From Sandarakinorhabdus glacialis (GTDB taxonomy: Bacteria; Pseudomonadota; Alphaproteobacteria; Sphingomonadales; Sphingomonadaceae): 64,000 nt of DNA. Made by a program: the position numbers and the translations under genes. Every line of letters begins with the position of its first letter. Within the stretch, counting starts at the first letter, position 1. Positions 1 to 64,000 of the stretch are shown in pieces. Below the pieces are notes generated by a model, which saw only the letters and a program-made list of their open reading frames with translations, did no database searches and was not told where the DNA came from. The stretch lies in contig NZ_BMJM01000001.1 in assembly GCF_014643455.1 (NCBI RefSeq), forward strand, positions 362,123-426,122, given 5' to 3'.

Positions 1-2
1 CC

Positions 3-233
3 GTTGTCGCGCCGCGCCGCGACTGGGCGGGTATGCCGGGCTGCCGGCGAGGCGCCCGCTACCTTGTCGACCAGCACACGCTCCACGCCAGCCGCGACGC
101 CTTCAACCCGTTCGACAGCCAGCTGAACTGCCTGCAATGGATCATGCTCCACCGCGCCCGGCTCAACCAGGCGCTCCCCGGCGCCAACGTCCGTGCCGTC
201 CGCCTCGATCGCTGGCTGCTCGGCCTCGAATAA
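3..233 (+). CDS. C-terminal end of an unidentified protein (partial)
   Basis: An open frame enters from the left edge of the window and ends at a TAA at 231-233, leaving at least 76 codons. It stays open upstream of the internal ATG at 33, so the true start is outside the window. The visible residues are rich in Arg, Leu and aromatics and include the stretches DQHTLHASRDAF and FDSQLNCLQWIMLHR. I see no signal peptide, membrane segment or catalytic motif and do not recognise the family. Composition matches the neighbours, so it is probably a genuine gene end rather than chance, but no function can be given. Confidence 0.45.
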   Translation, partial: VVAPRRDWAGMPGCRRGARYLVDQHTLHASRDAFNPFDSQLNCLQWIMLHRARLNQALPGANVRAVRLDRWLLGLE

Positions 234-340
234 CACCCACTGATCCGTAACGCATTCGTGCTATCTCCCGGTGTTCGTTGACACCCCATGCCAATGCGAT
301 AGTGGCGGTAGCGTAACGAAACCGACCGTGCCAACGGCTT

Positions 341-1936
341 GTGTTGGGGAACAGGCATGGGCGTCACCAGGCGGGATACATCAAGGCGTCGGGTTATGCA
401 GCCGCAGGCGCCGTCGTAACCTCAAGCCTGCCGGCGAGCGCCGCAACCCAGCCTTTCGACATCGACCGCAGCTTCGTCCGCTTCATGAACGATATCGGCG
501 GCACCCCGTCCGATGCCGGCGGCAAGGTGACTTTCACCGGCCAGGATCCGATCATCCGCAGCCATTTCCGCGTCGGCGCTGCGATGGCGATGCCGGCGAT
601 GGGGGCCGCGCTCGGGGCTGCTGCGATCTGGCGCGCCCGCACCGGCCAGGGCCAGGATCTGAAGGTCGATCTTCGCGAGTCGATCTACAACGTCAACCCG
701 CTGATCAGCGGCCTCAAGCTGATGATGCAGGCGCAGGGAATGTCGCCCGCCGGCGACGACGTCCCCGCGATTTCATCAAGCCGACCGTCAACGGCCTGCT
801 CCCGCAAGCTCCCGTCGGCCTCGGCAACCCCGTCTCGTTCATTCCGTTCGAAACCCGCGACGGGCGCTATTTCAACCTGACCGGCATCTATCCACACCTG
901 ATGGACCGCGCCTTGGGCGTGCTCAAATGCGCACCCGGCGGCGACAACATCCGCGCCGCCTTCAAGAAGGTCGACGCCGTCCAGTTCGAGGACGACCTTG
1001 CGGCGGCGGGCGGCGGGCGGCGTCGGTGTCGTCCACCGGACGCGCGCCGAATGGCTGGCGCATCCGGAGGGCAAGGCGCTCGCCGCACTGCTGCTGATCG
1101 AGATCATCAAGATCGCCGATGGCCCGCCGGTGCCGTGGTCGGCCGACCCGGCGCAACCGCTGTCGGGGCTCAAGGTGCTGTCGAACACCCATGTCATCGC
1201 CGGCACCTGCTCGTCGCGGACGCTTGCTGAATACGGCGCCGAAGTCCTCCACATCGCCCGCGACCAGTCGTTCGAGCACGAGGCGCTGGTCATCGACGTC
1301 AATGTCGGCATGCGCTCGACCTTCGTCGACCTGCGCAACGCCGAACAGAACAAGCGCCTGAAGGGCCTTGTCCCGCAGGCCGATGTGTTTGTTGAAAATT
1401 ACCGCCTCGGCACCCTCGATCGCCTCGGCTTCAGTCCCGAGGAACTTGCGGCCGGCCATAAGGGCATGGTCTATTTGTCGTGCAATGCCAACAGCACCAA
1501 GGGTCCTTGGGCCAATCGCGGCGGCTTCGACATGGAAGGCCTGTCGACCTCGGGCTTCACCATCGAGGAAGGCGCCGGCGGCCCGCCGCGCTTCCCGCCG
1601 ACGTTGGTGATGAACGATTACATCGCCGGCTATCTGGGGGCTTGCGGGGTCATCGCGGCGCTGCGCCGCCGGGCGACGGAAGGCGGCAGCTATCATGTTC
1701 TTGTCAGCCTGACTCGCGCCGCCATGTGGTACGCCACCCTCGGCAAGTTCCCCGACGTGAACTTCGACCTGTCCGGCCCGAACAACCGCCTGATCGCTCC
1801 TGAGATCCTCGTCGCCGACACGCCCTATGGGCAGGTCCGCCGCCTTGGCCCGCAGGTAAAGCTGTCGAAGGCTCCCGGCAGATGGCGGTCGCCGCTGGTT
1901 GCCGTCCGCGGCGCCGATACCGTCAACTGGGCGTAG
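341..1936 (+). pseudogene. CaiB/BaiF-family CoA-transferase, disrupted by two frameshifts
   Basis: Three overlapping frames together spell one CoA-transferase family III protein, which moves CoA between acyl groups. The first part (341 to about 766) has SHFRVGAAMAMPAMGAALG and GQGQDLKVDLRES. Coding then moves to another frame near 762-768, giving DFIKPTVNGLLPQAPVGLG and FIPFETRDGRYFNLTGIYPH. It returns to the first frame near 1000-1012, giving HRTRAEWLAHPEG, PLSGLKVLSNTHVIAG, VFVENYRLGTLDRLGFS and GFDMEGLSTSGFT, which are typical of this family. The two shifts cancel, and no premature stop lies in the reconstructed path. That fits either a recent pseudogene or two sequencing indels in GC-rich runs (CCCCG near 763; CGGCGGCGGGCGGCGGGCGG near 1001). 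The end at 1936 is followed at once by the porin gene. Confidence 0.8.
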
Positions 1937-1937
1937 A

Positions 1938-3290
1938 ATGATGGCATTGGCGAACAGGGCGGCGTTGCTGCTTGCATTGATGGCGGCTCCTGTGTTCGCG
2001 CAGGTCGCCCCCACCCAGGGGCCACCCGCCGACCCGGTGGCAGCCGAAGTCCTGCCCGACCTGCTCAATGGCACACTCTCGACTGAAGGCGACCTCGATG
2101 AAGACGCCGTGCCGCGCACGACGATCCTCAACGCCGCGCCGGCGCTGTCGCCGTGGTTCGCCTGGAAAGCCCGTATCCAGGAACGCACCGGCATCAGCTT
2201 TGGGGGTTCTTATGGCATCTTGTGGCAAAACTTTTCGAACAGCCGCTTCGGCGAGGAAAACGCTCTTGGCCATAAATTCACCTTCAACGCCTCCAAGGCG
2301 CTGATCAACGAAGGACAGGCCAACGCGCTGACGTTCGATATCGCCGTCGAGGACCGCCGCCCGCTCGGCACCGATTTCGCGCCGCTCCAGGCCGGCATCC
2401 TCGCCGGATCGAGCCTGCCGACCGCCGCCACCTGGGGCGATTTCAACCTCGGCGTGACCCAGGCCTATATCCGGCAAACCGTCGCCGGCGGGCGCTTCCA
2501 ATATACGATCGGCAAGATCTTCGCCCCCAACTTCGTCGACGCCTATCCGTTCTTCGACGACAACCGCCAGTTCCTCAATCTCGCCTTCTCGACCAGCCCG
2601 ACAATTGCCGTTCCCTTGCGCGGTTTCGGCTTCGTCGGCGCTGCTTATCCCGGCGCCGGCAATCTCTACGTGAAAGGCGGCATGTTCACCGCCAACAGCG
2701 ACGACACCGGCGTCACCGTCGGCGACTTTTTCTCGAAAAACGAACATTTTTACTTCGTCGAAGTCGGCCAGACTCAGTTCGCGCGCCGCCCGATCCCGAT
2801 CCATGCGCGCGGGCCGATGGATGCCAACAATTTCCACCTCACGTTCTGGTACCGCGACGCGCTGGCCTTTCGCACCGGCGAAAGCCCGCTGCTCCGCCCC
2901 CGCGACGAAGCCTATGGCGTTGCCTTCAGCGTCAACCAGATGATCGGCACCGATTACATGTGGTTCCTGCGCGGCGGCGTCGGCACCGGCGGCTTCGCCA
3001 AGGCCAACATCACCGGCGGCTTCGGCTATCGTCCGCCGGCGCGCACCGCCGACGTGTTCGGCATCGGCATCGGCTGGAGCGACCCCGAAATCCCCGACAT
3101 CACCATCCCCCTGCCGATCCCGCTGCCGACCAACCTGCCATCGCAGACCGTCGCGGAAGTCTTCTACCGCCTGGCATTGACCTCCAACTTCGCGCTGACC
3201 CCCGACTTCCAGTTCATTCTCAACCCCTCGCTCGACCCCGCCTGCGGCAGTTTGGCCGTCCTCTCCCTACGCGCGCGCTTGGCGTTTTAG
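1938..3290 (+). CDS. OprB-type carbohydrate-selective porin
   Basis: Encodes about 450 residues that should form an outer-membrane beta-barrel for sugar or small-solute uptake. The start at 1938 (ATG ATG) is preferred because it yields a signal peptide, MMALANRAALLLALMAAPVFA followed by Q, cut near residue 22; upstream in-frame codons would only add a hydrophilic tail. Alternating aromatic/polar strands run throughout, with motifs such as GISFGGSYGILWQNF, QFQYTIGKIFAPNF-like segments and GTDYMWFLRGGVG, and the end has the VAEVFYRLALTSNFALTPDF signature of the OprB family. It starts 1 nt after the broken CoA-transferase. A different barrel family of similar size is possible, but the C-terminal signature favours OprB. 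Confidence 0.75.
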   Translation: MMALANRAALLLALMAAPVFAQVAPTQGPPADPVAAEVLPDLLNGTLSTEGDLDEDAVPRTTILNAAPALSPWFAWKARIQERTGISFGGSYGILWQNFSNSRFGEENALGHKFTFNASKALINEGQANALTFDIAVEDRRPLGTDFAPLQAGILAGSSLPTAATWGDFNLGVTQAYIRQTVAGGRFQYTIGKIFAPNFVDAYPFFDDNRQFLNLAFSTSPTIAVPLRGFGFVGAAYPGAGNLYVKGGMFTANSDDTGVTVGDFFSKNEHFYFVEVGQTQFARRPIPIHARGPMDANNFHLTFWYRDALAFRTGESPLLRPRDEAYGVAFSVNQMIGTDYMWFLRGGVGTGGFAKANITGGFGYRPPARTADVFGIGIGWSDPEIPDITIPLPIPLPTNLPSQTVAEVFYRLALTSNFALTPDFQFILNPSLDPACGSLAVLSLRARLAF

Positions 3291-3307
3291 ACAAAGCGCC
3301 CATCTTC

Positions 3308-3440
3308 CCCCTGTCATACCAGCGAAGGCTGGTATCCAGTCCATCCGCGCGGCACGTCCAACAGAACAGAGCCTCAAGCGTCCAAACGGGGTTTGGGGCC
3401 AAGGCCCCAACCGCCGGTGGCCCCACCTTCCCAAATAAAA
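3308..3440 (-). repeat. Dispersed intergenic repeat, family 1 (minus orientation)
   Basis: The spacer after the porin gene carries two linked modules in minus orientation. One is the hairpin TTGGGGCC-AA-GGCCCCAA at 3393-3410. The other is CTGGATACCAGC...GCTGGTATGACA around the hairpin ATACCAGC-GAAG-GCTGGTAT near 3317-3336. The same two modules in the same order occur at 19318-19405 and 43718-43792, and the second module occurs as an inverted pair at 28431-28506. The non-coding position and imperfect copies suggest a REP-like element. Confidence 0.6.
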
Positions 3441-3523
3441 CCACCGCCTAACCAAACAACGCATTGCCCTTCGCCCCCCGGTTGCCGCAACCAGACCCCG
3501 CGGCCACCAAGGACGAAATCCCG

Positions 3524-4312
3524 ATGGACAACAGAGTATTCGCCCTCACCGGCGTGCATAATTTTCGTGACCTCGGCGGCTATTCCGCCGGCCGCTCGAA
3601 ACTCCGCGCCGGCCGGTTGTTCCGCTCGGGCCACCACTTCGGCGCCACGCCGGAAGACCTCACCGCCATCGAAGCCCTCGGCTTGCGCGCCGTCATCGAT
3701 TTGCGCTCGATCCCCGAACGCCAGGCCTTCCCGTGCCGCCGCGCCGCTGGCTTCAGCGCCGAAGTCCTCCACCTCGATGACTTTCCGCCCCGCGTCCGCG
3801 CCGAGACCGCCCCGCATATCGAGGCCGCGCTGCGCGCCGGCGGCGCTCCCGAAGCCCATGAAATGATGCGCGCCTCCTACGATGGCATGCCGTTCCGGCC
3901 CGAGCTTCAGTTCATGCTCCGCCGCTATCTGGTCCGGCTCGCCGCCGACGATACCCCCAGCCTGATCCACTGCTTCGCCGGCAAGGACCGCACGGGGCTG
4001 CTTGTCGCCGTCCTCCACCGCGCGCTAGGCGTCCACGCCGATGATATCATGGCCGATTATCTGCTGACCAACACCGCCGGCGACCCCGAAGCGCGCATCG
4101 CCGACGGCGCGCAATTCGTCCGGCAAATGCACGGCGGCGCCGTCCACGACGACGCCATCCGGGTCATCATGTCGGTCGACGCCGACTATCTGACCGCCGC
4201 GATGCGCGCCATCGACGAGCTGCCGGGCGGCTTCGACGGTTATCTCCAGACGCAGATCGGCATCACCCGCGACCAGCGCGCCGGTCTCGATGAGCGCCTG
4301 CTCGAGGCCTGA
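3524..4312 (+). CDS. Tyrosine-phosphatase-like protein (DSP/PTP superfamily)
   Basis: A 262-residue cytoplasmic protein of the atypical tyrosine or lipid phosphatase family. It opens with VHNFRDLGGY and RAGRLFRSG, the typical N-terminal signature, and carries the P-loop HCFAGKDRTG, giving nucleophile Cys150 and phosphate-binding Arg156 with the CxxxxxR spacing intact. The ATG at 3524 is chosen because the fold begins right there and AAGGA lies about 10 nt upstream; an earlier in-frame start would add 20 unconserved residues. Substrate is unknown; relatives act on phosphotyrosine or phosphoinositides. Its stop abuts the stop of the convergent AcuI-like gene with no spacer. Confidence 0.85.
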   Translation: MDNRVFALTGVHNFRDLGGYSAGRSKLRAGRLFRSGHHFGATPEDLTAIEALGLRAVIDLRSIPERQAFPCRRAAGFSAEVLHLDDFPPRVRAETAPHIEAALRAGGAPEAHEMMRASYDGMPFRPELQFMLRRYLVRLAADDTPSLIHCFAGKDRTGLLVAVLHRALGVHADDIMADYLLTNTAGDPEARIADGAQFVRQMHGGAVHDDAIRVIMSVDADYLTAAMRAIDELPGGFDGYLQTQIGITRDQRAGLDERLLEA

Positions 4313-5299
4313 TCAGGCGTTCACATCGACAACCGTACGCCCCTGAACCTTGCCCTCGAGGATTTGCGCCGCCACTTCCGGCACATCCGCCAGCCCGATC
4401 ATCCGGGTCGTGCGCGCCAGCTTGCCGAGATCGAGATCGCGCGCCAGCCGCGACCACGCTTCGACGCGCACGGCTTGCGGCGCATTGACCGAATCGATCC
4501 CGGCCAGCGTCACGTTGCGCAGGATGAACGGCAGCACCGAACCCGGTAGGTCGAGCCCTTGGGCGAGGCCGCATGCCGTGACAACGCCGCGATAGCCGGT
4601 CTGCGCCAGTACGTTCGCCAGCGTGTGGCTGCCGACCGAATCGACTGCTCCGGCCCAGCGCTCGCCGGCGACCGGCTTGCCCGGCTCCGACAGCGTCCGC
4701 CGATCGATGACTTCGGCGGCGCCGAGTTCGCGCAGATAATCACTCTCCTCGAGCCGTCCGGTCGAAGCGACGACGCGATAGCCAAGGTCAGACAGCAGGG
4801 CGACCGCGATCGATCCGACCCCGCCATTGGCGCCAGTGACGAGGATGTCGCCGCGGTCGGGCGCGATACCGCCATGTTCGAGCGCGAGGATGCACAGCAT
4901 CGCTGTATAGCCCGCCGTGCCGATCGCCATCGCGTCTTTAGTCGACAGCGGCGCCGGGATTTTGACCAGCCAGTCGCCGCTCAACCGCGCCTTCTGGGCA
5001 TAACCGCCGTGATGCGTCTGGCTGAGGCCCCAGCTGTTGGCGACGACCCGGTCGCCGACTTCGATGCCCGGACAGGTCGATGCTTCGACGGTCCCCGACA
5101 GGTCGATGCCGGCGATGAGGGGATATTTCTGGATGATTCCCGATTTGCCGCCGAGCGCCAGACCGTCCTTGTAGTTCACCGTGGAATATTCGACCGCCAC
5201 GGTGACGTCGCCAGGCATCAGGTCGTTCTCGTCGAAATCGACGACGCCGGCCGAAACGCCATCACCGCTTTTGCTTGCAACCAGTGCCTTGAACGTCAT
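4313..5299 (-). CDS. acuI: Acrylyl-CoA reductase-type MDR oxidoreductase (AcuI/YhdH family)
   Basis: A 328-residue NADPH-dependent medium-chain reductase. The N-terminal catalytic domain begins MTFKALVASKSGDGVSAGV, with STVNYKDGLALGGKSGI and YPLIAGIDLSGTVE, characteristic of the YhdH/YhfP/AcuI branch. The Rossmann domain follows, with ILVTGANGGVGSIAVALL near residue 150. The MDR zinc ligands are absent, as is normal in this branch. AcuI homologues reduce acrylyl-CoA to propionyl-CoA, but for many relatives the substrate is untested, so the symbol states family, not proven activity. GGGAGAAGG lies just upstream of the ATG (minus strand). No partner genes for acrylate metabolism are adjacent. 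Confidence 0.85.
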   Translation of the reverse strand: MTFKALVASKSGDGVSAGVVDFDENDLMPGDVTVAVEYSTVNYKDGLALGGKSGIIQKYPLIAGIDLSGTVEASTCPGIEVGDRVVANSWGLSQTHHGGYAQKARLSGDWLVKIPAPLSTKDAMAIGTAGYTAMLCILALEHGGIAPDRGDILVTGANGGVGSIAVALLSDLGYRVVASTGRLEESDYLRELGAAEVIDRRTLSEPGKPVAGERWAGAVDSVGSHTLANVLAQTGYRGVVTACGLAQGLDLPGSVLPFILRNVTLAGIDSVNAPQAVRVEAWSRLARDLDLGKLARTTRMIGLADVPEVAAQILEGKVQGRTVVDVNA

Positions 5300-5340
5300 G
5301 GCCTTCTCCCTGTCAGCACCGCCGCCTGAATCAATTGCCT

Positions 5341-5970
5341 TTACGATGGCGCGTCGCTGGAAGCGACTGCGAAAACCCCGGCAAAGGCCGCGTCGACAAG
5401 TGTATGGACGCGGACGAAAGCGTCCCTGGCGCCGGCGATGACGCGGTCTTCCTCATCGGGCTGCAGGACCAGTGCGTCGAGCGCGGCGGTGAATTCGCGC
5501 CAGTGGCGGGCACGGCCGCCGGGATGGCCGGCAAGGTGGCGGGCGCCGCAGTCCGCATCGAGGCCGAGAGCGGCGGCGGCCTTCAACAGGAACGCGGCGC
5601 CGAGGTTCGAGCCTTCGGCAACGTACAGCCAGCCGAAGGCAGTCGGCAGGTCGACGTCGCTTGCGCCGAAAAATGGCGGGCGATCAGCGGCTGGCGCAGT
5701 CTGGCCGAGGTCGGCGATGTCCCGGCCGATCTGCGCCAATCGGCGGCGGGCGGAAAGGTCGGGCAGCAGCCTGTCGAGCGCCGGATTGGCGTACAAGGCA
5801 TCGATGTCGCGGTGGAAGCAATATTGGACCCGGAGGAGCCGGCCATAGCGATTGCGGCTGCCGAACGGGTCAGCCGACATGATGCGCTTGTCGAGCCCGT
5901 CATGGGTCTCGTTGGTCGCATCCTTGAGCCGCTTGGCGCGGGTCGGCAGCATGTCGGTGATGTCGTTCAT
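5341..5970 (-). CDS. Biliverdin-producing heme oxygenase
   Basis: A 209-residue soluble all-helical heme oxygenase that opens heme to biliverdin, iron and CO. Near the start RAKRLKDATNETHDGLD gives the proximal heme ligand His23, and YVAEGSNLGAAF matches the conserved distal-helix signature (YVLEGSTLGG in relatives). The length is normal for bacterial HemO/BphO proteins. The start is the ATG at 5968-5970; the frame is open further upstream but in low-complexity sequence overlapping the neighbour. In many proteobacteria such a gene supplies biliverdin to a bacteriophytochrome or serves iron acquisition. No phytochrome gene is in this window, though a HemD-like gene lies upstream on the same strand. 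Confidence 0.85.
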   Translation of the reverse strand: MNDITDMLPTRAKRLKDATNETHDGLDKRIMSADPFGSRNRYGRLLRVQYCFHRDIDALYANPALDRLLPDLSARRRLAQIGRDIADLGQTAPAADRPPFFGASDVDLPTAFGWLYVAEGSNLGAAFLLKAAAALGLDADCGARHLAGHPGGRARHWREFTAALDALVLQPDEEDRVIAGARDAFVRVHTLVDAAFAGVFAVASSDAPS

Positions 5971-6205
5971 CAAGCTTCCATTCGGTCTGGGATCGACACC
6001 GATCCATCTGCCGGGCGACGATAGCCTGGTAATGGCGAGCACTGCACCAGCTCGATCGTCAAGGCCGAAGGGCAGGTGCACCGGCGGCGGGGGCACCGGG
6101 CGCGACAAAAGGCGAGATGGGGCGCCGGACACCCTTGTCGCCAGGGTTCGAAGCTGTTGGCTTGCTGGAAACAGGCCACGGGTCGAGCCCGAGATCGACG
6201 CCGGG

Positions 6206-6919
6206 TCAGCAATTGTCGTTTGTGGCTGGCGAGGCGGCGCTCGGGTGGAAGGTTTCGAGCGCAGTGAGAAGCGATTCTTCGCTGGGCTGGGCGGCGATGG
6301 TGATGCGCAGGCCCGGCATGTCGGCGAAAAGCGCGGCGCTGGCGGGGGAGATGCAATGGAGGGTGCCGGTCCAGTTGCTGCCTTGCAAAAGCGCGGCGAT
6401 GCGCGCGGCGGCGGGGGCGGAGTGGACGAGAATGCGGTCGGCGCGGGGGAGGGTGGTTTCGGCGATGCGGAGGCCGGCTTCGCCGACGGGGACGGTGCGG
6501 TAGACCTGGCGGCGGGCGATCTGGAGGTCGGCAAGTGCGGTCTGGAGGCGGTCGGAGGTGTAATCCGAGCAATAGTGCGCGATGCGGCTGCCGGGGGCCC
6601 GGGTGGCGGCGATGAAGCCGATGAGGGCGGTTTCGCTGCCGAGCGAGGTGGTGGTGAGGTAGCCCAGCGCGGCGGCGGCGGCGGCGATGCGGTCGCCGCA
6701 GGCATAGACGGGCGTGTCGGCGAGCGCGGGATCCATGACGTGGTTGCGGACGGCGTGAATGCTCGAGAAGACGATGGCGTGGGGCGGCTGGTCGAGAGGG
6801 GCGTGGGGAAGTGGCTGGATCTCGGAGACCGGGGCGAGCAGGGGGCGGTGGCCGGCGCGGTGGAGGCGGCGGGCGGTCCAGAGATTGTCAGGGGCGGAGC
6901 GGGTTATCCAGATCGGCAT
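6206..6919 (-). CDS. hemD: Uroporphyrinogen-III synthase (HemD-like)
   Basis: A 237-residue protein resembling uroporphyrinogen-III synthase, which closes hydroxymethylbilane with D-ring inversion in tetrapyrrole synthesis. It starts MPIWITRSAPDN, then FSSIHAVRNH (family FTSxNAV), GDRIAAAAAALGY, YCSDYTSDRLQTAL and a VYRTVP strand, followed by RILVHSAPAAARI. That is the order of the two-domain HemD fold. HemD proteins diverge greatly, so the call rests on this pattern. The start at 6919 is where the fold begins; an earlier in-frame start would add 15 polar residues. hemC is not adjacent, and the heme oxygenase gene lies 235 nt downstream on the same strand, so this may be a heme-turnover unit. 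Confidence 0.75.
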   Translation of the reverse strand: MPIWITRSAPDNLWTARRLHRAGHRPLLAPVSEIQPLPHAPLDQPPHAIVFSSIHAVRNHVMDPALADTPVYACGDRIAAAAAALGYLTTTSLGSETALIGFIAATRAPGSRIAHYCSDYTSDRLQTALADLQIARRQVYRTVPVGEAGLRIAETTLPRADRILVHSAPAAARIAALLQGSNWTGTLHCISPASAALFADMPGLRITIAAQPSEESLLTALETFHPSAASPATNDNC

Positions 6920-6953
6920 GCTATTCTGCTTTTGGCTGTTGCTGGGGGAGATG

Positions 6954-7018
6954 GGGACCCCCACCCCGCTCGCGCAAGGGCGCGAGTCGGCCTCCCCGCA
7001 GGGGGGAGGGAGTTTAGG
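6954..7018. repeat. Dispersed palindromic repeat, family 2
   Basis: This spacer sequence has the pattern CCCCCACCCCGCTCGCG, then an AAGGGCGCGAG arm, then a CTCCCC...GGGGAG hairpin. Related copies lie at 15162-15219, 45990-46054 and 52180-52247, each just after a stop codon. It has no coding potential of its own. Confidence 0.6.
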
Positions 7019-7427
7019 AGGCAGTCATTTGTTCCACGCGCTTTGTTTCCAGGAGGCGAATTGTCGAGGTGCCTTTGGCGAGGACCTTGCCATTGGTGTC
7101 GAGCAGGCGGCCTTCCGCGAACAGCGTGCGGCCGCCGCCGTTTTCGATCCAGCCCTCGGCGATGACGAGGCCGGGGATGGTAGGCGCGAAATAGCTGATC
7201 TTGAGTTCGAGCGACATCGGGACGGTGTCGGTGCCGACCTTGGCGATGACGGCGTGGGCCATGGCGGCGTCGATCCAGCCGGCGACGAAGCCGCCCTGGG
7301 CGATGCCGCCGGAATGGCACATGTGCAGCCCGCAGCGGTATTCGAGCGAGGCGCGGCCGGGCTCCATTGTGACGATGCGGACGAATCCGAGTGTGTCGCC
7401 GAGGCCGGCGGGTTCATTGCCGATCAT
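7014..7427 (-). CDS. PaaI-type hotdog-fold thioesterase
   Basis: A 137-residue hotdog thioesterase, expected to hydrolyse acyl-CoA esters in the cytoplasm as a tetramer. Motifs include the HMCHSGGIAQGGFVAGWIDA helix, where the family has HxNxxGxxHGG-like sequence followed by the catalytic acidic residue, and ELKISYFAPTIPG and GRTLFAEGRLLDTNGKVLAKG, typical of the last strands. The usual Asn/His is partly substituted (His-Ser-Gly-Gly-Ile), so activity is likely but the substrate is unknown. Its ATG overlaps the stop of the upstream YghU-type GST by 4 nt (ATGA), so the two are probably co-translated. Its own stop lies inside the family 2 repeat. Confidence 0.8.
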   Translation of the reverse strand: MIGNEPAGLGDTLGFVRIVTMEPGRASLEYRCGLHMCHSGGIAQGGFVAGWIDAAMAHAVIAKVGTDTVPMSLELKISYFAPTIPGLVIAEGWIENGGGRTLFAEGRLLDTNGKVLAKGTSTIRLLETKRVEQMTAS

Positions 7428-8293
7428 TCGGGCTTGGGTCCGATCTTGTCCTGGGTCTGGGTGTCGAAATCGCCGGCGTCGTGGCGCTCGTGGAGTTGGC
7501 TGGCGGGGTCGCCCATGGCGCGGTTGACCATGCGACCGCGCTTGACGGCGGGCCGGGCCCCGACTTGGTCGGTCCAGCGGATGACGTTGGTATATTCATG
7601 GACCTGGAGGAATTCGCCGGCTTCGTAGACCAGGCCCTTCACCAGTGCGCCGTACCAGGGCCAGATCGCCATGTCGGCGATGCTGTATTCGTTGCCCGCC
7701 ATGTATTCGTTGGCGGCGAGGTGGCGGTCGAGGACATCGAGCTGGCGTTTTACTTCCATGGCGAAGCGATCGATGGCGTATTCGATTCGGGTCGGGGCAT
7801 AGGCATAGAAGTGCCCGAAGCCGCCGCCAAGATAGGGGGCGCTGCCCATTTGCCAGAACAGCCATGACAGCGCCTCGGTGCGCGAGGCGTGATCAGTGGG
7901 CAGGAAGGCACCGAATTTTTCGGCGAGGTAAAGCAGGATGGCGCCCGATTCGAAGACGCGCTGGGGCGGGCTGACGCTGTGGTCGACCATCACCGGGATC
8001 TTGGAATTGGGGTTGATGTCGACATAGCCACTACTGAACTGGTTGCCCTCGCCGATGTTGATAAGCCAGGCGTCGTATTCGGCGCCGCTGTGGCCGGCGG
8101 CGAGAAGCTCCTCGAGCATGACGGTGACTTTGACGCCGTTGGGGGTGGCGAGCGAGTAGAGCTGGATCGGGTGCTTGCCGACTTCGAGGACCTTGTCATG
8201 GGTGGGGCCGGCGACGGGGCGGTTGATGGCGGCGAAACGCCCGCCGCTTTCCTTATTCCAGGTCCAGATCTTGGGGGGCGTGTATTCGGTCAT
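7424..8293 (-). CDS. yghU: Glutathione-dependent disulfide-bond oxidoreductase, YghU type
   Basis: A 289-residue GST-fold protein of the Nu class (YghU/YfcG), which reduces disulfides or peroxides using two glutathione molecules. The N-terminal extension reads PPKIWTWNKESGGRFAAINR. The thioredoxin-like domain has HPIQLYSLATPNGVKVTVML, the class-typical TPNG motif, then NPNSKIPVMVD and VFESGAILLYLAEK. The helical domain has SWLFWQMGSAPYLGGGFGHF and ADMAIWPWYG. The ATG at 8293 matches the family N-terminus; longer in-frame starts would add about 89 unconserved residues. It precedes and overlaps the thioesterase gene and is divergent from the sensor kinase. Confidence 0.92.
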   Translation of the reverse strand: MTEYTPPKIWTWNKESGGRFAAINRPVAGPTHDKVLEVGKHPIQLYSLATPNGVKVTVMLEELLAAGHSGAEYDAWLINIGEGNQFSSGYVDINPNSKIPVMVDHSVSPPQRVFESGAILLYLAEKFGAFLPTDHASRTEALSWLFWQMGSAPYLGGGFGHFYAYAPTRIEYAIDRFAMEVKRQLDVLDRHLAANEYMAGNEYSIADMAIWPWYGALVKGLVYEAGEFLQVHEYTNVIRWTDQVGARPAVKRGRMVNRAMGDPASQLHERHDAGDFDTQTQDKIGPKPE

Positions 8294-8459
8294 GTCGGGG
8301 ATGCCCTTGTTTGACGTACCCGGCGGATGTGCCAGCAAGGTCGTGGGCGGCGCAAGCCCGCATATATGAGGACATCTCATCCCGGTACCGGGCGATGTGA
8401 TCTCTTCCAGCATCGCATTTGCAGTCAGACAGGGCAGGTACTCGACTACAATGTTCACA

Positions 8460-8471
8460 GCGTTTAAACGC
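8460..8471. promoter_or_regulatory. Perfect palindrome GCGTTTAAACGC between divergent genes
   Basis: A 12-bp perfect palindrome lies between the divergent yghU-like gene (start 8293) and the sensor kinase gene (start 8536), 64 nt upstream of the kinase ATG. It could be an operator for either promoter. I see no strong -35/-10 pair beside it, and the regulator is unknown. Confidence 0.3.
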
Positions 8472-8535
8472 AAGGGGTTACACCCGCGTTTGTCGCAGGC
8501 CGGTATCGCCAGGTAATGTGGAGAAATGCGCTCAG

Positions 8536-9627
8536 ATGGCCGATGTTTCAATAATCCCATCGGATGAGGCTCGGCGTCTCGCGGCCGTTCGGCGCTACGA
8601 TATTCTCGATACCCCGCCCGATGGCGCGTTCGATCGCATCACGGCGCTTGCCGCCCGCCGCTTCGGCGTCCCGATCTCGATCATCAGCATCGTCGACGAG
8701 GATCGTATCTGGTTCAAGTCGCACCACGGGGTAACCGTCGAACAGATCGGGCGCGACCCCGGCCTTTGCGCATCGGCAATCCTGTCCAACGATCCCCACA
8801 TCCTGATCGATGCCAGCATCGATCCCCGCTCCCTGGCCAATCCTCTCGTGGCCGGCGATTTCGGGCTTCGCTTTTACGCCGGTGTTCCGCTCATGACGAA
8901 CGATGGCCATAATCTTGGCACACTGTGCATCATCGACAGGGAAGCGCGCCCTATCGACCAGTCGCAGATCGACGATCTGAAAGACCTTGCTGCGATCGTG
9001 ATGGATCGGATCGAACTGCAGCTCGCCGCCCGTCGTGCAGTCTCGAAGGCCGAGTTGATGGCGAAGGAAATCGACCATCGCGTGATGAACAGCCTGCAGT
9101 TCGTATCGAGCCTGCTCGCCATGCAGAGTCGATCTCTCGAGGATGAAGACGCTGTCGCCCACCTCCAGCTTGCCGCCAACCGTGTCGCCGCGGTGGCGCA
9201 GGTTCACCGTCATTTTTACGCCGAGGGAACGGACCAGACGTCCTGCCTGACGTTCCTTCGCCGACTTTGCGCGGACCTCGCATCGGTCCTGGACCGGGAA
9301 ATTCAGGTCAGCGGCGACGAGGGCGATATACCGACGACGTCGATCCAGCCCATCGGGTTGCTCGTCAATGAACTGGCGACGAATGCGGCGAAACACGGAC
9401 AGGGCTTGATCGAGGTGCGATATGAGATCGGGACGGATCGGCACACCCTGATCGTTTCCGACGAAGGCCGCGATCTGCCGACAGACTTCGATCCGGCTGA
9501 AGTTCGCCAGGGCCTGGGCATGCGAATTGTGACGTCACTCGCAAACCAGCTCGGCGGCGAATTGACCAGAGGGCATCGTCAAGACGGCGGCTCATCCTTC
9601 AAGGTGTCGTTTCCGGCTGCCCGTTAA
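8536..9627 (+). CDS. GAF-domain sensor histidine kinase (HisKA_2 family)
   Basis: A 363-residue soluble histidine kinase. A GAF domain spans roughly residues 20-165 (RYDILDTPPDGAFDRITALA, SIVDEDRIWFKSH, GVPLMTNDGHNLGTLCIID). Then comes the HisKA_2-type H-box KEIDHRVMNSLQFVSSLL with phospho-acceptor His181, and an ATP-binding domain with VNELATNAAKHG and GLGMRIVTSLANQLGG. There are no membrane segments, so it senses cytoplasmic signals; LOV/GAF-HisKA_2 kinases commonly feed the PhyR-EcfG general stress pathway in sphingomonads. No response regulator is adjacent. The ATG at 8536 fits the start of the GAF region; an upstream extension would add 39 unlikely residues. Confidence 0.9.
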   Translation: MADVSIIPSDEARRLAAVRRYDILDTPPDGAFDRITALAARRFGVPISIISIVDEDRIWFKSHHGVTVEQIGRDPGLCASAILSNDPHILIDASIDPRSLANPLVAGDFGLRFYAGVPLMTNDGHNLGTLCIIDREARPIDQSQIDDLKDLAAIVMDRIELQLAARRAVSKAELMAKEIDHRVMNSLQFVSSLLAMQSRSLEDEDAVAHLQLAANRVAAVAQVHRHFYAEGTDQTSCLTFLRRLCADLASVLDREIQVSGDEGDIPTTSIQPIGLLVNELATNAAKHGQGLIEVRYEIGTDRHTLIVSDEGRDLPTDFDPAEVRQGLGMRIVTSLANQLGGELTRGHRQDGGSSFKVSFPAAR

Positions 9628-9668
9628 ATCCGGGCTGTCGTGTCCCCGCCCGCCAAGGGGCAAGCGGG

Positions 9669-10883
9669 TCAGTCGTCGAGAGCGCTATAGACCATGGTGC
9701 GGACTTCGCGGCGAACGGGATAGGTGCTGCTCGGGATGAGCTGGGTCATGAAGATTGCAACAAGGTCTTCCTCGGGATCGATCCAGAAGAAAGTGCTGGC
9801 GGCGCCGCCCCAGAAATAGTCCCCGTCGCTGCCGGGCATCAGAGTCTGGGCGGCGTTCAGCGTCGTCGCAAAACCGAGGCCGAAGCCGATGCCGTCATAG
9901 GCGGCTTCGGAGAACATCGATTTCGACATGGCCGCGATGCTGCTGTCGCCGGGCAGGTGGTTGGCGGTCATCAGGTCGATGGTCTTGCGGCTGAGGTAGC
10001 GGTGGCCGTCCGCGGTGCCGCCATTGAGCAGCATCTGGGCGAATTTGAGATAGTCGCGCGCCGTGCTGACGAGGCCGCCGCCACCCGAGATGAAGCTGGC
10101 CGGCTTGAGGAAGCTGCTGGTGGCGGCGTCGTCCTGCAGCTCGATGCCGCCGGCGCGGGCGGGTTGGTAGCAGCCGGCGAGGCGGTGGGCCTGGCCATCG
10201 CGGACGTGGAAGCCGGTGTCGACCATGCCGAGCGGCTTGAACAGGCGGTCGGACAGGAATTCATCGAACGGCTGCCCGCTGACGACCTGAACAAGCCAGC
10301 CGCAGACATCGGTAGCGACCGAATAGTTCCAGGCGTCGCCTGGCGAGAATTCGAGCGGGATCTTGCCGAGCGCGGCGATCATGTCGGCCAGTGTGCCGGA
10401 TTTTTCAACTTCGCCGATCTTTTCGCGGCGATAGGCTTCGTCGATGTTGGTGCGGAGCTGAAAGCCGTAGGTGAGGCCCGCAGTGTGGCGGAGGAGGTCA
10501 ACGACCTGCATCGGGCGCTTCACCGGCGTCGTCTGAAAACCGAGCTTTTGGGTGCCGGCGGCAAAGACCGCGAGGTTCTTCCATTCGGGGATGTAGCGAT
10601 GGACGGGGTCCTCGAGAGCGATCCTGCCTTCCTCGACGAGCATCATCAGCGCCACCGACGTGATCGGCTTGGTCATCGAGTAGATGCGGAAGATCGTGTC
10701 CTCGGCAAGCGGCACGCCGCGCTCGACATCGGCGTGGCCGGTGATGCCGATATGGGCAATGTCGCCGTGGCGGGCGACGAGGGTCAGCGTGCCGGGCAGG
10801 CGGCCGGGTCCGGTATAGCGTTCGGCGAGGAACTTATCGATGCGCGCGAGGCGTTCGGGCGAAAAGCCGAGGGAAGCATCCAT
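9669..10883 (-). CDS. Class C beta-lactamase-fold serine hydrolase (EstB-like)
   Basis: A 404-residue serine hydrolase of the beta-lactamase/DD-peptidase/esterase superfamily. The nucleophile motif SMTK gives Ser69 and Lys72, the second motif is in WNYSVATDVCGWL (Tyr of YxN, with Val in place of Asn), and FWGGAASTFFWIDP near the end stands where beta-lactamases have KTG. That combination resembles EstB-like esterases more than true antibiotic-inactivating enzymes. No signal peptide is visible, so a cytoplasmic esterase is most likely. The start at 10883 gives the usual family N-terminus FSPERLARIDKFL. It is downstream of, and on the same strand as, the DUF6356 gene. Confidence 0.85.
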   Translation of the reverse strand: MDASLGFSPERLARIDKFLAERYTGPGRLPGTLTLVARHGDIAHIGITGHADVERGVPLAEDTIFRIYSMTKPITSVALMMLVEEGRIALEDPVHRYIPEWKNLAVFAAGTQKLGFQTTPVKRPMQVVDLLRHTAGLTYGFQLRTNIDEAYRREKIGEVEKSGTLADMIAALGKIPLEFSPGDAWNYSVATDVCGWLVQVVSGQPFDEFLSDRLFKPLGMVDTGFHVRDGQAHRLAGCYQPARAGGIELQDDAATSSFLKPASFISGGGGLVSTARDYLKFAQMLLNGGTADGHRYLSRKTIDLMTANHLPGDSSIAAMSKSMFSEAAYDGIGFGLGFATTLNAAQTLMPGSDGDYFWGGAASTFFWIDPEEDLVAIFMTQLIPSSTYPVRREVRTMVYSALDD

Positions 10884-10977
10884 CTGAAAATCTGTCCTTG
10901 GATAACCGGTGCGTAGCCCCGGCTGAACCCGATCGGCGCAACTTATATACTGGCGACCCTGATAGGTTTCGCCGCGC

Positions 10978-11223
10978 TCAAAGCGTCGGCTGGTCGAAGC
11001 GGCGCGGGCTGATCTCGCCGTGGAGCTTGAAGATGGCGTCGCTGCCGGCGGTCTTGCAGAGGCCCGGGACAAAGGCGTGGACGACGCATTTGAAAGCGGC
11101 GGCGGCGAGGCGGACGGCGACGGTGAACGAGGCGGCCATGTGCTCGAGATAGGTCTCGTTGACGGCACGGGGGTGATCGACGAACAGGCGGGCAAACTGG
11201 CGGTCGAGTTGGCGGTCGATCAT
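10978..11223 (-). CDS. DUF6356 family small protein
   Basis: An 81-residue protein with the pattern FARLFVDHPRAVNETYLEHM, then a hydrophobic segment AASFTVAVRLAAAAFKCVVHAFVPGLC and a tail that looks soluble. This matches the small DUF6356 proteins common in sphingomonads, probably single-span or membrane-associated; function is unknown. An excellent ribosome site AAGGAGG sits 5 nt before the ATG at 11223, which fixes the start. Confidence 0.75.
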   Translation of the reverse strand: MIDRQLDRQFARLFVDHPRAVNETYLEHMAASFTVAVRLAAAAFKCVVHAFVPGLCKTAGSDAIFKLHGEISPRRFDQPTL

Positions 11224-11347
11224 GGAGCCTCCTTGGTTGATCGGCATTATCCCGCAAAAAGTGGCCCGCCGCCAGCCTGTGGGCGATGCTGGCCCGTTGC
11301 AAGACGGTGGGACCGGCGCTAGGGAACCGGCCACTCGCCGATTGCGA

Positions 11348-11423
11348 GGGCGATTAGCTCAGTTGGTAGAGCGCTTCCTTTACACGGAAGATGTCGGCGG
11401 TTCGAGCCCGTCATCGCCCACCA
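11348..11423 (+). tRNA. tRNA-Val (anticodon TAC)
   Basis: A complete cloverleaf: acceptor GGGCGAT/ATCGCCC, D-arm GCTC/GAGC, anticodon stem CTTCC/GGAAG around loop TTTACAC (anticodon TAC, reading GTA/GTG), T-arm GGCGG-TTCGAGC-CCGTC with one G-T pair, discriminator A and encoded CCA at 11421-11423. Length is 76 nt with CCA. No linked tRNA or rRNA is adjacent. Confidence 0.97.
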
Positions 11424-11509
11424 TATCCATTTGCGCTGCGGGCCAGCGTGCCTTCGCCTCGTGGACATGCCCCTGAATCCCGGTTGCAAACTGTTGCTGC
11501 AACGCAACA

Positions 11510-11528
11510 CCGGCCGACGATCGGCCGG
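11510..11528. other. Hairpin CCGGCCGA-CGA-TCGGCCGG
   Basis: A perfect 8-bp inverted repeat lies between tRNA-Val and the Pho box. No T-tract follows, so it is not a classical terminator. It could limit tRNA 3' extensions or read-through toward the receptor gene. Confidence 0.35.
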
Positions 11529-11560
11529 CGATCGATCTATGTGACGCGGTCAGCGCTGGA

Positions 11561-11578
11561 CTGTCATGTAACTGTCAT
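11561..11578 (+). promoter_or_regulatory. Pho box (PhoB-binding site)
   Basis: The sequence CTGTCATGTAACTGTCAT consists of two perfect CTGTCAT heptamers separated by 4 bp, matching the PhoB consensus architecture. It lies 129 nt upstream of the TonB-dependent receptor start and in the same orientation. A weak -10-like CAATAG follows 10 nt after the box, about where PhoB-dependent promoters place it. This suggests induction of the receptor gene under phosphate limitation. Confidence 0.75.
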
Positions 11579-11706
11579 ATCTCCCTCGCAATAGACGGGG
11601 CAATCGAATCGGGGCTGTGTGCAGGCACATCGCGGGCGCCCCGGTCCGGATCGTTCTCGTATTTCGGGCTTGCGGCTGACGCCATCAAGCAAACAGGGGT
11701 TTTTCA

Positions 11707-14700
11707 ATGCGCTATCTTCGTATCGGTTGTGCCGTCGCTGCACTTATCGCCCCTGTTGCCGTCCAGGCGCAGGACACCACGTCGAGCATTCGCGGCCAGG
11801 TCACCGACAGCGCTGGCGTCGCCGTGCCGAGCGCGACTGTCGTCATTCTCCACACGCCATCGGGCACCCGCACCACGCAGGTGACCGATTCGAGCGGCGG
11901 CTTCAACGCCAGCGGGCTTCGCCTCGGCGGTCCCTACACGATCACCGTGAACGCCGCCGGCTATGACGCCGCCGACGAGACCATCAGCGGCCTTGCCGCC
12001 GGTACGCCGCAGCGCATCACCGTGCTGCTTGCAGCGGCGGGCGAGACGATCACCGTCACCGCGGCACGCCAGCGTTCGTCGATCAGCATCGCCAGCGGCC
12101 CGGCGACCGTCCTCACCGCCGAGGATATCCGCGGCGTCTCGACCGTCAACCGCGACATCCGTAACCTTGCCGTCCGCAACCCGCTGGTATCGCTCGATCC
12201 GACCAACGGCGGCGCCATCTCGATCGCCGGGCAGAACAACCGCTTCAACCGTATTTCGGTCGACGGTATCCAGTTCGGCGATCCGTTCGGACTCGAAGCC
12301 GGCGGCCTTGCTTCGGCACGCGGTCCAGTCCCCCTCGATGCCATCGCGGAATTCTCGGTCGAAGTTGCACCGGTCGACATCCAGCAGGGTGGTTTCCAGG
12401 GCGGCGCCATCAACACCCAGCTGCTATCGGGTACCAACGACTTCCACGCGCAGGGCTTTTTCACTTACTCGTCGGACAATCTGGCTGGCGACACCACGAA
12501 AGGCGTGACGCGTCCGCGCGATTTTGAATCGAAGATCTTCGGCGCGCAGCTGACCGGCCCCATCATCAAGGACAAGCTGTTCTTTGCCGTTACCTGGGAG
12601 CGGTTGCGCGATACGACGCCGTCGCAGGTCCAGGCGGCTGATCTGGGCATCACCCAGGCGCAGATTGACCAGATCAATCAGATTTCGACCAGCCGTTACA
12701 ATTTCGACGCCGGGCAGGTGGCCAACAATGTGGCCGAAAGGGACGACAAGGTCGTCGCCAAGATCGATTGGAACATCGCCGACGGCCATCGTGCCGCGCT
12801 GACGTATATCTATAACGAAGGCAATCTGCTTGCCGGCCAGACCGGAACCAACCAGCTGAATGCCAACAACCCGACGCTTTCACTTGAATCGAACAATTAT
12901 AACCAGGGTTCGGTCAACCATTACGGTGTGTTCCAGTTGAACGACCAGTGGACCGACAATTTCTCGACGCAGATACGGGTCAATTATAACGACTATGTTC
13001 GCCTGCAGGAACCCTTTGGCCAGAAGGATTTCGGCCAGTTCCAGGTCTGCCTCGAGCCGGCAGCAACCGTCGGCGGCGCCAATCCTTCGTGCCCGCGTAC
13101 GGGTCCCGGCCGCGCGGCCACCCGCCAGATCCAGTTTGGGCCCGACACTTCACGCCAGGCCAACGAGCTTTCGGCGCAGACGCTGGGCATCGAGTTCATG
13201 GCGCAGTTGAAGATGAACAGTCACACGGTGAAATTCATTGCCGAACGTCGCGGCCAGGATTTCAATAACCTCTTTGCCCAGAACGTGTCGGGCAACTTCC
13301 GCTTCGACTCGATTGCCGATCTGGCTGCGGGACGCGCCAACCAGCTGGTGTTTGCGGCACCCTTGCGCGGCGACATCGGTACGGTGCGCGCGTTGTTCGC
13401 CAACAACGTCTATACATTCGGCCTGCAGGACGTGTGGGATGTCAACGATACGCTGTCGCTGACGGCCGGTTTCCGTTGGGACCTGTATGAAACGCCTGAC
13501 ACCCCGGTGTTCAACCCGGATTTCCTGGCGCGCACGGGTATTCGCAACAACTCCTCACTCAACGGTCGCCAGGTATTCCAGCCCCGCGTTGCGGCGGCCT
13601 GGTCTCCGACCGACCGCCTGCGCGTGCGGGGAACCGCCGGGCTGTTCGCCGGCGGTAATCCGAACGTCTGGATTTCTAACAACTATTCCAACCCGGGGCC
13701 GACGTTGGGAACGGCAACCGTGGCGCGTAATCTCGACGGCAGCTTCGCAATTACGGGCGTAAACACGGCGGGGCTGACGCCGGCACAGATACAGGCACTG
13801 GGGGCCGCGACGCTCAACAACGTGACCGGCGGCACCGGCGTTCCGGCGGCGTTGCGCAATCTGATCACTGGCGCCGGCTCTGCGGCTGCGCCGACCAATG
13901 TGCTCGACCCCAATTTCCAGATCCCGTCGCAATGGCGTGTTTCGGGCACGGTCGATTATGTCGCCGACCTCGGTGGCCTTGGCGATGACTGGAACTTCGG
14001 TGCCGATGTCGTGTGGTCGCGGGTCAAGAATGCCCTGACCTACACCGATCTCCGTTCGGTACCGAATACCTCGCCGGGCGGCGCGTCCACTCCCGATGGT
14101 CGTCCACGGTATCAGGCTTTCAACGCCGCAGCCGGCAGCAACACCGACCTGTTCCTGACCAACACCGACCGCGGGTATAGCTGGAACATCGTCGCTCGGG
14201 TCGACAAGCGTTGGGAGAACGGCTTCTTCCTTGGTGCGGCGTACACTTTCCAGCGCGCGAAGGACGTCAACTCCGGCACCTCGTCGACGGCCGGTTCTAA
14301 CTATGGCAACGCGGCAGCAGGGATCGACCCTAACAATGGCGCCTATGGCACTTCGAACTATCAGATCGACGATGCGTATCGTTTGAACATCGGCTTCGAC
14401 CAGGCGCTGTTCGGTGACAACAAAACCCGCATCGAGCTGTTCTTCAACAGTCGCGCCGGTCAGCGCTTCAGCTACACGTTCGCCGATACAACCAATAACG
14501 GCTCTACCGGCAACCGGTCAGCGGTGTTCGGCACGCAGTCGTTCAACAACCGATATCTGATTTATGTGCCTAACGTGGCGTCGCCGACGGCCGATCCTTT
14601 GGTTCAGTATGCGGCCGGGTTCGATTTTGCCGGCTTCCAGAAAGTTGTGCAGAACAGTGAGTTGACCAAGTACCAGGGCAAGATCGCGCCAAAGAACATC

Positions 14701-15054
14701 GGTCGTTCGCCGCGCTTCAACAAACTCGACCTCAGCATAAAGCAGGAACTGCCGTTCGTGTTCGGTGGCAAGATGGAAGTCTTTGCCGATATGGAAAACG
14801 TGCTCAACTTCATCGACAATGACTGGGGCTCGCTTCGGCAGGTGGCCTTCCCATATTATGGCACTCTGGTGAACGTCTCGTGCGTTTCGGTGGCAGGCTC
14901 GGCAACAGCGCCGAACAATACTGCTCCCTCGCAGCCTTGCGCCCAATACCGTTACGCCAATGTTTCGGGCTCTACGGTAACGGCTCCGGCGCAGACACTG
15001 TTCCAGAACCAGTCGCTCTGGGGCATCCGCGTTGGTGCGCGGGTCAAGTTCTAG
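11707..15054 (+). CDS. Oar-like TonB-dependent receptor with carboxypeptidase-regulatory domain
   Basis: A 1115-residue outer-membrane protein. The signal peptide ends near AVQAQ (residue 22). Residues about 28-115 form a carboxypeptidase regulatory-like beta-sandwich (SIRGQVTDSAGVAVPSATV, YTITVNAAGYD). A plug-like region follows with ETITVTAARQRSSI and NRISVDGIQFGDPFGL. The rest is a large beta-barrel ending in WGIRVGARVKF, with the terminal Phe needed for BAM recognition. Such Oar/CarbopepD_reg receptors import or bind unknown ligands with TonB energy. The upstream Pho box implies phosphate-starvation control, so a phosphorus-containing ligand is a reasonable inference. Transcription ends at the terminator at 15106-15132. 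Confidence 0.93.
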   Translation: MRYLRIGCAVAALIAPVAVQAQDTTSSIRGQVTDSAGVAVPSATVVILHTPSGTRTTQVTDSSGGFNASGLRLGGPYTITVNAAGYDAADETISGLAAGTPQRITVLLAAAGETITVTAARQRSSISIASGPATVLTAEDIRGVSTVNRDIRNLAVRNPLVSLDPTNGGAISIAGQNNRFNRISVDGIQFGDPFGLEAGGLASARGPVPLDAIAEFSVEVAPVDIQQGGFQGGAINTQLLSGTNDFHAQGFFTYSSDNLAGDTTKGVTRPRDFESKIFGAQLTGPIIKDKLFFAVTWERLRDTTPSQVQAADLGITQAQIDQINQISTSRYNFDAGQVANNVAERDDKVVAKIDWNIADGHRAALTYIYNEGNLLAGQTGTNQLNANNPTLSLESNNYNQGSVNHYGVFQLNDQWTDNFSTQIRVNYNDYVRLQEPFGQKDFGQFQVCLEPAATVGGANPSCPRTGPGRAATRQIQFGPDTSRQANELSAQTLGIEFMAQLKMNSHTVKFIAERRGQDFNNLFAQNVSGNFRFDSIADLAAGRANQLVFAAPLRGDIGTVRALFANNVYTFGLQDVWDVNDTLSLTAGFRWDLYETPDTPVFNPDFLARTGIRNNSSLNGRQVFQPRVAAAWSPTDRLRVRGTAGLFAGGNPNVWISNNYSNPGPTLGTATVARNLDGSFAITGVNTAGLTPAQIQALGAATLNNVTGGTGVPAALRNLITGAGSAAAPTNVLDPNFQIPSQWRVSGTVDYVADLGGLGDDWNFGADVVWSRVKNALTYTDLRSVPNTSPGGASTPDGRPRYQAFNAAAGSNTDLFLTNTDRGYSWNIVARVDKRWENGFFLGAAYTFQRAKDVNSGTSSTAGSNYGNAAAGIDPNNGAYGTSNYQIDDAYRLNIGFDQALFGDNKTRIELFFNSRAGQRFSYTFADTTNNGSTGNRSAVFGTQSFNNRYLIYVPNVASPTADPLVQYAAGFDFAGFQKVVQNSELTKYQGKIAPKNIGRSPRFNKLDLSIKQELPFVFGGKMEVFADMENVLNFIDNDWGSLRQVAFPYYGTLVNVSCVSVAGSATAPNNTAPSQPCAQYRYANVSGSTVTAPAQTLFQNQSLWGIRVGARVKF

Positions 15055-15066
15055 GCTGACAGCGGA

Positions 15067-15090
15067 CGCGCGTAGCGAAAGCTACGCGCG
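15067..15090 (+). other. GAAA-tetraloop hairpin after the receptor gene
   Basis: CGCGCGTAGC-GAAA-GCTACGCGCG is a perfect 10-bp stem capped by a GNRA loop, 13 nt after the receptor stop and just before the true terminator. It probably protects the mRNA 3' end. Confidence 0.6.
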
Positions 15091-15105
15091 GACTCGTCTG
15101 ACGTC

Positions 15106-15132
15106 AGCCCCGGCTTTGCCGGGGCTTGTTTT
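15106..15132 (+). terminator. Rho-independent terminator of the TonB-dependent receptor gene
   Basis: Stem AGCCCCGGC-TTT-GCCGGGGCT (9 perfect pairs) is followed by TGTTTT. It lies between the receptor and the convergent Lrp-type gene. Confidence 0.85.
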
Positions 15133-15161
15133 GCAATTTGCTTCTGAAGTCTGCGCGCGAA

Positions 15162-15219
15162 AGACCCCTCACCGGCTCGCGAAGGCGCGAGTCCGATCTC
15201 TCTCGCGTGGGGAGAGGTT
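15162..15219. repeat. Dispersed palindromic repeat, family 2
   Basis: Pattern CCCCTCACCGGCTCGCGAAG, then GCGCGAGTC and CTCTCTCGCGTGGGGAGAGG. It matches the copies at 6954, 45990 and 52180 in order and spacing, and sits just downstream of the Lrp-type gene (minus strand). Confidence 0.6.
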
Positions 15220-15221
15220 CG

Positions 15222-15698
15222 TCAGTCTACGGGAACGCCGGGGCGGCTGAGGGCGGTGCGGATCACAAAGCTGGTTTTCACGCTTTCGACGTTCGGAGCC
15301 GGGGTCAGCGAGCTGGTCAGGAAGCGCTGGAACTCCTGGAGGTCGTGGGCGACGACCTTGAGGATGAAGTCGATCTCGCCGTTGAGCATATGGCATTCGC
15401 GGACTTGGGGCAGGGCGGAGACATGGTCTTCGAAGGCCTTGAGATCGGCCTCGGCCTGGCTGCGCAGGCTGACAAGGGCAAAGACGATGATGCCATAGCC
15501 GAGCGCCTGGGCGTCGAGGTCGGCGTGGTAGCCGAGGATGGTGCCGTTTTCCTCCAGCGCGCGGACGCGGCGCAGGCACGGCGGGGCGGTGAGGCCGGCA
15601 CGATCGGCGAGCTCGACATTGGTGATGCGGCCCTCGGCCTGCAGGTGGCGCAGGATGACGCGGTCGATGTCGTCGATAGGGAGTCGCGAACGATGCAT
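15222..15698 (-). CDS. Lrp/AsnC family transcriptional regulator
   Basis: A 158-residue regulator. The N-terminal helix-turn-helix reads DDIDRVILRHLQAEGRITNVELADRAGLTAPPCLRRVRAL, with the canonical Lrp spacing. The C-terminal RAM/AsnC_trans_reg domain spans about residues 70-145 (GYHADLDAQALGYGIIVFALV, CHMLNGEIDFILKVVAHD) and binds an amino-acid effector. The target genes are not evident; trxB lies divergently 149 nt away and is one candidate. The ATG at 15698 gives the standard family length. Confidence 0.93.
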   Translation of the reverse strand: MHRSRLPIDDIDRVILRHLQAEGRITNVELADRAGLTAPPCLRRVRALEENGTILGYHADLDAQALGYGIIVFALVSLRSQAEADLKAFEDHVSALPQVRECHMLNGEIDFILKVVAHDLQEFQRFLTSSLTPAPNVESVKTSFVIRTALSRPGVPVD

Positions 15699-15847
15699 CT
15701 GGCGTAACTCCGTAACGCATAAAGCCCCTCCTTCATAACAATCTTGCCGGAACGCGCAAGGACTGCATTGCCTTCGCGCAATATCGGAGAGGGGTGCAAA
15801 TCCCGTGGTTCGCGCCTATCTGGGAAGCATATCCCGAGGAGTTCACC

Positions 15848-16846
15848 GTGCCTGAGACCCGTCATACCCGCGTGCTGATCATTGGATCGGGCCCCGCCGG
15901 CTATACTGCGGCCATATATGCAGCGCGCGCCGCGATGGAGCCGGTGCTGATAGAGGGCCTGCAGCCGGGTGGCCAGCTGACCATCACCACCGAGGTCGAG
16001 AACTGGCCGGGCGATGTGACGGTGCAGGGGCCGAACCTGATGGTGCGGATGGCCGAGCAGGCGCGGCATGTCGGGGCCGAGCTGGTCAGCGACATCGTCA
16101 CGCGTATCGACACGTCGGCGCGGCCGTTCGTGGTCGAGACTGATTCCGGCCAGCGTTGGACCGCCGATACGGTGATCATCTGCACCGGGGCGCAGGCGCG
16201 CTGGCTGGGCATCCCGTCGGAGACGAAGTTTCGCGGCTTTGGCGTCTCGGCGTGCGCGACGTGCGACGGGTTCTTCTTTCGCGGCAAGACGGTGGTCGTT
16301 GTCGGCGGCGGCAATACCGCGGTCGAAGAGGCGATGTTCCTGACCAATTTCGCATCGAAGGTGCATCTCGTGCATCGCCGCGGCGAACTGCGCGCCGACA
16401 AGACCAACCAGAAGCGGTTGTTCGCCAATGCCAAGATCGAGACGCACTGGTATGCCGAGATTGCCGATGTGCTCGGCAGCGATGCGCCGGCGACGGTGAC
16501 CGGCGTGGTGCTGCGCGATACGCGCGACGGCCGGGTGCGCGAGCTGGCGTGCGACGGACTGTTCGTGGCGATCGGGCATGTGCCGGCGACGGAGCTGTTC
16601 GTTGGCCAGCTCGAGATGGACCATGAAGGCTATCTGGTGACGGCGCCCGATTCGACGGCGACGTCGGTGCCGGGGGTGTTTGCGGCGGGCGACGTGAAGG
16701 ACAAGGTCTATCGCCAGGCGGTGACCGCGGCGGGAATGGGGTGCATGGCGGCACTCGAGGCCGAGCGGTTCATCGCGCATGGCCTGCATGGGATGAACGG
16801 GGTGGATGAGGAGGCCTTGGTGGCTGACGAGGCTGCTGCGGCTTAG
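15848..16846 (+). CDS. trxB: Thioredoxin-disulfide reductase
   Basis: A 332-residue flavoenzyme that transfers electrons from NADPH to thioredoxin. FAD motif GSGPAGYTAAIYAARA is near residues 13-28, redox-active ACATCDG (Cys136 and Cys139) follows, NADPH motif GGGNTAVEEA is near 157, and the FAD-closing GVFAAGDVKD is near 285. The GTG at 15848 is chosen because GAGGAG stands 6 nt before it and the family N-terminus (TRVLIIGSGPAG) follows; an ATG at 15794 would add 18 non-homologous residues. The C-terminus has a short acidic Ala-rich tail. A LysR gene follows 23 nt later on the same strand. Confidence 0.96.
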   Translation: MPETRHTRVLIIGSGPAGYTAAIYAARAAMEPVLIEGLQPGGQLTITTEVENWPGDVTVQGPNLMVRMAEQARHVGAELVSDIVTRIDTSARPFVVETDSGQRWTADTVIICTGAQARWLGIPSETKFRGFGVSACATCDGFFFRGKTVVVVGGGNTAVEEAMFLTNFASKVHLVHRRGELRADKTNQKRLFANAKIETHWYAEIADVLGSDAPATVTGVVLRDTRDGRVRELACDGLFVAIGHVPATELFVGQLEMDHEGYLVTAPDSTATSVPGVFAAGDVKDKVYRQAVTAAGMGCMAALEAERFIAHGLHGMNGVDEEALVADEAAAA

Positions 16847-16869
16847 GAAGGGGAGAAGGGGGGAGCGAC

Positions 16870-17790
16870 GTGAACCTGGACTGGGAGAAGCTGCGGCTGT
16901 TCGAGCTGGTGGCCGAGGCGGGCAGCTTTACCGAGGCGGCGCGGCGGTTGCACATGAGCCAGCCGGCGCTGAGCCGGCAGATCGGTGCGCTCGAGGAGCA
17001 GATCGGCGCCAAGCTGTTCCACCGCCACGCGCGCGGGCTGGCGATGACGCACGAGGGCGAGCAGCTGCGCAGCGCGACGCACGACATGCAGGACCGGCTC
17101 GAGCGGACGCGGCAGGCGATCGATGCGTCGCGCGACCGGCCGACGGGCGAGATCCGGCTGACGACGACGGTGAGTTTCGGATCGACCTGGCTGGCGCGGC
17201 AGCTGGGCGATTTTCTCGATTTCTATCCCGATATCACCGTCAATCTGATGCTGTCGGATTATGACGTCGACCTGGCCAAGCGCGAGGCCGACGTGGCGAT
17301 CCGTTTCCACCCGCCGCTGCAATCGGAACTGGTCCAGAAATCTTTGGTCGGCATTCGGCATTTCCTGTGCGCGTCGAACGAGTATCTGGCGAAGCATGGC
17401 GTGCCGAAGACCGTCGACGACCTGCGCCAGCACCGCCTGATTGCCTATGGCGACACGGCGCCGGATTCGCTGAAAGGCATCAACTGGGCGCTCGAACTGG
17501 GCATCGAGGGCACGGCGCGGACGGCGGCACTGACCATCAACAACAGCCACGGCGTGCTGCAGGCGGTTGAATCGGGCGCCGGGATCGCGGCGTTGCCGAG
17601 CTATCTGATCCGCTTCTCAGGGCGGGTGCGGGTGGTCCTGCCCGAAGTCGACGGGCCGGTATTCCGGACGTTCTTCACCTATCCTGTTGAATTGCGGCGG
17701 TCGCTTCGCGTAGCGGCGTTGCGTGACTTTCTCGTCGAGCGGATGGTGCCGGCCAATCTCGACATCGATCGCTATGCGCTGAACGCATAG
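16870..17790 (+). CDS. LysR family transcriptional regulator
   Basis: A 306-residue regulator. The winged HTH at residues 4-62 reads LRLFELVAEAGSFTEAARRLHMSQPALSRQIGALEEQIGAKLF, followed by a linker helix and a periplasmic-binding-protein-like effector domain (LTTTVSFGSTWLARQ, DVAIRFHPP, GVLQAVESGAGIAALPSYL). The GTG at 16870 has GGGGGAG 6 nt upstream. Co-directional with trxB and possibly co-transcribed. The effector is unknown. A palindrome with LysR-site character (TTTGTGCACTGCACAAA) lies 12 nt after its stop, at the front of the candidate sRNA gene. Confidence 0.93.
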   Translation: MNLDWEKLRLFELVAEAGSFTEAARRLHMSQPALSRQIGALEEQIGAKLFHRHARGLAMTHEGEQLRSATHDMQDRLERTRQAIDASRDRPTGEIRLTTTVSFGSTWLARQLGDFLDFYPDITVNLMLSDYDVDLAKREADVAIRFHPPLQSELVQKSLVGIRHFLCASNEYLAKHGVPKTVDDLRQHRLIAYGDTAPDSLKGINWALELGIEGTARTAALTINNSHGVLQAVESGAGIAALPSYLIRFSGRVRVVLPEVDGPVFRTFFTYPVELRRSLRVAALRDFLVERMVPANLDIDRYALNA

Positions 17791-17802
17791 CTGGACTGCA
17801 AG

Positions 17803-17819
17803 TTTGTGCACTGCACAAA
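17803..17819. promoter_or_regulatory. Palindromic candidate operator TTTGTGCACTGCACAAA
   Basis: A perfect 8-bp inverted repeat around one central base. It overlaps the putative -35 (TGCACA, 17812-17817) of the promoter for the downstream RNA, whose -10 would be TAAATA at 17835-17840 (17-bp spacer). The overlap suggests control by a dimeric regulator, possibly the adjacent LysR protein (T-N11-A spacing is available). Confidence 0.45.
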
Positions 17820-17845
17820 GATGCTTCGGAACCGTAAATACAGTC

Positions 17846-18047
17846 CGTGGCCGTCGTTGACGGCGCTACGCTCGGATCGCCCACCCCCCCCGGGTGACCG
17901 AGTGTCAGGTTGCCGGTCGCTCCTCCCCCTTGAGGCCGGCAACCCGATCCGCACACTGCCCGCTCCACCCCCCCCCGGAGCCGCCAGTCCCTGCGGATCA
18001 CATATTCGGGCCGGGCCTTGCCAACGCGAGGCCCGGCCCATTTTTTT
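17846..18047 (+). ncRNA. Candidate small RNA with three C-rich stem-loops
   Basis: The 343-nt gap between the LysR gene and the tRNA contains no coding frame but three strong consecutive stem-loops and a terminator. SL1: ACGCTCGG 17868-17875 pairs with CCGAGTGT 17898-17905, inner stem CACCC/GGGTG, loop of C residues in a run of eight. SL2: GTTGCCGG 17909-17916 pairs with CCGGCAAC 17936-17943, with inner CCTC/GAGG around CCCCTT. SL3: GATCCGC 17946-17952 with GCGGATC 17993-17999, ACTG/CAGT, GCTCC/GGAGC around a loop of A plus nine C. All apical loops expose C-runs complementary to Shine-Dalgarno sequences, as in alphaproteobacterial sRNAs with anti-SD loops (the CcsR/cuckoo RNAs are one precedent). 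The exact 5' end is inferred from a weak promoter. A 6S RNA was considered but not supported. Confidence 0.55.
18008..18047 (+). terminator. Strong rho-independent terminator of the candidate sRNA
   Basis: GGGCCGGGCCT at 18008-18018 pairs perfectly with AGGCCCGGCCC at 18029-18039 (11 bp, 10-nt loop) and is followed by seven T at 18041-18047. Confidence 0.92.
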
Positions 18048-18133
18048 GGGCATTTGAGTGGGTCCTGGGCAGCAGCGCGGCGTTTACTCGTTGCCGGGCA
18101 GCATGAGGATGGGCTAGGCGGTCGCTACCGGCC

Positions 18134-18205
18134 GGGCCTGTAGCTCAATGGTAGAGCCGGCCGCTCATAACGGCTAGGTTGGGGGTTCGAGTCCCTCCGG
18201 GCCCA
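18134..18205 (+). tRNA. tRNA with CAT anticodon (elongator Met or Ile2)
   Basis: Cloverleaf with acceptor GGGCCTG/CGGGCCC (one G-T-type mismatch position), D-arm GCTC/GAGC, anticodon stem GGCCG/CGGCT around CTCATAA (anticodon CAT), T-arm GGGGG-TTCGAGT-CCCTC and discriminator A at 18205. The genomic sequence continues CCG, so the terminal CCA is not fully encoded. It lacks initiator-tRNA features (acceptor 1-72 is paired), so it is either elongator Met or lysidine-modified Ile2; the sequence alone does not settle which. Confidence 0.9.
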
Positions 18206-18215
18206 CCGGCGTGTT

Positions 18216-19313
18216 TTGAAGGAGCTGCTCCTGTCCGACTCCCGCCTGCCCGCCACCGCCCCGGGGGCGATTTCCGGTGACGCGGCGGCCGGCGGCGGGG
18301 CGGCGGTAGTATCGCCCGTCGCGGCAAACGATATTGCCGCCGGCGATGCCTTGCCGGGCAAGCCGAAGGGCAATCTGAAGCAGTGGATCGGTTTTGGGCT
18401 GGGCATTGTCGTCCTGTGCCTGGCGTTGTGGGGCCTCAAGATGATCGCGGGCCAGGTGACGCTGGCCGAGGTGATGGCCGACATTGAATCGACGCCGACG
18501 CACCTGCTGGTAGCGGCGTCGCTGTCGGCGGCGATGTCCTATGTGGTGCTCGTCGGTTACGACTGGCTGGCGACGAGGCACCTTGGCTATGACTTGCCGC
18601 TGCGGACGTTGGCGGCGGCGAGTTTCGGCAGTTTCACGATGAGCCATGCGCTCGGGCTGACGATGCTGACCGGTGGCAGCGTTCGGTATCGCACCTATAC
18701 GCGTGCCGGGGTAACGCCGGGCGATATCGCAATGATCATCCTGCTGTGCGGATGGACATTCTGGCTGAGCATCGTCGCCGTGGCAGGGGTCGGGCTGGTC
18801 ATTGCACCCGATCTGACCGAGGCTTTCAAGGACATCGTGCCGGGCGCGCATACCTGGGCGGGGATCATCCTGTTGACAGGGACGGTGTCGTATCTGCTGC
18901 TGGCGACCTTCTGGCGACGCGAGTTCCGGCTGTGGAGCTATCGCTTCTTCATTCCCGACGGGCGCGAGACGATGCTGCAGATCTTCATCGGGGCGGTCGA
19001 CCTGGCGTTCGCGGCGGGGGCGCTTTATCTGCTGCTGCCGGGGGCGGGAGCTCCGGATTTCCTGACCTTCCTGACGATTTATGCAGTGGCGATGGTGGCC
19101 GGGGCGCTGAGCCATGCGCCTGGCGGGCTGGGGGTGTTCGAGGCGGTGATATTGCTGCTGATGCCCGATGCGCCCAAAGCCGGCGTGCTGGCGGCGTTGG
19201 TGATGTTCCGGCTGATCTATACGTATATTCCGTTCCTGCTCGGGCTGGTGGTGATTGCGGCGGGGGAGTGGCTGGCGTTGCGGGCGAAGCGGCGGGCTCG
19301 GCGGGCGGTTTAG
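18216..19313 (+). CDS. UPF0104/lysylphosphatidylglycerol-synthase-type integral membrane protein
   Basis: A roughly 365-residue membrane protein of the YbhN/AglD-like (LPG_synthase_TM) family. About eight hydrophobic helices follow a polar Ala/Gly-rich N-terminus of about 50 residues. Typical landmarks are FGSFTMSHALGLTMLTGGSVRYRTY and GALSHAPGGLGVFEAVILLLMPD, the latter close to the family's HxPGGxGxxE motif. Relatives act in lipid modification or transport; the exact role is unknown. The TTG at 18216 begins only 10 nt after the tRNA and lacks a ribosome site. AAGGAG at 18219-18224 instead points to a CTG at 18231, giving an N-terminus MSDSRLPA. Confidence 0.85.
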   Translation: MKELLLSDSRLPATAPGAISGDAAAGGGAAVVSPVAANDIAAGDALPGKPKGNLKQWIGFGLGIVVLCLALWGLKMIAGQVTLAEVMADIESTPTHLLVAASLSAAMSYVVLVGYDWLATRHLGYDLPLRTLAAASFGSFTMSHALGLTMLTGGSVRYRTYTRAGVTPGDIAMIILLCGWTFWLSIVAVAGVGLVIAPDLTEAFKDIVPGAHTWAGIILLTGTVSYLLLATFWRREFRLWSYRFFIPDGRETMLQIFIGAVDLAFAAGALYLLLPGAGAPDFLTFLTIYAVAMVAGALSHAPGGLGVFEAVILLLMPDAPKAGVLAALVMFRLIYTYIPFLLGLVVIAAGEWLALRAKRRARRAV

Positions 19314-19317
19314 CAGG

Positions 19318-19405
19318 CTGGGGACAGGGCCTCCGGCGGCTGGGGCCTTGGCGCCAGGCCCCGATTTATTTGTGGCTGGGTCCCGGGTCAGGCTCGAGAT
19401 GACAC
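19318..19405 (+). repeat. Dispersed intergenic repeat, family 1
   Basis: Module A is GGGGCCT-TGGCGCC-AGGCCCC followed by GATTTATTTG; module B is CTGGGTCCCGGGTCAGGCTC then GAGATGACA. The same A-B order is seen at 43718-43792 and, inverted, at 3308-3440. It lies between the end of the membrane protein gene and the convergent MOSC gene, overlapping the MOSC stop region. Confidence 0.65.
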
Positions 19406-20074
19406 GTCGGTGAGAGGGGCGCTCTGGGCGGCCAAGGCTTTTTCCGCCTTCGTTCGCCAGTATCGGGTAAGGCCGGGCAGGGTGGTCAGTTCCTGCAAGG
19501 CTTCCACCGTGCCGCCCTTGCCGGCGGCGAAGGGGGTAAAGCGGCTGATCGGCCAGCTGGGGTTGGGGCGTTCGATTATGGTGTGGGGGTCGCCGGCTGC
19601 GACCGAACCGGGCTCAAGGACACGGAAGTACCAGCCGCAGCGGCCCGAGCGGACCATGGCGCGGACGACCTTGGCGGTGCCCATCACGTCGGCAAGGATC
19701 GCGCACGGTTCGCGGATTTGCGAGACCTGCAGCAATGCGGTGCCGCAGCGAATAATGTCGCCGATGTGGACGCTGGTTTCGTCGAGGCCGGTGACGACGA
19801 GGTTTTCGCCCATGCTGCCGGGTCCGAAGCGGTCGGCGATTTCAGGAAATTCGGCGCGCCAGCCGACGTAGTCGGACAGGGCATAGGCATAGACCGCCTT
19901 GTCGGGGCCGCCATGGACGCGGCGGTGGGTCTGCTCGTCGCCGGCGATGCCGAGCGAGTGGATGGCGACGGACCCGGTGACGGGGGTCTTGATGAAGGCG
20001 GCGAGTTGGCCGTTCCCGCGCAGCGGTGCGGTGCGACCGACATGAATAGCCTGGATGATGCCGGGTGCGGTCAT
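19388..20074 (-). CDS. MOSC domain-containing protein (YiiM type)
   Basis: A 228-residue protein with a MOSC beta-barrel, the domain shared with molybdenum-cofactor sulfurases. Motifs are HRRVHGGPDKAVYAYALSDY, GPGSMGENLVVTGLDE, VHIGDIIRCGTALLQVSQIREPC with the likely active Cys, and a C-terminal tail with HTIIERPNPSWPI, as in YiiM-like proteins. YiiM homologues reduce N-hydroxylated compounds using a Mo cofactor; the physiological substrate here is unknown. mobA for Mo-cofactor maturation is elsewhere in the window (46.1 kb). Confidence 0.9.
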   Translation of the reverse strand: MTAPGIIQAIHVGRTAPLRGNGQLAAFIKTPVTGSVAIHSLGIAGDEQTHRRVHGGPDKAVYAYALSDYVGWRAEFPEIADRFGPGSMGENLVVTGLDETSVHIGDIIRCGTALLQVSQIREPCAILADVMGTAKVVRAMVRSGRCGWYFRVLEPGSVAAGDPHTIIERPNPSWPISRFTPFAAGKGGTVEALQELTTLPGLTRYWRTKAEKALAAQSAPLTDVSSRA

Positions 20075-20148
20075 TTTGCCTCTTGCAAATTGGTCCCGGG
20101 TTTCTGACGTTGGTCTTTGAGTTCAACAACACGGAAGGAGGTGATCGG

Positions 20149-20214
20149 ATGTCTCATTGTCACACGCTACGGTCCGGTGCGTTGGTGGTCGCGGTGGGAA
20201 TCGCGGCGGAATAG
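20149..20214 (+). CDS. 21-residue leader-like peptide behind an extended Shine-Dalgarno
   Basis: The sequence GGAAGGAGGTGATCGGATG places an ATG 3 nt after AAGGAGGTGATC, a 12-nt perfect complement to the conserved 3' tail of 16S rRNA. The frame begins MSHCHTLRSG and ends GIAAE before TAG at 20212-20214. A rho-independent terminator follows at 20248-20282, so a short independent plus-strand transcript (about 20.1-20.28 kb) is plausible, divergent from the MOSC gene and antisense-flanked by enoyl-CoA hydratase. The peptide is mildly hydrophobic and without known homology to me. Either a micropeptide or an RNA that binds ribosomes or the 16S tail is possible. Confidence 0.45.
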   Translation: MSHCHTLRSGALVVAVGIAAE

Positions 20215-20247
20215 GCGCTACCTCCGGTTTCGTAGCCGGCAATGCTG

Positions 20248-20282
20248 GGCCGTCGGGGGTTACCCCGGCGGCCTTTATTGTT
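20248..20282 (+). terminator. Terminator of the short transcript at 20.15 kb
   Basis: GGCCGTCGGGG, loop GTTA and CCCCGGCGGCC (11 pairs, one G-T) are followed by TTTATTGTTT. In the opposite direction it would stand just past the enoyl-CoA hydratase stop and may serve both strands. Confidence 0.8.
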
Positions 20283-20292
20283 TCAGGATGCT

Positions 20293-21069
20293 CTAGCGGC
20301 CCTTCCACTCGGGTTTGCGTTTTTGGGCAAAGGCGAGGGGGCCTTCGCGGAGGTCCTCGGATTTCCACAGGGCTTTGACGGCGGAGTGGGCCATCTGGCC
20401 CTCATAGGCTTCCTGGAGGGAGGCGGTATCGAGGCTGTTGGCAACGACCTGCTTCGAAGCGCGGAGCGACAGCGGCGACAGCGCGCAGATCTGGACGGCG
20501 AGGGCCTTGGCAGCGTCGAGCAGCCCGGCCTGGGGGACGACTTCATGGACGAAGCCGAGCGCCAGGCCCTCGGCGGCGGAGACGCTGCGGCCGGTCAGGA
20601 TCATGCCCATGGCGCGCTTGACGCCGATGGTGCGCGGCAGGCGGTGGAGACCGCCGGCGAGCGCTGCGAGGCCGACCTTGGGCTCGGGCAGCGCGAAGGT
20701 GGCATTCTCCGAAGCGAGGATGATGTCGCAGGCCAGCGCGATCTCGAAGCCACCCCCCATGGCGACACCGTTGACCGCGGCGATCAGCGGCTTGTCGAGA
20801 TCCCAGCGCGAGGTAAGGCCGGCGAAACCGGTGGCGGGCACGGCGACGGCATTGCCTTCGGCCTGGAAGCGCAGGTCGTTGCCAGCGGAAAAGGCGCGGT
20901 CACCGGCGCCGGTGAGAATGGCGACCCAGAGATCGGGATCGGCGGCAAAGTCGTCGAAGACCTGGGCGAGTTCGGCGTTGGCGGGCGGGTGGAGGGCGTT
21001 CATCCGTTCGGGACGGTTGATGGTGACAATCAGCGTGCGGCCGTCGCGTTCGATCTGGACGTGTTCCAT
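20293..21069 (-). CDS. Enoyl-CoA hydratase/isomerase family protein
   Basis: A 258-residue crotonase-fold enzyme, hydrating or isomerising an enoyl-CoA. The oxyanion-hole segments are AFSAGNDLRF and NGVAMGGGFEIALACDIILAS. At the first catalytic Glu position of classical hydratases it has ALPEPKVGLAALAGGLHRLPR, where Glu precedes Pro-Lys-Val-Gly-Leu, and the second region is GGLHRLPRTIG. The C-terminal AFAQKRKPEWKGR is typical of bacterial EchA-like proteins. The start at 21069 has AGGAGG 8 nt upstream. The specific acyl substrate is unknown. The long upstream region contains a structured RNA and terminator on the same strand, which may control it. Confidence 0.9.
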   Translation of the reverse strand: MEHVQIERDGRTLIVTINRPERMNALHPPANAELAQVFDDFAADPDLWVAILTGAGDRAFSAGNDLRFQAEGNAVAVPATGFAGLTSRWDLDKPLIAAVNGVAMGGGFEIALACDIILASENATFALPEPKVGLAALAGGLHRLPRTIGVKRAMGMILTGRSVSAAEGLALGFVHEVVPQAGLLDAAKALAVQICALSPLSLRASKQVVANSLDTASLQEAYEGQMAHSAVKALWKSEDLREGPLAFAQKRKPEWKGR

Positions 21070-21155
21070 GAGTAAAGCCTCCTGCGGGAAAGCGCGGTTG
21101 TGGCAGGGGGGCGGCAGGCCCGATATGGGTGAAATGAAGGGGTGAAGTGCGGCGC

Positions 21156-21195
21156 AAAAACGGAAAATGCCCGAATGCGGTTGCGCATCCGGGCA
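21156..21195 (-). terminator. Minus-strand intrinsic terminator upstream of enoyl-CoA hydratase
   Basis: On the minus strand, TGCCCGGATGCG-CAAC-CGCATTCGGGCA forms a stem of about 12 pairs with one G-U, followed by TTTTCCGTTTTT. It lies 87 nt before the hydratase start, so it is either an sRNA end or an attenuator. Confidence 0.7.
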
Positions 21196-21318
21196 TCCCC
21201 GTGACGAGACCTCTGAAACCTGAAAACATTTCTGCAGGATCGGACGTTGCCCCCGATCCGATCCTGCAGGCGCAAACCCGTTGCCGGGTCGCAGCATGTT
21301 TCCGGCCGTTCGGCCTTC
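21156..21318 (-). ncRNA. Structured leader or small RNA upstream of the enoyl-CoA hydratase gene
   Basis: Read on the minus strand, the 520-nt gap between enoyl-CoA hydratase and proS contains stem GGCCG-AA-CGGCC (21304-21315), then a closing helix GGAAACAT/ATGTTTTC (21303-21296 with 21229-21222). That helix encloses two hairpins: ACCCG-GCAA-CGGGT (21276-21289), a GNRA tetraloop, and the perfect 13-bp CTGCAGGATCGGA stem (21232-21269). A terminator follows at 21195-21156. The non-Watson-Crick positions are G-U on the minus strand but A-C on the plus strand, which supports minus-strand transcription. It could be a riboswitch/attenuator controlling the hydratase or an sRNA. I could not match it to a known class. 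The rest of the gap up to 21399 shows nothing else I can name. Confidence 0.45.
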
Positions 21319-21399
21319 TCCCTGAACCCCGGCTTTCGCTGAGTGATCGCAGTCTGGATAATCCGAACTTTCCATAATGTCATCGGAGAGTTGGGAGTT

Positions 21400-21428
21400 T
21401 TGACAGTCACCGCGCACTTGGTTGAAAA
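21400..21428 (+). promoter_or_regulatory. Candidate proS promoter
   Basis: A perfect -35 hexamer TTGACA at 21400-21405 is followed, after 16-17 bp, by a weak -10 (TTGAAA, 21422-21427). It lies about 165 nt upstream of the GTG start of proS. Confidence 0.35.
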
Positions 21429-21589
21429 GTGTGGCGGGCTTGCAACATATGCGTAGCCGATGTTCGCATATTCCGGACCATGCCATGGTGCGTTTAAGGC
21501 GCTTGATCGAGTGCGGGTGCGTTGCGAACCGCGGCAGCCGTGCTACATGCGCGCCACACGTCTTTGCGATGACAAGAAAGAGCTGCCTC

Positions 21590-22903
21590 GTGCGCCTGTC
21601 CCGTTACTTTTTGCCCGTTCTCAAGGAAACGCCGGGCGATGCCCAGGTCGTCAGCCACCAGCTGATGCTGCGCGCCGGGATGATCCGGCAGACCGCGGCG
21701 GGCATCTATGCCTGGCTACCGATGGGGCTGCGGGTGCTCAGGAAGATCGAGAACATCGTCCGTGAGGAACAGGATCGCGCCGGCGCCATCGAAGTGCTGA
21801 TGCCGACGATCCAGTCCGCCGAACTGTGGAAGCAATCGGGGCGATACGAGGCCTATGGCCCGGAAATGCTGCGGATCATCGACCGGCACGACCGCGAGAT
21901 GCTGTTCAGCCCGACCGCCGAGGAGCTGTTCACGGTGATTTTCCAGAACGGCACCAAAAGCTATCGCGAATTGCCGCGCAACCTTTACCAGATCCAGTGG
22001 AAGTTTCGCGACGAGGTGAGGCCGCGGTTCGGCGTGCTGCGCGGGCGCGAGTTCCTGATGAAGGATGCGTACAGCTTCGATCTCGATTTTGCCGGGGCGC
22101 GGCACAGCTATAACCGCATGTTCATCGCCTATATGCGCACCTTCGCCCGCATGGGCCTTCATGCGATCCCGATGCGCGCCGATACCGGACCGATCGGCGG
22201 CGATTTAAGCCATGAGTTCATCGTGCTGGCGCCGACCGGCGAGAGCGACGTCTTCTATCACCGCAACTGGGAACAGGGGCATGATACCAGCGCGATCGAT
22301 GCCGATGATGCCGGCGCGCTGGAGAGGTTCATCGACGGGCTTAATGCCGATTATGCGGCGACCGACGAGAAGCGCGATCCGGCGGCCGAGGCCGAGACCG
22401 GCGATGCGTTGAAGCAGTCGAAGGGCATCGAGGTCGGGCAGGTGTTCTACTTCGGCGACAAATATACCAGGGCGATGGGCGTCTCGGTGCAGGGGCCCGA
22501 TGGCGTTGCGGTAGCACCGTTGATGGGCAGCTATGGCATCGGCGTGTCGCGGTTGATGGGGGCGATCATCGAGGCGTCGCACGACGAGGCCGGGATTATC
22601 TGGCCGGATGCGGTGGCGCCGTACAAGGTGGCGTTGATCAATCTGCGGGTCGATGACGAGGCCTGCGCAGCGGCGGCGGACGGGCTTTATGCCCAGCTGA
22701 CGGCGGCCGGGGTCGAGGTGCTGTACGATGATCGCGACGAGCGCGGCGGGGCGAAGTTCGCCACGGCCGACCTGATCGGCCTGCCGTGGCAGTTGGTGGT
22801 CGGGCCAAAGGGCATCAAGGCCGGCGTCGTCGAGCTGAAGCGGCGCGGCGGCGAGCGCGAGGAAGTTTCGATCGAGGCGGCGACAGCGAGGTTGTCGGCT
22901 TGA
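21590..22903 (+). CDS. proS: Prolyl-tRNA synthetase
   Basis: A 437-residue class II synthetase charging tRNA-Pro. Motif 1 region [21 protein letters not shown], motif 2 [34 protein letters not shown] and motif 3 [16 protein letters not shown] are intact. The C-terminal anticodon-binding domain has VALINLRVD and [24 protein letters not shown]. The editing insertion domain is absent, as usual for the short alphaproteobacterial type. The GTG at 21590 matches the family start ([14 protein letters not shown]). Its stop overlaps the TTG start of lolC, and the arrangement proS-lolC-lolD-dnaE is conserved in sphingomonads. Confidence 0.97.
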
Positions 22904-24147
22904 TCACCCGCTACGAACGGATGATCGCATCCCGGTATCTCTTGCCGGGCAAGGGCGAGGGATTCATCTTCCTGGTGGCAGCGATCAGCCTGATCGCGGT
23001 GGCGCTGGGCGTGGCGGCGCTGATCACCGTGATGAGCGTGATGAACGGCTTTCGCGCCGAGATGTTCGATCGGATCCTGGGGCTCAACGGTCATGCCGTG
23101 GTGCAGGGCTATGGCGGGCGGATCGAGGCCTGGCAGCCGTTGGCGGCGAAATTGAAGGCGATGCCCGGGGTGACCGAGGTGACGCCGTTGATCGAACAGC
23201 CGCTGATGGGCAGTTATGCCGGGCGGGTCGAAGGCGTCATCGTGCGCGGCATGACGGTCAAGGACATCGCTAACACGCGGGTGATCGCGCAGAACGTCGT
23301 CGCGGGCGACCTGAAGAATTTGCAGCCGGGGACGAGCACCGTGGCGATCGGAGTGCGGCTCGCCGAGGCGCTGGGCGCTCGGATCGGCGACGAGATTTCG
23401 CTGATCAATCCGCAGGGCGAATCGACGCCGTTCGGGACGGTGCCGCGGATCGTCGCTTACCGAATCGTCGCGGTCTTCGAGGTCGGCATCTTCGAATACG
23501 ACAAGGCCTTCGTCGTCATGCCGATGCAGGACGCGCAGGTGCTGCTGCGGCTGGGCGATGCGGTCGGCATGGTCGAGGTCGTCACCAACGACCCCGACAA
23601 TATCGGCATGATCATGGCGCCGATCGTGCCGCAGGTGACGGGGCAGGCGGTCGTCGTCGACTGGAAGACGAGCAATTCGGCGCTGTTTTCGGCGCTGGTG
23701 GTCGAGCGGACGGTGATGTTCTGGGTGCTGTCGATCATTATTTTGGTCGCGGTTTTCAACATCTTGTCGTCGCTGATCATGCTGGTGCGGGCCAAGACGC
23801 GCGACATCGCGATCCTGCGCACGATGGGGGCAAGCCGGGCGGCGTTGATGCGGGTGTTCGTGACTGTTGGGACGATTATCGGCGGGCTGGGGATCGGGCT
23901 CGGGATCGTGCTTGGGTTCACGCTGCTGTATTTCCGGCAGAACATCATCGACGGGGTGAGCAAGCTGACGGGGACCGACCTGTGGGACCCTTCGGTGCGG
24001 TATCTGAGCGATTTGCCGGCAAAGACCGATCCGCTGGAAGTGGTCGGGATCGTGCTGCTGGCGTTGCTGTTGAGCTTTTTGGCGACGCTTTACCCGGCGT
24101 GGAAGGCGGCAAGTACCGATCCTGTGCAGGTTTTGCGGTATGAGTAG
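22900..24147 (+). CDS. lolC: Lipoprotein-releasing ABC transporter permease LolC/LolE
   Basis: A 415-residue inner-membrane permease that extracts outer-membrane lipoproteins for LolA. It has four membrane helices: one near residues 27-50 ([20 protein letters not shown]), a large periplasmic domain, then three C-terminal helices ([59 protein letters not shown]). The conserved [10 protein letters not shown] and [16 protein letters not shown] coupling motif are present. The TTG at 22900 overlaps the proS stop and keeps the family N-terminus [15 protein letters not shown]; an ATG at 22921 is the alternative. Alphaproteobacteria use a single LolC/E-type protein, so LolC versus LolE is not distinguished. 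Confidence 0.94.
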
Positions 24148-24820
24148 CCAGGTGCTGGTCGTCGAGGATCTGCGGCGCAGCTTCACGCAAGGCGATGCGA
24201 CGATCGAGGTCCTGCGCGGGGTCGACCTGTCGGTAAACGCTGGCGAGATCGTCGCGCTGCTGGGGCCGTCAGGGTCGGGGAAATCGACGCTGTTGCAGGC
24301 TGTCGGCCTGCTCGAGGGCGGGTTCCAGGGGCGGATCTCGATTGCCGGCGAGCGGGTCGAGGCGCTCGACAATGCCGGGCGGACGCGGGTGCGGCGCGAC
24401 CGGCTGGGATTTGTGTATCAGTTCCATCATTTGCTGCCCGATTTCAGTGCGCGTGAGAATGTGCTGCTGGCGGGGTTGGTGGCGGGGCATCCCGAGAAGG
24501 AAGCGCGGGCCCGGGCGGACCAGTTGCTGACCGATCTGGGTCTGGGCGCTCGGCTGGCGCATCGGCCGTCACAGCTTTCGGGCGGCGAGCAGCAGCGTGT
24601 GGCGGTGGCGCGGGCCTTGGCCAACAAGCCGGTGCTGGTACTGGCGGACGAGCCGACAGGCAATCTGGATGAGGCCACGGCGGCGCGGGTACTGGGCGAA
24701 TTCCTGTCGCTGGTGCGCGGGCAGGGGTCGGCGGCGCTGGTGGCGACTCATAACGTGGCGCTGGCGCGGGCGATGGACCGAGTGGTGACGCTCCACGAAG
24801 GACGATTGGCGGTCGCTTGA
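24140..24820 (+). CDS. lolD: Lipoprotein-releasing ABC transporter ATPase LolD
   Basis: A 226-residue ABC ATPase. Walker [10 protein letters not shown] is near residue 40, the Q-loop region is [17 protein letters not shown] (LolD-typical), signature [15 protein letters not shown] is near 145, Walker [10 protein letters not shown] follows, and the H-loop is in VATHNVALA. The gene overlaps the 3' end of lolC by 8 nt and its own stop overlaps a TTG in front of dnaE, so the operon is tightly coupled. Confidence 0.97.
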
Positions 24821-24894
24821 CGGGTTTTCAGTCGGTCGAAGATAAAGCCAAGGCGAAGCTTTCCAGAATGGAGCGGAGGGGGCAGACTGCGCCC

Positions 24895-27800
24895 ATGCCA
24901 CACGCGGGTTTTGTCCATCTTCGCATGCATTCGGCGTACTCGATGCTCGAGGGCGCGATCCAGCCCGAGGACCTCGCCAAGGCATGCCGCAAGGCGGGGT
25001 TTCCGGCGGCGGGGCTGGCGGATCGCGGCAACATGTTCGCGGCGATGGACTTCTCGGCGGCGTGCAAAGATGCCGGTGTCCAGCCGATCATCGGCGCGAT
25101 GGTCGCCGTCGAACGTCCGGGGTCGCGGACGGCGTTGACGCGGGCGATATATGACTGGCTGGTGCTTTTTGCCCAGGATGCTGCCGGATATGGGAATCTG
25201 ATCTCGCTGGTCAGCCAGGCGCATCTGGGGGCCGATCCTGCTGACGACCCGCATCTCCTGCTCGCCGATTTCGAGGGGCGGACCGATGGGTTGCTGTGCG
25301 TGACCGGCGGGGCGGATGGCGCGTTGACGCGGTTGCTGGCCGATGGGCAGGCGATCGAGGCTTATGCCGATACGCTGACCGCGCTGTTTCCGGGGCGGCT
25401 TTACATCGAGATTTCGCGCGCCGGCGAGGCGGTCGAGGCGCGGTCCGAGCCCGGGTTGTTGCGACTGGCGCAGGCGCGGGATTTGCCGATCGTGGCGACC
25501 AACCCGGTCAAGTTCCTCGATGCGCGGGTGCACCTGGCGCATGACGCGCTGCTGTGCATCGCGGATTCGGCGTATGTCGAGGCCGAGGAGCGGCGCAAGT
25601 CGAACCCCGAGCACCGGATGAAGAGCGCCGAGGAGATGCGGACGGCGTTTGCCGATCTGCCCGAGGCGCTGGCGAATACGATCGTGGTGGCGCAGCGATG
25701 CGCATTCGCGGCGCCGGCGCGCAAGCCGATCCTGCCGCGGATGGCATCGGGTGGCCTGTCGGAGGATCCGGCGCTGGTAAAGGCGGCGGAAGCCGGCCTC
25801 GATCAGCGGCTGTCGGCTTTGTCGATCAGCGGCGAGGCGGCGGCGCCGTATCGCGAGCGGCTGGCGTTCGAGCTGTCGGTGATCAATGCCATGGGTTTCC
25901 CGGGCTATTTCCTGATCGTCGCGGACTTTATCGCCTGGGCTAAGCGGCAGGGCATCCCGGTCGGGCCGGGGCGCGGTTCGGGTGCGGGCTCGGTAGTGGC
26001 ATGGGCGCTGACGATCACCGATCTCGATCCGTTAGAGCATGGCCTGCTGTTCGAGCGGTTCCTCAACCCCGACCGAGTATCGATGCCCGATTTCGACATC
26101 GATTTCTGCGAGACGCGGCGGCAGGAGGTGATCCAGTACGTCCAGGAACGCTATGGCCGCGACCAGGTCGCGCAGATCATCACCTTCGGGAAAATGAAGG
26201 CGCGCGCCGTATTGAAGGACGTCGGGCGGGTTTTGCAGATGCCGTACGGGCAGACGGACAGGCTGTCGAAGCTGGTGCCGAGCCATCCGACCGACCCGTG
26301 GACGCTGGCGCGGACGCTGGGGATCGGCAAGGACGCCGACGGCAAGCGCCATGTCGGGGTGCCCGAATTCATCGCCGAGCGCGATCGCGACCCCAAGGTG
26401 CGGCGGCTGATCGAGATCGCGTTGCAATTGGAGGGGCTGCCGCGGCATAGCTCGACGCATGCGGCGGGCGTGGTCATCGGTGATCGCCCGCTGTCGCAGC
26501 TGGTGCCGCTGTACCGCGACCCGCGGTCCGACATGGCCGTGACGCAGTTCGAAATGAAGGCGGTCGAAAAGGCCGGGCTGGTGAAGTTCGATTTTCTCGG
26601 GCTGAAGACGCTGTCGGTGCTCGACCGTGCGGCGAAATTGTTGAAGAACCGCGGCGTGGTGGTCGACTGGCTGGCGCTGCCATTGGACGATCCCGAGGTC
26701 TACAAGCTGCTGGCGCGCGCCGATACGGTCGGGGTGTTCCAGTTCGAATCCGAGGGCATGCGGCGCGCGCTTGGCCAGGTGCGGCCCGATTGTTTTGGCG
26801 ATATCGTCGCGCTGGGCGCGCTGTATCGGCCGGGCCCGATGGACAATATTCCGAGCTTTGCCAACCGCAAGCACAAGCGCGAGGCGGTCGAATTGCTGCA
26901 TCCATTGATGGAGCCGATCCTGCGCGAGACCTACGGGATCATCGTCTATCAGGAACAGGTGATGCAAATCGCCCGGACGCTGGCGGGGTATAGCCTGGGC
27001 GAGGCCGATTTGTTGCGGCGCGCGATGGGCAAGAAGATCCATGCCGAGATGGTCGCGCAAAAGGAGCGGTTTGCCGAAGGCGCCGACAAAAACGGCATCG
27101 ACAAGAAGACGGCGTCGGCGATCTTCGACCTGGTGCTGAAGTTCGCCAACTATGGCTTCAACAAGTCGCATGCGGCGGCGTATGCGCTGGTAAGTTTCCA
27201 GACGGCGTGGCTGAAGGCGCATCACCCGGTCGAATATTTTGCAGCGTCGATGGCGTACGATATCACCAATACCGACCGGCTGGCGGCGTTCACCGAGGAC
27301 GCGCGGCGATCTGGGGTGCGGGTGCTGCCGCCGTGCATCAATGCTTCGCAGGCGGATTTCGCGGTCGAGACGGTCGGCGACGATCTGGCGGTTCGCTATG
27401 CGCTCGCGGCGTTGAAGAACGTCGGTGAAAAGGCGATGGAGGTCGTCGTCACCGGGCGCGGCGCGGGCTATGCGGGGCTGCCGGCGTTTTCGAAGAACGT
27501 CGATCCGAAACTGCTCAACAAGCGGCAGTTGGAGAGCTTGATCGCGGCGGGGTGTTTCGACCGGATCGAGGCCAACCGCGCCGGCGTGTACCTGCTTGCC
27601 GAGGCGGTGCTGGGGACGGCGCAGGCGGCGGCCGCGGCGCGCGATTCGGCGCAGACGGCCCTGTTCGGCGAAGATACCGGGTTCATCGACGAGGGCGGGC
27701 TGGCGATGCTGGTGCCGGCCAACGCGAGCTGGACGCTGGCGCAGACGATGGCGCAGGAAAAGGAAGCGTTCGGTTTCTATTTTTCCGGGCATCCGGTCGA

Positions 27801-28416
27801 GGCATGGCGGCCGGTGCTCGATGCGCAGGGAGCCAAGAGCTTTGCCGAGGTCGCGGCGATGCCCGCTCCTGCCGGCGGTGGACGCCAGGGCGTCGTCATG
27901 GCCGGGCTGATCGAGGAAGTCCGCTGGCGGACGCCGCAGACCGGAAAAGGCAATCGCTACATGCTGATCACGCTTTCGGATCGTTCGGGGCAGTATGTCG
28001 GGAGTTGCTTCGACGAGGAGACGCAGGTTCGGCTCGAGGCGATCGCCAAGGATACGCCTTCGGTGCTGCTGCAGGCCGAATTGATGTGGCGTGAGGGCGA
28101 GGATGTGCCGCGAGTAACGGTGCGCGGGGTGACGCTGCTGGAGGCGATGGCGAAGCGAGCGCGCGGGCGGCTGGTAGTGAACGTCGCCACGTCTGAGGAG
28201 GCGGCGCAACTCGAGGCGCTGGTTGCCGGCGCGCGCGGGCAGGGGCGCGGCGAACTGGTGGCGCAGGTGGCGACGCCGGTGGGCATGGCGCGGCTGTGGC
28301 TGGGGCGGGATTATCTGCTCGATGCCGAGATGGTGGCGGCTACGGCGCGCGTTTTCGGGGTCGAGCGGGTGGTTTCCGAGGCTATGGAAGCGCCGCGACT
28401 GTCCTTGGTGAGCTAG
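24895..28416 (+). CDS. dnaE: DNA polymerase III subunit alpha
   Basis: An approximately 1173-residue replicative polymerase. Order: PHP domain (HLRMHSAYSMLEGAI near residue 10, GLADRGNMFAAMDF, QPIIGAMVAVE); polymerase palm with catalytic PDFDIDFC and GRGSGAGSVV; thumb/fingers with ITFGKMKARAVLKDVGR and LPRHSSTHAAGVVI; the helix-hairpin-helix region; and a C-terminal OB fold (GVVMAGLIEEVRWRTPQTGKGNRYMLITLSD). The PHP metal motif has Ala where many DnaE proteins have Asp (HSAYS), as in several alphaproteobacteria. The ATG at 24895 matches the family start. TTG 24817 (overlapping the lolD stop) and ATG 24868 are alternatives. Confidence 0.96.
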   Translation: MPHAGFVHLRMHSAYSMLEGAIQPEDLAKACRKAGFPAAGLADRGNMFAAMDFSAACKDAGVQPIIGAMVAVERPGSRTALTRAIYDWLVLFAQDAAGYGNLISLVSQAHLGADPADDPHLLLADFEGRTDGLLCVTGGADGALTRLLADGQAIEAYADTLTALFPGRLYIEISRAGEAVEARSEPGLLRLAQARDLPIVATNPVKFLDARVHLAHDALLCIADSAYVEAEERRKSNPEHRMKSAEEMRTAFADLPEALANTIVVAQRCAFAAPARKPILPRMASGGLSEDPALVKAAEAGLDQRLSALSISGEAAAPYRERLAFELSVINAMGFPGYFLIVADFIAWAKRQGIPVGPGRGSGAGSVVAWALTITDLDPLEHGLLFERFLNPDRVSMPDFDIDFCETRRQEVIQYVQERYGRDQVAQIITFGKMKARAVLKDVGRVLQMPYGQTDRLSKLVPSHPTDPWTLARTLGIGKDADGKRHVGVPEFIAERDRDPKVRRLIEIALQLEGLPRHSSTHAAGVVIGDRPLSQLVPLYRDPRSDMAVTQFEMKAVEKAGLVKFDFLGLKTLSVLDRAAKLLKNRGVVVDWLALPLDDPEVYKLLARADTVGVFQFESEGMRRALGQVRPDCFGDIVALGALYRPGPMDNIPSFANRKHKREAVELLHPLMEPILRETYGIIVYQEQVMQIARTLAGYSLGEADLLRRAMGKKIHAEMVAQKERFAEGADKNGIDKKTASAIFDLVLKFANYGFNKSHAAAYALVSFQTAWLKAHHPVEYFAASMAYDITNTDRLAAFTEDARRSGVRVLPPCINASQADFAVETVGDDLAVRYALAALKNVGEKAMEVVVTGRGAGYAGLPAFSKNVDPKLLNKRQLESLIAAGCFDRIEANRAGVYLLAEAVLGTAQAAAAARDSAQTALFGEDTGFIDEGGLAMLVPANASWTLAQTMAQEKEAFGFYFSGHPVEAWRPVLDAQGAKSFAEVAAMPAPAGGGRQGVVMAGLIEEVRWRTPQTGKGNRYMLITLSDRSGQYVGSCFDEETQVRLEAIAKDTPSVLLQAELMWREGEDVPRVTVRGVTLLEAMAKRARGRLVVNVATSEEAAQLEALVAGARGQGRGELVAQVATPVGMARLWLGRDYLLDAEMVAATARVFGVERVVSEAMEAPRLSLVS

Positions 28417-28430
28417 GCTTACGCATCAAA

Positions 28431-28506
28431 CTGTCATCCCGGGCTCGACCCGGGACCCAGTTTTTCTTCGCCGAAAAGAAACCGGGTCCCCGGTCGAGCC
28501 CGGGAT
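28431..28506. repeat. Inverted pair of family 1 repeats (REPIN-like), probable bidirectional terminator
   Basis: Two module-B copies face each other: CATCCCGGGCTCGACCCGGG then ACCCAGTTTTTCTT, and AAGAAACCGGGTCCCCGGTC then GAGCCCGGGAT, separated by CGCCGA. The arms pair over about 30 bp with few mismatches. The element sits between the convergent dnaE and glsA stops, where such structures often end transcription on both strands. Confidence 0.75.
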
Positions 28507-28517
28507 AAAACCGCCGT

Positions 28518-29456
28518 TCAGAGAATATCCGGGTTGAAAACGCTCCAGCGCATGGTGTGGGCAAGCTGCTCCAGAGCGCGCGTGCCGAGCAGCGAATTTC
28601 CCTGCGGGCTGAGGCCGGGGGACCACACGGCGATGCTGGCGCGGCCGGGGGCGATGGCGAGGATGCCGCCGCCGACGCCCGATTTCGCCGGCAGGCCGAC
28701 CTGAAAGGCGAATTCTCCAGAGGCATCGTAATGGCCGCAGGTCAGCATCAGCGCGTTGATGCGGCGGGCGCGCTCGGGGGAGACAATGGCCTCGCCGCTG
28801 ACCGGGCAGACGCCGCCGGCCATCAGGAACCGCCCGGCGCGCGCGAGCTGCCGGCACGACATGGCGATGGCGCATTGCTGGAAATAGACGCTGAGCGTCG
28901 CATCGACCGGGCCGGCGATGGTGCCGAAAGCGCGCATATAGTTGGCGAGCGCAGCGTTGCGATAGCCGGTGGCAGCCTCCGACCAGGCAACGGCAGCGTC
29001 GAGGTCGATGGTCTCGTCGCCTGAAAGGCGGCGGATAAGTGCCAGGATGGATTGGAGGCCCTCGCCGGGGCTGCGGCCTTCGGCGATAAGGTCGGTGACG
29101 GCGATGGCGCCGGCGTTGATGAACGGGTTGCGCGGCCGGCCCTGTTCGAGCTCAAGCTGGATGATCGAATTGAAGGCGCTGCCCGAAGGCTCCTTGCCGA
29201 CGCGGTCCCAGACCCGGTTGCCGTGCCGGGACAGCGCCTCGACAAGGGCGAAGACCTTGCTGACCGACTGGATGGAGAAGGCCTCGCCAGCATCGCCGGC
29301 GACATGCTCGGTGCCGTCGGCGGTGATCACCGCAATGCCGAAATGGCGCGGCGAGACCTTGGCAAGCTCGGGGATGTAGTCGGCGACGCGGCCGCGATCG
29401 GTGGCGGCCTGCAGGCGCGATGCGATGTCGGAGACGAGACCGGCGAGGTCGGCCAT
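28518..29456 (-). CDS. glsA: Glutaminase A
   Basis: A 312-residue serine-dependent glutaminase of the beta-lactamase-like fold, converting L-glutamine to glutamate and ammonia. Motifs: [15 protein letters not shown] with catalytic Ser and Lys of [53 protein letters not shown], a Tyr-containing YFQQCAIAM, and [17 protein letters not shown]. All catalytic regions are intact and length is normal (about 305-310). Cytoplasmic. It is divergent from the P450 gene and convergent with dnaE. Confidence 0.96.
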
Positions 29457-29507
29457 GGACGCTTTTCCTAGTTTCTTGCGGCGAGCATCCCAAAATAGTC
29501 GACGAAA

Positions 29508-29523
29508 TGACCGCCGCCGGTCA
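29508..29523. promoter_or_regulatory. Inverted repeat TGACCG-CCGC-CGGTCA between glsA and CYP153
   Basis: Perfect 6-bp arms with a 4-bp centre, 103 nt before the P450 start and 52 nt before the divergent glsA start. Size and placement suit an operator for a dimeric repressor. No regulator gene is adjacent. Confidence 0.35.
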
Positions 29524-29610
29524 AAATATGAGTGGCACTTGAATTACACGGAGAGTAACAACGCAGCTCGGGGTGAGATCGCGTTCAGCGCGACGGGATA
29601 GGAGACGCAT

Positions 29611-30939
29611 ATGGCGAGCAAGCACACTTTGTCACGTGAGGAACAGCCACAGCGTTGGCCGTTGCCGCCGCGTCGCCGTCCGGACCTCGCTGATTTCAGC
29701 CGTGCATCGCTGATTGCCTATCTGCAGACGGCGCCGCTCGACGAGGTCGATATCTCCGACCCGATGTATTGGGAAACCGATACCAACAGCATCTATTTCA
29801 AGCGGCTGCGCGATGAAGCGCCGGTGCATTTCACCACGCATAACAGCGATCGTCACCGCGGCTTCTGGTCGGTGACGCGCTGGGCCGACATCATGGCGGT
29901 GGATACCAATCACAACGTCTATTCGTCCGACGCGCATCTCGGCGGCATTACCCTGTTCGACATGGACCAGGATTTCATCATGCCGATGTTCATCGCCATG
30001 GACCCGCCCAAGCATGATGTGCAGCGCAAGGCCGTCAACCCGATCGTATCCGGGCCCAACCTGGCCAGTTTCGAAGGGCTGATCCGCGAGCGCACGCGCG
30101 AAGTTCTCGATGGCCTGCCGCGCGGCGAGGCGTTCGACTGGGTCGACCGGGTGTCGATCGAGTTGACCAGCCGGATGCTGGCGACGCTGTTCGATTTCCC
30201 CCAGGAGCATCGCCGCAAGCTGACCTATTGGTCCGACGTTTCGACGTCCGATGCCGAGATTCCGGGCAACCCGCAGAAGGAGGAGCGCCAGGCGATCCTG
30301 ATGGGAATGCTGCAGGAATTCACGCTCCTGTGGAACCAGCGCGTCAACGAGCCGCCCAAGGGCGACCTTGTATCGATGCTGGCGCACAACCCGGCGACGC
30401 GGGACATGCCGCCGATGGAGTTCATGGGCAATCTCGTGCTGCTGATCGTTGGCGGCAACGATACGACGCGCAATTCGACCACCGGCGGCGTTTATGAATT
30501 CAGCAAGAACCCGGGCGAATGGGCCAAGCTGCGCGCCAACCCGGCGCTGGTCGAATCGGCGGTCAGCGAGATCATCCGCTACCAGACGCCGCTGGCGCAC
30601 ATGCGGCGGACGGCATTGGAGGACACGATCCTGGGTGGCCAGCGCATCCGCAAGGGCGACAAGGTCGTCATGTGGTACAGCTCGGGCAACCGCGACGAGC
30701 GCGCCATCGAGAACCCCGACGCCTTCATCATCGACCGGCCGCGGGCGCGCCAGCACATGTCGTTCGGTTTCGGCATTCACCGCTGCGTCGGCAACCGGCT
30801 TGCGGAACTGCAGCTGAAGATCCTGTGGGAAGAAATTCTCGCGCGCTTCGAAAGTATCGAAGTGCTCGAGGAGCCGGAGCGGGTGCCTTCGGCGTTCGTG
30901 AAGGGCTATAAATCGATGATGGTCCGGCTTCCGGCCTGA
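29611..30939 (+). CDS. Cytochrome P450, CYP153-type (alkane/fatty-acid terminal hydroxylase)
   Basis: A 442-residue soluble class I P450. I-helix motif LLIVGGNDTTRNSTTGGVYE, the ExxR in SEIIRYQTPLAHMRR, and the heme-binding loop FGFGIHRCVGNRLAELQL with the Cys ligand are intact. IFLR-like N-terminal segments (DPMYWETDTNSIYFKRLRDEAPV; GFWSVTRWADIMAVD) and AMDPPKHDVQRKAV resemble CYP153 enzymes, which hydroxylate medium-chain alkanes or fatty acids at the terminal carbon. AGGAG precedes the ATG by 6 nt. The ferredoxin gene follows after 28 nt, so the electron donor is co-transcribed; no ferredoxin reductase is in the window. Confidence 0.92.
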   Translation: MASKHTLSREEQPQRWPLPPRRRPDLADFSRASLIAYLQTAPLDEVDISDPMYWETDTNSIYFKRLRDEAPVHFTTHNSDRHRGFWSVTRWADIMAVDTNHNVYSSDAHLGGITLFDMDQDFIMPMFIAMDPPKHDVQRKAVNPIVSGPNLASFEGLIRERTREVLDGLPRGEAFDWVDRVSIELTSRMLATLFDFPQEHRRKLTYWSDVSTSDAEIPGNPQKEERQAILMGMLQEFTLLWNQRVNEPPKGDLVSMLAHNPATRDMPPMEFMGNLVLLIVGGNDTTRNSTTGGVYEFSKNPGEWAKLRANPALVESAVSEIIRYQTPLAHMRRTALEDTILGGQRIRKGDKVVMWYSSGNRDERAIENPDAFIIDRPRARQHMSFGFGIHRCVGNRLAELQLKILWEEILARFESIEVLEEPERVPSAFVKGYKSMMVRLPA

Positions 30940-30967
30940 CCTGCAGCAGCTGATACCAGGACCGAAA

Positions 30968-31288
30968 ATGGCTCACGTTACATATATCGAATTCAACGGC
31001 ACGCCGCATACCGTGGACGTCGCCGACGGCGTGTCCTTGATGGAGGGGGCGCTGCAGAACGGCGTCCCCGGCATCGACGGTGATTGCGGCGGCAACGCGG
31101 CGTGCGCGACGTGCCATGTCTATGTCGCCGATGGCTGGATGGGCAAGATCGGCGAGCGCAGCGAGAGCGAGGAAGCGATGCTCGATCTCGCCGACGGGTT
31201 GCAGGAAAACAGCCGGTTGGCGTGCCAGATATTCGCCAGCGACGGTCTTGAGGGGCTGGTGGTTTCCATGCCCGAGTCGCAGCACTAG
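30968..31288 (+). CDS. 2Fe-2S ferredoxin, putative P450 redox partner
   Basis: A 106-residue adrenodoxin-type ferredoxin. The cluster ligands are in GDCGGNAACATCHVYV (C-x5-C-x2-C) and the fourth Cys is in SRLACQIFAS. The acidic surface loop (SESEEAMLDLADG) is typical of proteins that dock on P450s and ferredoxin reductases. AGGA lies just upstream of the ATG. Its placement directly after the CYP153-type gene makes it the likely electron carrier; the reductase must be encoded elsewhere. Confidence 0.95.
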   Translation: MAHVTYIEFNGTPHTVDVADGVSLMEGALQNGVPGIDGDCGGNAACATCHVYVADGWMGKIGERSESEEAMLDLADGLQENSRLACQIFASDGLEGLVVSMPESQH

Positions 31289-31346
31289 GAGGAACCTTTC
31301 GGGTCGGCAGCGTTAAACCTGCAGACCAATCAAAGGACGCCTCGAT

Positions 31347-32525
31347 ATGCGCATCGCTCTTTTCTCGCTGCTGCTGGCTTCGGTGCCGGCGATGGCGGCT
31401 CCGGTCGTGCAGGGCTCGCCGAATGTGCCGGCGTTCAAGCCTGCGTTCGCCGGCCAGGCGCGCGCCGAAGCGGTCACCACGCGGACGAAGCTGGCGGTGA
31501 CCGAGATCGCCACCGGGCTGAGCAAGCCATGGGGGCTGGCGTTCCTGCCCGATGGCCGGATGCTGGTCAGCGAAAAGACCGGCGCGCTGCGGATCATCGG
31601 CACGGATGGCAGCAAGTCGGCGCCGGTAACGGGAACGCCGGCGGTCGATGCGCGCGACCAGGGCGGCATGCTCGGGGTGGCAGTGCCGGGTGACGGATTT
31701 GTCTATTGGATCTATTCGGAGCCGCGCACCGGCGGCAACGGACTGGCGGTGGCGCGCGGCAAGCTGGGCGGAACCGCAGCCGCGCCGGTGCTTTCGGCGG
31801 TCGAGGTCGTGTTCCGGGTGCAGCCGACGCTCGATTCGACCATGCACTCGGGCGGCCGGCTGGTGTTCCCCGCCGATGGCACGATGATGGTGACGATGGG
31901 CGAGCGCTCGATTCTGCCGGGCCGGGTGCAGGCGCAGGACCTCGGCAGCGATTTCGGCAAGATGGTCCGTATCAACCGCGATGGATCACTGCCCAAGGGA
32001 AATCCCTATGCCGGCAAGGCAGGGGCGCGGCCGGAGATCTGGTCGATCGGGCATCGCAACATTCTGTCGGCGGCGCTCGATGGGCAAGGCCGGGTCTGGG
32101 AGGTCGAAATGGGGCCTAAGGGCGGCGACGAGCTCAATCTGGTCAAGCCGGGCAAGGATTATGGCTGGCCGACGATCACCTACGGCGAGGAATATTCGGG
32201 CAAGCCGGTTGGCAAGGCTATTACCGCGCAGGCGGGCATGGAGCAGCCGGTCTATTATTGGGACCCGGTGATCTCGCCGTCGGGCATGGCGATCTATTCG
32301 GGCAGCCTGTTTCCCGAATGGCAGGGCAACTTCTTCATCGGCGGGCTGTCGTCCACCGCGCTGGTGCGGCTGGTGATGCGGAACGACAAGGTCGTCGGCG
32401 AGGAGCGGCTGCTGACCGATCGCGCCGAGCGTATTCGTGATGTCGTGCAGGGGCCGGACGGAGCGCTGTACCTGTTGACCGACGACGCCAACGGCAAGCT
32501 GTTGAAGCTGACCCCCGCCGGCTGA
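31347..32525 (+). CDS. PQQ-dependent aldose sugar dehydrogenase family protein
   Basis: A 392-residue exported six-bladed beta-propeller. A signal peptide (MRIALFSLLLASVPAMA) is followed by the YliI/soluble glucose dehydrogenase fold: GLSKPWGLAFLPDGRMLVSEKTG, MHSGGRLVFPADGTMMVTMGE, IWSIGHRNILSAALDGQGRVW and GDELNLVKPGKDYGWP, which carry the PQQ and Ca ligands in relatives. Likely periplasmic oxidation of sugars with PQQ. It lies 58 nt after the ferredoxin on the same strand, but a functional link to the P450 is uncertain. No PQQ-synthesis genes are in the window. Confidence 0.92.
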   Translation: MRIALFSLLLASVPAMAAPVVQGSPNVPAFKPAFAGQARAEAVTTRTKLAVTEIATGLSKPWGLAFLPDGRMLVSEKTGALRIIGTDGSKSAPVTGTPAVDARDQGGMLGVAVPGDGFVYWIYSEPRTGGNGLAVARGKLGGTAAAPVLSAVEVVFRVQPTLDSTMHSGGRLVFPADGTMMVTMGERSILPGRVQAQDLGSDFGKMVRINRDGSLPKGNPYAGKAGARPEIWSIGHRNILSAALDGQGRVWEVEMGPKGGDELNLVKPGKDYGWPTITYGEEYSGKPVGKAITAQAGMEQPVYYWDPVISPSGMAIYSGSLFPEWQGNFFIGGLSSTALVRLVMRNDKVVGEERLLTDRAERIRDVVQGPDGALYLLTDDANGKLLKLTPAG

Positions 32526-32578
32526 TCGAGGCTCCGGCCTGTCCTACACGCGCCACTTCCGCTATTCCGCGATACCAG

Positions 32579-32608
32579 CGCCCGGGACAGCTCACGCAGC
32601 CCCGGGCG
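32579..32608. other. Hairpin CGCCCGGG...CCCGGGCG after the PQQ dehydrogenase gene
   Basis: In the 307-nt gap before rpsB, perfect 8-bp arms (32579-32586, 32601-32608) form a possible stem without a T-tract. The gap also holds two tandem GCGGAAAAT units near 32630 and the rpsB promoter. Confidence 0.35.
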
Positions 32609-32704
32609 TGGCACTGAAAAACGGCGAAAGCGGAAAATGCGGAAAATGTTAACGAATACTAGCCTTCGATTTCGGCCTAAACCGGCCATTGGCAACGAGC
32701 CTTC

Positions 32705-32733
32705 TTGACGTCGGGGGCCGGTGCCGCTAATCG
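32705..32733 (+). promoter_or_regulatory. Candidate promoter of the rpsB-tsf operon
   Basis: -35 TTGACG (32705-32710), 17-bp spacer, -10 TAATCG (32728-32733), predicting a start near 32740 and a leader of about 93 nt before the rpsB ATG. The close match and placement make it the best promoter in the gap. Confidence 0.5.
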
Positions 32734-32832
32734 CGCCGCTCCACAAACACACACGCAGGGGCCTTGCCCATCCGGTGTCGGAGAAATTCGAACATCCCCT
32801 GCGGCGGCTTAACCGGATAGAGGAGAAAGACT

Positions 32833-33690
32833 ATGGCGGCACCCGTCGTGACTATGGCGCAGCTTTTGGAAGCCGGCGCTCACTTTGGACACCAGACTCA
32901 CCGGTGGAACCCGAAGATGAAGCCTTACATCTTCGGTGATCGCAACGGCGTTCACATCATTGATCTGTCGCAGAGCGTTCCGCTGTTCGCTCGCGCGCTC
33001 GATTTCGTCCGCGGCACGGTCCAGGCCGGCGGCAAGGTGCTTTTCGTCGGCACCAAGCGCCAGGCGCAGGATCCCATCGCTGAAGCGGCTCGCCGTTCGG
33101 GCCAGCATTACGTCAACCATCGCTGGCTCGGCGGCATGCTGACCAACTGGAAGACCATCAGCGGTTCGATCAAGAAGTTCAAGCAGCTCGAAGAGCAGCT
33201 GGCAGGCGACACGGTCGGCCTGACCAAGAAGGAAATCTTGAAGCTTACGCGTGAGCGCGACAAGTTCGAGCTTTCGCTCGGCGGCATTCGCGACATGGGC
33301 GGCCTGCCCGACGTGATCTTCATCATCGACGTCAACAAGGAAGAGCTGGCCGTCAAGGAAGCCAATGTCCTGGGTATCCCGGTCGTTGCCATTCTCGACA
33401 CCAACACCGATCCTTCGGGCATCGCCTTCCCGGTTCCGGGCAATGACGACGCCAGCCGCGCCATCCTGCTGTACGTCAACGCGATCGCCGACACGGTAAT
33501 CGAAGCGCGCCAGGGCCGTGCTGCGGATCGCGGCATCGACCTTGGTGCACAGGACGAAGCACCGGTTGAATTCGCGATTGCGGCGCCAGCTGAAGAGCCT
33601 GTCGAAGCTGCTCCGGTAACGATGGAAGCCGCTGTCGAAGCGGTTACCGCGGTCGATGTCGCTGACGCCGAGGCGCAGACCCAGGCCTGA
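32833..33690 (+). CDS. rpsB: 30S ribosomal protein S2
   Basis: A 285-residue small-subunit protein. Characteristic segments: [81 protein letters not shown] and [21 protein letters not shown]. The last ~50 residues form an acidic, Ala/Val/Glu-rich tail, a common alphaproteobacterial extension. AGGAG precedes the ATG by 8 nt. It is followed by tsf after an attenuator-like hairpin, the standard gene order. Confidence 0.98.
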
Positions 33691-33726
33691 CGATCGTTGC
33701 CGGCGATTGGCCGGTGACAACAAGCG

Positions 33727-33760
33727 AACGGGCCGGGTGCAGATGCTGCATCCGGCCGTT
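33727..33760 (+). terminator. Attenuator-like hairpin between rpsB and tsf
   Basis: GGCCGGGTGCAG-ATG-CTGCATCCGGCC (12 pairs with one G-T), extended by AAC/GTT around a bulge, followed by TTTCCG. The short T-run suggests partial termination or mRNA processing that sets S2 above EF-Ts levels. Confidence 0.6.
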
Positions 33761-33822
33761 TCCGCAAAGAATTATCAAATCGGTCGTTTAGCGACCGCAG
33801 ACCCGAACCAAGGAGTCAGTTC

Positions 33823-34749
33823 ATGGCCGATATCACCGCCAGCATGGTGAAGGACCTGCGCGACCGTACCGGCGCAGGCATGATGGATTGCAAGAAGGCG
33901 CTGAACGAAAACAACGGCGACATGGAAGCGTCGATCGACTGGCTGCGCACCAAGGGTCTGGCCGCTGCCGCCAAGAAGGCCGGCCGTACTGCGGCAGAAG
34001 GCCTGATCGGCGTGACGGTTGCCGGCAAGCGTGGCGCCATGGTCGAAGTCAATTCGGAAACCGATTTTGTCGCCAAGAACGAGACCTTCCAGGGTTTTGT
34101 TCGCACGGTCACCGAGATCGCGGCCGAACTCGGCACCGATGTCGCGGCCTTGCTGGCGGCAGCGTATCCCGATAGCGACGGCAGCGTGCACGACAAGCTG
34201 ACCCACAACGTTGCGACCATCGGCGAGCACCAGTCGCTGCGCCGCGCCGCCATCGTCGAAGTCGACCAGGGCATCGTGACGTCGTATGTCCACAACGCCA
34301 CGGCTTCGGGCCTCGGCAAGATCGGCGTGCTCGTCGGTCTCGAATCGTCGGCGCCTGCCGATGTGCTTGAGCCCCTCGGCAAGCAGATCGCCATGCACAT
34401 TGCAGCAGCAAACCCGCTGGCCCTCGACGAAACGGGTCTCGACCCTTTGCTGGTCGAGCGCGAGCGTGCGATCGCACGTGAAAAGGCGTCGACCTCGGGT
34501 AAGCCCGCCGAGATCATCGAGAAGATGATCGAAGGCGGCGTGCGCAAGTACGCGCAGGAAAACACCCTGATGACGCAGGTTTTCGTCATCGACGGCAAGT
34601 CCAAGGTCGGCGACATCGTTGCTGCGGCCGCCAAGGCTGCCGGCGTCCCGATCACCGTCAAGACCTTCGTGCGTCTCCAACTCGGTGAAGGCATCGAGCG
34701 CGAGGAAAAGGATTTTGCGGCCGAAGTCGCAGCAGCAGCCGGGCTGTAA
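33823..34749 (+). CDS. tsf: Translation elongation factor Ts
   Basis: A 308-residue guanine-nucleotide exchange factor for EF-Tu. N-terminal domain [22 protein letters not shown], core motif [16 protein letters not shown] that inserts into EF-Tu, then the coiled-coil and C-terminal module ([22 protein letters not shown]). Length is normal. AGGAG precedes the ATG by 7 nt. A strong hairpin follows before pyrH. Confidence 0.98.
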
Positions 34750-34755
34750 TTTCGA

Positions 34756-34785
34756 TTGGACGCGGTCCATGAGGACCGCGTCCAA
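34756..34785 (+). other. Perfect hairpin between tsf and pyrH
   Basis: TTGGACGCGGTCC-ATGA-GGACCGCGTCCAA, 13 perfect pairs with a 4-nt loop, no T-tract. It is likely an mRNA stability or processing element that separates expression of tsf from pyrH. Confidence 0.6.
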
Positions 34786-34858
34786 GTCGCTTGGCTTGGC
34801 GGCGCGGTCTGACTAGGGTGCCGCGACAAAGCGGACCCAGGGGAGTAGTTTCAGCATC

Positions 34859-35581
34859 ATGCCACGGTCCGGTTTCAAGCGAATCCTGCTCAAACTGTCT
34901 GGCGAAGCGCTGATGGGGCAGGGGCAGTACGGCATCGATCCGGCCGAGACCGCGCGCATTGCCGGTGAAGTGAAGCTGGCGGTCGAGGCGGGTTACGAGA
35001 TCTGTCTCGTCGTCGGCGGCGGCAATATTTTCCGTGGGTTGGCGGCGGCGGCCAAGGGTTTCGACCGTGGCTCGGCCGATTACATGGGCATGCTGGCGAC
35101 TGTGATGAACGCGCTGGCGGTGCAAAACGCGCTTGAGAATGTCGGCATCGAGACGCGGGTGCAGTCGGCGATCCCGATGCCTTCGGTGTGCGAGCCCTAT
35201 ATTCGGCGTCGTGCCGAGCGGCATATCGAAAAAGGCCGCGTGGTGATCTTCGCTGCTGGGACAGGCAATCCGTTTTTCACGACGGACACCGGCGCGGCGT
35301 TGCGGGCGGCGGAAATGAACTGTGATGCGCTGTTCAAGGGGACTTCGGTCGACGGCGTCTATGATGCCGACCCGAAGAAAGTATCGACGGCAACTCGCTA
35401 CGAAACATTGAGTTTTTCACGCGTGCTGTCCGATGATCTGAAGGTCATGGACGCCAGCGCGGTTTCGATGTGCCGTGACAATAATATTCCGATCGTGGTC
35501 TTCAACATCCGCGAGGCGGGCACTTTGGCGGCGGTTTTGCGCGGCGAAGGCACCTCGACGATCGTTACAACGGAAGGATAG
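34859..35581 (+). CDS. pyrH: UMP kinase
   Basis: A 240-residue amino-acid-kinase-fold hexamer that phosphorylates UMP to UDP. Motifs: [14 protein letters not shown] (phosphate-binding), [49 protein letters not shown] and [17 protein letters not shown]. Family length 235-245 is matched. In the conserved order tsf-pyrH-frr; frr starts 5 nt after its stop. Confidence 0.98.
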
Positions 35582-35586
35582 CGCCT

Positions 35587-36156
35587 GTGGCTGAATTCGA
35601 AGCAGGACCGTGGAAGGCCGATCTCGAGCGGCGTTCGGCCGGTGCGACCGACGCGCTGAAGCATGACTTGGCGGGTCTGCGGACCGGGCGGGCGAATACC
35701 AGCCTGCTCGATCCGGTAACGGTTGAAGTCTATGGCTCGGCGATGCCGCTGTCACAGGTCGCGACGGTGACGGCGCCCGAGCCGCGGATGCTGAGCGTCC
35801 AGGTCTGGGACAAATCGAATGTGACGCCGGTCGAAAAGGCCATTCGGTCGGCCGGGCTCGGGCTGAACCCGATCACCGATGGCCAGACGCTGCGGCTGCC
35901 GATCCCCGACATGACCGAGGAGCGCCGCAAGGAGATGGCTAAGTTGGCCAGCACTTATGCCGAAAAGGCCAAGATCGCCGCGCGGAACGTGCGGCGCGAC
36001 GGTATGGAAACGCTGAAAGCTGCTGAAAAAAAAGGCAAGATCAGCCAGGACGAGCAGAAGAAGTTTGAAGCCGAATTGCAGAAGATCACTGACAAGGCGG
36101 TCGCCGACATCGATTCGGCGGCGAATGCCAAGGAAAAGGAAATCCTTGGAAAGTGA
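35587..36156 (+). CDS. frr: Ribosome recycling factor
   Basis: A 189-residue L-shaped factor that splits post-termination ribosomes with EF-G. Motifs: [65 protein letters not shown] and [19 protein letters not shown]-type helix sequence. The GTG at 35587 has AAGGA 8 nt upstream, at the end of pyrH. The stop overlaps the GTG start of uppS (GTGA), so the two are translationally coupled. Confidence 0.97.
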
Positions 36157-36890
36157 CGCTGTCGGCGGTTTCTCCAGCGACGGGTGTTGACGGGTCCGGC
36201 CTGCGCCATCTTGCCATCATCATGGACGGCAATGGTCGCTGGGCGAAAGCCCGGCGATTGCCGCGGGTTGCGGGACATCGGGCCGGGGTCGAAGCCGTGC
36301 GGCGGGTGGTCGAGGCGGCGCCTGACCTGGGGATCGAGATCCTGACGCTGTATGCTTTTTCGAGCGAAAACTGGAAACGGCCGGCCGAAGAGGTCGCCGA
36401 CTTGATGGGGTTGCTCCACCATTATATCCGGTCCGAGATCAAGGACCTGCACAAGAACGGCGTGAAGCTTGATTTCATCGGCGATTGGAAGGCGTTGAAG
36501 CCCGACCTTGTGAGGTTGCTTGAAGATGCGCGGGTGCTTACGGGTGCGAATACGAAGCTGACGTTGATCATGGCGTTGAATTACGGCGGGCAGGACGAAT
36601 TGGTTCGTGCGGCGCGTGGTCTGGCGGTCGCGGCCGCGGCGGGGCGGCTCGATCCGGCAACGATCAGTATCGAGATATTGGCGCAAAGGCTTGATACGGC
36701 TGGACTTCCGCCGCCGGACCTCGTGCTGCGGACTTCGGGCGAGATGCGGCTGTCGAATTTTTTGCTGTGGCAGTCGGCCTATGCCGAGTTCGTGGCGACC
36801 GATACCTTGTGGCCCGACTTCGATCGCGCGGCGTTGGCCGAGGCGGTCGCCGAGTTCGCGACGCGTGAGCGGCGCTTTGGCGGGCGCTAA
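36153..36890 (+). CDS. uppS: Undecaprenyl diphosphate synthase (isoprenyl transferase)
   Basis: A 245-residue cis-prenyltransferase making the C55 lipid carrier for peptidoglycan and surface glycans. Motif [17 protein letters not shown] with catalytic Asp, [51 protein letters not shown] and [25 protein letters not shown] are intact. GTG start overlaps the frr stop. cdsA follows after 7 nt. Confidence 0.97.
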
Positions 36891-36897
36891 CCCATTG

Positions 36898-37692
36898 ATG
36901 TTGCGGGTTGCTACCGGCGCCGCGCTGGTGGCGGTGGCGCTGGCTGCGGTGTGGCTTGGCGGGCAGGCATTCTTGGCTTTAGTTGCGGCAGGCACGCTGG
37001 TGATGTTTGCCGAATGGGCAGTCATGCAGCGGATGACACGCGGCGTGCGATTGGCCGGGCTGATATTGCTTGCGGGGGCTATCGCGTTGATGTCGTTGGT
37101 TTCTACGGCCGAGGCGCTGATGGCGTTGGCGGCAGGGGCGGCGATTTTGGGGCTGTTTTCGGCGCGTAGCGGGACGGGGTTCAGCCGGTCGACGGGTGTT
37201 TCGACGGTCTTTGGCGTGCTGTATTGCGGCCTGCCTGCTATCGCGTTGATATGGCTTCGTGAATTGCCGTTGGGACTGCCGGCGACGGTGTTTGTCCTGG
37301 TCAGTGTCTGGGCGACCGATATCGCTGCGTTCTTTGCCGGGCGGGCAATTGGCGGGGCGAAGCTGGCGCCGTCGATTAGTCCGAACAAGACCTGGGCCGG
37401 GGCATTTGGGGGAATTGCGGGCGCGATGGCGGTGTGTGGCGGGCTGGCCATCGGCTATTTGTCGTCGATCGATGGGCACGGCGCGGTACTTTTCATCCCC
37501 GTCGCGGGTATGTTTGCGGTCTTGTCGATTCTGGGCGACCTTTTCGAGAGCTGGTTGAAGCGCCGCGCCGGGGTCAAGGATTCGGGTTCGCTGCTGCCGG
37601 GCCATGGCGGCGTCATGGATAGGCTCGACGGGTTGGTCCCGGTGGCGATTGCCGGAGCGGCATTTTTTGCGGTTTCGGGCTGGGCCGGCTGA
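36898..37692 (+). CDS. cdsA: Phosphatidate cytidylyltransferase
   Basis: A 264-residue integral membrane enzyme making CDP-diacylglycerol from CTP and phosphatidate. About eight hydrophobic helices precede the CDS signature SWLKRRAGVKDSGSLLPGHG then GVMDRLD near the C-terminus, with both catalytic Asp residues. SISPNKTWAGAFGG is also conserved. The start is taken at ATG 36898; TTG 36895 is adjacent. Its TGA overlaps the dxr ATG by 1 nt (TGATG). Confidence 0.95.
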   Translation: MLRVATGAALVAVALAAVWLGGQAFLALVAAGTLVMFAEWAVMQRMTRGVRLAGLILLAGAIALMSLVSTAEALMALAAGAAILGLFSARSGTGFSRSTGVSTVFGVLYCGLPAIALIWLRELPLGLPATVFVLVSVWATDIAAFFAGRAIGGAKLAPSISPNKTWAGAFGGIAGAMAVCGGLAIGYLSSIDGHGAVLFIPVAGMFAVLSILGDLFESWLKRRAGVKDSGSLLPGHGGVMDRLDGLVPVAIAGAAFFAVSGWAG

Positions 37693-38849
37693 TGCGGCGG
37701 ATCGCGATTCTGGGCGCCACCGGCTCGGTCGGGCAGCAGGCGCTCGACCTCGTGGCGCGCAACCCCGGGCGCTGGCAGGTCGAGGCGCTGACGGCGAACG
37801 GCAATGCCCAGGCGCTGGCCGATGCGGCGCGCGCTTGCGGGGCGAAGTTTGCCGCGGTCGGTGACCCGGCGGCCTATGGCGCGTTGAAGGAGGCGCTGGC
37901 GGGATCGGGGATCGAGGCGGCGGCCGGGCCCGAGGCGATCTGCGAGGCGGCGCGGCGGCCTTCGGATATCGTGCTGACGGCGATCGTCGGCGCGGCGGGA
38001 TTGAAGCCGACATTGGCCGCAGTCGAGCGCGGGGCGACGATCGCGATTGCCAACAAGGAGACGCTGGTGTGCGCTGGGCCGGTGGTCCAGGCGGCGGCGC
38101 GGGCTTCGGGGGCGGTGCTGTTGCCGGTCGACAGCGAGCATAATGCGATCTTCCAGTGTTTCGACCACGACCAGCCGGGCAGCGTCGAGCGGATTATCCT
38201 GACCTGCAGCGGCGGGCCGTTTCGGACCTGGACGCGGACTGAGATGGGGCAGGCCTCGGTCGCCGATGCGTGCAGGCATCCGGTGTGGTCGATGGGCGCC
38301 AAGATCTCGGTCGATTCGGCGACGCTGATGAACAAGGGGCTCGAACTGATCGAGGCGCATCATCTGTTCCCGGTCGGCATCGATCGGCTCGATGTCGTGG
38401 TGCACCCGCAGTCGGTGGTGCACTCGATGGTCGAATATGTCGACGGCTCGGTGCTGGCGCAATTGGGCACGCCCGACATGCGGATTCCGATCGCCTTTGC
38501 GATGGCGTGGCCCGAGCGGATCGCGACGCCGGCGACGCGGCTCGATCTGTGTGCGATCGGCAGGCTGGAATTCGAAGCGCCCGATTTCGAGCGATTTCCG
38601 TGCTTGAAACTGGCCTGGGATGCGATGCGCGCCGAGGGGTCGGCGCCGTGCATCCTGAATGCGGCAAACGAGGTCGCGGTGGCGGCGTTCATCGCCGGGA
38701 AAGTCGGCTTCCTCGATATCGACACAATCGTGGCCGAAACACTGGCGACGGTGGCTTCGGGGCCGGTCGGTTGCCTGGACGAAGTCCTCGAGATCGACCT
38801 GGCGGCGCGCGCCGCGGCTGGTGTTCAAGTGGAGTTGCGCACGCGATGA
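37692..38849 (+). CDS. dxr: 1-deoxy-D-xylulose-5-phosphate reductoisomerase
   Basis: A 385-residue enzyme of the MEP isoprenoid pathway (DXP to MEP, NADPH). N-terminal Rossmann GATGSVGQQALDLV, then IANKETLVCAGPVVQAA, LLPVDSEHNAIFQCF (metal and substrate ligands), TCSGGPFRTW, HPVWSMGAKISVDSATLMNKGLE and HPQSVVHSMVEYVDGSVLAQ. Its product route supplies the substrate chain for uppS in the same operon. The stop overlaps the rseP start by 4 nt (ATGA). Confidence 0.98.
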   Translation: MRRIAILGATGSVGQQALDLVARNPGRWQVEALTANGNAQALADAARACGAKFAAVGDPAAYGALKEALAGSGIEAAAGPEAICEAARRPSDIVLTAIVGAAGLKPTLAAVERGATIAIANKETLVCAGPVVQAAARASGAVLLPVDSEHNAIFQCFDHDQPGSVERIILTCSGGPFRTWTRTEMGQASVADACRHPVWSMGAKISVDSATLMNKGLELIEAHHLFPVGIDRLDVVVHPQSVVHSMVEYVDGSVLAQLGTPDMRIPIAFAMAWPERIATPATRLDLCAIGRLEFEAPDFERFPCLKLAWDAMRAEGSAPCILNAANEVAVAAFIAGKVGFLDIDTIVAETLATVASGPVGCLDEVLEIDLAARAAAGVQVELRTR

Positions 38850-39988
38850 CCGAATTGCTGCCCCAGCCCGGCCTCGGCTTTACGCTGCTCACGTACATAT
38901 TGATGGTGGCGGTGCTCGTCGTCGTCCACGAGGGCGGGCATTACCTCGCGGGGCGGATGTTCGGCATCAAGATCGATGCGTTTGCTGTCGGATTCGGCCG
39001 CGAGTTGTTCGGCTGGAACGACAAGCGCGGCACCCGCTGGAAGGTCAATCTCGTTCCGCTCGGGGGTTACGTAAAATTCACCGGTGACATGAACGAGGCC
39101 AGCCAGCCGTCGCCCGAAGTGCTGGCGCTGCCCGCGGCCGAGCGTGCCGACCTGTTTGTTTCGAAGCCGTTGTGGCAGCGCGCCATCGTCGTTGCAGCAG
39201 GGCCGGCGATCAATTTCGCCTTTGCCATTCTCATCCTGGCGGGTTTCTACATGGCGCTCGGCCATCCACTGACGCCACCGGTGGTATCCATGGTGCAGCC
39301 GGGCAGCGCCGCCGCCAAGGCCGGCATCGTCGCCGGCGATCGTATCGTGAGCATCGATGGCGAGGCGATCGGCCGCTTCGAGGATATCGTCAACACGGTG
39401 ATGATCAGCACCGGCGAGCCGATGCGCGTCGTGATCGCGCGGGGCGGCAGCGATAAGATCCTCACCATCGTGCCGGCCATGGTGAAGAGCAACGATGGCT
39501 TCGGCAACATCAGCCGGCATGGCCAACTGGGCATCGCGCGCGGCGACAAGGTCATCGAACGCGTCAACCCGTTCGAAGCGGTGGGTTATGGGATCAGCGA
39601 TACGATCTCGATCACCGGTAGCATCGCGTCGACATTGAAGCAGGTCGTCACCGGGCAACGCAGCCTCGATGAACTGGGCGGGCCGTTGAAGACCGGGCAA
39701 GTCACCGGGCAGCAGGCGTCGCTCGGCGTGTTGGCATTTATCGCTTTCATGGCGTTTTTCTCGATCAACCTTGGTTTCATCAACCTGTTGCCGATCCCGA
39801 TGCTGGACGGCGGCCATCTTGTGCTTTACGCGGTCGAAGCCATCAGACGGCAGCCGATCGGCGCTCGTGTGCAGGAACTGGCCTTCATGTCGGGATTTGC
39901 TGCGCTGATGACGCTGATGGCCGTGTTGACATGGAATGACCTGGGGTCGGTCGGGGTTTGGGACCGGCTTTCGGGATGGTTGAGTTGA
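38846..39988 (+). CDS. rseP: Site-2 protease RseP
   Basis: A 380-residue intramembrane zinc metalloprotease that cleaves anti-sigma factors in the envelope stress response. Helix 1 carries HEGGH (His28, Glu29, His32); a PDZ domain spans about residues 140-230 (QPGSAAAKAGIVAGDRIVSIDGEAIG); and the third metal ligand is in LLPIPMLDGGHLVLYAVEA. Unusually for the longer E. coli protein there appears to be one PDZ rather than two, as in other alphaproteobacteria. Directly upstream of bamA, whose assembly it monitors in relatives. Confidence 0.96.
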   Translation: MTELLPQPGLGFTLLTYILMVAVLVVVHEGGHYLAGRMFGIKIDAFAVGFGRELFGWNDKRGTRWKVNLVPLGGYVKFTGDMNEASQPSPEVLALPAAERADLFVSKPLWQRAIVVAAGPAINFAFAILILAGFYMALGHPLTPPVVSMVQPGSAAAKAGIVAGDRIVSIDGEAIGRFEDIVNTVMISTGEPMRVVIARGGSDKILTIVPAMVKSNDGFGNISRHGQLGIARGDKVIERVNPFEAVGYGISDTISITGSIASTLKQVVTGQRSLDELGGPLKTGQVTGQQASLGVLAFIAFMAFFSINLGFINLLPIPMLDGGHLVLYAVEAIRRQPIGARVQELAFMSGFAALMTLMAVLTWNDLGSVGVWDRLSGWLS

Positions 39989-40071
39989 CGGATATAATCG
40001 ATGTGGATGCGGCGGGTGGCAGCAAGGACGATCAAAGCGTGAAGCATTGCCAAGGGCAGCGGGGGCAGAAT

Positions 40072-42639
40072 ATGCGCCGCCGGGTCTCATTACTGCTCAT
40101 TACGACGATGTTGGGTTCGCCGGCGCTGATGGGAGCGTCTGCGAACGCCCAGCAACCACGGCGTCCCGACGTGCAGCCGGCGCAGCCGACCGCCGAGGCC
40201 GAAGCGGCTGCGGCGGCGTCGCGTGAAGCCACGGCCCTGCCCGAGACTGCCGCCAATGCCGGCGTGGTGCGCGCCGTCATCGTGCGCGGCACCGAGCGGC
40301 TCGAACCCGAGACGGTGCGGTCGTACCTCAATCTGAATATCGGCGATCGTTACGATCGCGATCGCACCGATACGGCGTTGAAGGCGCTGTTTGCCTCGGA
40401 ATTGTTCGCCGATGCGACGATCCGCGACGACAATGGCGCGCTGACCGTCGAGGTGAAGGAGAATCCGGTGATCAACCGGATCATCATCGAGGGCGCCAAG
40501 CGGGTCAAGGAAGACAAGATTCGCGAAGAAATCCGCCTGGCACCGCGCCAGATCTTCACCCGGTCGAAGGCGCGCGCCGATGTCGGGCGCATTCTCGAAC
40601 TGTATCGCCGGTCAGGACGTTTCGCTGCTGCTGTCGAGCCCAAGATCGTCCAGCTCGAGCAGAACCGCGTCGACGTGGTGTTCGAAATGACCGAAGGGCC
40701 CAAGTCCAAGGTCCGCCAGATCAACATCCTGGGCAACGACAAGTTCAGCGAGGGCGACATCCGCAAGGCGTTCGCGACCAAACAGTCCCGGCCGTGGCGG
40801 TTTTTCTCGTCGAACGATACCTATGACCCCGATCGGCTGGCGTACGACCAGCAGAAGTTGCGGCAGTTCTATCTGACCAACGGCTATGCGGATTTCCGCG
40901 TCGTGTCGCAGGTGGCCGAATTGACCCCCGATGGCCGCGATTTCATCGTGACCTATGTGCTCGACGAGGGTGAGCGGTACAAGTTCGGCAAGGTCGACCT
41001 GGAAAGCCAGATCCGCGACATCAAGTCGGACGAGTTCAAGGCACTGATCACCATCAAGCCGGGCGACTGGTATGATGCGCAGAAGATCGAAAATACCGTC
41101 GAGGGCCTGACCGAGACCGCCGGGCTGCTGGGCTATGCCTTTGCCGATGTGCGGCCGCAGTTCGATCGCGACAAGGACAAGCGCGAGATGAATGTGGTCT
41201 TCCAGATCGGCGAGGCGCCGCGCGTCTATGTCGAAAAGGTCCAGATCAGCGGCAACACGGTGACGGTCGATACGGTCATCCGCCGCGAGTTCCGGCTGGC
41301 GGAGGGCGATGCGTTCAACTCGATCAAGGTCAAGCGGACGCGCGACCGGCTGCAGGGCCTGGGGTATTTCCAGGACAAGCTCGAGATCGAGCAGAAGCCG
41401 GGTTCGGCGCCCGACAAGGTCATCCTCGATACCGTCGTGCAGGAGCGCCCGACCGGCGAATTGCAGGTTTCGGCGGGTTTCTCGAGCCTCGAGCGCTTCA
41501 TCCTGTCGCTGTCGATCCGCCAGCGCAACTTCCGCGGCCGTGGCCAGGAATTGCGCGCTTCGGCCAATCTTTCGAGCTATTCGCGGTCGATCGAGGCGGG
41601 CTTTACCGAGCCTTATTTGTTCGGACGCAACCTGGCGCTCGGGTTCGACGTGTTCCGGCGCGATTATCGCTCGTTCAACCAGCTCGGCAGCCAACGCAAC
41701 ACCACCTACACGCAGGTTTCGACGGGATTTCAGGTGCGCACCGGCTTTCCGATCACCGAGTTCTGGGCGGCGTCGTTGCGGTATGGGCTGTCGTTCGAGG
41801 AAATCAGTCTCGACGAGTCAGTGTTCTTCACCAACGGCCGGTGCGATCCGTTGCTGGCCGGCCGGTTCCTGTGCGAAGCGCTGGGCAAGCGGACGATCTC
41901 GTCGATCGGCTATTCGATCCTGTTCAACAATGTGAACAATCCGCGGCGGCCTTCGACCGGGCAGAAATTTTCGCTCAGCCAGGATCTTGCGGGTATTCCG
42001 ACGGGCGTGAAGTATCTGCGTACGCGCGCCAATTACGATTGGTATCACGCGCTGTTCGGCACCGGGTTCGTTCTCAATCTGGGCGGCGAGGCGGGCTATA
42101 TCGCCGGTTATGGCGGCAATGACGTGCTGCTGACCGATCGCTTCTTCCTCGGACAGCCGCAGATGCGCGGTTTCAACATCCGCGGTGTCGGGCCGCGGGT
42201 GCTGCGCCAGATGTTCGATGCCTCGGGAACGCCGATCACCGATCGCCAACAGGTCCAGGACGATGCGATCGGCGGCAAGGCCTATTACCTGGCGCGTGCC
42301 GAAATCCAGATTCCGCTGGGTTCCAGCGGTGAGGAGCTGGGGCTGCGGCCGTCGATCTTTGCCGATATGGGCGCGCTGTGGAACGTCAAGGCACCGCAGC
42401 TGACCTGCCTTAATGGTCCGACGACGGCGCGGCCGGATTGCCTGCCGTTCAACGGTTCGTCGTCGGGTTTCCAGGAAGTGTTCCTAGGCGATTCGCCGAG
42501 TCCGCGCCTGTCGGTCGGCGTCGGTGTCTCGTGGAATTCACCGTTCGGACCGTTCCGCTTCGATCTCGCCAAAGCCGTCCTTAAGCAGGAAGGCGACGAT
42601 ACCCAGCTATTCCAATTCAACGTAGGGACTCAATTCTGA
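40072..42639 (+). CDS. bamA: Outer membrane protein assembly factor BamA
   Basis: An 855-residue Omp85 protein. Signal peptide ends around SANAQQ (near residue 25), followed by a Pro/Ala/Glu-rich linker. Five POTRA domains span about residues 65-400 (VIVRGTERLEPETVRSYLNL begins POTRA1; INRIIIEGAKRVKEDKIRE begins POTRA2). A 16-strand barrel follows, with the VRGF-type lid motif as MRGFNIRGVGPR near residue 700 and the terminal FNVGTQF. The start at 40072 gives the signal peptide; GTG 40039 and earlier codons extend it without homology. The TGA overlaps the skp ATG. Confidence 0.96.
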   Translation: MRRRVSLLLITTMLGSPALMGASANAQQPRRPDVQPAQPTAEAEAAAAASREATALPETAANAGVVRAVIVRGTERLEPETVRSYLNLNIGDRYDRDRTDTALKALFASELFADATIRDDNGALTVEVKENPVINRIIIEGAKRVKEDKIREEIRLAPRQIFTRSKARADVGRILELYRRSGRFAAAVEPKIVQLEQNRVDVVFEMTEGPKSKVRQINILGNDKFSEGDIRKAFATKQSRPWRFFSSNDTYDPDRLAYDQQKLRQFYLTNGYADFRVVSQVAELTPDGRDFIVTYVLDEGERYKFGKVDLESQIRDIKSDEFKALITIKPGDWYDAQKIENTVEGLTETAGLLGYAFADVRPQFDRDKDKREMNVVFQIGEAPRVYVEKVQISGNTVTVDTVIRREFRLAEGDAFNSIKVKRTRDRLQGLGYFQDKLEIEQKPGSAPDKVILDTVVQERPTGELQVSAGFSSLERFILSLSIRQRNFRGRGQELRASANLSSYSRSIEAGFTEPYLFGRNLALGFDVFRRDYRSFNQLGSQRNTTYTQVSTGFQVRTGFPITEFWAASLRYGLSFEEISLDESVFFTNGRCDPLLAGRFLCEALGKRTISSIGYSILFNNVNNPRRPSTGQKFSLSQDLAGIPTGVKYLRTRANYDWYHALFGTGFVLNLGGEAGYIAGYGGNDVLLTDRFFLGQPQMRGFNIRGVGPRVLRQMFDASGTPITDRQQVQDDAIGGKAYYLARAEIQIPLGSSGEELGLRPSIFADMGALWNVKAPQLTCLNGPTTARPDCLPFNGSSSGFQEVFLGDSPSPRLSVGVGVSWNSPFGPFRFDLAKAVLKQEGDDTQLFQFNVGTQF

Positions 42640-43211
42640 TGAAGACCATGCTTACTGCCGTGGCGCTTGCCACCGCCGCCATTGCCGCTCCGGTTGCCGC
42701 CCAGACGCTGCCGCCAGCGGTCATCATCATCGTCGACATGGACAAGGTGTTCCAGTCGACCGCCGCTGGTCGCCAGGCGCAGACCGAGCTGAAGACGCGT
42801 CTCGACAGCATCCAGGCGCGCGTCACCTCGCTGCGCACGTCGTTCGGCACCGAGGAGCAGACCCTGGTGTCGACGCGCCCGGCACAGGCGGCGACGCCTG
42901 CGGCGATCACCGCGTGGGAGACGAAGGCCAAGGATTTCCAGACCCGCAAGACCCAAGCAGAAGCCGAACTGGCCAAGCGCGAGCAGGATTTCCAGGCGAG
43001 CCGCCAGTTCGTGCTCAAGCAGATCAATGACGGCGCGCAGCCGATCATCACGACGATCATGAAGGAGCGCGGTGCTTCGATCGCGCTCGCCGAAGGTGCG
43101 ACGCTGCAGCATTCGGCAAGCGTCGATGTGACCAACGATGTCGTTGCGCGCCTCGACAAGTCGCTGCCGCGCGTTTCGACGGCGGCTCCGGCGACCCCCG
43201 CCGCGCGATGA
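42639..43211 (+). CDS. skp: OmpH/Skp family periplasmic chaperone
   Basis: A 190-residue exported chaperone. Signal peptide to about AAPVAAQ, then [20 protein letters not shown] and a central coiled coil (residues ~50-130, [23 protein letters not shown]) that forms the jellyfish arms around unfolded outer-membrane proteins. An Ala/Pro-rich tail follows. Located between bamA and fabZ as in most proteobacteria. Its stop overlaps the fabZ start (ATGA). Confidence 0.93.
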
Positions 43212-43708
43212 GCGACACTTCGGCAGCAGCGTCTTCCGCGGATATTCTTGCGGACGCGTCTTCCGCGGATATCAACGCGGTAATGGCGCTGCTGCCGCAT
43301 CGCTTTCCGATGCTTCTTGTCGATCGCGTCGAGGACATTGTCCCCGGCGTGTCGGCGCGCGGCATCAAGGCGGTGACGATCAACGAGCCGTTTTTTGCCG
43401 GGCATTTTCCGGGACGGCCGATCATGCCGGGCGTGCTGATCGTCGAGGCGCTGGCGCAGACTGCCGGGGTGCTGGCGCTGCGAACGCTCGGGGATGCGGG
43501 GAAGGGCAAGCTGGTTTACTTCATGGCGATCGAGGCGGCGAAGTTCCGTGCGCCGGTGGAGCCGGGGTGCTTGCTCGATCTGAAGGTGGCTTTTACCCAG
43601 AACCGGGGGCGGGTGAGCAAGTTCAGCGGGCGGGCCGAGATTGCCGGCAAGCTGGTGGCCGAGTGCAGCTTTACGGCGATGATTGCGGATCCGCCTGAGG
43701 TGGGTTGA
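43208..43708 (+). CDS. fabZ: 3-hydroxyacyl-ACP dehydratase FabZ
   Basis: A 166-residue hotdog-fold dehydratase of fatty-acid elongation. Core motifs [33 protein letters not shown] with catalytic His66 and Glu80, and [18 protein letters not shown] are intact. The first ~22 residues are an extension containing a 9-codon duplication (SSADILADA / SSADINAVM) caused by the 17-bp direct repeat at 43229-43245 and 43256-43272. lpxD and lpxA, which normally flank fabZ, are absent here. Confidence 0.95.
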
Positions 43709-43717
43709 GGTTCAGGG

Positions 43718-43792
43718 TTGCCGCTTGGCCCCAGATCCCATTTTTATTTGAGCGCCGAAGAAACTGGATCCCGGGTCAAGCCCGGGATGACA
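43718..43792 (+). repeat. Dispersed intergenic repeat, family 1
   Basis: Module A (TTGGCCCCAGATCCCATTTT, then TATTTG) is followed by GCGCCGAAGAAA and module B (CTGGATCCCGGGTCAAGCCC, then GGGATGACA). This copy gives the clearest consensus for the family; it lies between convergent fabZ and the EamA transporter. Confidence 0.7.
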
Positions 43793-43811
43793 GCGTCGGT
43801 ACGCGCGGGCC

Positions 43812-44687
43812 TTACTCGCTCGGGATGATCGCCGGCACGCGCTCGCTGCGGCTCGCCCATAGGCATGCGGCCAGGATGATCGCGGCGCCGATCCAGACCT
43901 GCGGGCGGACGGGTTCGGCGAAGAAGATCCAGCCGAAGAACGCGGCCCAGGGGAGGGCGGTGAATTCCATGACGGCGAGGGTTTGCGCCTCGATATGGGC
44001 GTAGGCGCGGGAGAGGAACTGCATGCCGATGTTGCCGATCAGACCGAGCAGCATGAACCAGCCGAGAAGGGGGATGTCGGGGAGGGGGGCACCGATGGCA
44101 ACCGGGCTGAGGACGAGCATGGGGATGGCGGCGCCCATGAGGGTGACGATAGTGGCGCCGTCGCTGGCGGCGCGCGCGCGGAGGAGGACCGACGCGCCGG
44201 CGTAGGCGATGGCGGCGTAGAGGACGGCGCCAAGCGCAAGGAGGCGGTCGCCGCTGAAATCGGGGGCGCCCTGGACGGTAACGAGCACGCCGATGAAGCC
44301 GAGGCCGACGGCGGCAAGGATGCGGGGCTGCATGCGTTCACCGAGGACGAGGCTGGCGAGGGGCGGGACGAGGAGCGGAGCGATGAAGGACAGGGTGATG
44401 GTTTCGGCGAGGGGGCGCTTGGTGAGCGACCAGTAGAAGGCGAGCGCCATGGAGGCGATGAGGATGCCGCGGACCAGATGGAGGGGGAGCATTTCGCGGG
44501 TGAGGGGTTGGCGGCCCTGCCAATTCCAGACGAGGAGGGCGAGGGCGGTGCCGGTGGTGTAGCGGGCGAGGGTGATTTGTGGGACGGGGACGCTTCCGGC
44601 GAGGTGTTTGACGACGACGTCCATCAGGCACAGGCTGCCGATGCCGGCGGCGGCCTGGGCGAAGGCGATGGGGCGGGTATTTGGCAT
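43812..44687 (-). CDS. EamA/DMT-family transporter
   Basis: A 291-residue inner-membrane protein with about ten hydrophobic helices and two EamA repeats (for example SLCLMDVVVKHLAGSVPVPQITLARY in repeat 1; SVLLRARAASDGATIVTLMG and EFTALPWAAFFGWIFFAEPV in repeat 2). Members export amino acids, nucleotides or other metabolites. The substrate is not predictable. Its ATG overlaps the stop of the upstream M20 peptidase gene by 1 nt (TAATG), so the two are in one operon. Confidence 0.9.
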   Translation of the reverse strand: MPNTRPIAFAQAAAGIGSLCLMDVVVKHLAGSVPVPQITLARYTTGTALALLVWNWQGRQPLTREMLPLHLVRGILIASMALAFYWSLTKRPLAETITLSFIAPLLVPPLASLVLGERMQPRILAAVGLGFIGVLVTVQGAPDFSGDRLLALGAVLYAAIAYAGASVLLRARAASDGATIVTLMGAAIPMLVLSPVAIGAPLPDIPLLGWFMLLGLIGNIGMQFLSRAYAHIEAQTLAVMEFTALPWAAFFGWIFFAEPVRPQVWIGAAIILAACLWASRSERVPAIIPSE

Positions 44688-45907
44688 TATTTCCCGAGTT
44701 GGCGGATGAGTTCGGCGGCGAGGTAGAGGCGGCGCGGGACGGCTTCGAGGAAGACATATTCGGCGGCGCCGGTGTGATAGCCGTAGCCGGGAAGGCCGAG
44801 GGATTCGATTACGGGAACGTTGGCCAGGGCTGCGTAGCCGGCGTCGGTGCCGCCGCCGGAGCGGGGCTCGATTTCGAGTGGGTGGCCGAGATCGGCGTAG
44901 ATGGCGCGGGCGCGGGCGATGAGGGCGTCGCTGGCGTGGGTGGCGGTGAACGGCGGACGGTTGACGCGCACTTCGAGCTGGATTTCGGCGCCGGGGAGCG
45001 AGGGTTTGGCAAGGCGGCGGGTGATTTCGGCCTTGAAAGTGTCGAACTGGGCGGTGGTGGAGGTGCGCAGGTCACCGACGAGGGTGATGTTGTCGGGGAT
45101 GATGTTGCGGACGCCGGCGGGGGATTGGCCGATGACGGTCCAGTTGAAGCGCAGCTTGCCGGGGCCCTGATCGAGGTCGCGGGTGGCCTCGATGACGTGG
45201 GCGGCTTCGACGAGGGCGTTGATGCCTTGTTCAGGGGCGGCGCCGGCGTGGGAGGCCTTGCCCTTGATGACGGCGGTAACGGTGTTGGTGCCCGAGGTGG
45301 CGCGCCAGAGCTGTTCGGGCATGGTGGTGGGTTCGAAGGAGAGGACGGCGTCCTTGCCGCGGGCGAGTTCGGTGATGATGGCGCCGGAGCCGAGCGAGCC
45401 CTTTTCCTCGTCGGTGTTGATGACGATGGTGAGGGAGCCGTAGTCGGCGGGTTTTAGCAGCTTGAGCGCATGGAGGATGACGGCGATGCCGCCCTTGTCG
45501 TCGGCGATGCCGGGGCCGTAGGCTTTGCCGCCCTCGATGCGGAAGGGGGCCTTGGCAAGAGCGCCGCGCTGGTAGACGGTGTCCATGTGGCTGAGCAGGA
45601 GGAGGTTCTTGCGGCCGGTGCCCGTGAGGCGGCCGACGATGATGTCGCCCTTGGAGATGGGGAGGGGGGCGACACGTTCGACCTTGGCGCCTTGGGCCTT
45701 GAGGGCGGTTTCGATGAGGGTGCCCAGCGCCGCCATGCCTTCAGCGTCGCCGGTGCCGGATTCGATGTTGACGAGGCTCTCGAGGGTTTTTGTGACGGCT
45801 GGGGCTTCGGCGGTGGCGGCCTTTAGGAGGGTGGGGTCGATTTTTGCGGTGGCGGGGGCTGCGAGGATTGCGGCGATGGCGGCGAGGTGGTGGATTGGCT
45901 TGGTCAT
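44687..45907 (-). CDS. M20 family metallopeptidase (glutamate carboxypeptidase type)
   Basis: A 406-residue exported zinc peptidase similar to carboxypeptidase G2. A signal peptide (MTKPIHHLAAIAAILAAPATA) precedes LLLLSHMDTVYQRGALAKAPF (His metal ligand and Asp), YGPGIADDKGGIAVIL (bridging Asp), NTDEEKGSLGS (Glu-Glu pair) and GGGTDAGYAAL, with a terminal His in GYGYHTGAAEYV. All metal ligands are visible. CPG2 relatives release C-terminal glutamate from folates or peptides. It is upstream of an EamA transporter, a possible route for the amino-acid product. Confidence 0.92.
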   Translation of the reverse strand: MTKPIHHLAAIAAILAAPATAKIDPTLLKAATAEAPAVTKTLESLVNIESGTGDAEGMAALGTLIETALKAQGAKVERVAPLPISKGDIIVGRLTGTGRKNLLLLSHMDTVYQRGALAKAPFRIEGGKAYGPGIADDKGGIAVILHALKLLKPADYGSLTIVINTDEEKGSLGSGAIITELARGKDAVLSFEPTTMPEQLWRATSGTNTVTAVIKGKASHAGAAPEQGINALVEAAHVIEATRDLDQGPGKLRFNWTVIGQSPAGVRNIIPDNITLVGDLRTSTTAQFDTFKAEITRRLAKPSLPGAEIQLEVRVNRPPFTATHASDALIARARAIYADLGHPLEIEPRSGGGTDAGYAALANVPVIESLGLPGYGYHTGAAEYVFLEAVPRRLYLAAELIRQLGK

Positions 45908-45989
45908 GGTGGCTCCCCGGATGTGCGGGGAGTGTTAGTCGGGCGTTGGGGCGTTGCAAAGGCGGTGCGTTATATTGCGCGAGCGGGTG

Positions 45990-46054
45990 CACCCTCACCC
46001 GGGCCGCTGGCGCGTCTCTCGCCTCTCCCGCGGGCGGGAGAGGGGCAGGGGGTC
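45990..46054. repeat. Dispersed palindromic repeat, family 2
   Basis: Pattern CACCCTCACCCGGGCCGCTG then GCGCGTCTCTCGCCTCTCCC and a GCGGGCGGGAGAGG return arm. It closely resembles the copy at 52180-52247 and is related to those at 6954 and 15162. It overlaps the mobA stop region. Confidence 0.65.
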
Positions 46055-46565
46055 AGCGCAGCGCGGCTAGGTCGGCGGCGGTGTTGATGTTGGCGAGCTT
46101 GCCGAGGTCGATGGCGTGGGCGTAGCAGGCTTCGGCCCAGCCGTGGACCGAGCGGTTGCCGGCGAGGATGTGGTCGCCGAGGGCGCTGGCGAGCGTGGTG
46201 GGCCAGAGGCCGATGGTGGGTTGGCCGAGCGCATAGGCCGGGGCGGGGGACAGGCTGCGGGCGAGGTCGGGGGGCAGGTTGGGCAGGTCGCAGCCTGCCG
46301 TGAGGACGTGGTTGTAGCCGGTTGCGGCGGCGTGGCGCAGGGCGGCGCAGAGGCCGCCGAGGGGTCCGAGGCCGGGGTTTGGCCAATCGGGGATGCCGGT
46401 CATGTTGGGGTAGTCGCGGCCGACGACGACGACGGCGCCTGCTTCGCGGGCGAGGGCGTTGATCACATGGTCGATGAGAGCGACGCCCTGGTGGCGGGCG
46501 AGCGCCTTGTCGGAGCCGAAGCGGCTCGATTTCCCGCCTGCGAGGACGGCACCGAGGAGTCTCAA
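46053..46565 (-). CDS. mobA: Molybdenum cofactor guanylyltransferase
   Basis: A 170-residue nucleotidyltransferase that adds GMP to molybdopterin. The N-terminal GTP loop [19 protein letters not shown], then [32 protein letters not shown] and [13 protein letters not shown] match MobA. It is slightly shorter than E. coli MobA (about 195). The start is TTG at 46565, forming TTGA with the stop of the upstream isovaleryl-CoA dehydrogenase gene. A YiiM-type MOSC protein that could use the cofactor is at 19.4-20.1 kb. Confidence 0.9.
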
Positions 46566-47725
46566 GCGGTTTCTTTGAACAGCTCGCGGCCGATCAGATA
46601 GCGGCGGATTTCGCTGGTGCCGGCGCCGATTTCATACAGCTTGGCGTCCCTCAAGAGCCGCCCGGTCGGGTAGTCGTTGATATAGCCGTTGCCGCCGAGG
46701 CACTGGATGGCCTCGAGCGCCATCCAGGTGGCTTTTTCGGCGCTGTAGAGGATGCAGCCGGCGGAGTCCTTGCGGGTGGTTTCGCCGCGGTCGCAGGCCT
46801 GGGCGACGGCATAGGTGTAGGCGCGGGCGGTCGATTGGGCGACGTACATGTCGGCGAGCTTGCCCTGCATCAGCTGGAAGGTGCCGATGGGTTGGCCGAA
46901 CTGGCTGCGGTCGTGGATATAGGGGACGACGACGTCCATGCACGCGGCCATGATGCCCAATGGGCCTCCGGAGAGCACGACGCGTTCATAGTCGAGACCC
47001 GACATCAGCACCTTGGCGCCCATGCCAACGCCGCCGAGGATGTTTTCGGCGGGGACTTCGCAATCCTCGAATACCAGCTCGCAGGTGTTGGAGCCGCGCA
47101 TGCCGAGCTTGTCGAGTTTCTGCGCGGTGCTGAAGCCCTTCATGCCGCGCTCGATGAGGAAGGCGGTGACGCCGCGCGGCCCGGCTTCGGGGTCGGTCTT
47201 GCCATAGACGACGAGGGTGTCGGCGTCGGGGCCGTTGGTGATCCAGAACTTGTTGCCGTTCAGGAGATAGGCGTCGTTGCCCTTCCTTTCGGCGCGGAGC
47301 TTCATCGAGATGACGTCGGAACCGCTGCCGGATTCGGACATGGCGAGGCTGCCGACATGGTCGCCGCTGATGAGGCTGGGGAGATATTTCGCCTTTTGCT
47401 CGGCGGTGCCCCAGCGCGCGATCTGGTTGATGCAGAGATTGGAATGGGCGCCGTAGCTAAGGCCGACCGAGGCCGAGGCGCGGCTGATTTCCTCGATGGC
47501 GATGACGTGGGCGAGATAGCCGAGGCCGAGACCTCCGTCTGCCTCTGGGACGGTGATGCCGTGGAGGCCGAGGTCGCCGAGTTTTTTCCACAGGTCCATC
47601 GGGAAGTGGTTGGACGTGTCGATTTCGGCGGCGCGGGGCGCGATTTCGGCGGCGGCGAAGGCGGCGACGCTGGCGCGCAGCATGTCGATGGTTTCGCCGT
47701 GATCGTAGCGGAGCGAGGAGAGCAT
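46562..47725 (-). CDS. liuA: Isovaleryl-CoA dehydrogenase
   Basis: A 387-residue FAD acyl-CoA dehydrogenase of leucine catabolism (isovaleryl-CoA to 3-methylcrotonyl-CoA). Features: FAD/acyl-binding [20 protein letters not shown] and [20 protein letters not shown]; the [20 protein letters not shown] region holding the isovaleryl-type catalytic Glu; the C-terminal [20 protein letters not shown] and [19 protein letters not shown]. The ATG at 47725 gives the family N-terminus; a longer frame would run through repeats. It is in the leucine cluster with the carboxylase biotin subunit and hydratase genes, separated from them by repeats. Confidence 0.93.
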
Positions 47726-47827
47726 CAGCGGGCCTGATCGTTGCCGAGAGAGGTGTGGGTCATGGCGGTGGTTTAGGCGGGTTGGGGGGGCGGGGGAAGG
47801 GGGCAGGAAAGAAGCACCCACCCCCGG

Positions 47828-47913
47828 CCCCTCCCTTAAAGAAGGGAGGGGAGTTTAGGGAGGAAGCGAGGAAGTGAACCCGCCCCCGACCCCTCCCTAG
47901 AAATAGGGAGGGG
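47828..47913. repeat. Two tandem palindromes, family 3
   Basis: CCCCTCCCTT-AAAG-AAGGGAGGGG at 47828-47851 and CCCCTCCCTA-GAAA-TAGGGAGGGG at 47890-47913, both perfect and 62 nt apart, each preceded by CCCCCG or CGCCCCCG. They fill most of the 223-nt gap between isovaleryl-CoA dehydrogenase and the carboxylase subunit, where liuB would be expected. Likely REP-type structures that end or stabilise the upstream transcript. Confidence 0.8.
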
Positions 47914-47948
47914 GGAAGAAAGTAGCGGCCCCCCCGACCCTTTGAAAG

Positions 47949-49976
<2,028 letters not shown>

Positions 49977-49985
49977 GGGTGGGGC

Positions 49986-50438
49986 TCATTTCGGGCAACC
50001 TGTGGAGTCGGCGGTCCAGGCGAGGGAGTTGATCAGCCATTTGCCGCGGGTCTTGACGAAGCCGAACGAATCAACGCCGCAATGGCTGCGCTTGCCATCG
50101 ATATCGAGGCTGTAGGGGGCCCAGACATGGGCGAAATCGCGGGTGACAAGAATTTGCGGGTCGATCAGGCGCTCGTCGATGGCGGTGCCCATGCGGGCGC
50201 GCATGCGGGCGGCGAACTCGGCGGCGGGGAAGACTTCGAGGTTGGAGCTGCCATCGGGCTTGAAGCGCTGGATCTGGATGAGGGTGCCTGGCTGCTGGGC
50301 GGCGAGGAAGGCGCCGGCGTCGTTGGTGTTGATGCTGTGCATGAAGGCGGACAGAGCGGCGGCGACTTCGGCGTGGTGGTTTTGCGCGGCGGCGGGTGCG
50401 GCGGCGAGCGCGAGCGCGAAGGCGAGGCGGCGGATCAT
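49986..50438 (-). CDS. Exported NTF2-like hypothetical protein
   Basis: About 150 residues. A signal peptide (MIRRLAFALALAAAPAAAQ) is followed by an alpha/beta region (VAAALSAFMHSINTNDAGAF, RFKPDGSSNLEVFPAAEF, AHVWAPYSLDIDGKRSHCG, KTRGKWLINSLAWTADS) that resembles SnoaL/NTF2-like or DUF4440 domains. No catalytic motif is evident. The ATG at 50438 overlaps the stop of the upstream hydratase gene by 4 nt (ATGA) and it ends 9 nt before liuD, so it is embedded in the leucine operon. Function unknown. Confidence 0.8.
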   Translation of the reverse strand: MIRRLAFALALAAAPAAAQNHHAEVAAALSAFMHSINTNDAGAFLAAQQPGTLIQIQRFKPDGSSNLEVFPAAEFAARMRARMGTAIDERLIDPQILVTRDFAHVWAPYSLDIDGKRSHCGVDSFGFVKTRGKWLINSLAWTADSTGCPK

Positions 50439-51214
50439 GCGTTCCACTCCGGTTTGCGCTTGTCGAAGAAGGCCGCGAGGCCTTCGCGGCCTTCGTCCGA
50501 AGTGCGCCTGGCGGCGATGCGGTCGGCGGTGATTTCGCGCAAGGATTTGTCGATGGGACGGCCTGCAACGTCGGCGACCAGAGTTTTGGCGTCGGCGACG
50601 GCACCGGGCGCGGCCGCCGCGAGATGGACGAGCCAGTTGGCGATTATGGCGTCGGCGGTCGCGGCATCGGGGGCGGTTTCGTGGACGAGGTTCATGGCTT
50701 TTGCTTCAGTCGCACCAAAGCCTTCGGCGGTGAGGAACCAGCGGCGGGCGTGGGAGGCGCCGGTCTTGGCGACGACGAACGGCGAGATGGTGGCGGGGGT
50801 GAGGCCGAGGCGGACCTCGGAGAGGCGGAACTGCGCACCTTCGATGGCGACGACCATGTCGGCGCAGGCGACCAGGCCGACGCCGCCGCCGGCGACATTG
50901 CCGTGGACGAGCGCGATGACCGGCTTGGGGCAGGTATCGATGGTTTGCAGCATGTCGGAGAGCTTGAGGGCGTCGGCGCGGTTTTCGGCGGCGGTCCAGC
51001 CGCCGGCGCGGCGCATCCAGGCGATATCGGCGCCGGCGCAGAAGGATTTGCCGTTGCCCGAGAGGATGATGGCGCGGACGGCGGGATTTTTACCAAGTGA
51101 CTGGAAGGCATCGGTAATGGCGGCAATCAGCGCCTCGTCGAAGGCGTTGTGGCGTTCGGGGCGATCGAGGGTGACGCGGGCGATGCCGCGGTCGTCGATG
51201 GTGTTGGTCAGCAT
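50435..51214 (-). CDS. liuC: Methylglutaconyl-CoA hydratase (crotonase family)
   Basis: A 259-residue crotonase-fold enzyme. Motifs: GKSFCAGADIAWMRRAGG (oxyanion hole), HGNVAGGGVGLVACADMVVAI, FRLSEVRLGLTPATISPFVV (catalytic Glu region) and KRKPEWNA at the end. The AGADIAWMRR and LSEVRLGLTPATISPFV combination is typical of LiuC/AtuE-type hydratases of the leucine or isoprenoid pathways. It is the first gene of the minus-strand cluster liuC-NTF2-liuD, with liuA further downstream. Confidence 0.88.
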   Translation of the reverse strand: MLTNTIDDRGIARVTLDRPERHNAFDEALIAAITDAFQSLGKNPAVRAIILSGNGKSFCAGADIAWMRRAGGWTAAENRADALKLSDMLQTIDTCPKPVIALVHGNVAGGGVGLVACADMVVAIEGAQFRLSEVRLGLTPATISPFVVAKTGASHARRWFLTAEGFGATEAKAMNLVHETAPDAATADAIIANWLVHLAAAAPGAVADAKTLVADVAGRPIDKSLREITADRIAARRTSDEGREGLAAFFDKRKPEWNA

Positions 51215-51317
51215 GATGGGGTCCCGATCTGGTGTTCAGGGATAGGCGAACGGGGGGGAAAGGCAATGGTGGGGAGGGGGTGACATTGGGGGCCGGGCAC
51301 CCTACTTCACGCCCCCC

Positions 51318-52172
51318 ATGATGAACCCCCCGCACGTTCCCCCCCGTATATTTCCCACCGCTCGCGAGGAGGCTGTGGCTGCCAACGCGCCGACCAGCGT
51401 GCCGCAGACCGAGCATCCGGCGTATGCGCTGGCGTTCCAGGACAATGATTTCCTGTTGCGGCCGGAATTGCGGCCGGTGCGGTTTCAATTGGAATTGCTG
51501 AAGGCCGAGTTGGCGCTGGGGGAGGCGGGCATCGATTCGATGTTCGTGTTCTATGGGTCGGCGCGAATTCCGTCGCCCGAGGAGGCGCAGGGCGTGCTCG
51601 ATGCGGCGACGACACCCGAGGAAAAGGCGATTGCCGAGCGGCTGGTGGCGAAATCGCATTATTACAATGTTGCGCGCGAACTGGCGGCGCTGGCGTCGTG
51701 CAACGATGCCGGCGGCGAGCGGTGCTTTACGGTGTGTTCGGGGGGTGGGCCGTCGATCATGGAGGCGGCCAATCGCGGCGCTGCGGATGTGGGGGCGCCT
51801 TCGGTGGGGCTGAATATCGTGCTCCCGTTCGAGCAGGTGCCGAACCCGTATGTGACGCCGGGGCTGTCGTTTCAGTTTCACTATTTTGCGCTTCGGAAGA
51901 TGCATTTCTTGATGCGTGCCAAGGCGGTGGCGGTGTTTCCGGGCGGGTTCGGGACGTTCGACGAGATGTTCGAGTTGTTGACGCTGGTGCAGACGGGGAA
52001 GGTCGCGGCGCTGCCGATCCTGCTTTATGGGCGGGAATTCTGGACGAAAGTGGTGAACTTCGAGGCGCTGGCGGACGAGGGGGTTATTGCGCGGAGTGAT
52101 CTGAAGCTGTTTCATATTGTGGAGACGGCGCAGGAGGGGTGGGATATTGTGGCGGAGCAGTTCGGGCTTTAA
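51318..52172 (+). CDS. LOG family protein (phosphoribohydrolase type)
   Basis: A 284-residue Rossmann-fold protein of the LOG/TIGR00730 family; many members cleave cytokinin or purine riboside monophosphates to free bases. Conserved segments: DSMFVFYGSARIP, FTVCSGGGPSIMEAANRGA, GLNIVLPFEQVPNPYVTP and the signature AVAVFPGGFGTFDEMFELLTL with PGGxGTxxE intact. The long form with an extended N-terminus corresponds to type II LOG proteins. The start is 51318 or 51321 (ATG ATG). It is divergent from liuC. Physiological substrate unknown. Confidence 0.92.
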   Translation: MMNPPHVPPRIFPTAREEAVAANAPTSVPQTEHPAYALAFQDNDFLLRPELRPVRFQLELLKAELALGEAGIDSMFVFYGSARIPSPEEAQGVLDAATTPEEKAIAERLVAKSHYYNVARELAALASCNDAGGERCFTVCSGGGPSIMEAANRGAADVGAPSVGLNIVLPFEQVPNPYVTPGLSFQFHYFALRKMHFLMRAKAVAVFPGGFGTFDEMFELLTLVQTGKVAALPILLYGREFWTKVVNFEALADEGVIARSDLKLFHIVETAQEGWDIVAEQFGL

Positions 52173-52179
52173 CGTCGGC

Positions 52180-52247
52180 GGGGGACACCCCCACCCGGGC
52201 CGCGAAGGCGCGTCTCTCGCCTCCCCCCTCCAGGGGGAGGACAAGAG
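52180..52247. repeat. Dispersed palindromic repeat, family 2
   Basis: Pattern ACACCCCCACCCGGGCCGCG then AAGGCGCGTCTCTCGCCTCC and CCCCTCCAGGGGGAGGAC. It shares the CACCCGGGCCGC..GGCGCGTCTCTCGCC core with the 45990 copy. It lies between convergent LOG and polA genes. Confidence 0.65.
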
Positions 52248-52251
52248 TATT

Positions 52252-55008
52252 TTAGTGGGCGTCGCCCCAGCTGGGGCCGGTGCCGATTTCCACGCCTAGC
52301 GGGATCGAGAGATCGACGAGCGGGCGGTGGGCGTTGGCCATGGTTTCGCGGATGACGGGGGTGGCTGCGGAGACTTCGGAATCGGGGACTTCGAAGACGA
52401 GTTCATCGTGGACCTGGAGCAGCATTTTCGTGCCGGTGAGGCCGGCGGCGGTCAGGGCGCCGGGCATCTGGACCATGGCTCGCTTGATGATGTCGGCGGC
52501 GGTGCCCTGGACGCGGGCGTTTACGGCGGCGCGCTCGGCGAACTGGCGCTCGCCCATGTTTTTGGAAAAGATCAGCGGGACGTGCGCCTTGCGGCCGAAG
52601 AGCGTGGTGACGAAGCCGTGTTCCTTTGCCGCCGCGATGGTTTCGGCCATGTAGTTGCGGATGCCGGGAAAACGGCTGAAATACAGGTCGATGTAGCGGG
52701 CTGCCTCGCCGCGATCGATGCCGAGGCGCTGGGCTAGGCCGAAGGCCGAGATGCCGTAGATGATCGAGAAGTTGATCGTTTTGGCGCGGGCGCGGGTGTC
52801 GCGGGTGAGTTCGCCGAAGACTTCCTGGGCGGTCAGGGCGTGGACGTCGCCGCCTTCGGCATAGACGGTCTTGAGTTCGGGAACGTCGGCGATGTGGGCG
52901 ACGAGGCGGAGCTCGATTTGGTTGTAGTCGGCGGCCATGAGGACGTGGCCGGGGGCGGCGACGAAGGCGTGGCGGATGCGGCGGCCGAGTTCGGTTCGGA
53001 TCGGGATGTTCTGGAGGTTGGGATCGTTCGACGACAGGCGGCCGGTCGAGGTCGCGGCGAGTGCGTAATTGGTGTGGACGCGGTCGGTGTCGGGGTTGAT
53101 CTGGGCCTGGAGGGCGTCGGTGTAGGTCGATTTCAGCTTGGAATGCTGGCGCCAGTCGAGGACTTTCGTGGCAATGGCATGGCCTTCGCCCGCCAAGCGC
53201 TCGAGTTCGCTGACGTCGGTGGTCCAGGCGCCGGTCTTGCTGCTTTTCTTGCCGGATTTGAGGCCCATGCGCTCGAACAGGACTTCGCCCAATTGCTTGG
53301 GGCTGCCGATGGTGAAGGGGCCGCCGGCAATTTCGTGGATTTCACCTTCGAGGCGCGCGATTTCGATTTCATAGGCCGCGGACAGCCCGGCCAGCGCGCT
53401 GCGATCGACGCGGATGCCGTGCATTTCCATCTGGGCGATGACGGGGACCAGCGGGCGGTCGACGAGTTCGTAGATCTGGGTGACCTGTTCGCGCCAGAGC
53501 CGGGCCTTGAAGCCGGCGTGGAGGCGGAAGGTGACGTCGGCGTCCTCGGCGGCATAGTCGGTGGCTTCGCGAAGACCGACTTGCGAGAAATCCCATTTGC
53601 CGCGCGCGCCGCCGGTGACGTCCTTGAAGGCGATCGGGGTATGGCCGAGGTGGCGGGTGCTGAGGTCGTCCATGCCGTGGTTCCAGCGGCCGGCGTCGAG
53701 CGCGTAGCTGAGCAGCATGGTGTCGTCGAAGGGGGCGAGGACGGGGACGCCGTGGCGCTTGAGGACGATGAGGTCATATTTGAGGTTCTGGCCGATTTTG
53801 AGGACCGACGGATCGGCGAACAGCGGGTTAAGCCGGGCGATGACATCGGTTTCGGCGAGTTGCGGGAGTTTTTCGGCGAGCAGCCCCTCGCCCTGAACGT
53901 GGTTGAGCGGGATGTAGCAGGCGCGGCCGGCGCAGGTGGCGAGACTGATGCCGAGCAGGCTGGCGCGGCATTGGTCGATGCTGGTGGTCTCGGTGTCGAC
54001 GGCGACGATGCCGCAGCTGGTGGCGTCGGCGATCCAGGCGTCGAGCTGGGCAAGATCAAGGATAGTCTCGTAGTCGGCGTGGACGAAGGGCACGCGATCG
54101 GGGGCGTCGGCGGCGACCGGGATGGCGTTGGCGGCTTCGGCTTCGCGGCCGAGTTTCGACAGCAGGGCGCGAAAGCCGTGCTTCGCGAGAAACTTGGCGA
54201 GGGGCTCGTGCGGCGGGTGGCGCAGGGTCAGGTCGGCGAGCGGCACGGCGAGGGGGATATCGTCCTTGAGGCGGACGAGTTCGCGGCTGAGACGGGCGTC
54301 GGCGATCGAGGCGGCGAGGGTCTCGCGCAGCTTGGGCTTCTTGATCGCGTCGATGTTGGCGATGACGCCTTCGACGCTGCCATAGGCCTGGATGAGCTCG
54401 GCGGCGGTCTTGGGGCCGACGCCGCGGACGCCTGGGACGTTGTCGACGCTGTCGCCCATGAGGGCCAGCACGTCGCCGACCTGTTCGGGGGGCACACCGA
54501 ACTTGGCGACGACTTCGGCGCGGTCGATGCGGGCGTTCTTCATCGTGTCAAGGCAGTCGATGCCCGGCTGGATGAGCTGCATCAGATCCTTGTCGGACGA
54601 GACGATGGTGACGTTGAAATCGGCGGCGAGCGCGGCGAGGGCGTAGGAGGCGATGATGTCGTCGGCCTCGACGCCTTCCTGCTCGATACACGGGACCGAA
54701 AAGGCGCGGACGGCGTCGCGGATCAGCGGGAATTGCGGAATGAGGTCGTCGGGCGGCGGCGGGCGGTTGGCCTTGTACTGGTCGTACATGTCGTTGCGAA
54801 AGGTGATGCTGCCGGCATCGAGGATGACCGCGAGATGGGTAGGTGCCTCCGCATTTGCCAGCTCGGTGATGAGTTTCCACAGCATCGCGGTGAAGCCATA
54901 GACGGCGCCGACGGGGGTGCCGGTTGGATCGGTGAGCGGTGGCAGCCGATGATAGGCGCGGAAGATATAGCCGGAGCCATCGACGAGATAGAGGTGCTGC
55001 TTGGACAT
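52252..55008 (-). CDS. polA: DNA polymerase I
   Basis: A 918-residue repair and Okazaki-processing polymerase. The 5'-3' exonuclease domain (residues ~1-290) has LYLVDGSGYIFRAYH, GVEADDIIASYA, VSSDKDLMQLI and NVPGVRGVGPKTAAELI. The 3'-5' proofreading domain (~310-500) has VAVDTETTSID and TDYAAEDADVTFRL. The polymerase domain (~520-918) has TGRLSSNDPNLQNIPIRTELG (motif near A), AADYNQIELRLVAHIA with catalytic Asp, FSIIYGISAFGLAQRL and LLQVHDELVFEVPD with the second catalytic Asp. All three activities look intact. Confidence 0.98.
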   Translation of the reverse strand: MSKQHLYLVDGSGYIFRAYHRLPPLTDPTGTPVGAVYGFTAMLWKLITELANAEAPTHLAVILDAGSITFRNDMYDQYKANRPPPPDDLIPQFPLIRDAVRAFSVPCIEQEGVEADDIIASYALAALAADFNVTIVSSDKDLMQLIQPGIDCLDTMKNARIDRAEVVAKFGVPPEQVGDVLALMGDSVDNVPGVRGVGPKTAAELIQAYGSVEGVIANIDAIKKPKLRETLAASIADARLSRELVRLKDDIPLAVPLADLTLRHPPHEPLAKFLAKHGFRALLSKLGREAEAANAIPVAADAPDRVPFVHADYETILDLAQLDAWIADATSCGIVAVDTETTSIDQCRASLLGISLATCAGRACYIPLNHVQGEGLLAEKLPQLAETDVIARLNPLFADPSVLKIGQNLKYDLIVLKRHGVPVLAPFDDTMLLSYALDAGRWNHGMDDLSTRHLGHTPIAFKDVTGGARGKWDFSQVGLREATDYAAEDADVTFRLHAGFKARLWREQVTQIYELVDRPLVPVIAQMEMHGIRVDRSALAGLSAAYEIEIARLEGEIHEIAGGPFTIGSPKQLGEVLFERMGLKSGKKSSKTGAWTTDVSELERLAGEGHAIATKVLDWRQHSKLKSTYTDALQAQINPDTDRVHTNYALAATSTGRLSSNDPNLQNIPIRTELGRRIRHAFVAAPGHVLMAADYNQIELRLVAHIADVPELKTVYAEGGDVHALTAQEVFGELTRDTRARAKTINFSIIYGISAFGLAQRLGIDRGEAARYIDLYFSRFPGIRNYMAETIAAAKEHGFVTTLFGRKAHVPLIFSKNMGERQFAERAAVNARVQGTAADIIKRAMVQMPGALTAAGLTGTKMLLQVHDELVFEVPDSEVSAATPVIRETMANAHRPLVDLSIPLGVEIGTGPSWGDAH

Positions 55009-55107
55009 GTCGGGCGTGTCTTAGCAGGCGTTTTCTTGTCCTGCGAGGGCGGGCTTGCGTTCGCGGGGCGGGCGCAGGACAACGGTGTTGTCCATGGTGG
55101 AGAGATT

Positions 55108-55986
55108 ATGCGCCCGAATATCCTTGTCGCTGCATTGTTCATGTCGGCGGCGGCCAGCGCGCAGGTTGGGCCGGTGACGACCGAGCCCGAGGCGGTGCCG
55201 TTCACCGTCGGCGCGATCCAGATGGTGTCGCTTCGCGATGGCGCCAATATCCTGCCTAACGACGGCAAGGTGTTCGGTGTCGATGCGGGGGTCGAGGCGG
55301 TCGACAAGGTGCTGGTTGCCGCCGGCGCGACGCAGGGCCAGATCGACCTTTCGGTGAATACGCTGCTGGTGCGGCTGCCGGGGCATGTGGTGTTGATCGA
55401 TACGGGTTATGGCGCGGCGCGCGGGCTCACGCTGGCCAGTCTCGAAAAGGCCGGCGTGGCGCCCGCGGCGGTGACCGACGTGCTGATCACGCATGGCCAC
55501 GGCGATCACATTGGCGGGCTGTTGACGGCAGACGGAAAGCCGGTGTTCGTCAATGCGGCGGTGCGAATGTCAGCGGCGGAATGGGCAGCGGTGAAGGCGG
55601 CGCCGGCGAACGCGAAGCTGGTCGCGGCGATCGGCAAGAAGGTGAAAACCTTTGCAGCGGGCGGCGCGGTGTTGCCGGGCATCACGGCCGTCGACCTGAG
55701 CGGACATACGCCGGGGCATAGTGGCTATAGAGTGGCTTCGGGTAGCAAGACGATGCTGGCGATCGGCGATTCGGCGCACAGCTATATCGTCTCGCTGGCG
55801 CGGCCCGGCTGGATCATCCAGTACGACAAGGACGCGGCCAAGACGATCGCGCGGCGCGAGGCGCTGCTGGCGGGATTGGCGACGAGCGGTGAAACGGTGT
55901 TTTCGCCGCATTTCCCCTATCCGGGGGTCGGGCGCGTGACGAAGGCCGGTGGCGGCTATGCCTGGGTGCCCGGCCTGCCGCGCTAG
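55108..55986 (+). CDS. Exported metallo-beta-lactamase-fold hydrolase
   Basis: A 292-residue periplasmic protein. A signal peptide ([18 protein letters not shown]) precedes an MBL domain with VVLIDTGYG, the metal motif [14 protein letters not shown] (His129, His131, Asp133, His134), [16 protein letters not shown] (metal His) and IGDSAHSY (bridging Asp), with a final metal His in FSPHFPYPG. It resembles the quorum-quenching or AttM-like/ SoxH-like branch rather than antibiotic-type enzymes; the substrate is unknown. GGAGAG lies 5 nt before the ATG. It is divergent from polA. Confidence 0.9.
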
Positions 55987-56033
55987 CATTGCCTGCTCTG
56001 GCGCCGCGCCGCTCTCTCTGGCATCAGGCGCGG

Positions 56034-56633
56034 ATGCAGGCATTCACCACACTCAGCGGCACGGCGGTCCCGTTCGGCGCCGAAAATGTCGATACCGATG
56101 TCATCATCCCGGCACGGTTCCTGAAGACGATCACGCGGACGGGCCTTGGCAAGTCGGCCTTTACGGTAATCCGGCAGGATCCGGGCAATATCTTCGACAG
56201 CGAGCGCTATCGCGGCGCGCCGATTCTGATTGCCGGCGACAATTTCGGTTGCGGGTCGAGCCGCGAGCATGCGCCCTGGGCATTGGCCGACATGGGCTTT
56301 CGGGTCGTCATTGCGCCGTCGTTCGCCGATATCTTCTCGGGCAATGCGTTCAAGAACGGCATGTTGCTGGTGGTGTTGCCGCAGGAACAGATCGACCGGT
56401 TGATGGCGGTGGCGGCGACGGACCCAATCACTGTCGACCTCGAGAACCAGGTGGTGACGACCGATTTCCAGGATCGCTTTGCCTTTCCGATCGATCCGTT
56501 TCGCAAGCATTGCCTCGTCAATGGCCTCGACGAAATCGGTCTGACGACGGCGATGGATGCCGATATCGCCGCGCACGAGACGCGGCTGCACCGCGAGCGC
56601 CCGTGGATCGAAGGCGCAGCGCTGCGCGGTTGA
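56034..56633 (+). CDS. leuD: 3-isopropylmalate dehydratase small subunit
   Basis: A 199-residue swivel-domain subunit of isopropylmalate isomerase in leucine synthesis. Motifs: [67 protein letters not shown]-type core and [11 protein letters not shown] near the end. The ATG at 56034 gives the usual start [14 protein letters not shown]. leuB lies 540 nt downstream with a small UrcA-like gene between; leuC is not in the window, whereas it normally precedes leuD. Confidence 0.96.
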
Positions 56634-56773
56634 AGGCCATGCACCAGTTGCAGGCCTGCCATGCGCCGGACGCGACGATCTTCACTTAAACGTCATCGCA
56701 TCGGCCTTGGGCGTTCATCCCTGGCTCGTATTCCGGCGCCGGCGCGGGGATGGCCCCGTCATGGAGATGCACG

Positions 56774-57070
56774 ATGTTCAAGTTCCTCGTTGTTGCCCTG
56801 CTCGCTGCTGCCCCGGTGATGGCGCAGGCCGAAATCGTCACCCGCAACGTGCGGGTCGCCGACCTCGACCTGCGTAGCCCCGCCGGCCTTGCCGAACTCG
56901 ATCGCCGCATCGACCGCGCGGCGCGCCAGGTCTGTGAAACGGGCGGCGTCAAGCCGATCTGGGAACACCGGATCGCCGAGACTTGCCGCACCGGTGCCGT
57001 CGCCGGCGCCATGGGCGAACGCGAGGCCGTACTTGCCGCTGCGCAGACGACACGGCTCGCGGCGCGCTGA
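56774..57070 (+). CDS. UrcA family protein
   Basis: A 98-residue exported protein. A signal peptide (MFKFLVVALLAAAPVMAQA) is followed by the UrcA pattern VRVADLDLRSPAGLAELDRR, IDRAARQVCETGG and AETCRTGAVAGAM with two Cys that likely form a disulfide. Function unknown; UrcA proteins are frequent in sphingomonads and caulobacters. GGAGATG precedes the ATG by 6 nt. Inserted between leuD and leuB, which is probably incidental. Confidence 0.85.
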   Translation: MFKFLVVALLAAAPVMAQAEIVTRNVRVADLDLRSPAGLAELDRRIDRAARQVCETGGVKPIWEHRIAETCRTGAVAGAMGEREAVLAAAQTTRLAAR

Positions 57071-57114
57071 GCTGCGTTTCTCCCGGGCCGGCACCTGCTG
57101 GTCCGGGGAACGTT

Positions 57115-57146
57115 GGCCAGAAGCGTTGGCCCGGAAGCGTTGGCAA
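57115..57146 (+). repeat. Short tandem direct repeats upstream of leuB
   Basis: Three degenerate units of about 13 bp built on (G)GAA-CGTTGGCC/AGAAGCGTTGGCC/GGAAGCGTTGGC lie in the 104-nt gap before leuB. It may be a slippage product; no regulatory reading is obvious. Confidence 0.45.
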
Positions 57147-57174
57147 TGCTGCCATTTCCCTCTAAGTCGGGGGC

Positions 57175-58242
57175 ATGACCAAGACGCTTCTCATGCTCCC
57201 CGGCGACGGTATCGGCCCCGAAGTGACGGCGCAGGCGCGCCGCGTCGCCGAGCGCTTGATCGAGCAAGGGCTGGCGCTCGACATCGGCGAGGCGCGCTTC
57301 GGCGGCGTGGCGATCGATGCCGATGGCATGCCATTGACGGCCGACACGCTGACGCTGGCCAAGGCGTCGGATGCCGTGCTGATGGGTGCAGTCGGGGGTC
57401 CGCAATGGGCCGATCAGCCTTATGGCAACCGCCCCGAAGCGGGGCTGCTGGCGCTGCGATCGGGCATGAACGTCTATGCCAATCTGCGGCCGGCGCTGTG
57501 CTTTGCCGCGTTGGCGGATGCGTCGTCGCTAAAGCGCGCGCTCGTCGAGGGGCTCGATATCCTGTTCGTGCGCGAGCTGACCGGTGGAGTCTATTTCGGC
57601 GAGCCGCGCGGGATCGAGACGCTGCCCGATGGCCAGCGGCGCGGGGTCAATACGCACGTCTATACGACCAGCGAGATCCAGCGTGTGGCGCGGACGGCGT
57701 TTGCGCTGGCGCGCGGGCGCAAGGGCGAAGTCGTGTCGGCCGAGAAGTCCAACGTCATGGAGGCCGGGCTGTTGTGGCGCGAGGAGGTGCAGGCGCTGCG
57801 CGATGCCGAATATCCCGATATCAGGCTGACGCACATGCTCGCCGACAACATGGCGATGCAGTTGGTCAAGAATCCCAAGCAGTTCGATGTTATCCTGACC
57901 GATAACCTGTTCGGCGACATGTTGTCGGACGAGGCGGGGATGCTGACCGGGTCATTGGGCATGCTGCCGTCGGCGGCGATCGGCGATGCGGGGATGCCGG
58001 GGCTGTATGAGCCGATCCATGGCTCGGCGCCGGATATTGCCGGGCGCGGGGTGGCCAACCCGAGTGCGAGCATTTTGAGCCTGGCGATGGCACTGCGGTA
58101 CAGCTTGGGAGCGCCGGAGTTGGCGGCGAAGGTCGAGGCGGCGGTCGAGGCGGCGCTCGATGGCGGCGCGCGGACGGCGGATCTGGGTGGGACGATGACG
58201 ACGGCGGCGATGGGTGACGCGGTGCTGGCTCACCTGGCGTGA
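57175..58242 (+). CDS. leuB: 3-isopropylmalate dehydrogenase
   Basis: A 355-residue NAD-dependent decarboxylating dehydrogenase of leucine synthesis. Motifs: [86 protein letters not shown] and [26 protein letters not shown] followed by [18 protein letters not shown]. All active-site residues appear present. Follows leuD and the UrcA-like gene on the same strand. Confidence 0.98.
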
Positions 58243-58273
58243 TTTTTGAGGCCGCGAGCGCAGGCGCCGCGCT

Positions 58274-58906
58274 ATGATGCGCCGGCTGGTCGGGCCGTTC
58301 GTGACCGGGCTGGTATTCCTCGCGCCGGTGATCCTGACGATCCTGATCCTGCAATGGCTGTCGGGGTATGTGACCGCGGCGTTCGGGCCGGGGACGATGA
58401 TCGGCGAGGCGCTGGCCAATGCTGGGATGCTCGTGACCGAAAGCCGGTTGATGGCGTTCTGGTCGGGGATCGGGCTCGTCGTGCTGATCGTCTGGGCGCT
58501 CGGGTTGCTGGTGCAGACGCAGGCGCGGGCGCGGCTCGAGGGTGGGCTCGACGGGTTGATGGGGCGGATGCCGTTGCTCGGGGCGTTCTACCGGCCGCTG
58601 GCGCAGATGGTGCGGATGATGGGCGGTACGCCGGGCGGCGAGCTACAGGGCATGGCGGTGGTTTCGGTGCAGCTCGGAGACGATACCGAGGTGCTGTCGC
58701 TGCTGGCGACGCCCCAGATTTTCGACATGGGCGACGGGCCGCGGCATCTGGTACTGCTGCCGACGGCGCCGGTGCCGATCGGCGGGGCGTTGCTGTTCGT
58801 CGACGTGGCGCGCGTGCGTCGGGTGCCGGGGCTGGGCGTTGACGATCTGGCGAAATTCTATGTGTCGATGGGCACGATAGCTCCAGAGGGATTGATACGC
58901 CGATGA
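58274..58906 (+). CDS. DUF502 family membrane protein
   Basis: A 210-residue protein with two N-terminal membrane helices (GPFVTGLVFLAPVILTILIL and FWSGIGLVVLIVWALGLLVQ) and a cytoplasmic beta-rich domain (MAVVSVQLGDDTEVLSLLATP, LVLLPTAPVPIGGALLFVDV). This is the architecture of DUF502 (COG2928), of unknown function, often next to recG or mfd in other genomes. The ATG at 58274 or 58277 may start it. Its stop overlaps the start of the symporter gene (ATGA). Confidence 0.88.
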   Translation: MMRRLVGPFVTGLVFLAPVILTILILQWLSGYVTAAFGPGTMIGEALANAGMLVTESRLMAFWSGIGLVVLIVWALGLLVQTQARARLEGGLDGLMGRMPLLGAFYRPLAQMVRMMGGTPGGELQGMAVVSVQLGDDTEVLSLLATPQIFDMGDGPRHLVLLPTAPVPIGGALLFVDVARVRRVPGLGVDDLAKFYVSMGTIAPEGLIRR

Positions 58907-60174
58907 GCCTGACGCTGCGGATATTCCTGAGCCTGGTGGCCGGGCTGGCGGTGGGCAGTTTGCTGGCGGCGTATGGCAGTCCCGAAGCCGCCGAAGTCTT
59001 CGCAGCGGTTGCCGATCCGATCGGCGGCGTCTGGCTCGATGCGTTGCAGGCGACGGTGATCCCGCTGGTCATCGGGCTGTTGTTCACCGGCATCGCCGAT
59101 GCGGCTGGCTCGGCGCGGGCGAGCCGGCTGGCGGGGCGAGCGCTGTTGCTGTTCGGGGTGCTGATCGTCACCGGCGGGGTGATCGCGGTGACCTTCGTGC
59201 CGGCGCTGCTCGGGGTCTGGCCGATCGCAGCGGACGCGGCGCGGGCGTTGATTCGCGACGATGCGGTGATCCCCGCGGCGGCGACGTTGAGCGCCGGGGC
59301 TTGGCTGCGCAGTTTCGTGCCGACCAATGTGTTTGCCGCGTTGGCGGGCGGGTCGATGTTGCAGCTTGTGATCTTTACCGGCGCGTTTGCCATGGCGGCG
59401 ACACGGTTGCCGGTCGACGCCCGGCAGCGGTTGATCGGGTTTTTCGAGGCGGTGACGCAGGCGATGCTGGTGCTGGTGCACTGGGTGCTGATGCTGGCAC
59501 CGATCGGGGTGTTCGCGCTGGCTTCGCAGGTCGGGATCAAGGTCGGCATCGGCGCGATCGGGATTCTGACGCATTATGTGGCGATCGTGATTGCGGTGCA
59601 GATCGTTGTGATCGTGCTGATTTATGTTTTGGTGGCGTTGATGGCGCGGCAGGGGGTGCTGGCGTTTGCGCGGGCGGCGGTGCCGGCGCAAGTGGTGGCG
59701 GTGAGCACGCAAAGCTCGATCGCGACGCTGCCGGCGATGCTCGAGGCGACGACGCGGGGCTTGGGCGTGCCCGACAATGTGGCGCGGCTGGTGCTGCCGA
59801 TGGCGGTGTCGATCTTCCGGATGACGAGCGCGCCGGCGAATTTGGCAGTGGTGCTGTATGTCGCCAATTTGCACGGCATCGTGTTGGGGCCGGCCGAGCT
59901 GGCAGTTGGCGTGGCGGTGGCGTTTGCGGCGAGCATCGCGGCGGTGGGGTTGCCGGGGCAGGTATCATTCATCACCTCGGTGGCGCCGATCGCGCTGGCG
60001 ATGGGGGTGCCAATCACGACCTTGCCGTTGCTGATCGCGGTCGAGATGCTGCCCGATATTTTCCGGACTTTGGGCAATGTGACGGGGGACATGGGGGTGA
60101 CGGTGATCCTGGCGCGCGATGCTGTTGCCGAGGATGCCCCCTTGGAGGATGTCCCCTTGGACTCTGGGGCCTGA
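58903..60174 (+). CDS. Dicarboxylate/amino acid:cation symporter (SDF family), atypical
   Basis: A 423-residue secondary transporter with the SDF/DAACS fold: six N-terminal helices, reentrant loop HP1 with STQSSIATLPAMLEATTRGL, and the last helix with LPDIFRTLGNVTGDMGVTV (conserved Asp-Arg-Thr and NVxGD). Relatives import glutamate, aspartate or C4-dicarboxylates with H+ or Na+. The TM7 motif NMDGT, important for cation binding, is replaced by RMTSAPANLAVV, and HP2 reads GLPGQVSFITSV instead of the usual Gly-rich GIPGG. Substrate or ion coupling may therefore differ. It overlaps the DUF502 gene start-to-stop. Confidence 0.85.
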   Translation: MSLTLRIFLSLVAGLAVGSLLAAYGSPEAAEVFAAVADPIGGVWLDALQATVIPLVIGLLFTGIADAAGSARASRLAGRALLLFGVLIVTGGVIAVTFVPALLGVWPIAADAARALIRDDAVIPAAATLSAGAWLRSFVPTNVFAALAGGSMLQLVIFTGAFAMAATRLPVDARQRLIGFFEAVTQAMLVLVHWVLMLAPIGVFALASQVGIKVGIGAIGILTHYVAIVIAVQIVVIVLIYVLVALMARQGVLAFARAAVPAQVVAVSTQSSIATLPAMLEATTRGLGVPDNVARLVLPMAVSIFRMTSAPANLAVVLYVANLHGIVLGPAELAVGVAVAFAASIAAVGLPGQVSFITSVAPIALAMGVPITTLPLLIAVEMLPDIFRTLGNVTGDMGVTVILARDAVAEDAPLEDVPLDSGA

Positions 60175-60207
60175 TCGGCTAGTTGCGCCGCATCAGGAGT
60201 TTACCAA

Positions 60208-61251
60208 ATGGCCTACAAGATCGTCGTCGTCGGTGCCACCGGCAGTGTCGGGCGTGAAATGCTCAATATCCTCGCCGAGCGGCAGTTTCCGATTGCCGAG
60301 ATCGCGGCGGTCGCGAGCTCGCGGTCGACCGGAGACATGATCGATTTCGGCGACTCCGGGCGTGAGCTCAAGGTGCAGAATATCGAGCATTTCGATTTCG
60401 CGGGCTGGGACATGGCGTTGTTCGCGGCCGGCTCGGACGTGTCGAAGATCTACGCACCCAAGGCGGCGGCGGCAGGGTGCACGGTGATCGACAATTCGTC
60501 GCTGTTCCGCATGGACCCTGATGTGCCGCTGATCGTGCCCGAGGTGAATCCGGAAGCGATCGACGGCTATCGCAAGCGCAATATCATCGCCAATCCGAAT
60601 TGTTCGACGGCGCAGATGGTGGTGGCATTGAAGCCGCTCCACGATGCGGCGGGGATCAGGCGCGTTGTGGTTTCGACGTACCAATCGGTTTCGGGCGCCG
60701 GCAAGGAGGGCATGGACGAGCTGTTCGAGGAGTCGCGGGCGATTTTCGTCGGTGATGCCTTGTCGCCGCGCAAGTTCACCAAGCAGATTGCCTTCAACGT
60801 CATCCCGCATATCGACAGCTTTGTCGGGCCGGAAACCGATTATGACGGATACACCAAGGAAGAGTTGAAGATGGCGCAGGAGACCAACAAGATCCTGTCG
60901 CCCGATATCCTGGTGACGGCGACGTGCGTGCGAGTGCCGGTGTTCGTTGGCCATTCCGAAGCGATCAACATCGAATTCGAGCGGCCGATTTCGGTCAAGG
61001 AAGCCCAGGCGATCCTGCGCGAATCCCCCGGCGTCATGCTGTACGACAAGCGCGAGGATGGCGGATATATCACGCCGATCGAGTGTGTTGGCGAATATGC
61101 GACGTATATCAGCCGGGTGCGCAAGGACCCGACAGTCGACAATGGCCTGGCGCTGTGGTGCGTGTCGGACAATCTGCGCAAAGGGGCGGCATTGAACGCC
61201 GTGCAGATCGCTGAATTGCTTGGGCGGCGGCATTTGAAGAAGGCGGCATAA
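60208..61251 (+). CDS. asd: Aspartate-semialdehyde dehydrogenase
   Basis: A 347-residue NADPH enzyme making aspartate semialdehyde for lysine, threonine, methionine and diaminopimelate. NADP motif VVVGATGSVGREM, the nucleophile Cys132 in IIANPNCSTAQM, STYQSVSGAGKEGMDEL and KFTKQIAFNVIPHID, with CVRVPVFVGHSEAINIEF. AGGAG precedes the ATG by 8 nt. Length is typical of the Gram-negative type. Confidence 0.97.
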   Translation: MAYKIVVVGATGSVGREMLNILAERQFPIAEIAAVASSRSTGDMIDFGDSGRELKVQNIEHFDFAGWDMALFAAGSDVSKIYAPKAAAAGCTVIDNSSLFRMDPDVPLIVPEVNPEAIDGYRKRNIIANPNCSTAQMVVALKPLHDAAGIRRVVVSTYQSVSGAGKEGMDELFEESRAIFVGDALSPRKFTKQIAFNVIPHIDSFVGPETDYDGYTKEELKMAQETNKILSPDILVTATCVRVPVFVGHSEAINIEFERPISVKEAQAILRESPGVMLYDKREDGGYITPIECVGEYATYISRVRKDPTVDNGLALWCVSDNLRKGAALNAVQIAELLGRRHLKKAA

Positions 61252-61297
61252 CCCGGTGGGGGTTGCGCTTCGCACCGGATTGGGGCTGTAGAGAGCC

Positions 61298-61693
61298 ATG
61301 GGTATGCTGGTCAGAATCTTTACCTGGTGGAACGGTCCGGGTCTCGGCACGCGGATCATGACGCGGCGCCATGGCGCCGAAGTCGGCCGTGATGGCGAGG
61401 GCAACATCTATTACCGCCGTGGCGCGGGGAAGACCGAGCGGCGCTGGGTGATCTATAACGGCATTCCCGAAGCGACGCGGATTCCGCCGGAATGGCATTC
61501 GTGGATGCACAAGACGGTGGCACTGCCGCCGACCGAGGCGCCGACCCGCCCGCGGGTGTGGGAACGGCCGTGGACGCCGAACGCGACGGGTACGGTTGCG
61601 GCGCATATGCCGTCGGGCAGCCTTGATGCCGGCGGCAAGCGGGCGAAGGCGACGGGCGACTACCGCGCCTGGACGCCGGAGGCGGGGGACTGA
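61298..61693 (+). CDS. NDUFA12-family accessory subunit of complex I
   Basis: A 131-residue protein homologous to B17.2/NDUFA12, the accessory subunit of NADH:ubiquinone oxidoreductase in alphaproteobacteria and mitochondria. Signature: GPGLGTRIMTRRHGAEVGRD, GNIYYRRGAGKTERRWVIYN, EATRIPPEWHSWMHKT and the end DYRAWTPE. It is encoded away from the nuo operon, as is normal, between asd and mlaD. The start at 61298 or 61304 is equally possible. Confidence 0.93.
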   Translation: MGMLVRIFTWWNGPGLGTRIMTRRHGAEVGRDGEGNIYYRRGAGKTERRWVIYNGIPEATRIPPEWHSWMHKTVALPPTEAPTRPRVWERPWTPNATGTVAAHMPSGSLDAGGKRAKATGDYRAWTPEAGD

Positions 61694-62202
61694 TGCGCGC
61701 TTTGTTCAAGGAAAACATCGTCGAGGCGCTGGTCGGCTTGCTCGTGGTGCTGGTAGCGACCGGTTTCGTGGTGTTCGCCTATGGGCGGACGCAGGCGGGG
61801 GCGAGCGCCGATGGCTATGTGCTGACGGCGCGGTTTCCCAACGTCGCGGGCGTGTCGCCGGGCACCGATGTGCGGATGTCGGGCATCAAGGTTGGGCGGG
61901 TCGTGTCGCAGAGCCTCGATCCGTCGAGTTTCCAGGCAGTGGTCCAGATCGGCATCGACAAGGCGTTGCAATTGCCGATCGATTCAAGTGCGGCGATCAC
62001 TACCGAGGGCATATTGGGAGGGACATATGTTTCACTGACGCCGGGCGGCGATCCGGTGATGCTGAAGGCCGGCGAGGAGATTACCGATACGTCGGGCGCG
62101 ACCGACCTGATGGCGTTGATCGGAGGCTTTGTGAACCGGTCGGGTGACACGGCGCCGGCTGCGGCGCACGCGGCTACACCGGCGGCCCCGGCGGCGAAAT
62201 AG
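61693..62202 (+). CDS. mlaD: MlaD/MCE family outer-membrane lipid asymmetry protein
   Basis: A 169-residue protein: one N-terminal membrane anchor (VEALVGLLVVLVATGFVVFAYG) and an MCE domain (GYVLTARFPNVAGVSPGTDVRMSGIKVGRV, ITTEGILGGTYVSLTPGG) that binds phospholipids in the periplasm for the Mla system. An Ala/Pro-rich tail follows. Its TGATG start overlaps the NDUFA12 stop. The conserved context NDUFA12-mlaD-DUF2155 is typical of alphaproteobacteria; mlaE/F genes are not in the window. Confidence 0.94.
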   Translation: MRALFKENIVEALVGLLVVLVATGFVVFAYGRTQAGASADGYVLTARFPNVAGVSPGTDVRMSGIKVGRVVSQSLDPSSFQAVVQIGIDKALQLPIDSSAAITTEGILGGTYVSLTPGGDPVMLKAGEEITDTSGATDLMALIGGFVNRSGDTAPAAAHAATPAAPAAK

Positions 62203-62203
62203 G

Positions 62204-62815
62204 GTGCGGACGGCGGGTGCGGGACTTGCGGCGCTGCTGATGCTGGCCGTGCCGGTGGTGGCGCAGGAGGCTGTCTTGGCGCCGGTTGCTCCCAAGGTGG
62301 CTGTTGCACCGGTTGTACCGAAAGCGCCGGTCGTACCCAAGGCGGCTGGGAAGACAGAGCCGGCGAGCAAGGGCCTGACGCCGAATGCCGAGCGCGAGGT
62401 GTCGATCGGCGCGATCAACAAGCGCACCGGGGTGACGCGGACTTTTAACGGCAAGCCAGGCGAGATGTTCGATTTCGGCGGGCTGCGGGTGACGGTTCGC
62501 GCCTGCGAGCAGACGCCGCCGTGGGAGCAGAAGCTGACGGGCGCGTTCCTGTTGATCGACGAACGGCTGCTGAGAGGCGGTTCTCGGCGGGTTTATTCGG
62601 GCTGGATGTTTGCCGAGAGTCCGTCGCTGCACCCGCTCGAGCATCCGCGCTACGATATCTGGGTCAAGAGTTGCACGATGCGTTTTCCCGAGACTGGGCC
62701 CGATACGGTGGTGGCCGGGCGCGGCGATTCAAGGGACAAGGCTTCGGCAAAGGCGTCGCCAAAAGCGTCAAATGCGAAGAAGTCCGCGGCCGTGCCGAGC
62801 GCTGCGGTCAATTGA
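62204..62815 (+). CDS. DUF2155 domain-containing exported protein
   Basis: A 203-residue protein. A signal peptide from the GTG start ([21 protein letters not shown]), a Pro/Lys/Ala-rich spacer (about residues 25-65), then the DUF2155 domain: [61 protein letters not shown] and [12 protein letters not shown] with two conserved Cys. The final ~35 residues are Lys/Ala/Ser-rich and lie antisense to the 3' end of aat. GTG 62204 starts one nt after the mlaD stop. Function unknown. Confidence 0.9.
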
Positions 62816-63384
62816 GACTGGTAGAAGCGCGCGGTGATTTCGGCGGCGCCGAAGCTGGCCAGGTGGGCGGTCAGGAACTGGGTGTCGAGCAGGGTGAAGC
62901 CACCGAAATGCAGGCGCGCGACGAGAGCGGCGAGGGCGCATTTGGACGCGTCGCGTTCGCGGGTGAACATCGATTCGCCGAAGAAGGCGCCCGCCAGGCG
63001 GACGCCATAAAGCCCCCCGGCGAGCGTTCCGGCTTCGGTCCAGGCTTCGATGGAATGCGCGTGGCCCATCGCGTGGAGATCGCGATAGGCTTCTGAAATC
63101 ATGGGATTGATCCATGTTTCGAGACGGCCGGGGGTGGGCTCGGCGCAGGCGTCGAGGACGGCGTTGAAGGCGCGGTCGGCGGTCAGCGTGAAGCGCTCGG
63201 ACTTGAGTGTCTTGGCGAGGCTTTTGGAGAGATGGAAGCGATCGAGGGGGAGGACGCCGCGGCGCTTGGGTTCGACCCAAAAGACGTCGGGGCTGTCGGC
63301 GCGGTCGGCCATCGGGAAGATGCCGCTGGCATAGGCGCGGAGCAGGACGTCGGGGTCGAGGCGCGGTTTCAGGGGGTGGCTCAT
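62650..63384 (-). CDS. aat: Leucyl/phenylalanyl-tRNA--protein transferase
   Basis: A 244-residue enzyme that adds Leu or Phe to N-terminal Arg/Lys of proteins, feeding the ClpAPS N-degron pathway. Motifs: [43 protein letters not shown]-type N-terminus, [59 protein letters not shown] and [19 protein letters not shown]. Its last 166 nt overlap the convergent DUF2155 gene. Both products keep plausible ends (here ...[12 protein letters not shown]), so this is a true antisense overlap. Confidence 0.95.
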
Positions 63385-63394
63385 TGCGGATGCG

Positions 63395-63434
63395 CCCGCC
63401 CCGGCCCCCTCCGCAGCGCCGAAGGGGGAAAGGT
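63395..63434. repeat. Palindromic spacer between aat and accC (family 3-like)
   Basis: CCGCCCCGGCCCCCTCCGCA then GCGCCGAAGGGGGAAAGG forms a CCCCCT..AGGGGG hairpin with the CCCC-GGCCCC start seen in the 47828 copy. It is a weaker member of the family. Confidence 0.4.
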
Positions 63435-64000
63435 CATGCCGCGCGTGAGGCTAGCCAGCGTTCGAGCCATTTGATCGTATAATTCCCGTCGATGAAGTCG
63501 GGATCCTCGATAATTGCCTGCTGGAGCGGAATTGTCGTCTTGGGGCCGTGGATGACGAATTCCTCGAGGGCGCGGCGCAGGCGCATGAGAGCGTCGTTGC
63601 GGTTGGCGCCGTAGACGATGAGCTTGGCGATCAGCGAGTCGTAATATGGCGGGATGCGGTATCCATCGTACAGCGCGCTGTCGACGCGGACATGAAGCCC
63701 GCCGGGGGCGTGGAAATCGGTGACGCGGCCGGGGGAGGGGGCGAAAGTGACCGGATCCTCGGCGTTTATGCGGCATTCGATGGCATGGCCTTCGAAGCGA
63801 ATTTGTTCTTGGGTGACGCTGAGCGGCAGGCCGGCGGCGATGCGGATCTGTTCGCGGACGAGGTCGATGCCGGTTATGGCCTCGGTGACGGGATGTTCGA
63901 CCTGGAGGCGGGTGTTCATCTCGATGAAGTAGAATTTGCCGTCTTCGTAGAGGAATTCCATGGTGCCGGCGCCGCGGTACTTGAGCTTGGCGACGGCTTG
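63434..64000 (-). CDS. accC: Acetyl-CoA carboxylase biotin carboxylase subunit (C-terminal part)
   Basis: The C-terminal ~188 residues of AccC are visible; the gene enters from the right edge on the minus strand, so the start is missing. Motifs: [40 protein letters not shown] (catalytic Glu/Arg region), [20 protein letters not shown] and [24 protein letters not shown], ending in ...[10 protein letters not shown]. This is the fatty-acid synthesis carboxylase, distinct from liuD at 48-50 kb. The order accC-aat is conserved in alphaproteobacteria. Confidence 0.97.

Follow-up and report, generated by a model that had tools for sequence, protein, structure and literature searches.

In Agrobacterium, trxB and vtlR are followed by the tandem small RNA genes abcR1 and abcR2, and the LysR-type regulator VtlR (LsrB) is described as binding the promoters of abcR1, of vrsA and of atu1667, which encodes a small protein (PMC7486931). 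The consensus for this site that is used here, GCAT-N3-TG-N3-T, is taken from PMC8844928 and PMC7486931, and at S. meliloti abcR1 the LsrB box resides at -61 to -49 (PMC8844928). A further S. meliloti RNA, NfeR1, carries three hairpins with anti-Shine-Dalgarno (anti-SD) loops and is activated by LsrB (PMC10746234); NfeR1 and AbcR1/2 repress mRNAs by means of such loops acting on SD regions (PMC8844928, PMC10746234). LsrB contains the cysteines C144, C236, C244 and C273 (PMC11975290), and a thiol switch has been proposed for it. A 2025 study that compared few alphaproteobacteria called LsrB unique to Rhizobiales (PMC11975290).

A comparable arrangement is found in the 64,000-nucleotide stretch of Sandarakinorhabdus glacialis DNA analysed here (the window). 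In succession on its + strand are trxB (15794..16846), encoding thioredoxin-disulfide reductase (TIGR01292 395 bits, cut-off 343); lysR (16870..17790), encoding a regulator of the LsrB/VtlR type, as judged from its best PDB match and a tree, that is the probable activator of the sRNA; the sRNA element itself; and a tRNA gene that the initial annotation had noted 3′ of the element and that is identified here as tRNA-Met (CAT) (18134..18207), a conserved downstream neighbour. We consider it likely, with good confidence, that the element encodes an LsrB/VtlR-activated, multi-anti-SD sRNA that works like NfeR1 and AbcR within a trxB-lsrB/vtlR-sRNA-tRNA(Met) locus.

The sRNA gene occupies positions 17846..18047 (+), giving an RNA of about 202 nt. 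Its start was placed at 17846, 6 nt past the -10 box, because the distance from box to RNA is 61 nt at abcR. Near the 5′ end is a short hairpin, GCCGTC-GUU-GACGGC (17850..17864), which was absent from the initial annotation and precedes H1. Three larger stem-loops follow: H1 (17868..17905), with the C-rich loop ACCCCCCCC at 17883-17891; H2 (17908..17944), with the loop UCCUCCCCCUU at 17921-17931; and H3 (17946..17999), with the C-rich loop ACCCCCCCCC at 17967-17976. The three stem-loops with C-rich apical loops that had been proposed for this region are therefore present, and are more than chance would give, although the loop of H2, described as CCCC, is in fact the richer UCCUCCCCCUU. The gene closes with an intrinsic terminator (18008..18047), in which the seven T reported earlier are preceded by an A and by a stem of 14 bp, rather than 11 bp, with a 4-nt loop. 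Fold z-scores of the gene range from -8.7 to -9.2; the element as a whole folds at -115.4 kcal/mol (z = -9.2), an energy matched by 0/200 shuffles. The reverse strand also beats all of its 200 shuffles, less markedly than the + strand (z = -4.6), and a scan of 16300-19400 found no terminator-like site on the antisense strand of the element.

Comparison with relatives points to the same structure. In alignment A3, composed of 23 related sequences and fitted to its own structure, standard pairs fill 93.9% of cells, and changes on both sides of a pair, the compensatory stem changes whose presence in relatives had been proposed as a check, are found at 29/42 pairs. They affect 4/6 pairs in the 5′ hairpin (helix 1, with 100% of cells paired), 5/6 in H1 (helix 2), 8/9 in H2 (helices 3-5), 5/8 in the outer stem of H3 (helix 6) and 7/13 in the terminator (helix 7). 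The covariation score is 0.569; 500 shuffles give 0.201, and sliding the partners yields no more than 0.108. A sequence-only MAFFT alignment of 11 sequences contains both-side changes at 24/42 pairs. Given the fold z of -9.2, the strong terminator and these compensatory changes, there is very probably a genuine sRNA gene at 17846-18047 (+).

The stems of the RNA vary, and the loops are its constant part, staying C-rich. When 25 RNAs were folded, window included (the 23 model matches together with L241 and L242), 23 displayed at least three hairpin loops containing CCUCC or CCCCC, a result reached by 4/1000 shuffles; the exceptions are L043, with one such loop, and L093, with two. Five of the 25 fold with four C-rich loops because the terminator loop joins in. 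Many relatives have loops of the CUCC type, and 56/90 larger loops hold CUCC. The compensatory changes in structure, combined with the maintenance of C-rich loops, argue for the earlier proposal of an sRNA with anti-SD-like loops.

Throughout the genus this RNA is a feature of the same locus. Among 60 genomes, the window's own included, BLASTN detected nine same-genus relatives at E 7e-7 or better, all of which carry both the RNA and the downstream tRNA-Met (CAT); weaker matches, mostly short, were taken as chance. Searches for LysR and for the promoter element described below added the remaining genomes of the genus. The RNA lies 3′ of lysR, and shares its strand, in 24/24 genus genomes, 12 of which contain the window-type RNA and 12 a second, Sandarakinorhabdus-type RNA. 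It starts no more than about 250 nt after lysR in 23/24, the gap in G018 being about 0.95 kb, and in one of the 18/24 genomes in which the tRNA was looked for (G019) that gene is 3.4 kb from lysR. A covariance model with 11 training sequences recovers 23/25 sources at E up to 1e-7, including 12 members from outside the training set (E 1.7e-8 or better, some being near-copies of each other); at this threshold it misses two sources, L241 and L242, with RNAs that had been identified by eye. In a sample of 396 genomes of the order, model R1 gave 82 genomes with E up to 0.01, and scores above 50 bits came only from the 6 genus genomes within that sample. Scores of 24-28 bits represent noise level, since they also turn up at known loci in the wrong orientation, and seven loci with weaker matches that were inspected by eye comprise two with the syntenic RNA (L272, L273) and five without such an RNA. 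Two model matches in other genera of the family (G197 and G149; E 8.6e-8 and 1.4e-7) reside in a trxB-lysR-sRNA-tRNA-Met arrangement, and the RNAs there have two C-rich hairpins each.

Upstream of the sRNA is a bipartite element with the form ATGC-N7-GCATRGC-N12-TTGTGC-N3-GCAC. Its upstream half, the inverted repeat ATGC-N7-GCATAGC (17774..17791, +), overlaps the lysR stop codon and was absent from the initial annotation; its downstream half, with the palindrome core TTGTGCACTGCACAA (17804..17818, +), overlaps the -35 region. Each half constitutes a T-N11-A motif, the general LysR box (in the upstream half at 17775-17787, about -71 to -59), and their centres, near -65 and -35, are separated by 30 bp; these are the positions at which LysR proteins usually have their recognition and activation sites. 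Within this region the segment GCATAGCTGGACT (17785..17797, +) matches the published LsrB/VtlR box, for which the two strands of the 64-kb window together contain 3 matches, and falls at -61 to -49 if the RNA starts at 17846. The TGCACA-17-TAAATA promoter and the palindrome TTTGTGCACTGCACAAA of the initial annotation are both present. The -10 box TAAATA (17835..17840, +) was recognised from its sequence and was not reported by the consensus scan, which found no sigma-70 promoter on either strand of 16300-19400; the poor -35 sequence would fit an activated promoter. The LysR-type control suggested earlier thus gains support, in that the neighbouring LysR is the LsrB/VtlR orthologue and the published box is present in the promoter at the published distance.

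From GCATRGC onward, the element occurs with zero mismatch at exactly 3 sites in the 3.3-Mb genome: before the window sRNA, before a second copy of that gene and before a 44-aa ORF. When 3 mismatches are allowed, the 18 matches in the same genome are hardly above the 10 of a reversed control. At no more than 1 mismatch, it is present in 21/24 genus genomes and its reversed control in 1/24; the genomes that lack it at that threshold (G005, G010 and G020) have, by eye, a diverged element in its place. Of the 28 element sites so listed in the genus, 22 precede the sRNA and 5 a small ORF of 44-49 aa with the ending RLFHAL; the remaining site (L091) lies where a large gene begins and looks like chance. 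The full published box is contained in 12/22 sRNA sites and 2/5 small-ORF sites, and its GCAT-N3-TG part in 21/22 and 4/5, respectively. In the order, 17/396 genomes match the long bipartite pattern with no more than 2 mismatches, 6 of them belonging to the genus and 1 (G028) having a Pacificimonas-type locus. A collection described as 84,980 species, the scan of which may omit entries very similar to the genome of the window, contains 37 loci with the longer element. Inspection by eye revealed the three-hairpin sRNA at 18 of these (one cut by a contig end), a small ORF of the RLFHAL type at 2, a C-rich RNA of another shape at 2 (L103 and, in Pacificimonas pallii, L125), other small ORFs at 10 in Rhizobium, Neorhizobium and other Rhizobiales, and another small ORF at 1 in Oceanibium; 2 loci end before anything readable, and L120 and L129 look like chance matches.

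The second copy comprises the whole sRNA gene and its promoter element (G000:C7:172921-173173, -, equivalent to L038:8919-9186) and had not been noted in the initial annotation. It is about 96-97% identical to the first over 269 bp, and the genome contains these two copies only. Differences between them occupy 7/60 positions upstream in the promoter and 3/209 in the transcript (Fisher p 0.0014). By eye, the second copy adjoins the end of a TonB-receptor-like ORF and so has a different gene context. The 44-aa ORF that follows the bipartite element at its third site (L054:1605-1736, +, on G000:C2) encodes a product without a Pfam or NCBIfam match, with relatives of 45-49 aa that have RLFHAL as their C-terminus, and a hairpin seems, by eye, to precede the SD of this ORF. 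The small ORFs behind the element in Rhizobiales (L099, L100, L102, L112, L114, L116, L119, L123, L124 and L132) are of at least two kinds, the GGFIGRAIAVFGAA and MTARFRPIH types; the two that were tested had no match in NCBIfam, and these ORFs are candidates for LsrB-regulated small proteins. In Oceanibium sediminis (L128:2787-2828), the element stands before a 53-aa ORF that matches the NCBIfam RSP_7527 family.

The best PDB match of the window LysR is A. tumefaciens LsrB (9HH1, E 6.6e-76), and the next is at 2.1e-27. In 6/6 Rhizobium and Neorhizobium genomes (6 of 8 such genomes were compared), the window protein has one best match at 41-42% identity (E 7e-74 to 5e-76), the next matches being at E 4e-36 to 6e-32. 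A tree, the rows of which are tblastn segments rather than full genes, places the best matches from Sphingomonadales and Rhizobium apart from the second-best paralogues, with support of only 85/92. On these sequence comparisons, the window LysR is an orthologue of rhizobial LsrB/VtlR. At the positions of C144, C236, C244 and C273 of LsrB, the window protein has V, V, A and T; it is missing the conserved redox pair C144-C273 and has one other cysteine, C167. With the four LsrB cysteines not kept, the proposed thiol switch could not operate in the same way; this loss lowers the case for redox sensing by the window LysR, as read from its sequence, and not that for orthology.

All six of the Rhizobium and Neorhizobium best-match loci, like the window, have trxB directly 5′ of lysR. 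Behind this pair a tandem AbcR is found in 5/6; at L157 no AbcR exceeds the cut-off. The box was found before 6/10 AbcR genes, and in all 6 the GCAT lies 61 nt ahead of the start of the RNA model; a few further box matches elsewhere in these six loci look like chance. LysR orthologues were detected at E up to 1e-60 in 50/60 relatives and were absent at that threshold from 8/12 family members of other genera (G024, G025, G027, G029, G031, G032, G033 and G034), so that the regulator may, to judge from these searches, have been lost in part of the family. G026 contains the orthologue and has no such RNA in the 360 nt behind it. From other families of the order, 19 stretches following the orthologue were inspected by eye: 14 have a C-rich, RNA-like segment that differs in shape, and the other 5 (L225, L229, L230, L232 and L234) have none; trxB lies just 5′ of lysR in 13/19, and no Rfam match on the scanned stretches passes its cut-off. 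Several of the C-rich stretches behind trxB-lysR (L221, L224, L227, L228, L231, L235 and L238) share, by eye, CCUCCCUA near the 3′ end, and most of these have only sub-threshold matches to SorX/suhB. Possibly, they constitute a further undescribed AbcR-like family.

The element is best explained as a trans-acting sRNA gene, situated toward the downstream end of the conserved trxB-lsrB/vtlR-sRNA-tRNA(Met) locus. In the proposed mechanism, the LysR protein from the adjacent upstream gene would bind the T-N11-A sites of the bipartite element near -65 and -35 and recruit RNA polymerase to a weak sigma-70 promoter, activating the sRNA. The RNA of about 202 nt that would then be transcribed would end at the intrinsic terminator, and its three stems would hold the loops, of the CCUCC/CCCCC type, open. 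These loops could pair redundantly with G-rich SD regions and block translation; the global repression suggested in the initial annotation is a putative role of the RNA. Hfq, which the genome encodes (110.7 bits), probably assists the pairing. The same LysR may also control the second sRNA copy and the 44-aa protein gene, both of which have the same element.

The genome contains 22 matches to GGGGGAGG-N3-9-ATG, as against 7 in a reversed control; because few of them open gene-length frames, no mRNA is named as a target. In a first pairing-energy test, covering 44/45 genes of the window as called by a crude script, translation starts had a mean of -11.6 kcal/mol versus -8.9 and -8.5, a difference that is circular because the starts were picked by SD strength. 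With first-ATG starts of the window genes, a less biased choice, the difference was not significant against upstream sequence (p 0.24) and was weak against coding sequence (p 0.04), and reversed loops scored equally (p 0.49). That starts were not significantly preferred over upstream sequence in this window test, and that the window loops are almost pure C, would be compatible with an RNA that is real and LsrB-controlled but has loops that mainly bind protein or titrate, as a sponge or by Hfq titration, instead of masking SD sequences. We regard this as unlikely: many relatives have CUCC-type loops (the 56/90 larger loops mentioned above), and in NfeR1 and AbcR1, the nearest RNAs that have been characterised, loops of this type act on SD regions (PMC8844928, PMC10746234). 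A stronger competitor, still distinctly less probable than the anti-SD sRNA proposed above, is that the RNA is an AbcR (ar15) orthologue that has diverged past recognition and retains AbcR targets, the ABC transporters. It shares with AbcR its place behind trxB-lysR and the spacing of its box, and the C-rich RNAs of other shapes at this position in members of the order could be intermediates; opposed to this are the absence of ar15 among its matches up to E 10 and a different anatomy, with three loop motifs, three hairpins and a separate terminator.

Two further readings dispense with an RNA gene of this kind. The strong palindromes and the 96-97% copy elsewhere in the genome might be expected of a DNA-level palindromic repeat or small mobile element, but only two copies exist in the genome, one copy is 3′ of lysR in 24/24 genus genomes, the terminator is oriented, and the stems change in a compensatory manner around constrained loops; we therefore consider this most improbable. 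Much the same low probability attaches to the element encoding a small protein, in an ORF of 83 aa (+) or 93 aa (-). Both frames are open and give tblastn matches in other species, to E 4e-6 for the plus frame and 2e-10 for the minus frame. The matches of the 83-aa frame, though, cover shifting parts and fade with distance, and the minus frame opposes the terminator, most of its matches falling at the end where it runs across the conserved promoter element. The coding ORFs were rejected on these grounds.

Among the matches listed in the open-access literature, none describes the window RNA or LsrB/VtlR in Sphingomonadales, and the RNA, though conserved, is apparently undescribed. The locus places an LsrB orthologue, its box, and sRNA and small-protein sites in Sphingomonadales. 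Tentatively, and with somewhat less than even confidence, trxB-lsrB-sRNA can be viewed as an ancient alphaproteobacterial module in which regulator, box and locus are fixed and the body of the RNA turns over or multiplies its anti-SD hairpins, with two in two other genera of the family, three in the genus and four in some Sandarakinorhabdus-type relatives. The sphingomonad regulator would have lost the cysteine switch, leaving the same anti-SD output wired to a different signal. The locus provides a natural comparison, in which regulator position and promoter are the same, the anti-SD RNA is different and the cysteine switch is gone, and a testable division between what is conserved (promoter and anti-SD output) and what is free (stems, hairpin number and input signal). 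At least one covariance family, recognised by no Rfam model at cut-off, can be built from the sRNA.

Among described RNAs, several resemble this one in part. At gathering thresholds, Rfam identifies only two tRNAs in the window, and relaxed searching (up to E 10) gives 20 weak matches to the window RNA, none over its cut-off. The CcsR/cuckoo RNAs to which the initial annotation had likened it are not the best comparison, as the CcsR1 score of 18.5 lies below the cut-off (65.3), and NfeR1 (ar14) and AbcR1 (ar15) are better models. CcsR1-4 of Rhodobacter (cuckoo/UPSM RNAs) do share C-rich, anti-SD-type loops with the window RNA, but they have a different neighbouring gene and are under RpoH control. 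The 6C RNA (RF01066) likewise presents C-runs in hairpin loops (26.7 bits, E 0.15, below its cut-off of 47); it has two hairpins and is actinobacterial. SuhB of Sphingopyxis granuli, which was compared by description only, is a Sphingomonadales sRNA of 61 nt that binds the thnR mRNA 5′ UTR with Hfq and lowers translation, and is described as conserved in Sphingopyxis (PMC6563040). At two positions near the sRNA locus in relatives, L041:1784-1934 (-) and L044:5380-5530 (+), matches of 60.7 and 56.3 bits to the Caulobacter sRNA CC2171 (cut-off 75) represent possible unannotated relatives of that RNA.

The closest likenesses are with the rhizobial RNAs and their regulon. NfeR1, or alpha-r14 (RF02344), consists, like the window RNA, of three hairpins with C-rich anti-SD loops and highly variable stems, and its upstream TGCA-N6-GCAT, T-N11-A box, the site by which LsrB activates it, is reminiscent of the window promoter (PMC10746234). 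The ar14 model, with a cut-off of 58.8, scores the window at 23.9 bits (E 0.016) and the best relative scanned, L241, at 49.5 bits (E 3.8e-6), both below that value. The window RNA differs from NfeR1 in its extra 5′ hairpin, its separate terminator, its position adjoining lsrB and its length (about 202 nt versus 115 nt), and in that its loops, two of which are almost pure C, are not the identical CCUCCUCCC of NfeR1. With AbcR1/AbcR2, or alpha-r15 (RF02345; gathering score 40), it shares its place in trxB-lsrB(vtlR)-sRNA, a box 61 nt before the RNA and, as proposed here, the anti-SD action of known members, but it has three anti-SD hairpins rather than two motifs and is single, not tandem, at its locus. 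The VtlR/LsrB regulon described for Agrobacterium and Brucella, in which a LysR protein, encoded beside trxB in Agrobacterium, controls both sRNAs and small-protein genes (PMC7486931), has its counterpart here in Sphingomonadales, with a different small protein and a regulator in which all four cysteines of A. tumefaciens LsrB are replaced. The sRNA passes neither the ar14 nor the ar15 model, and is closest to ar14 by its architecture and to ar15 by its place and promoter.
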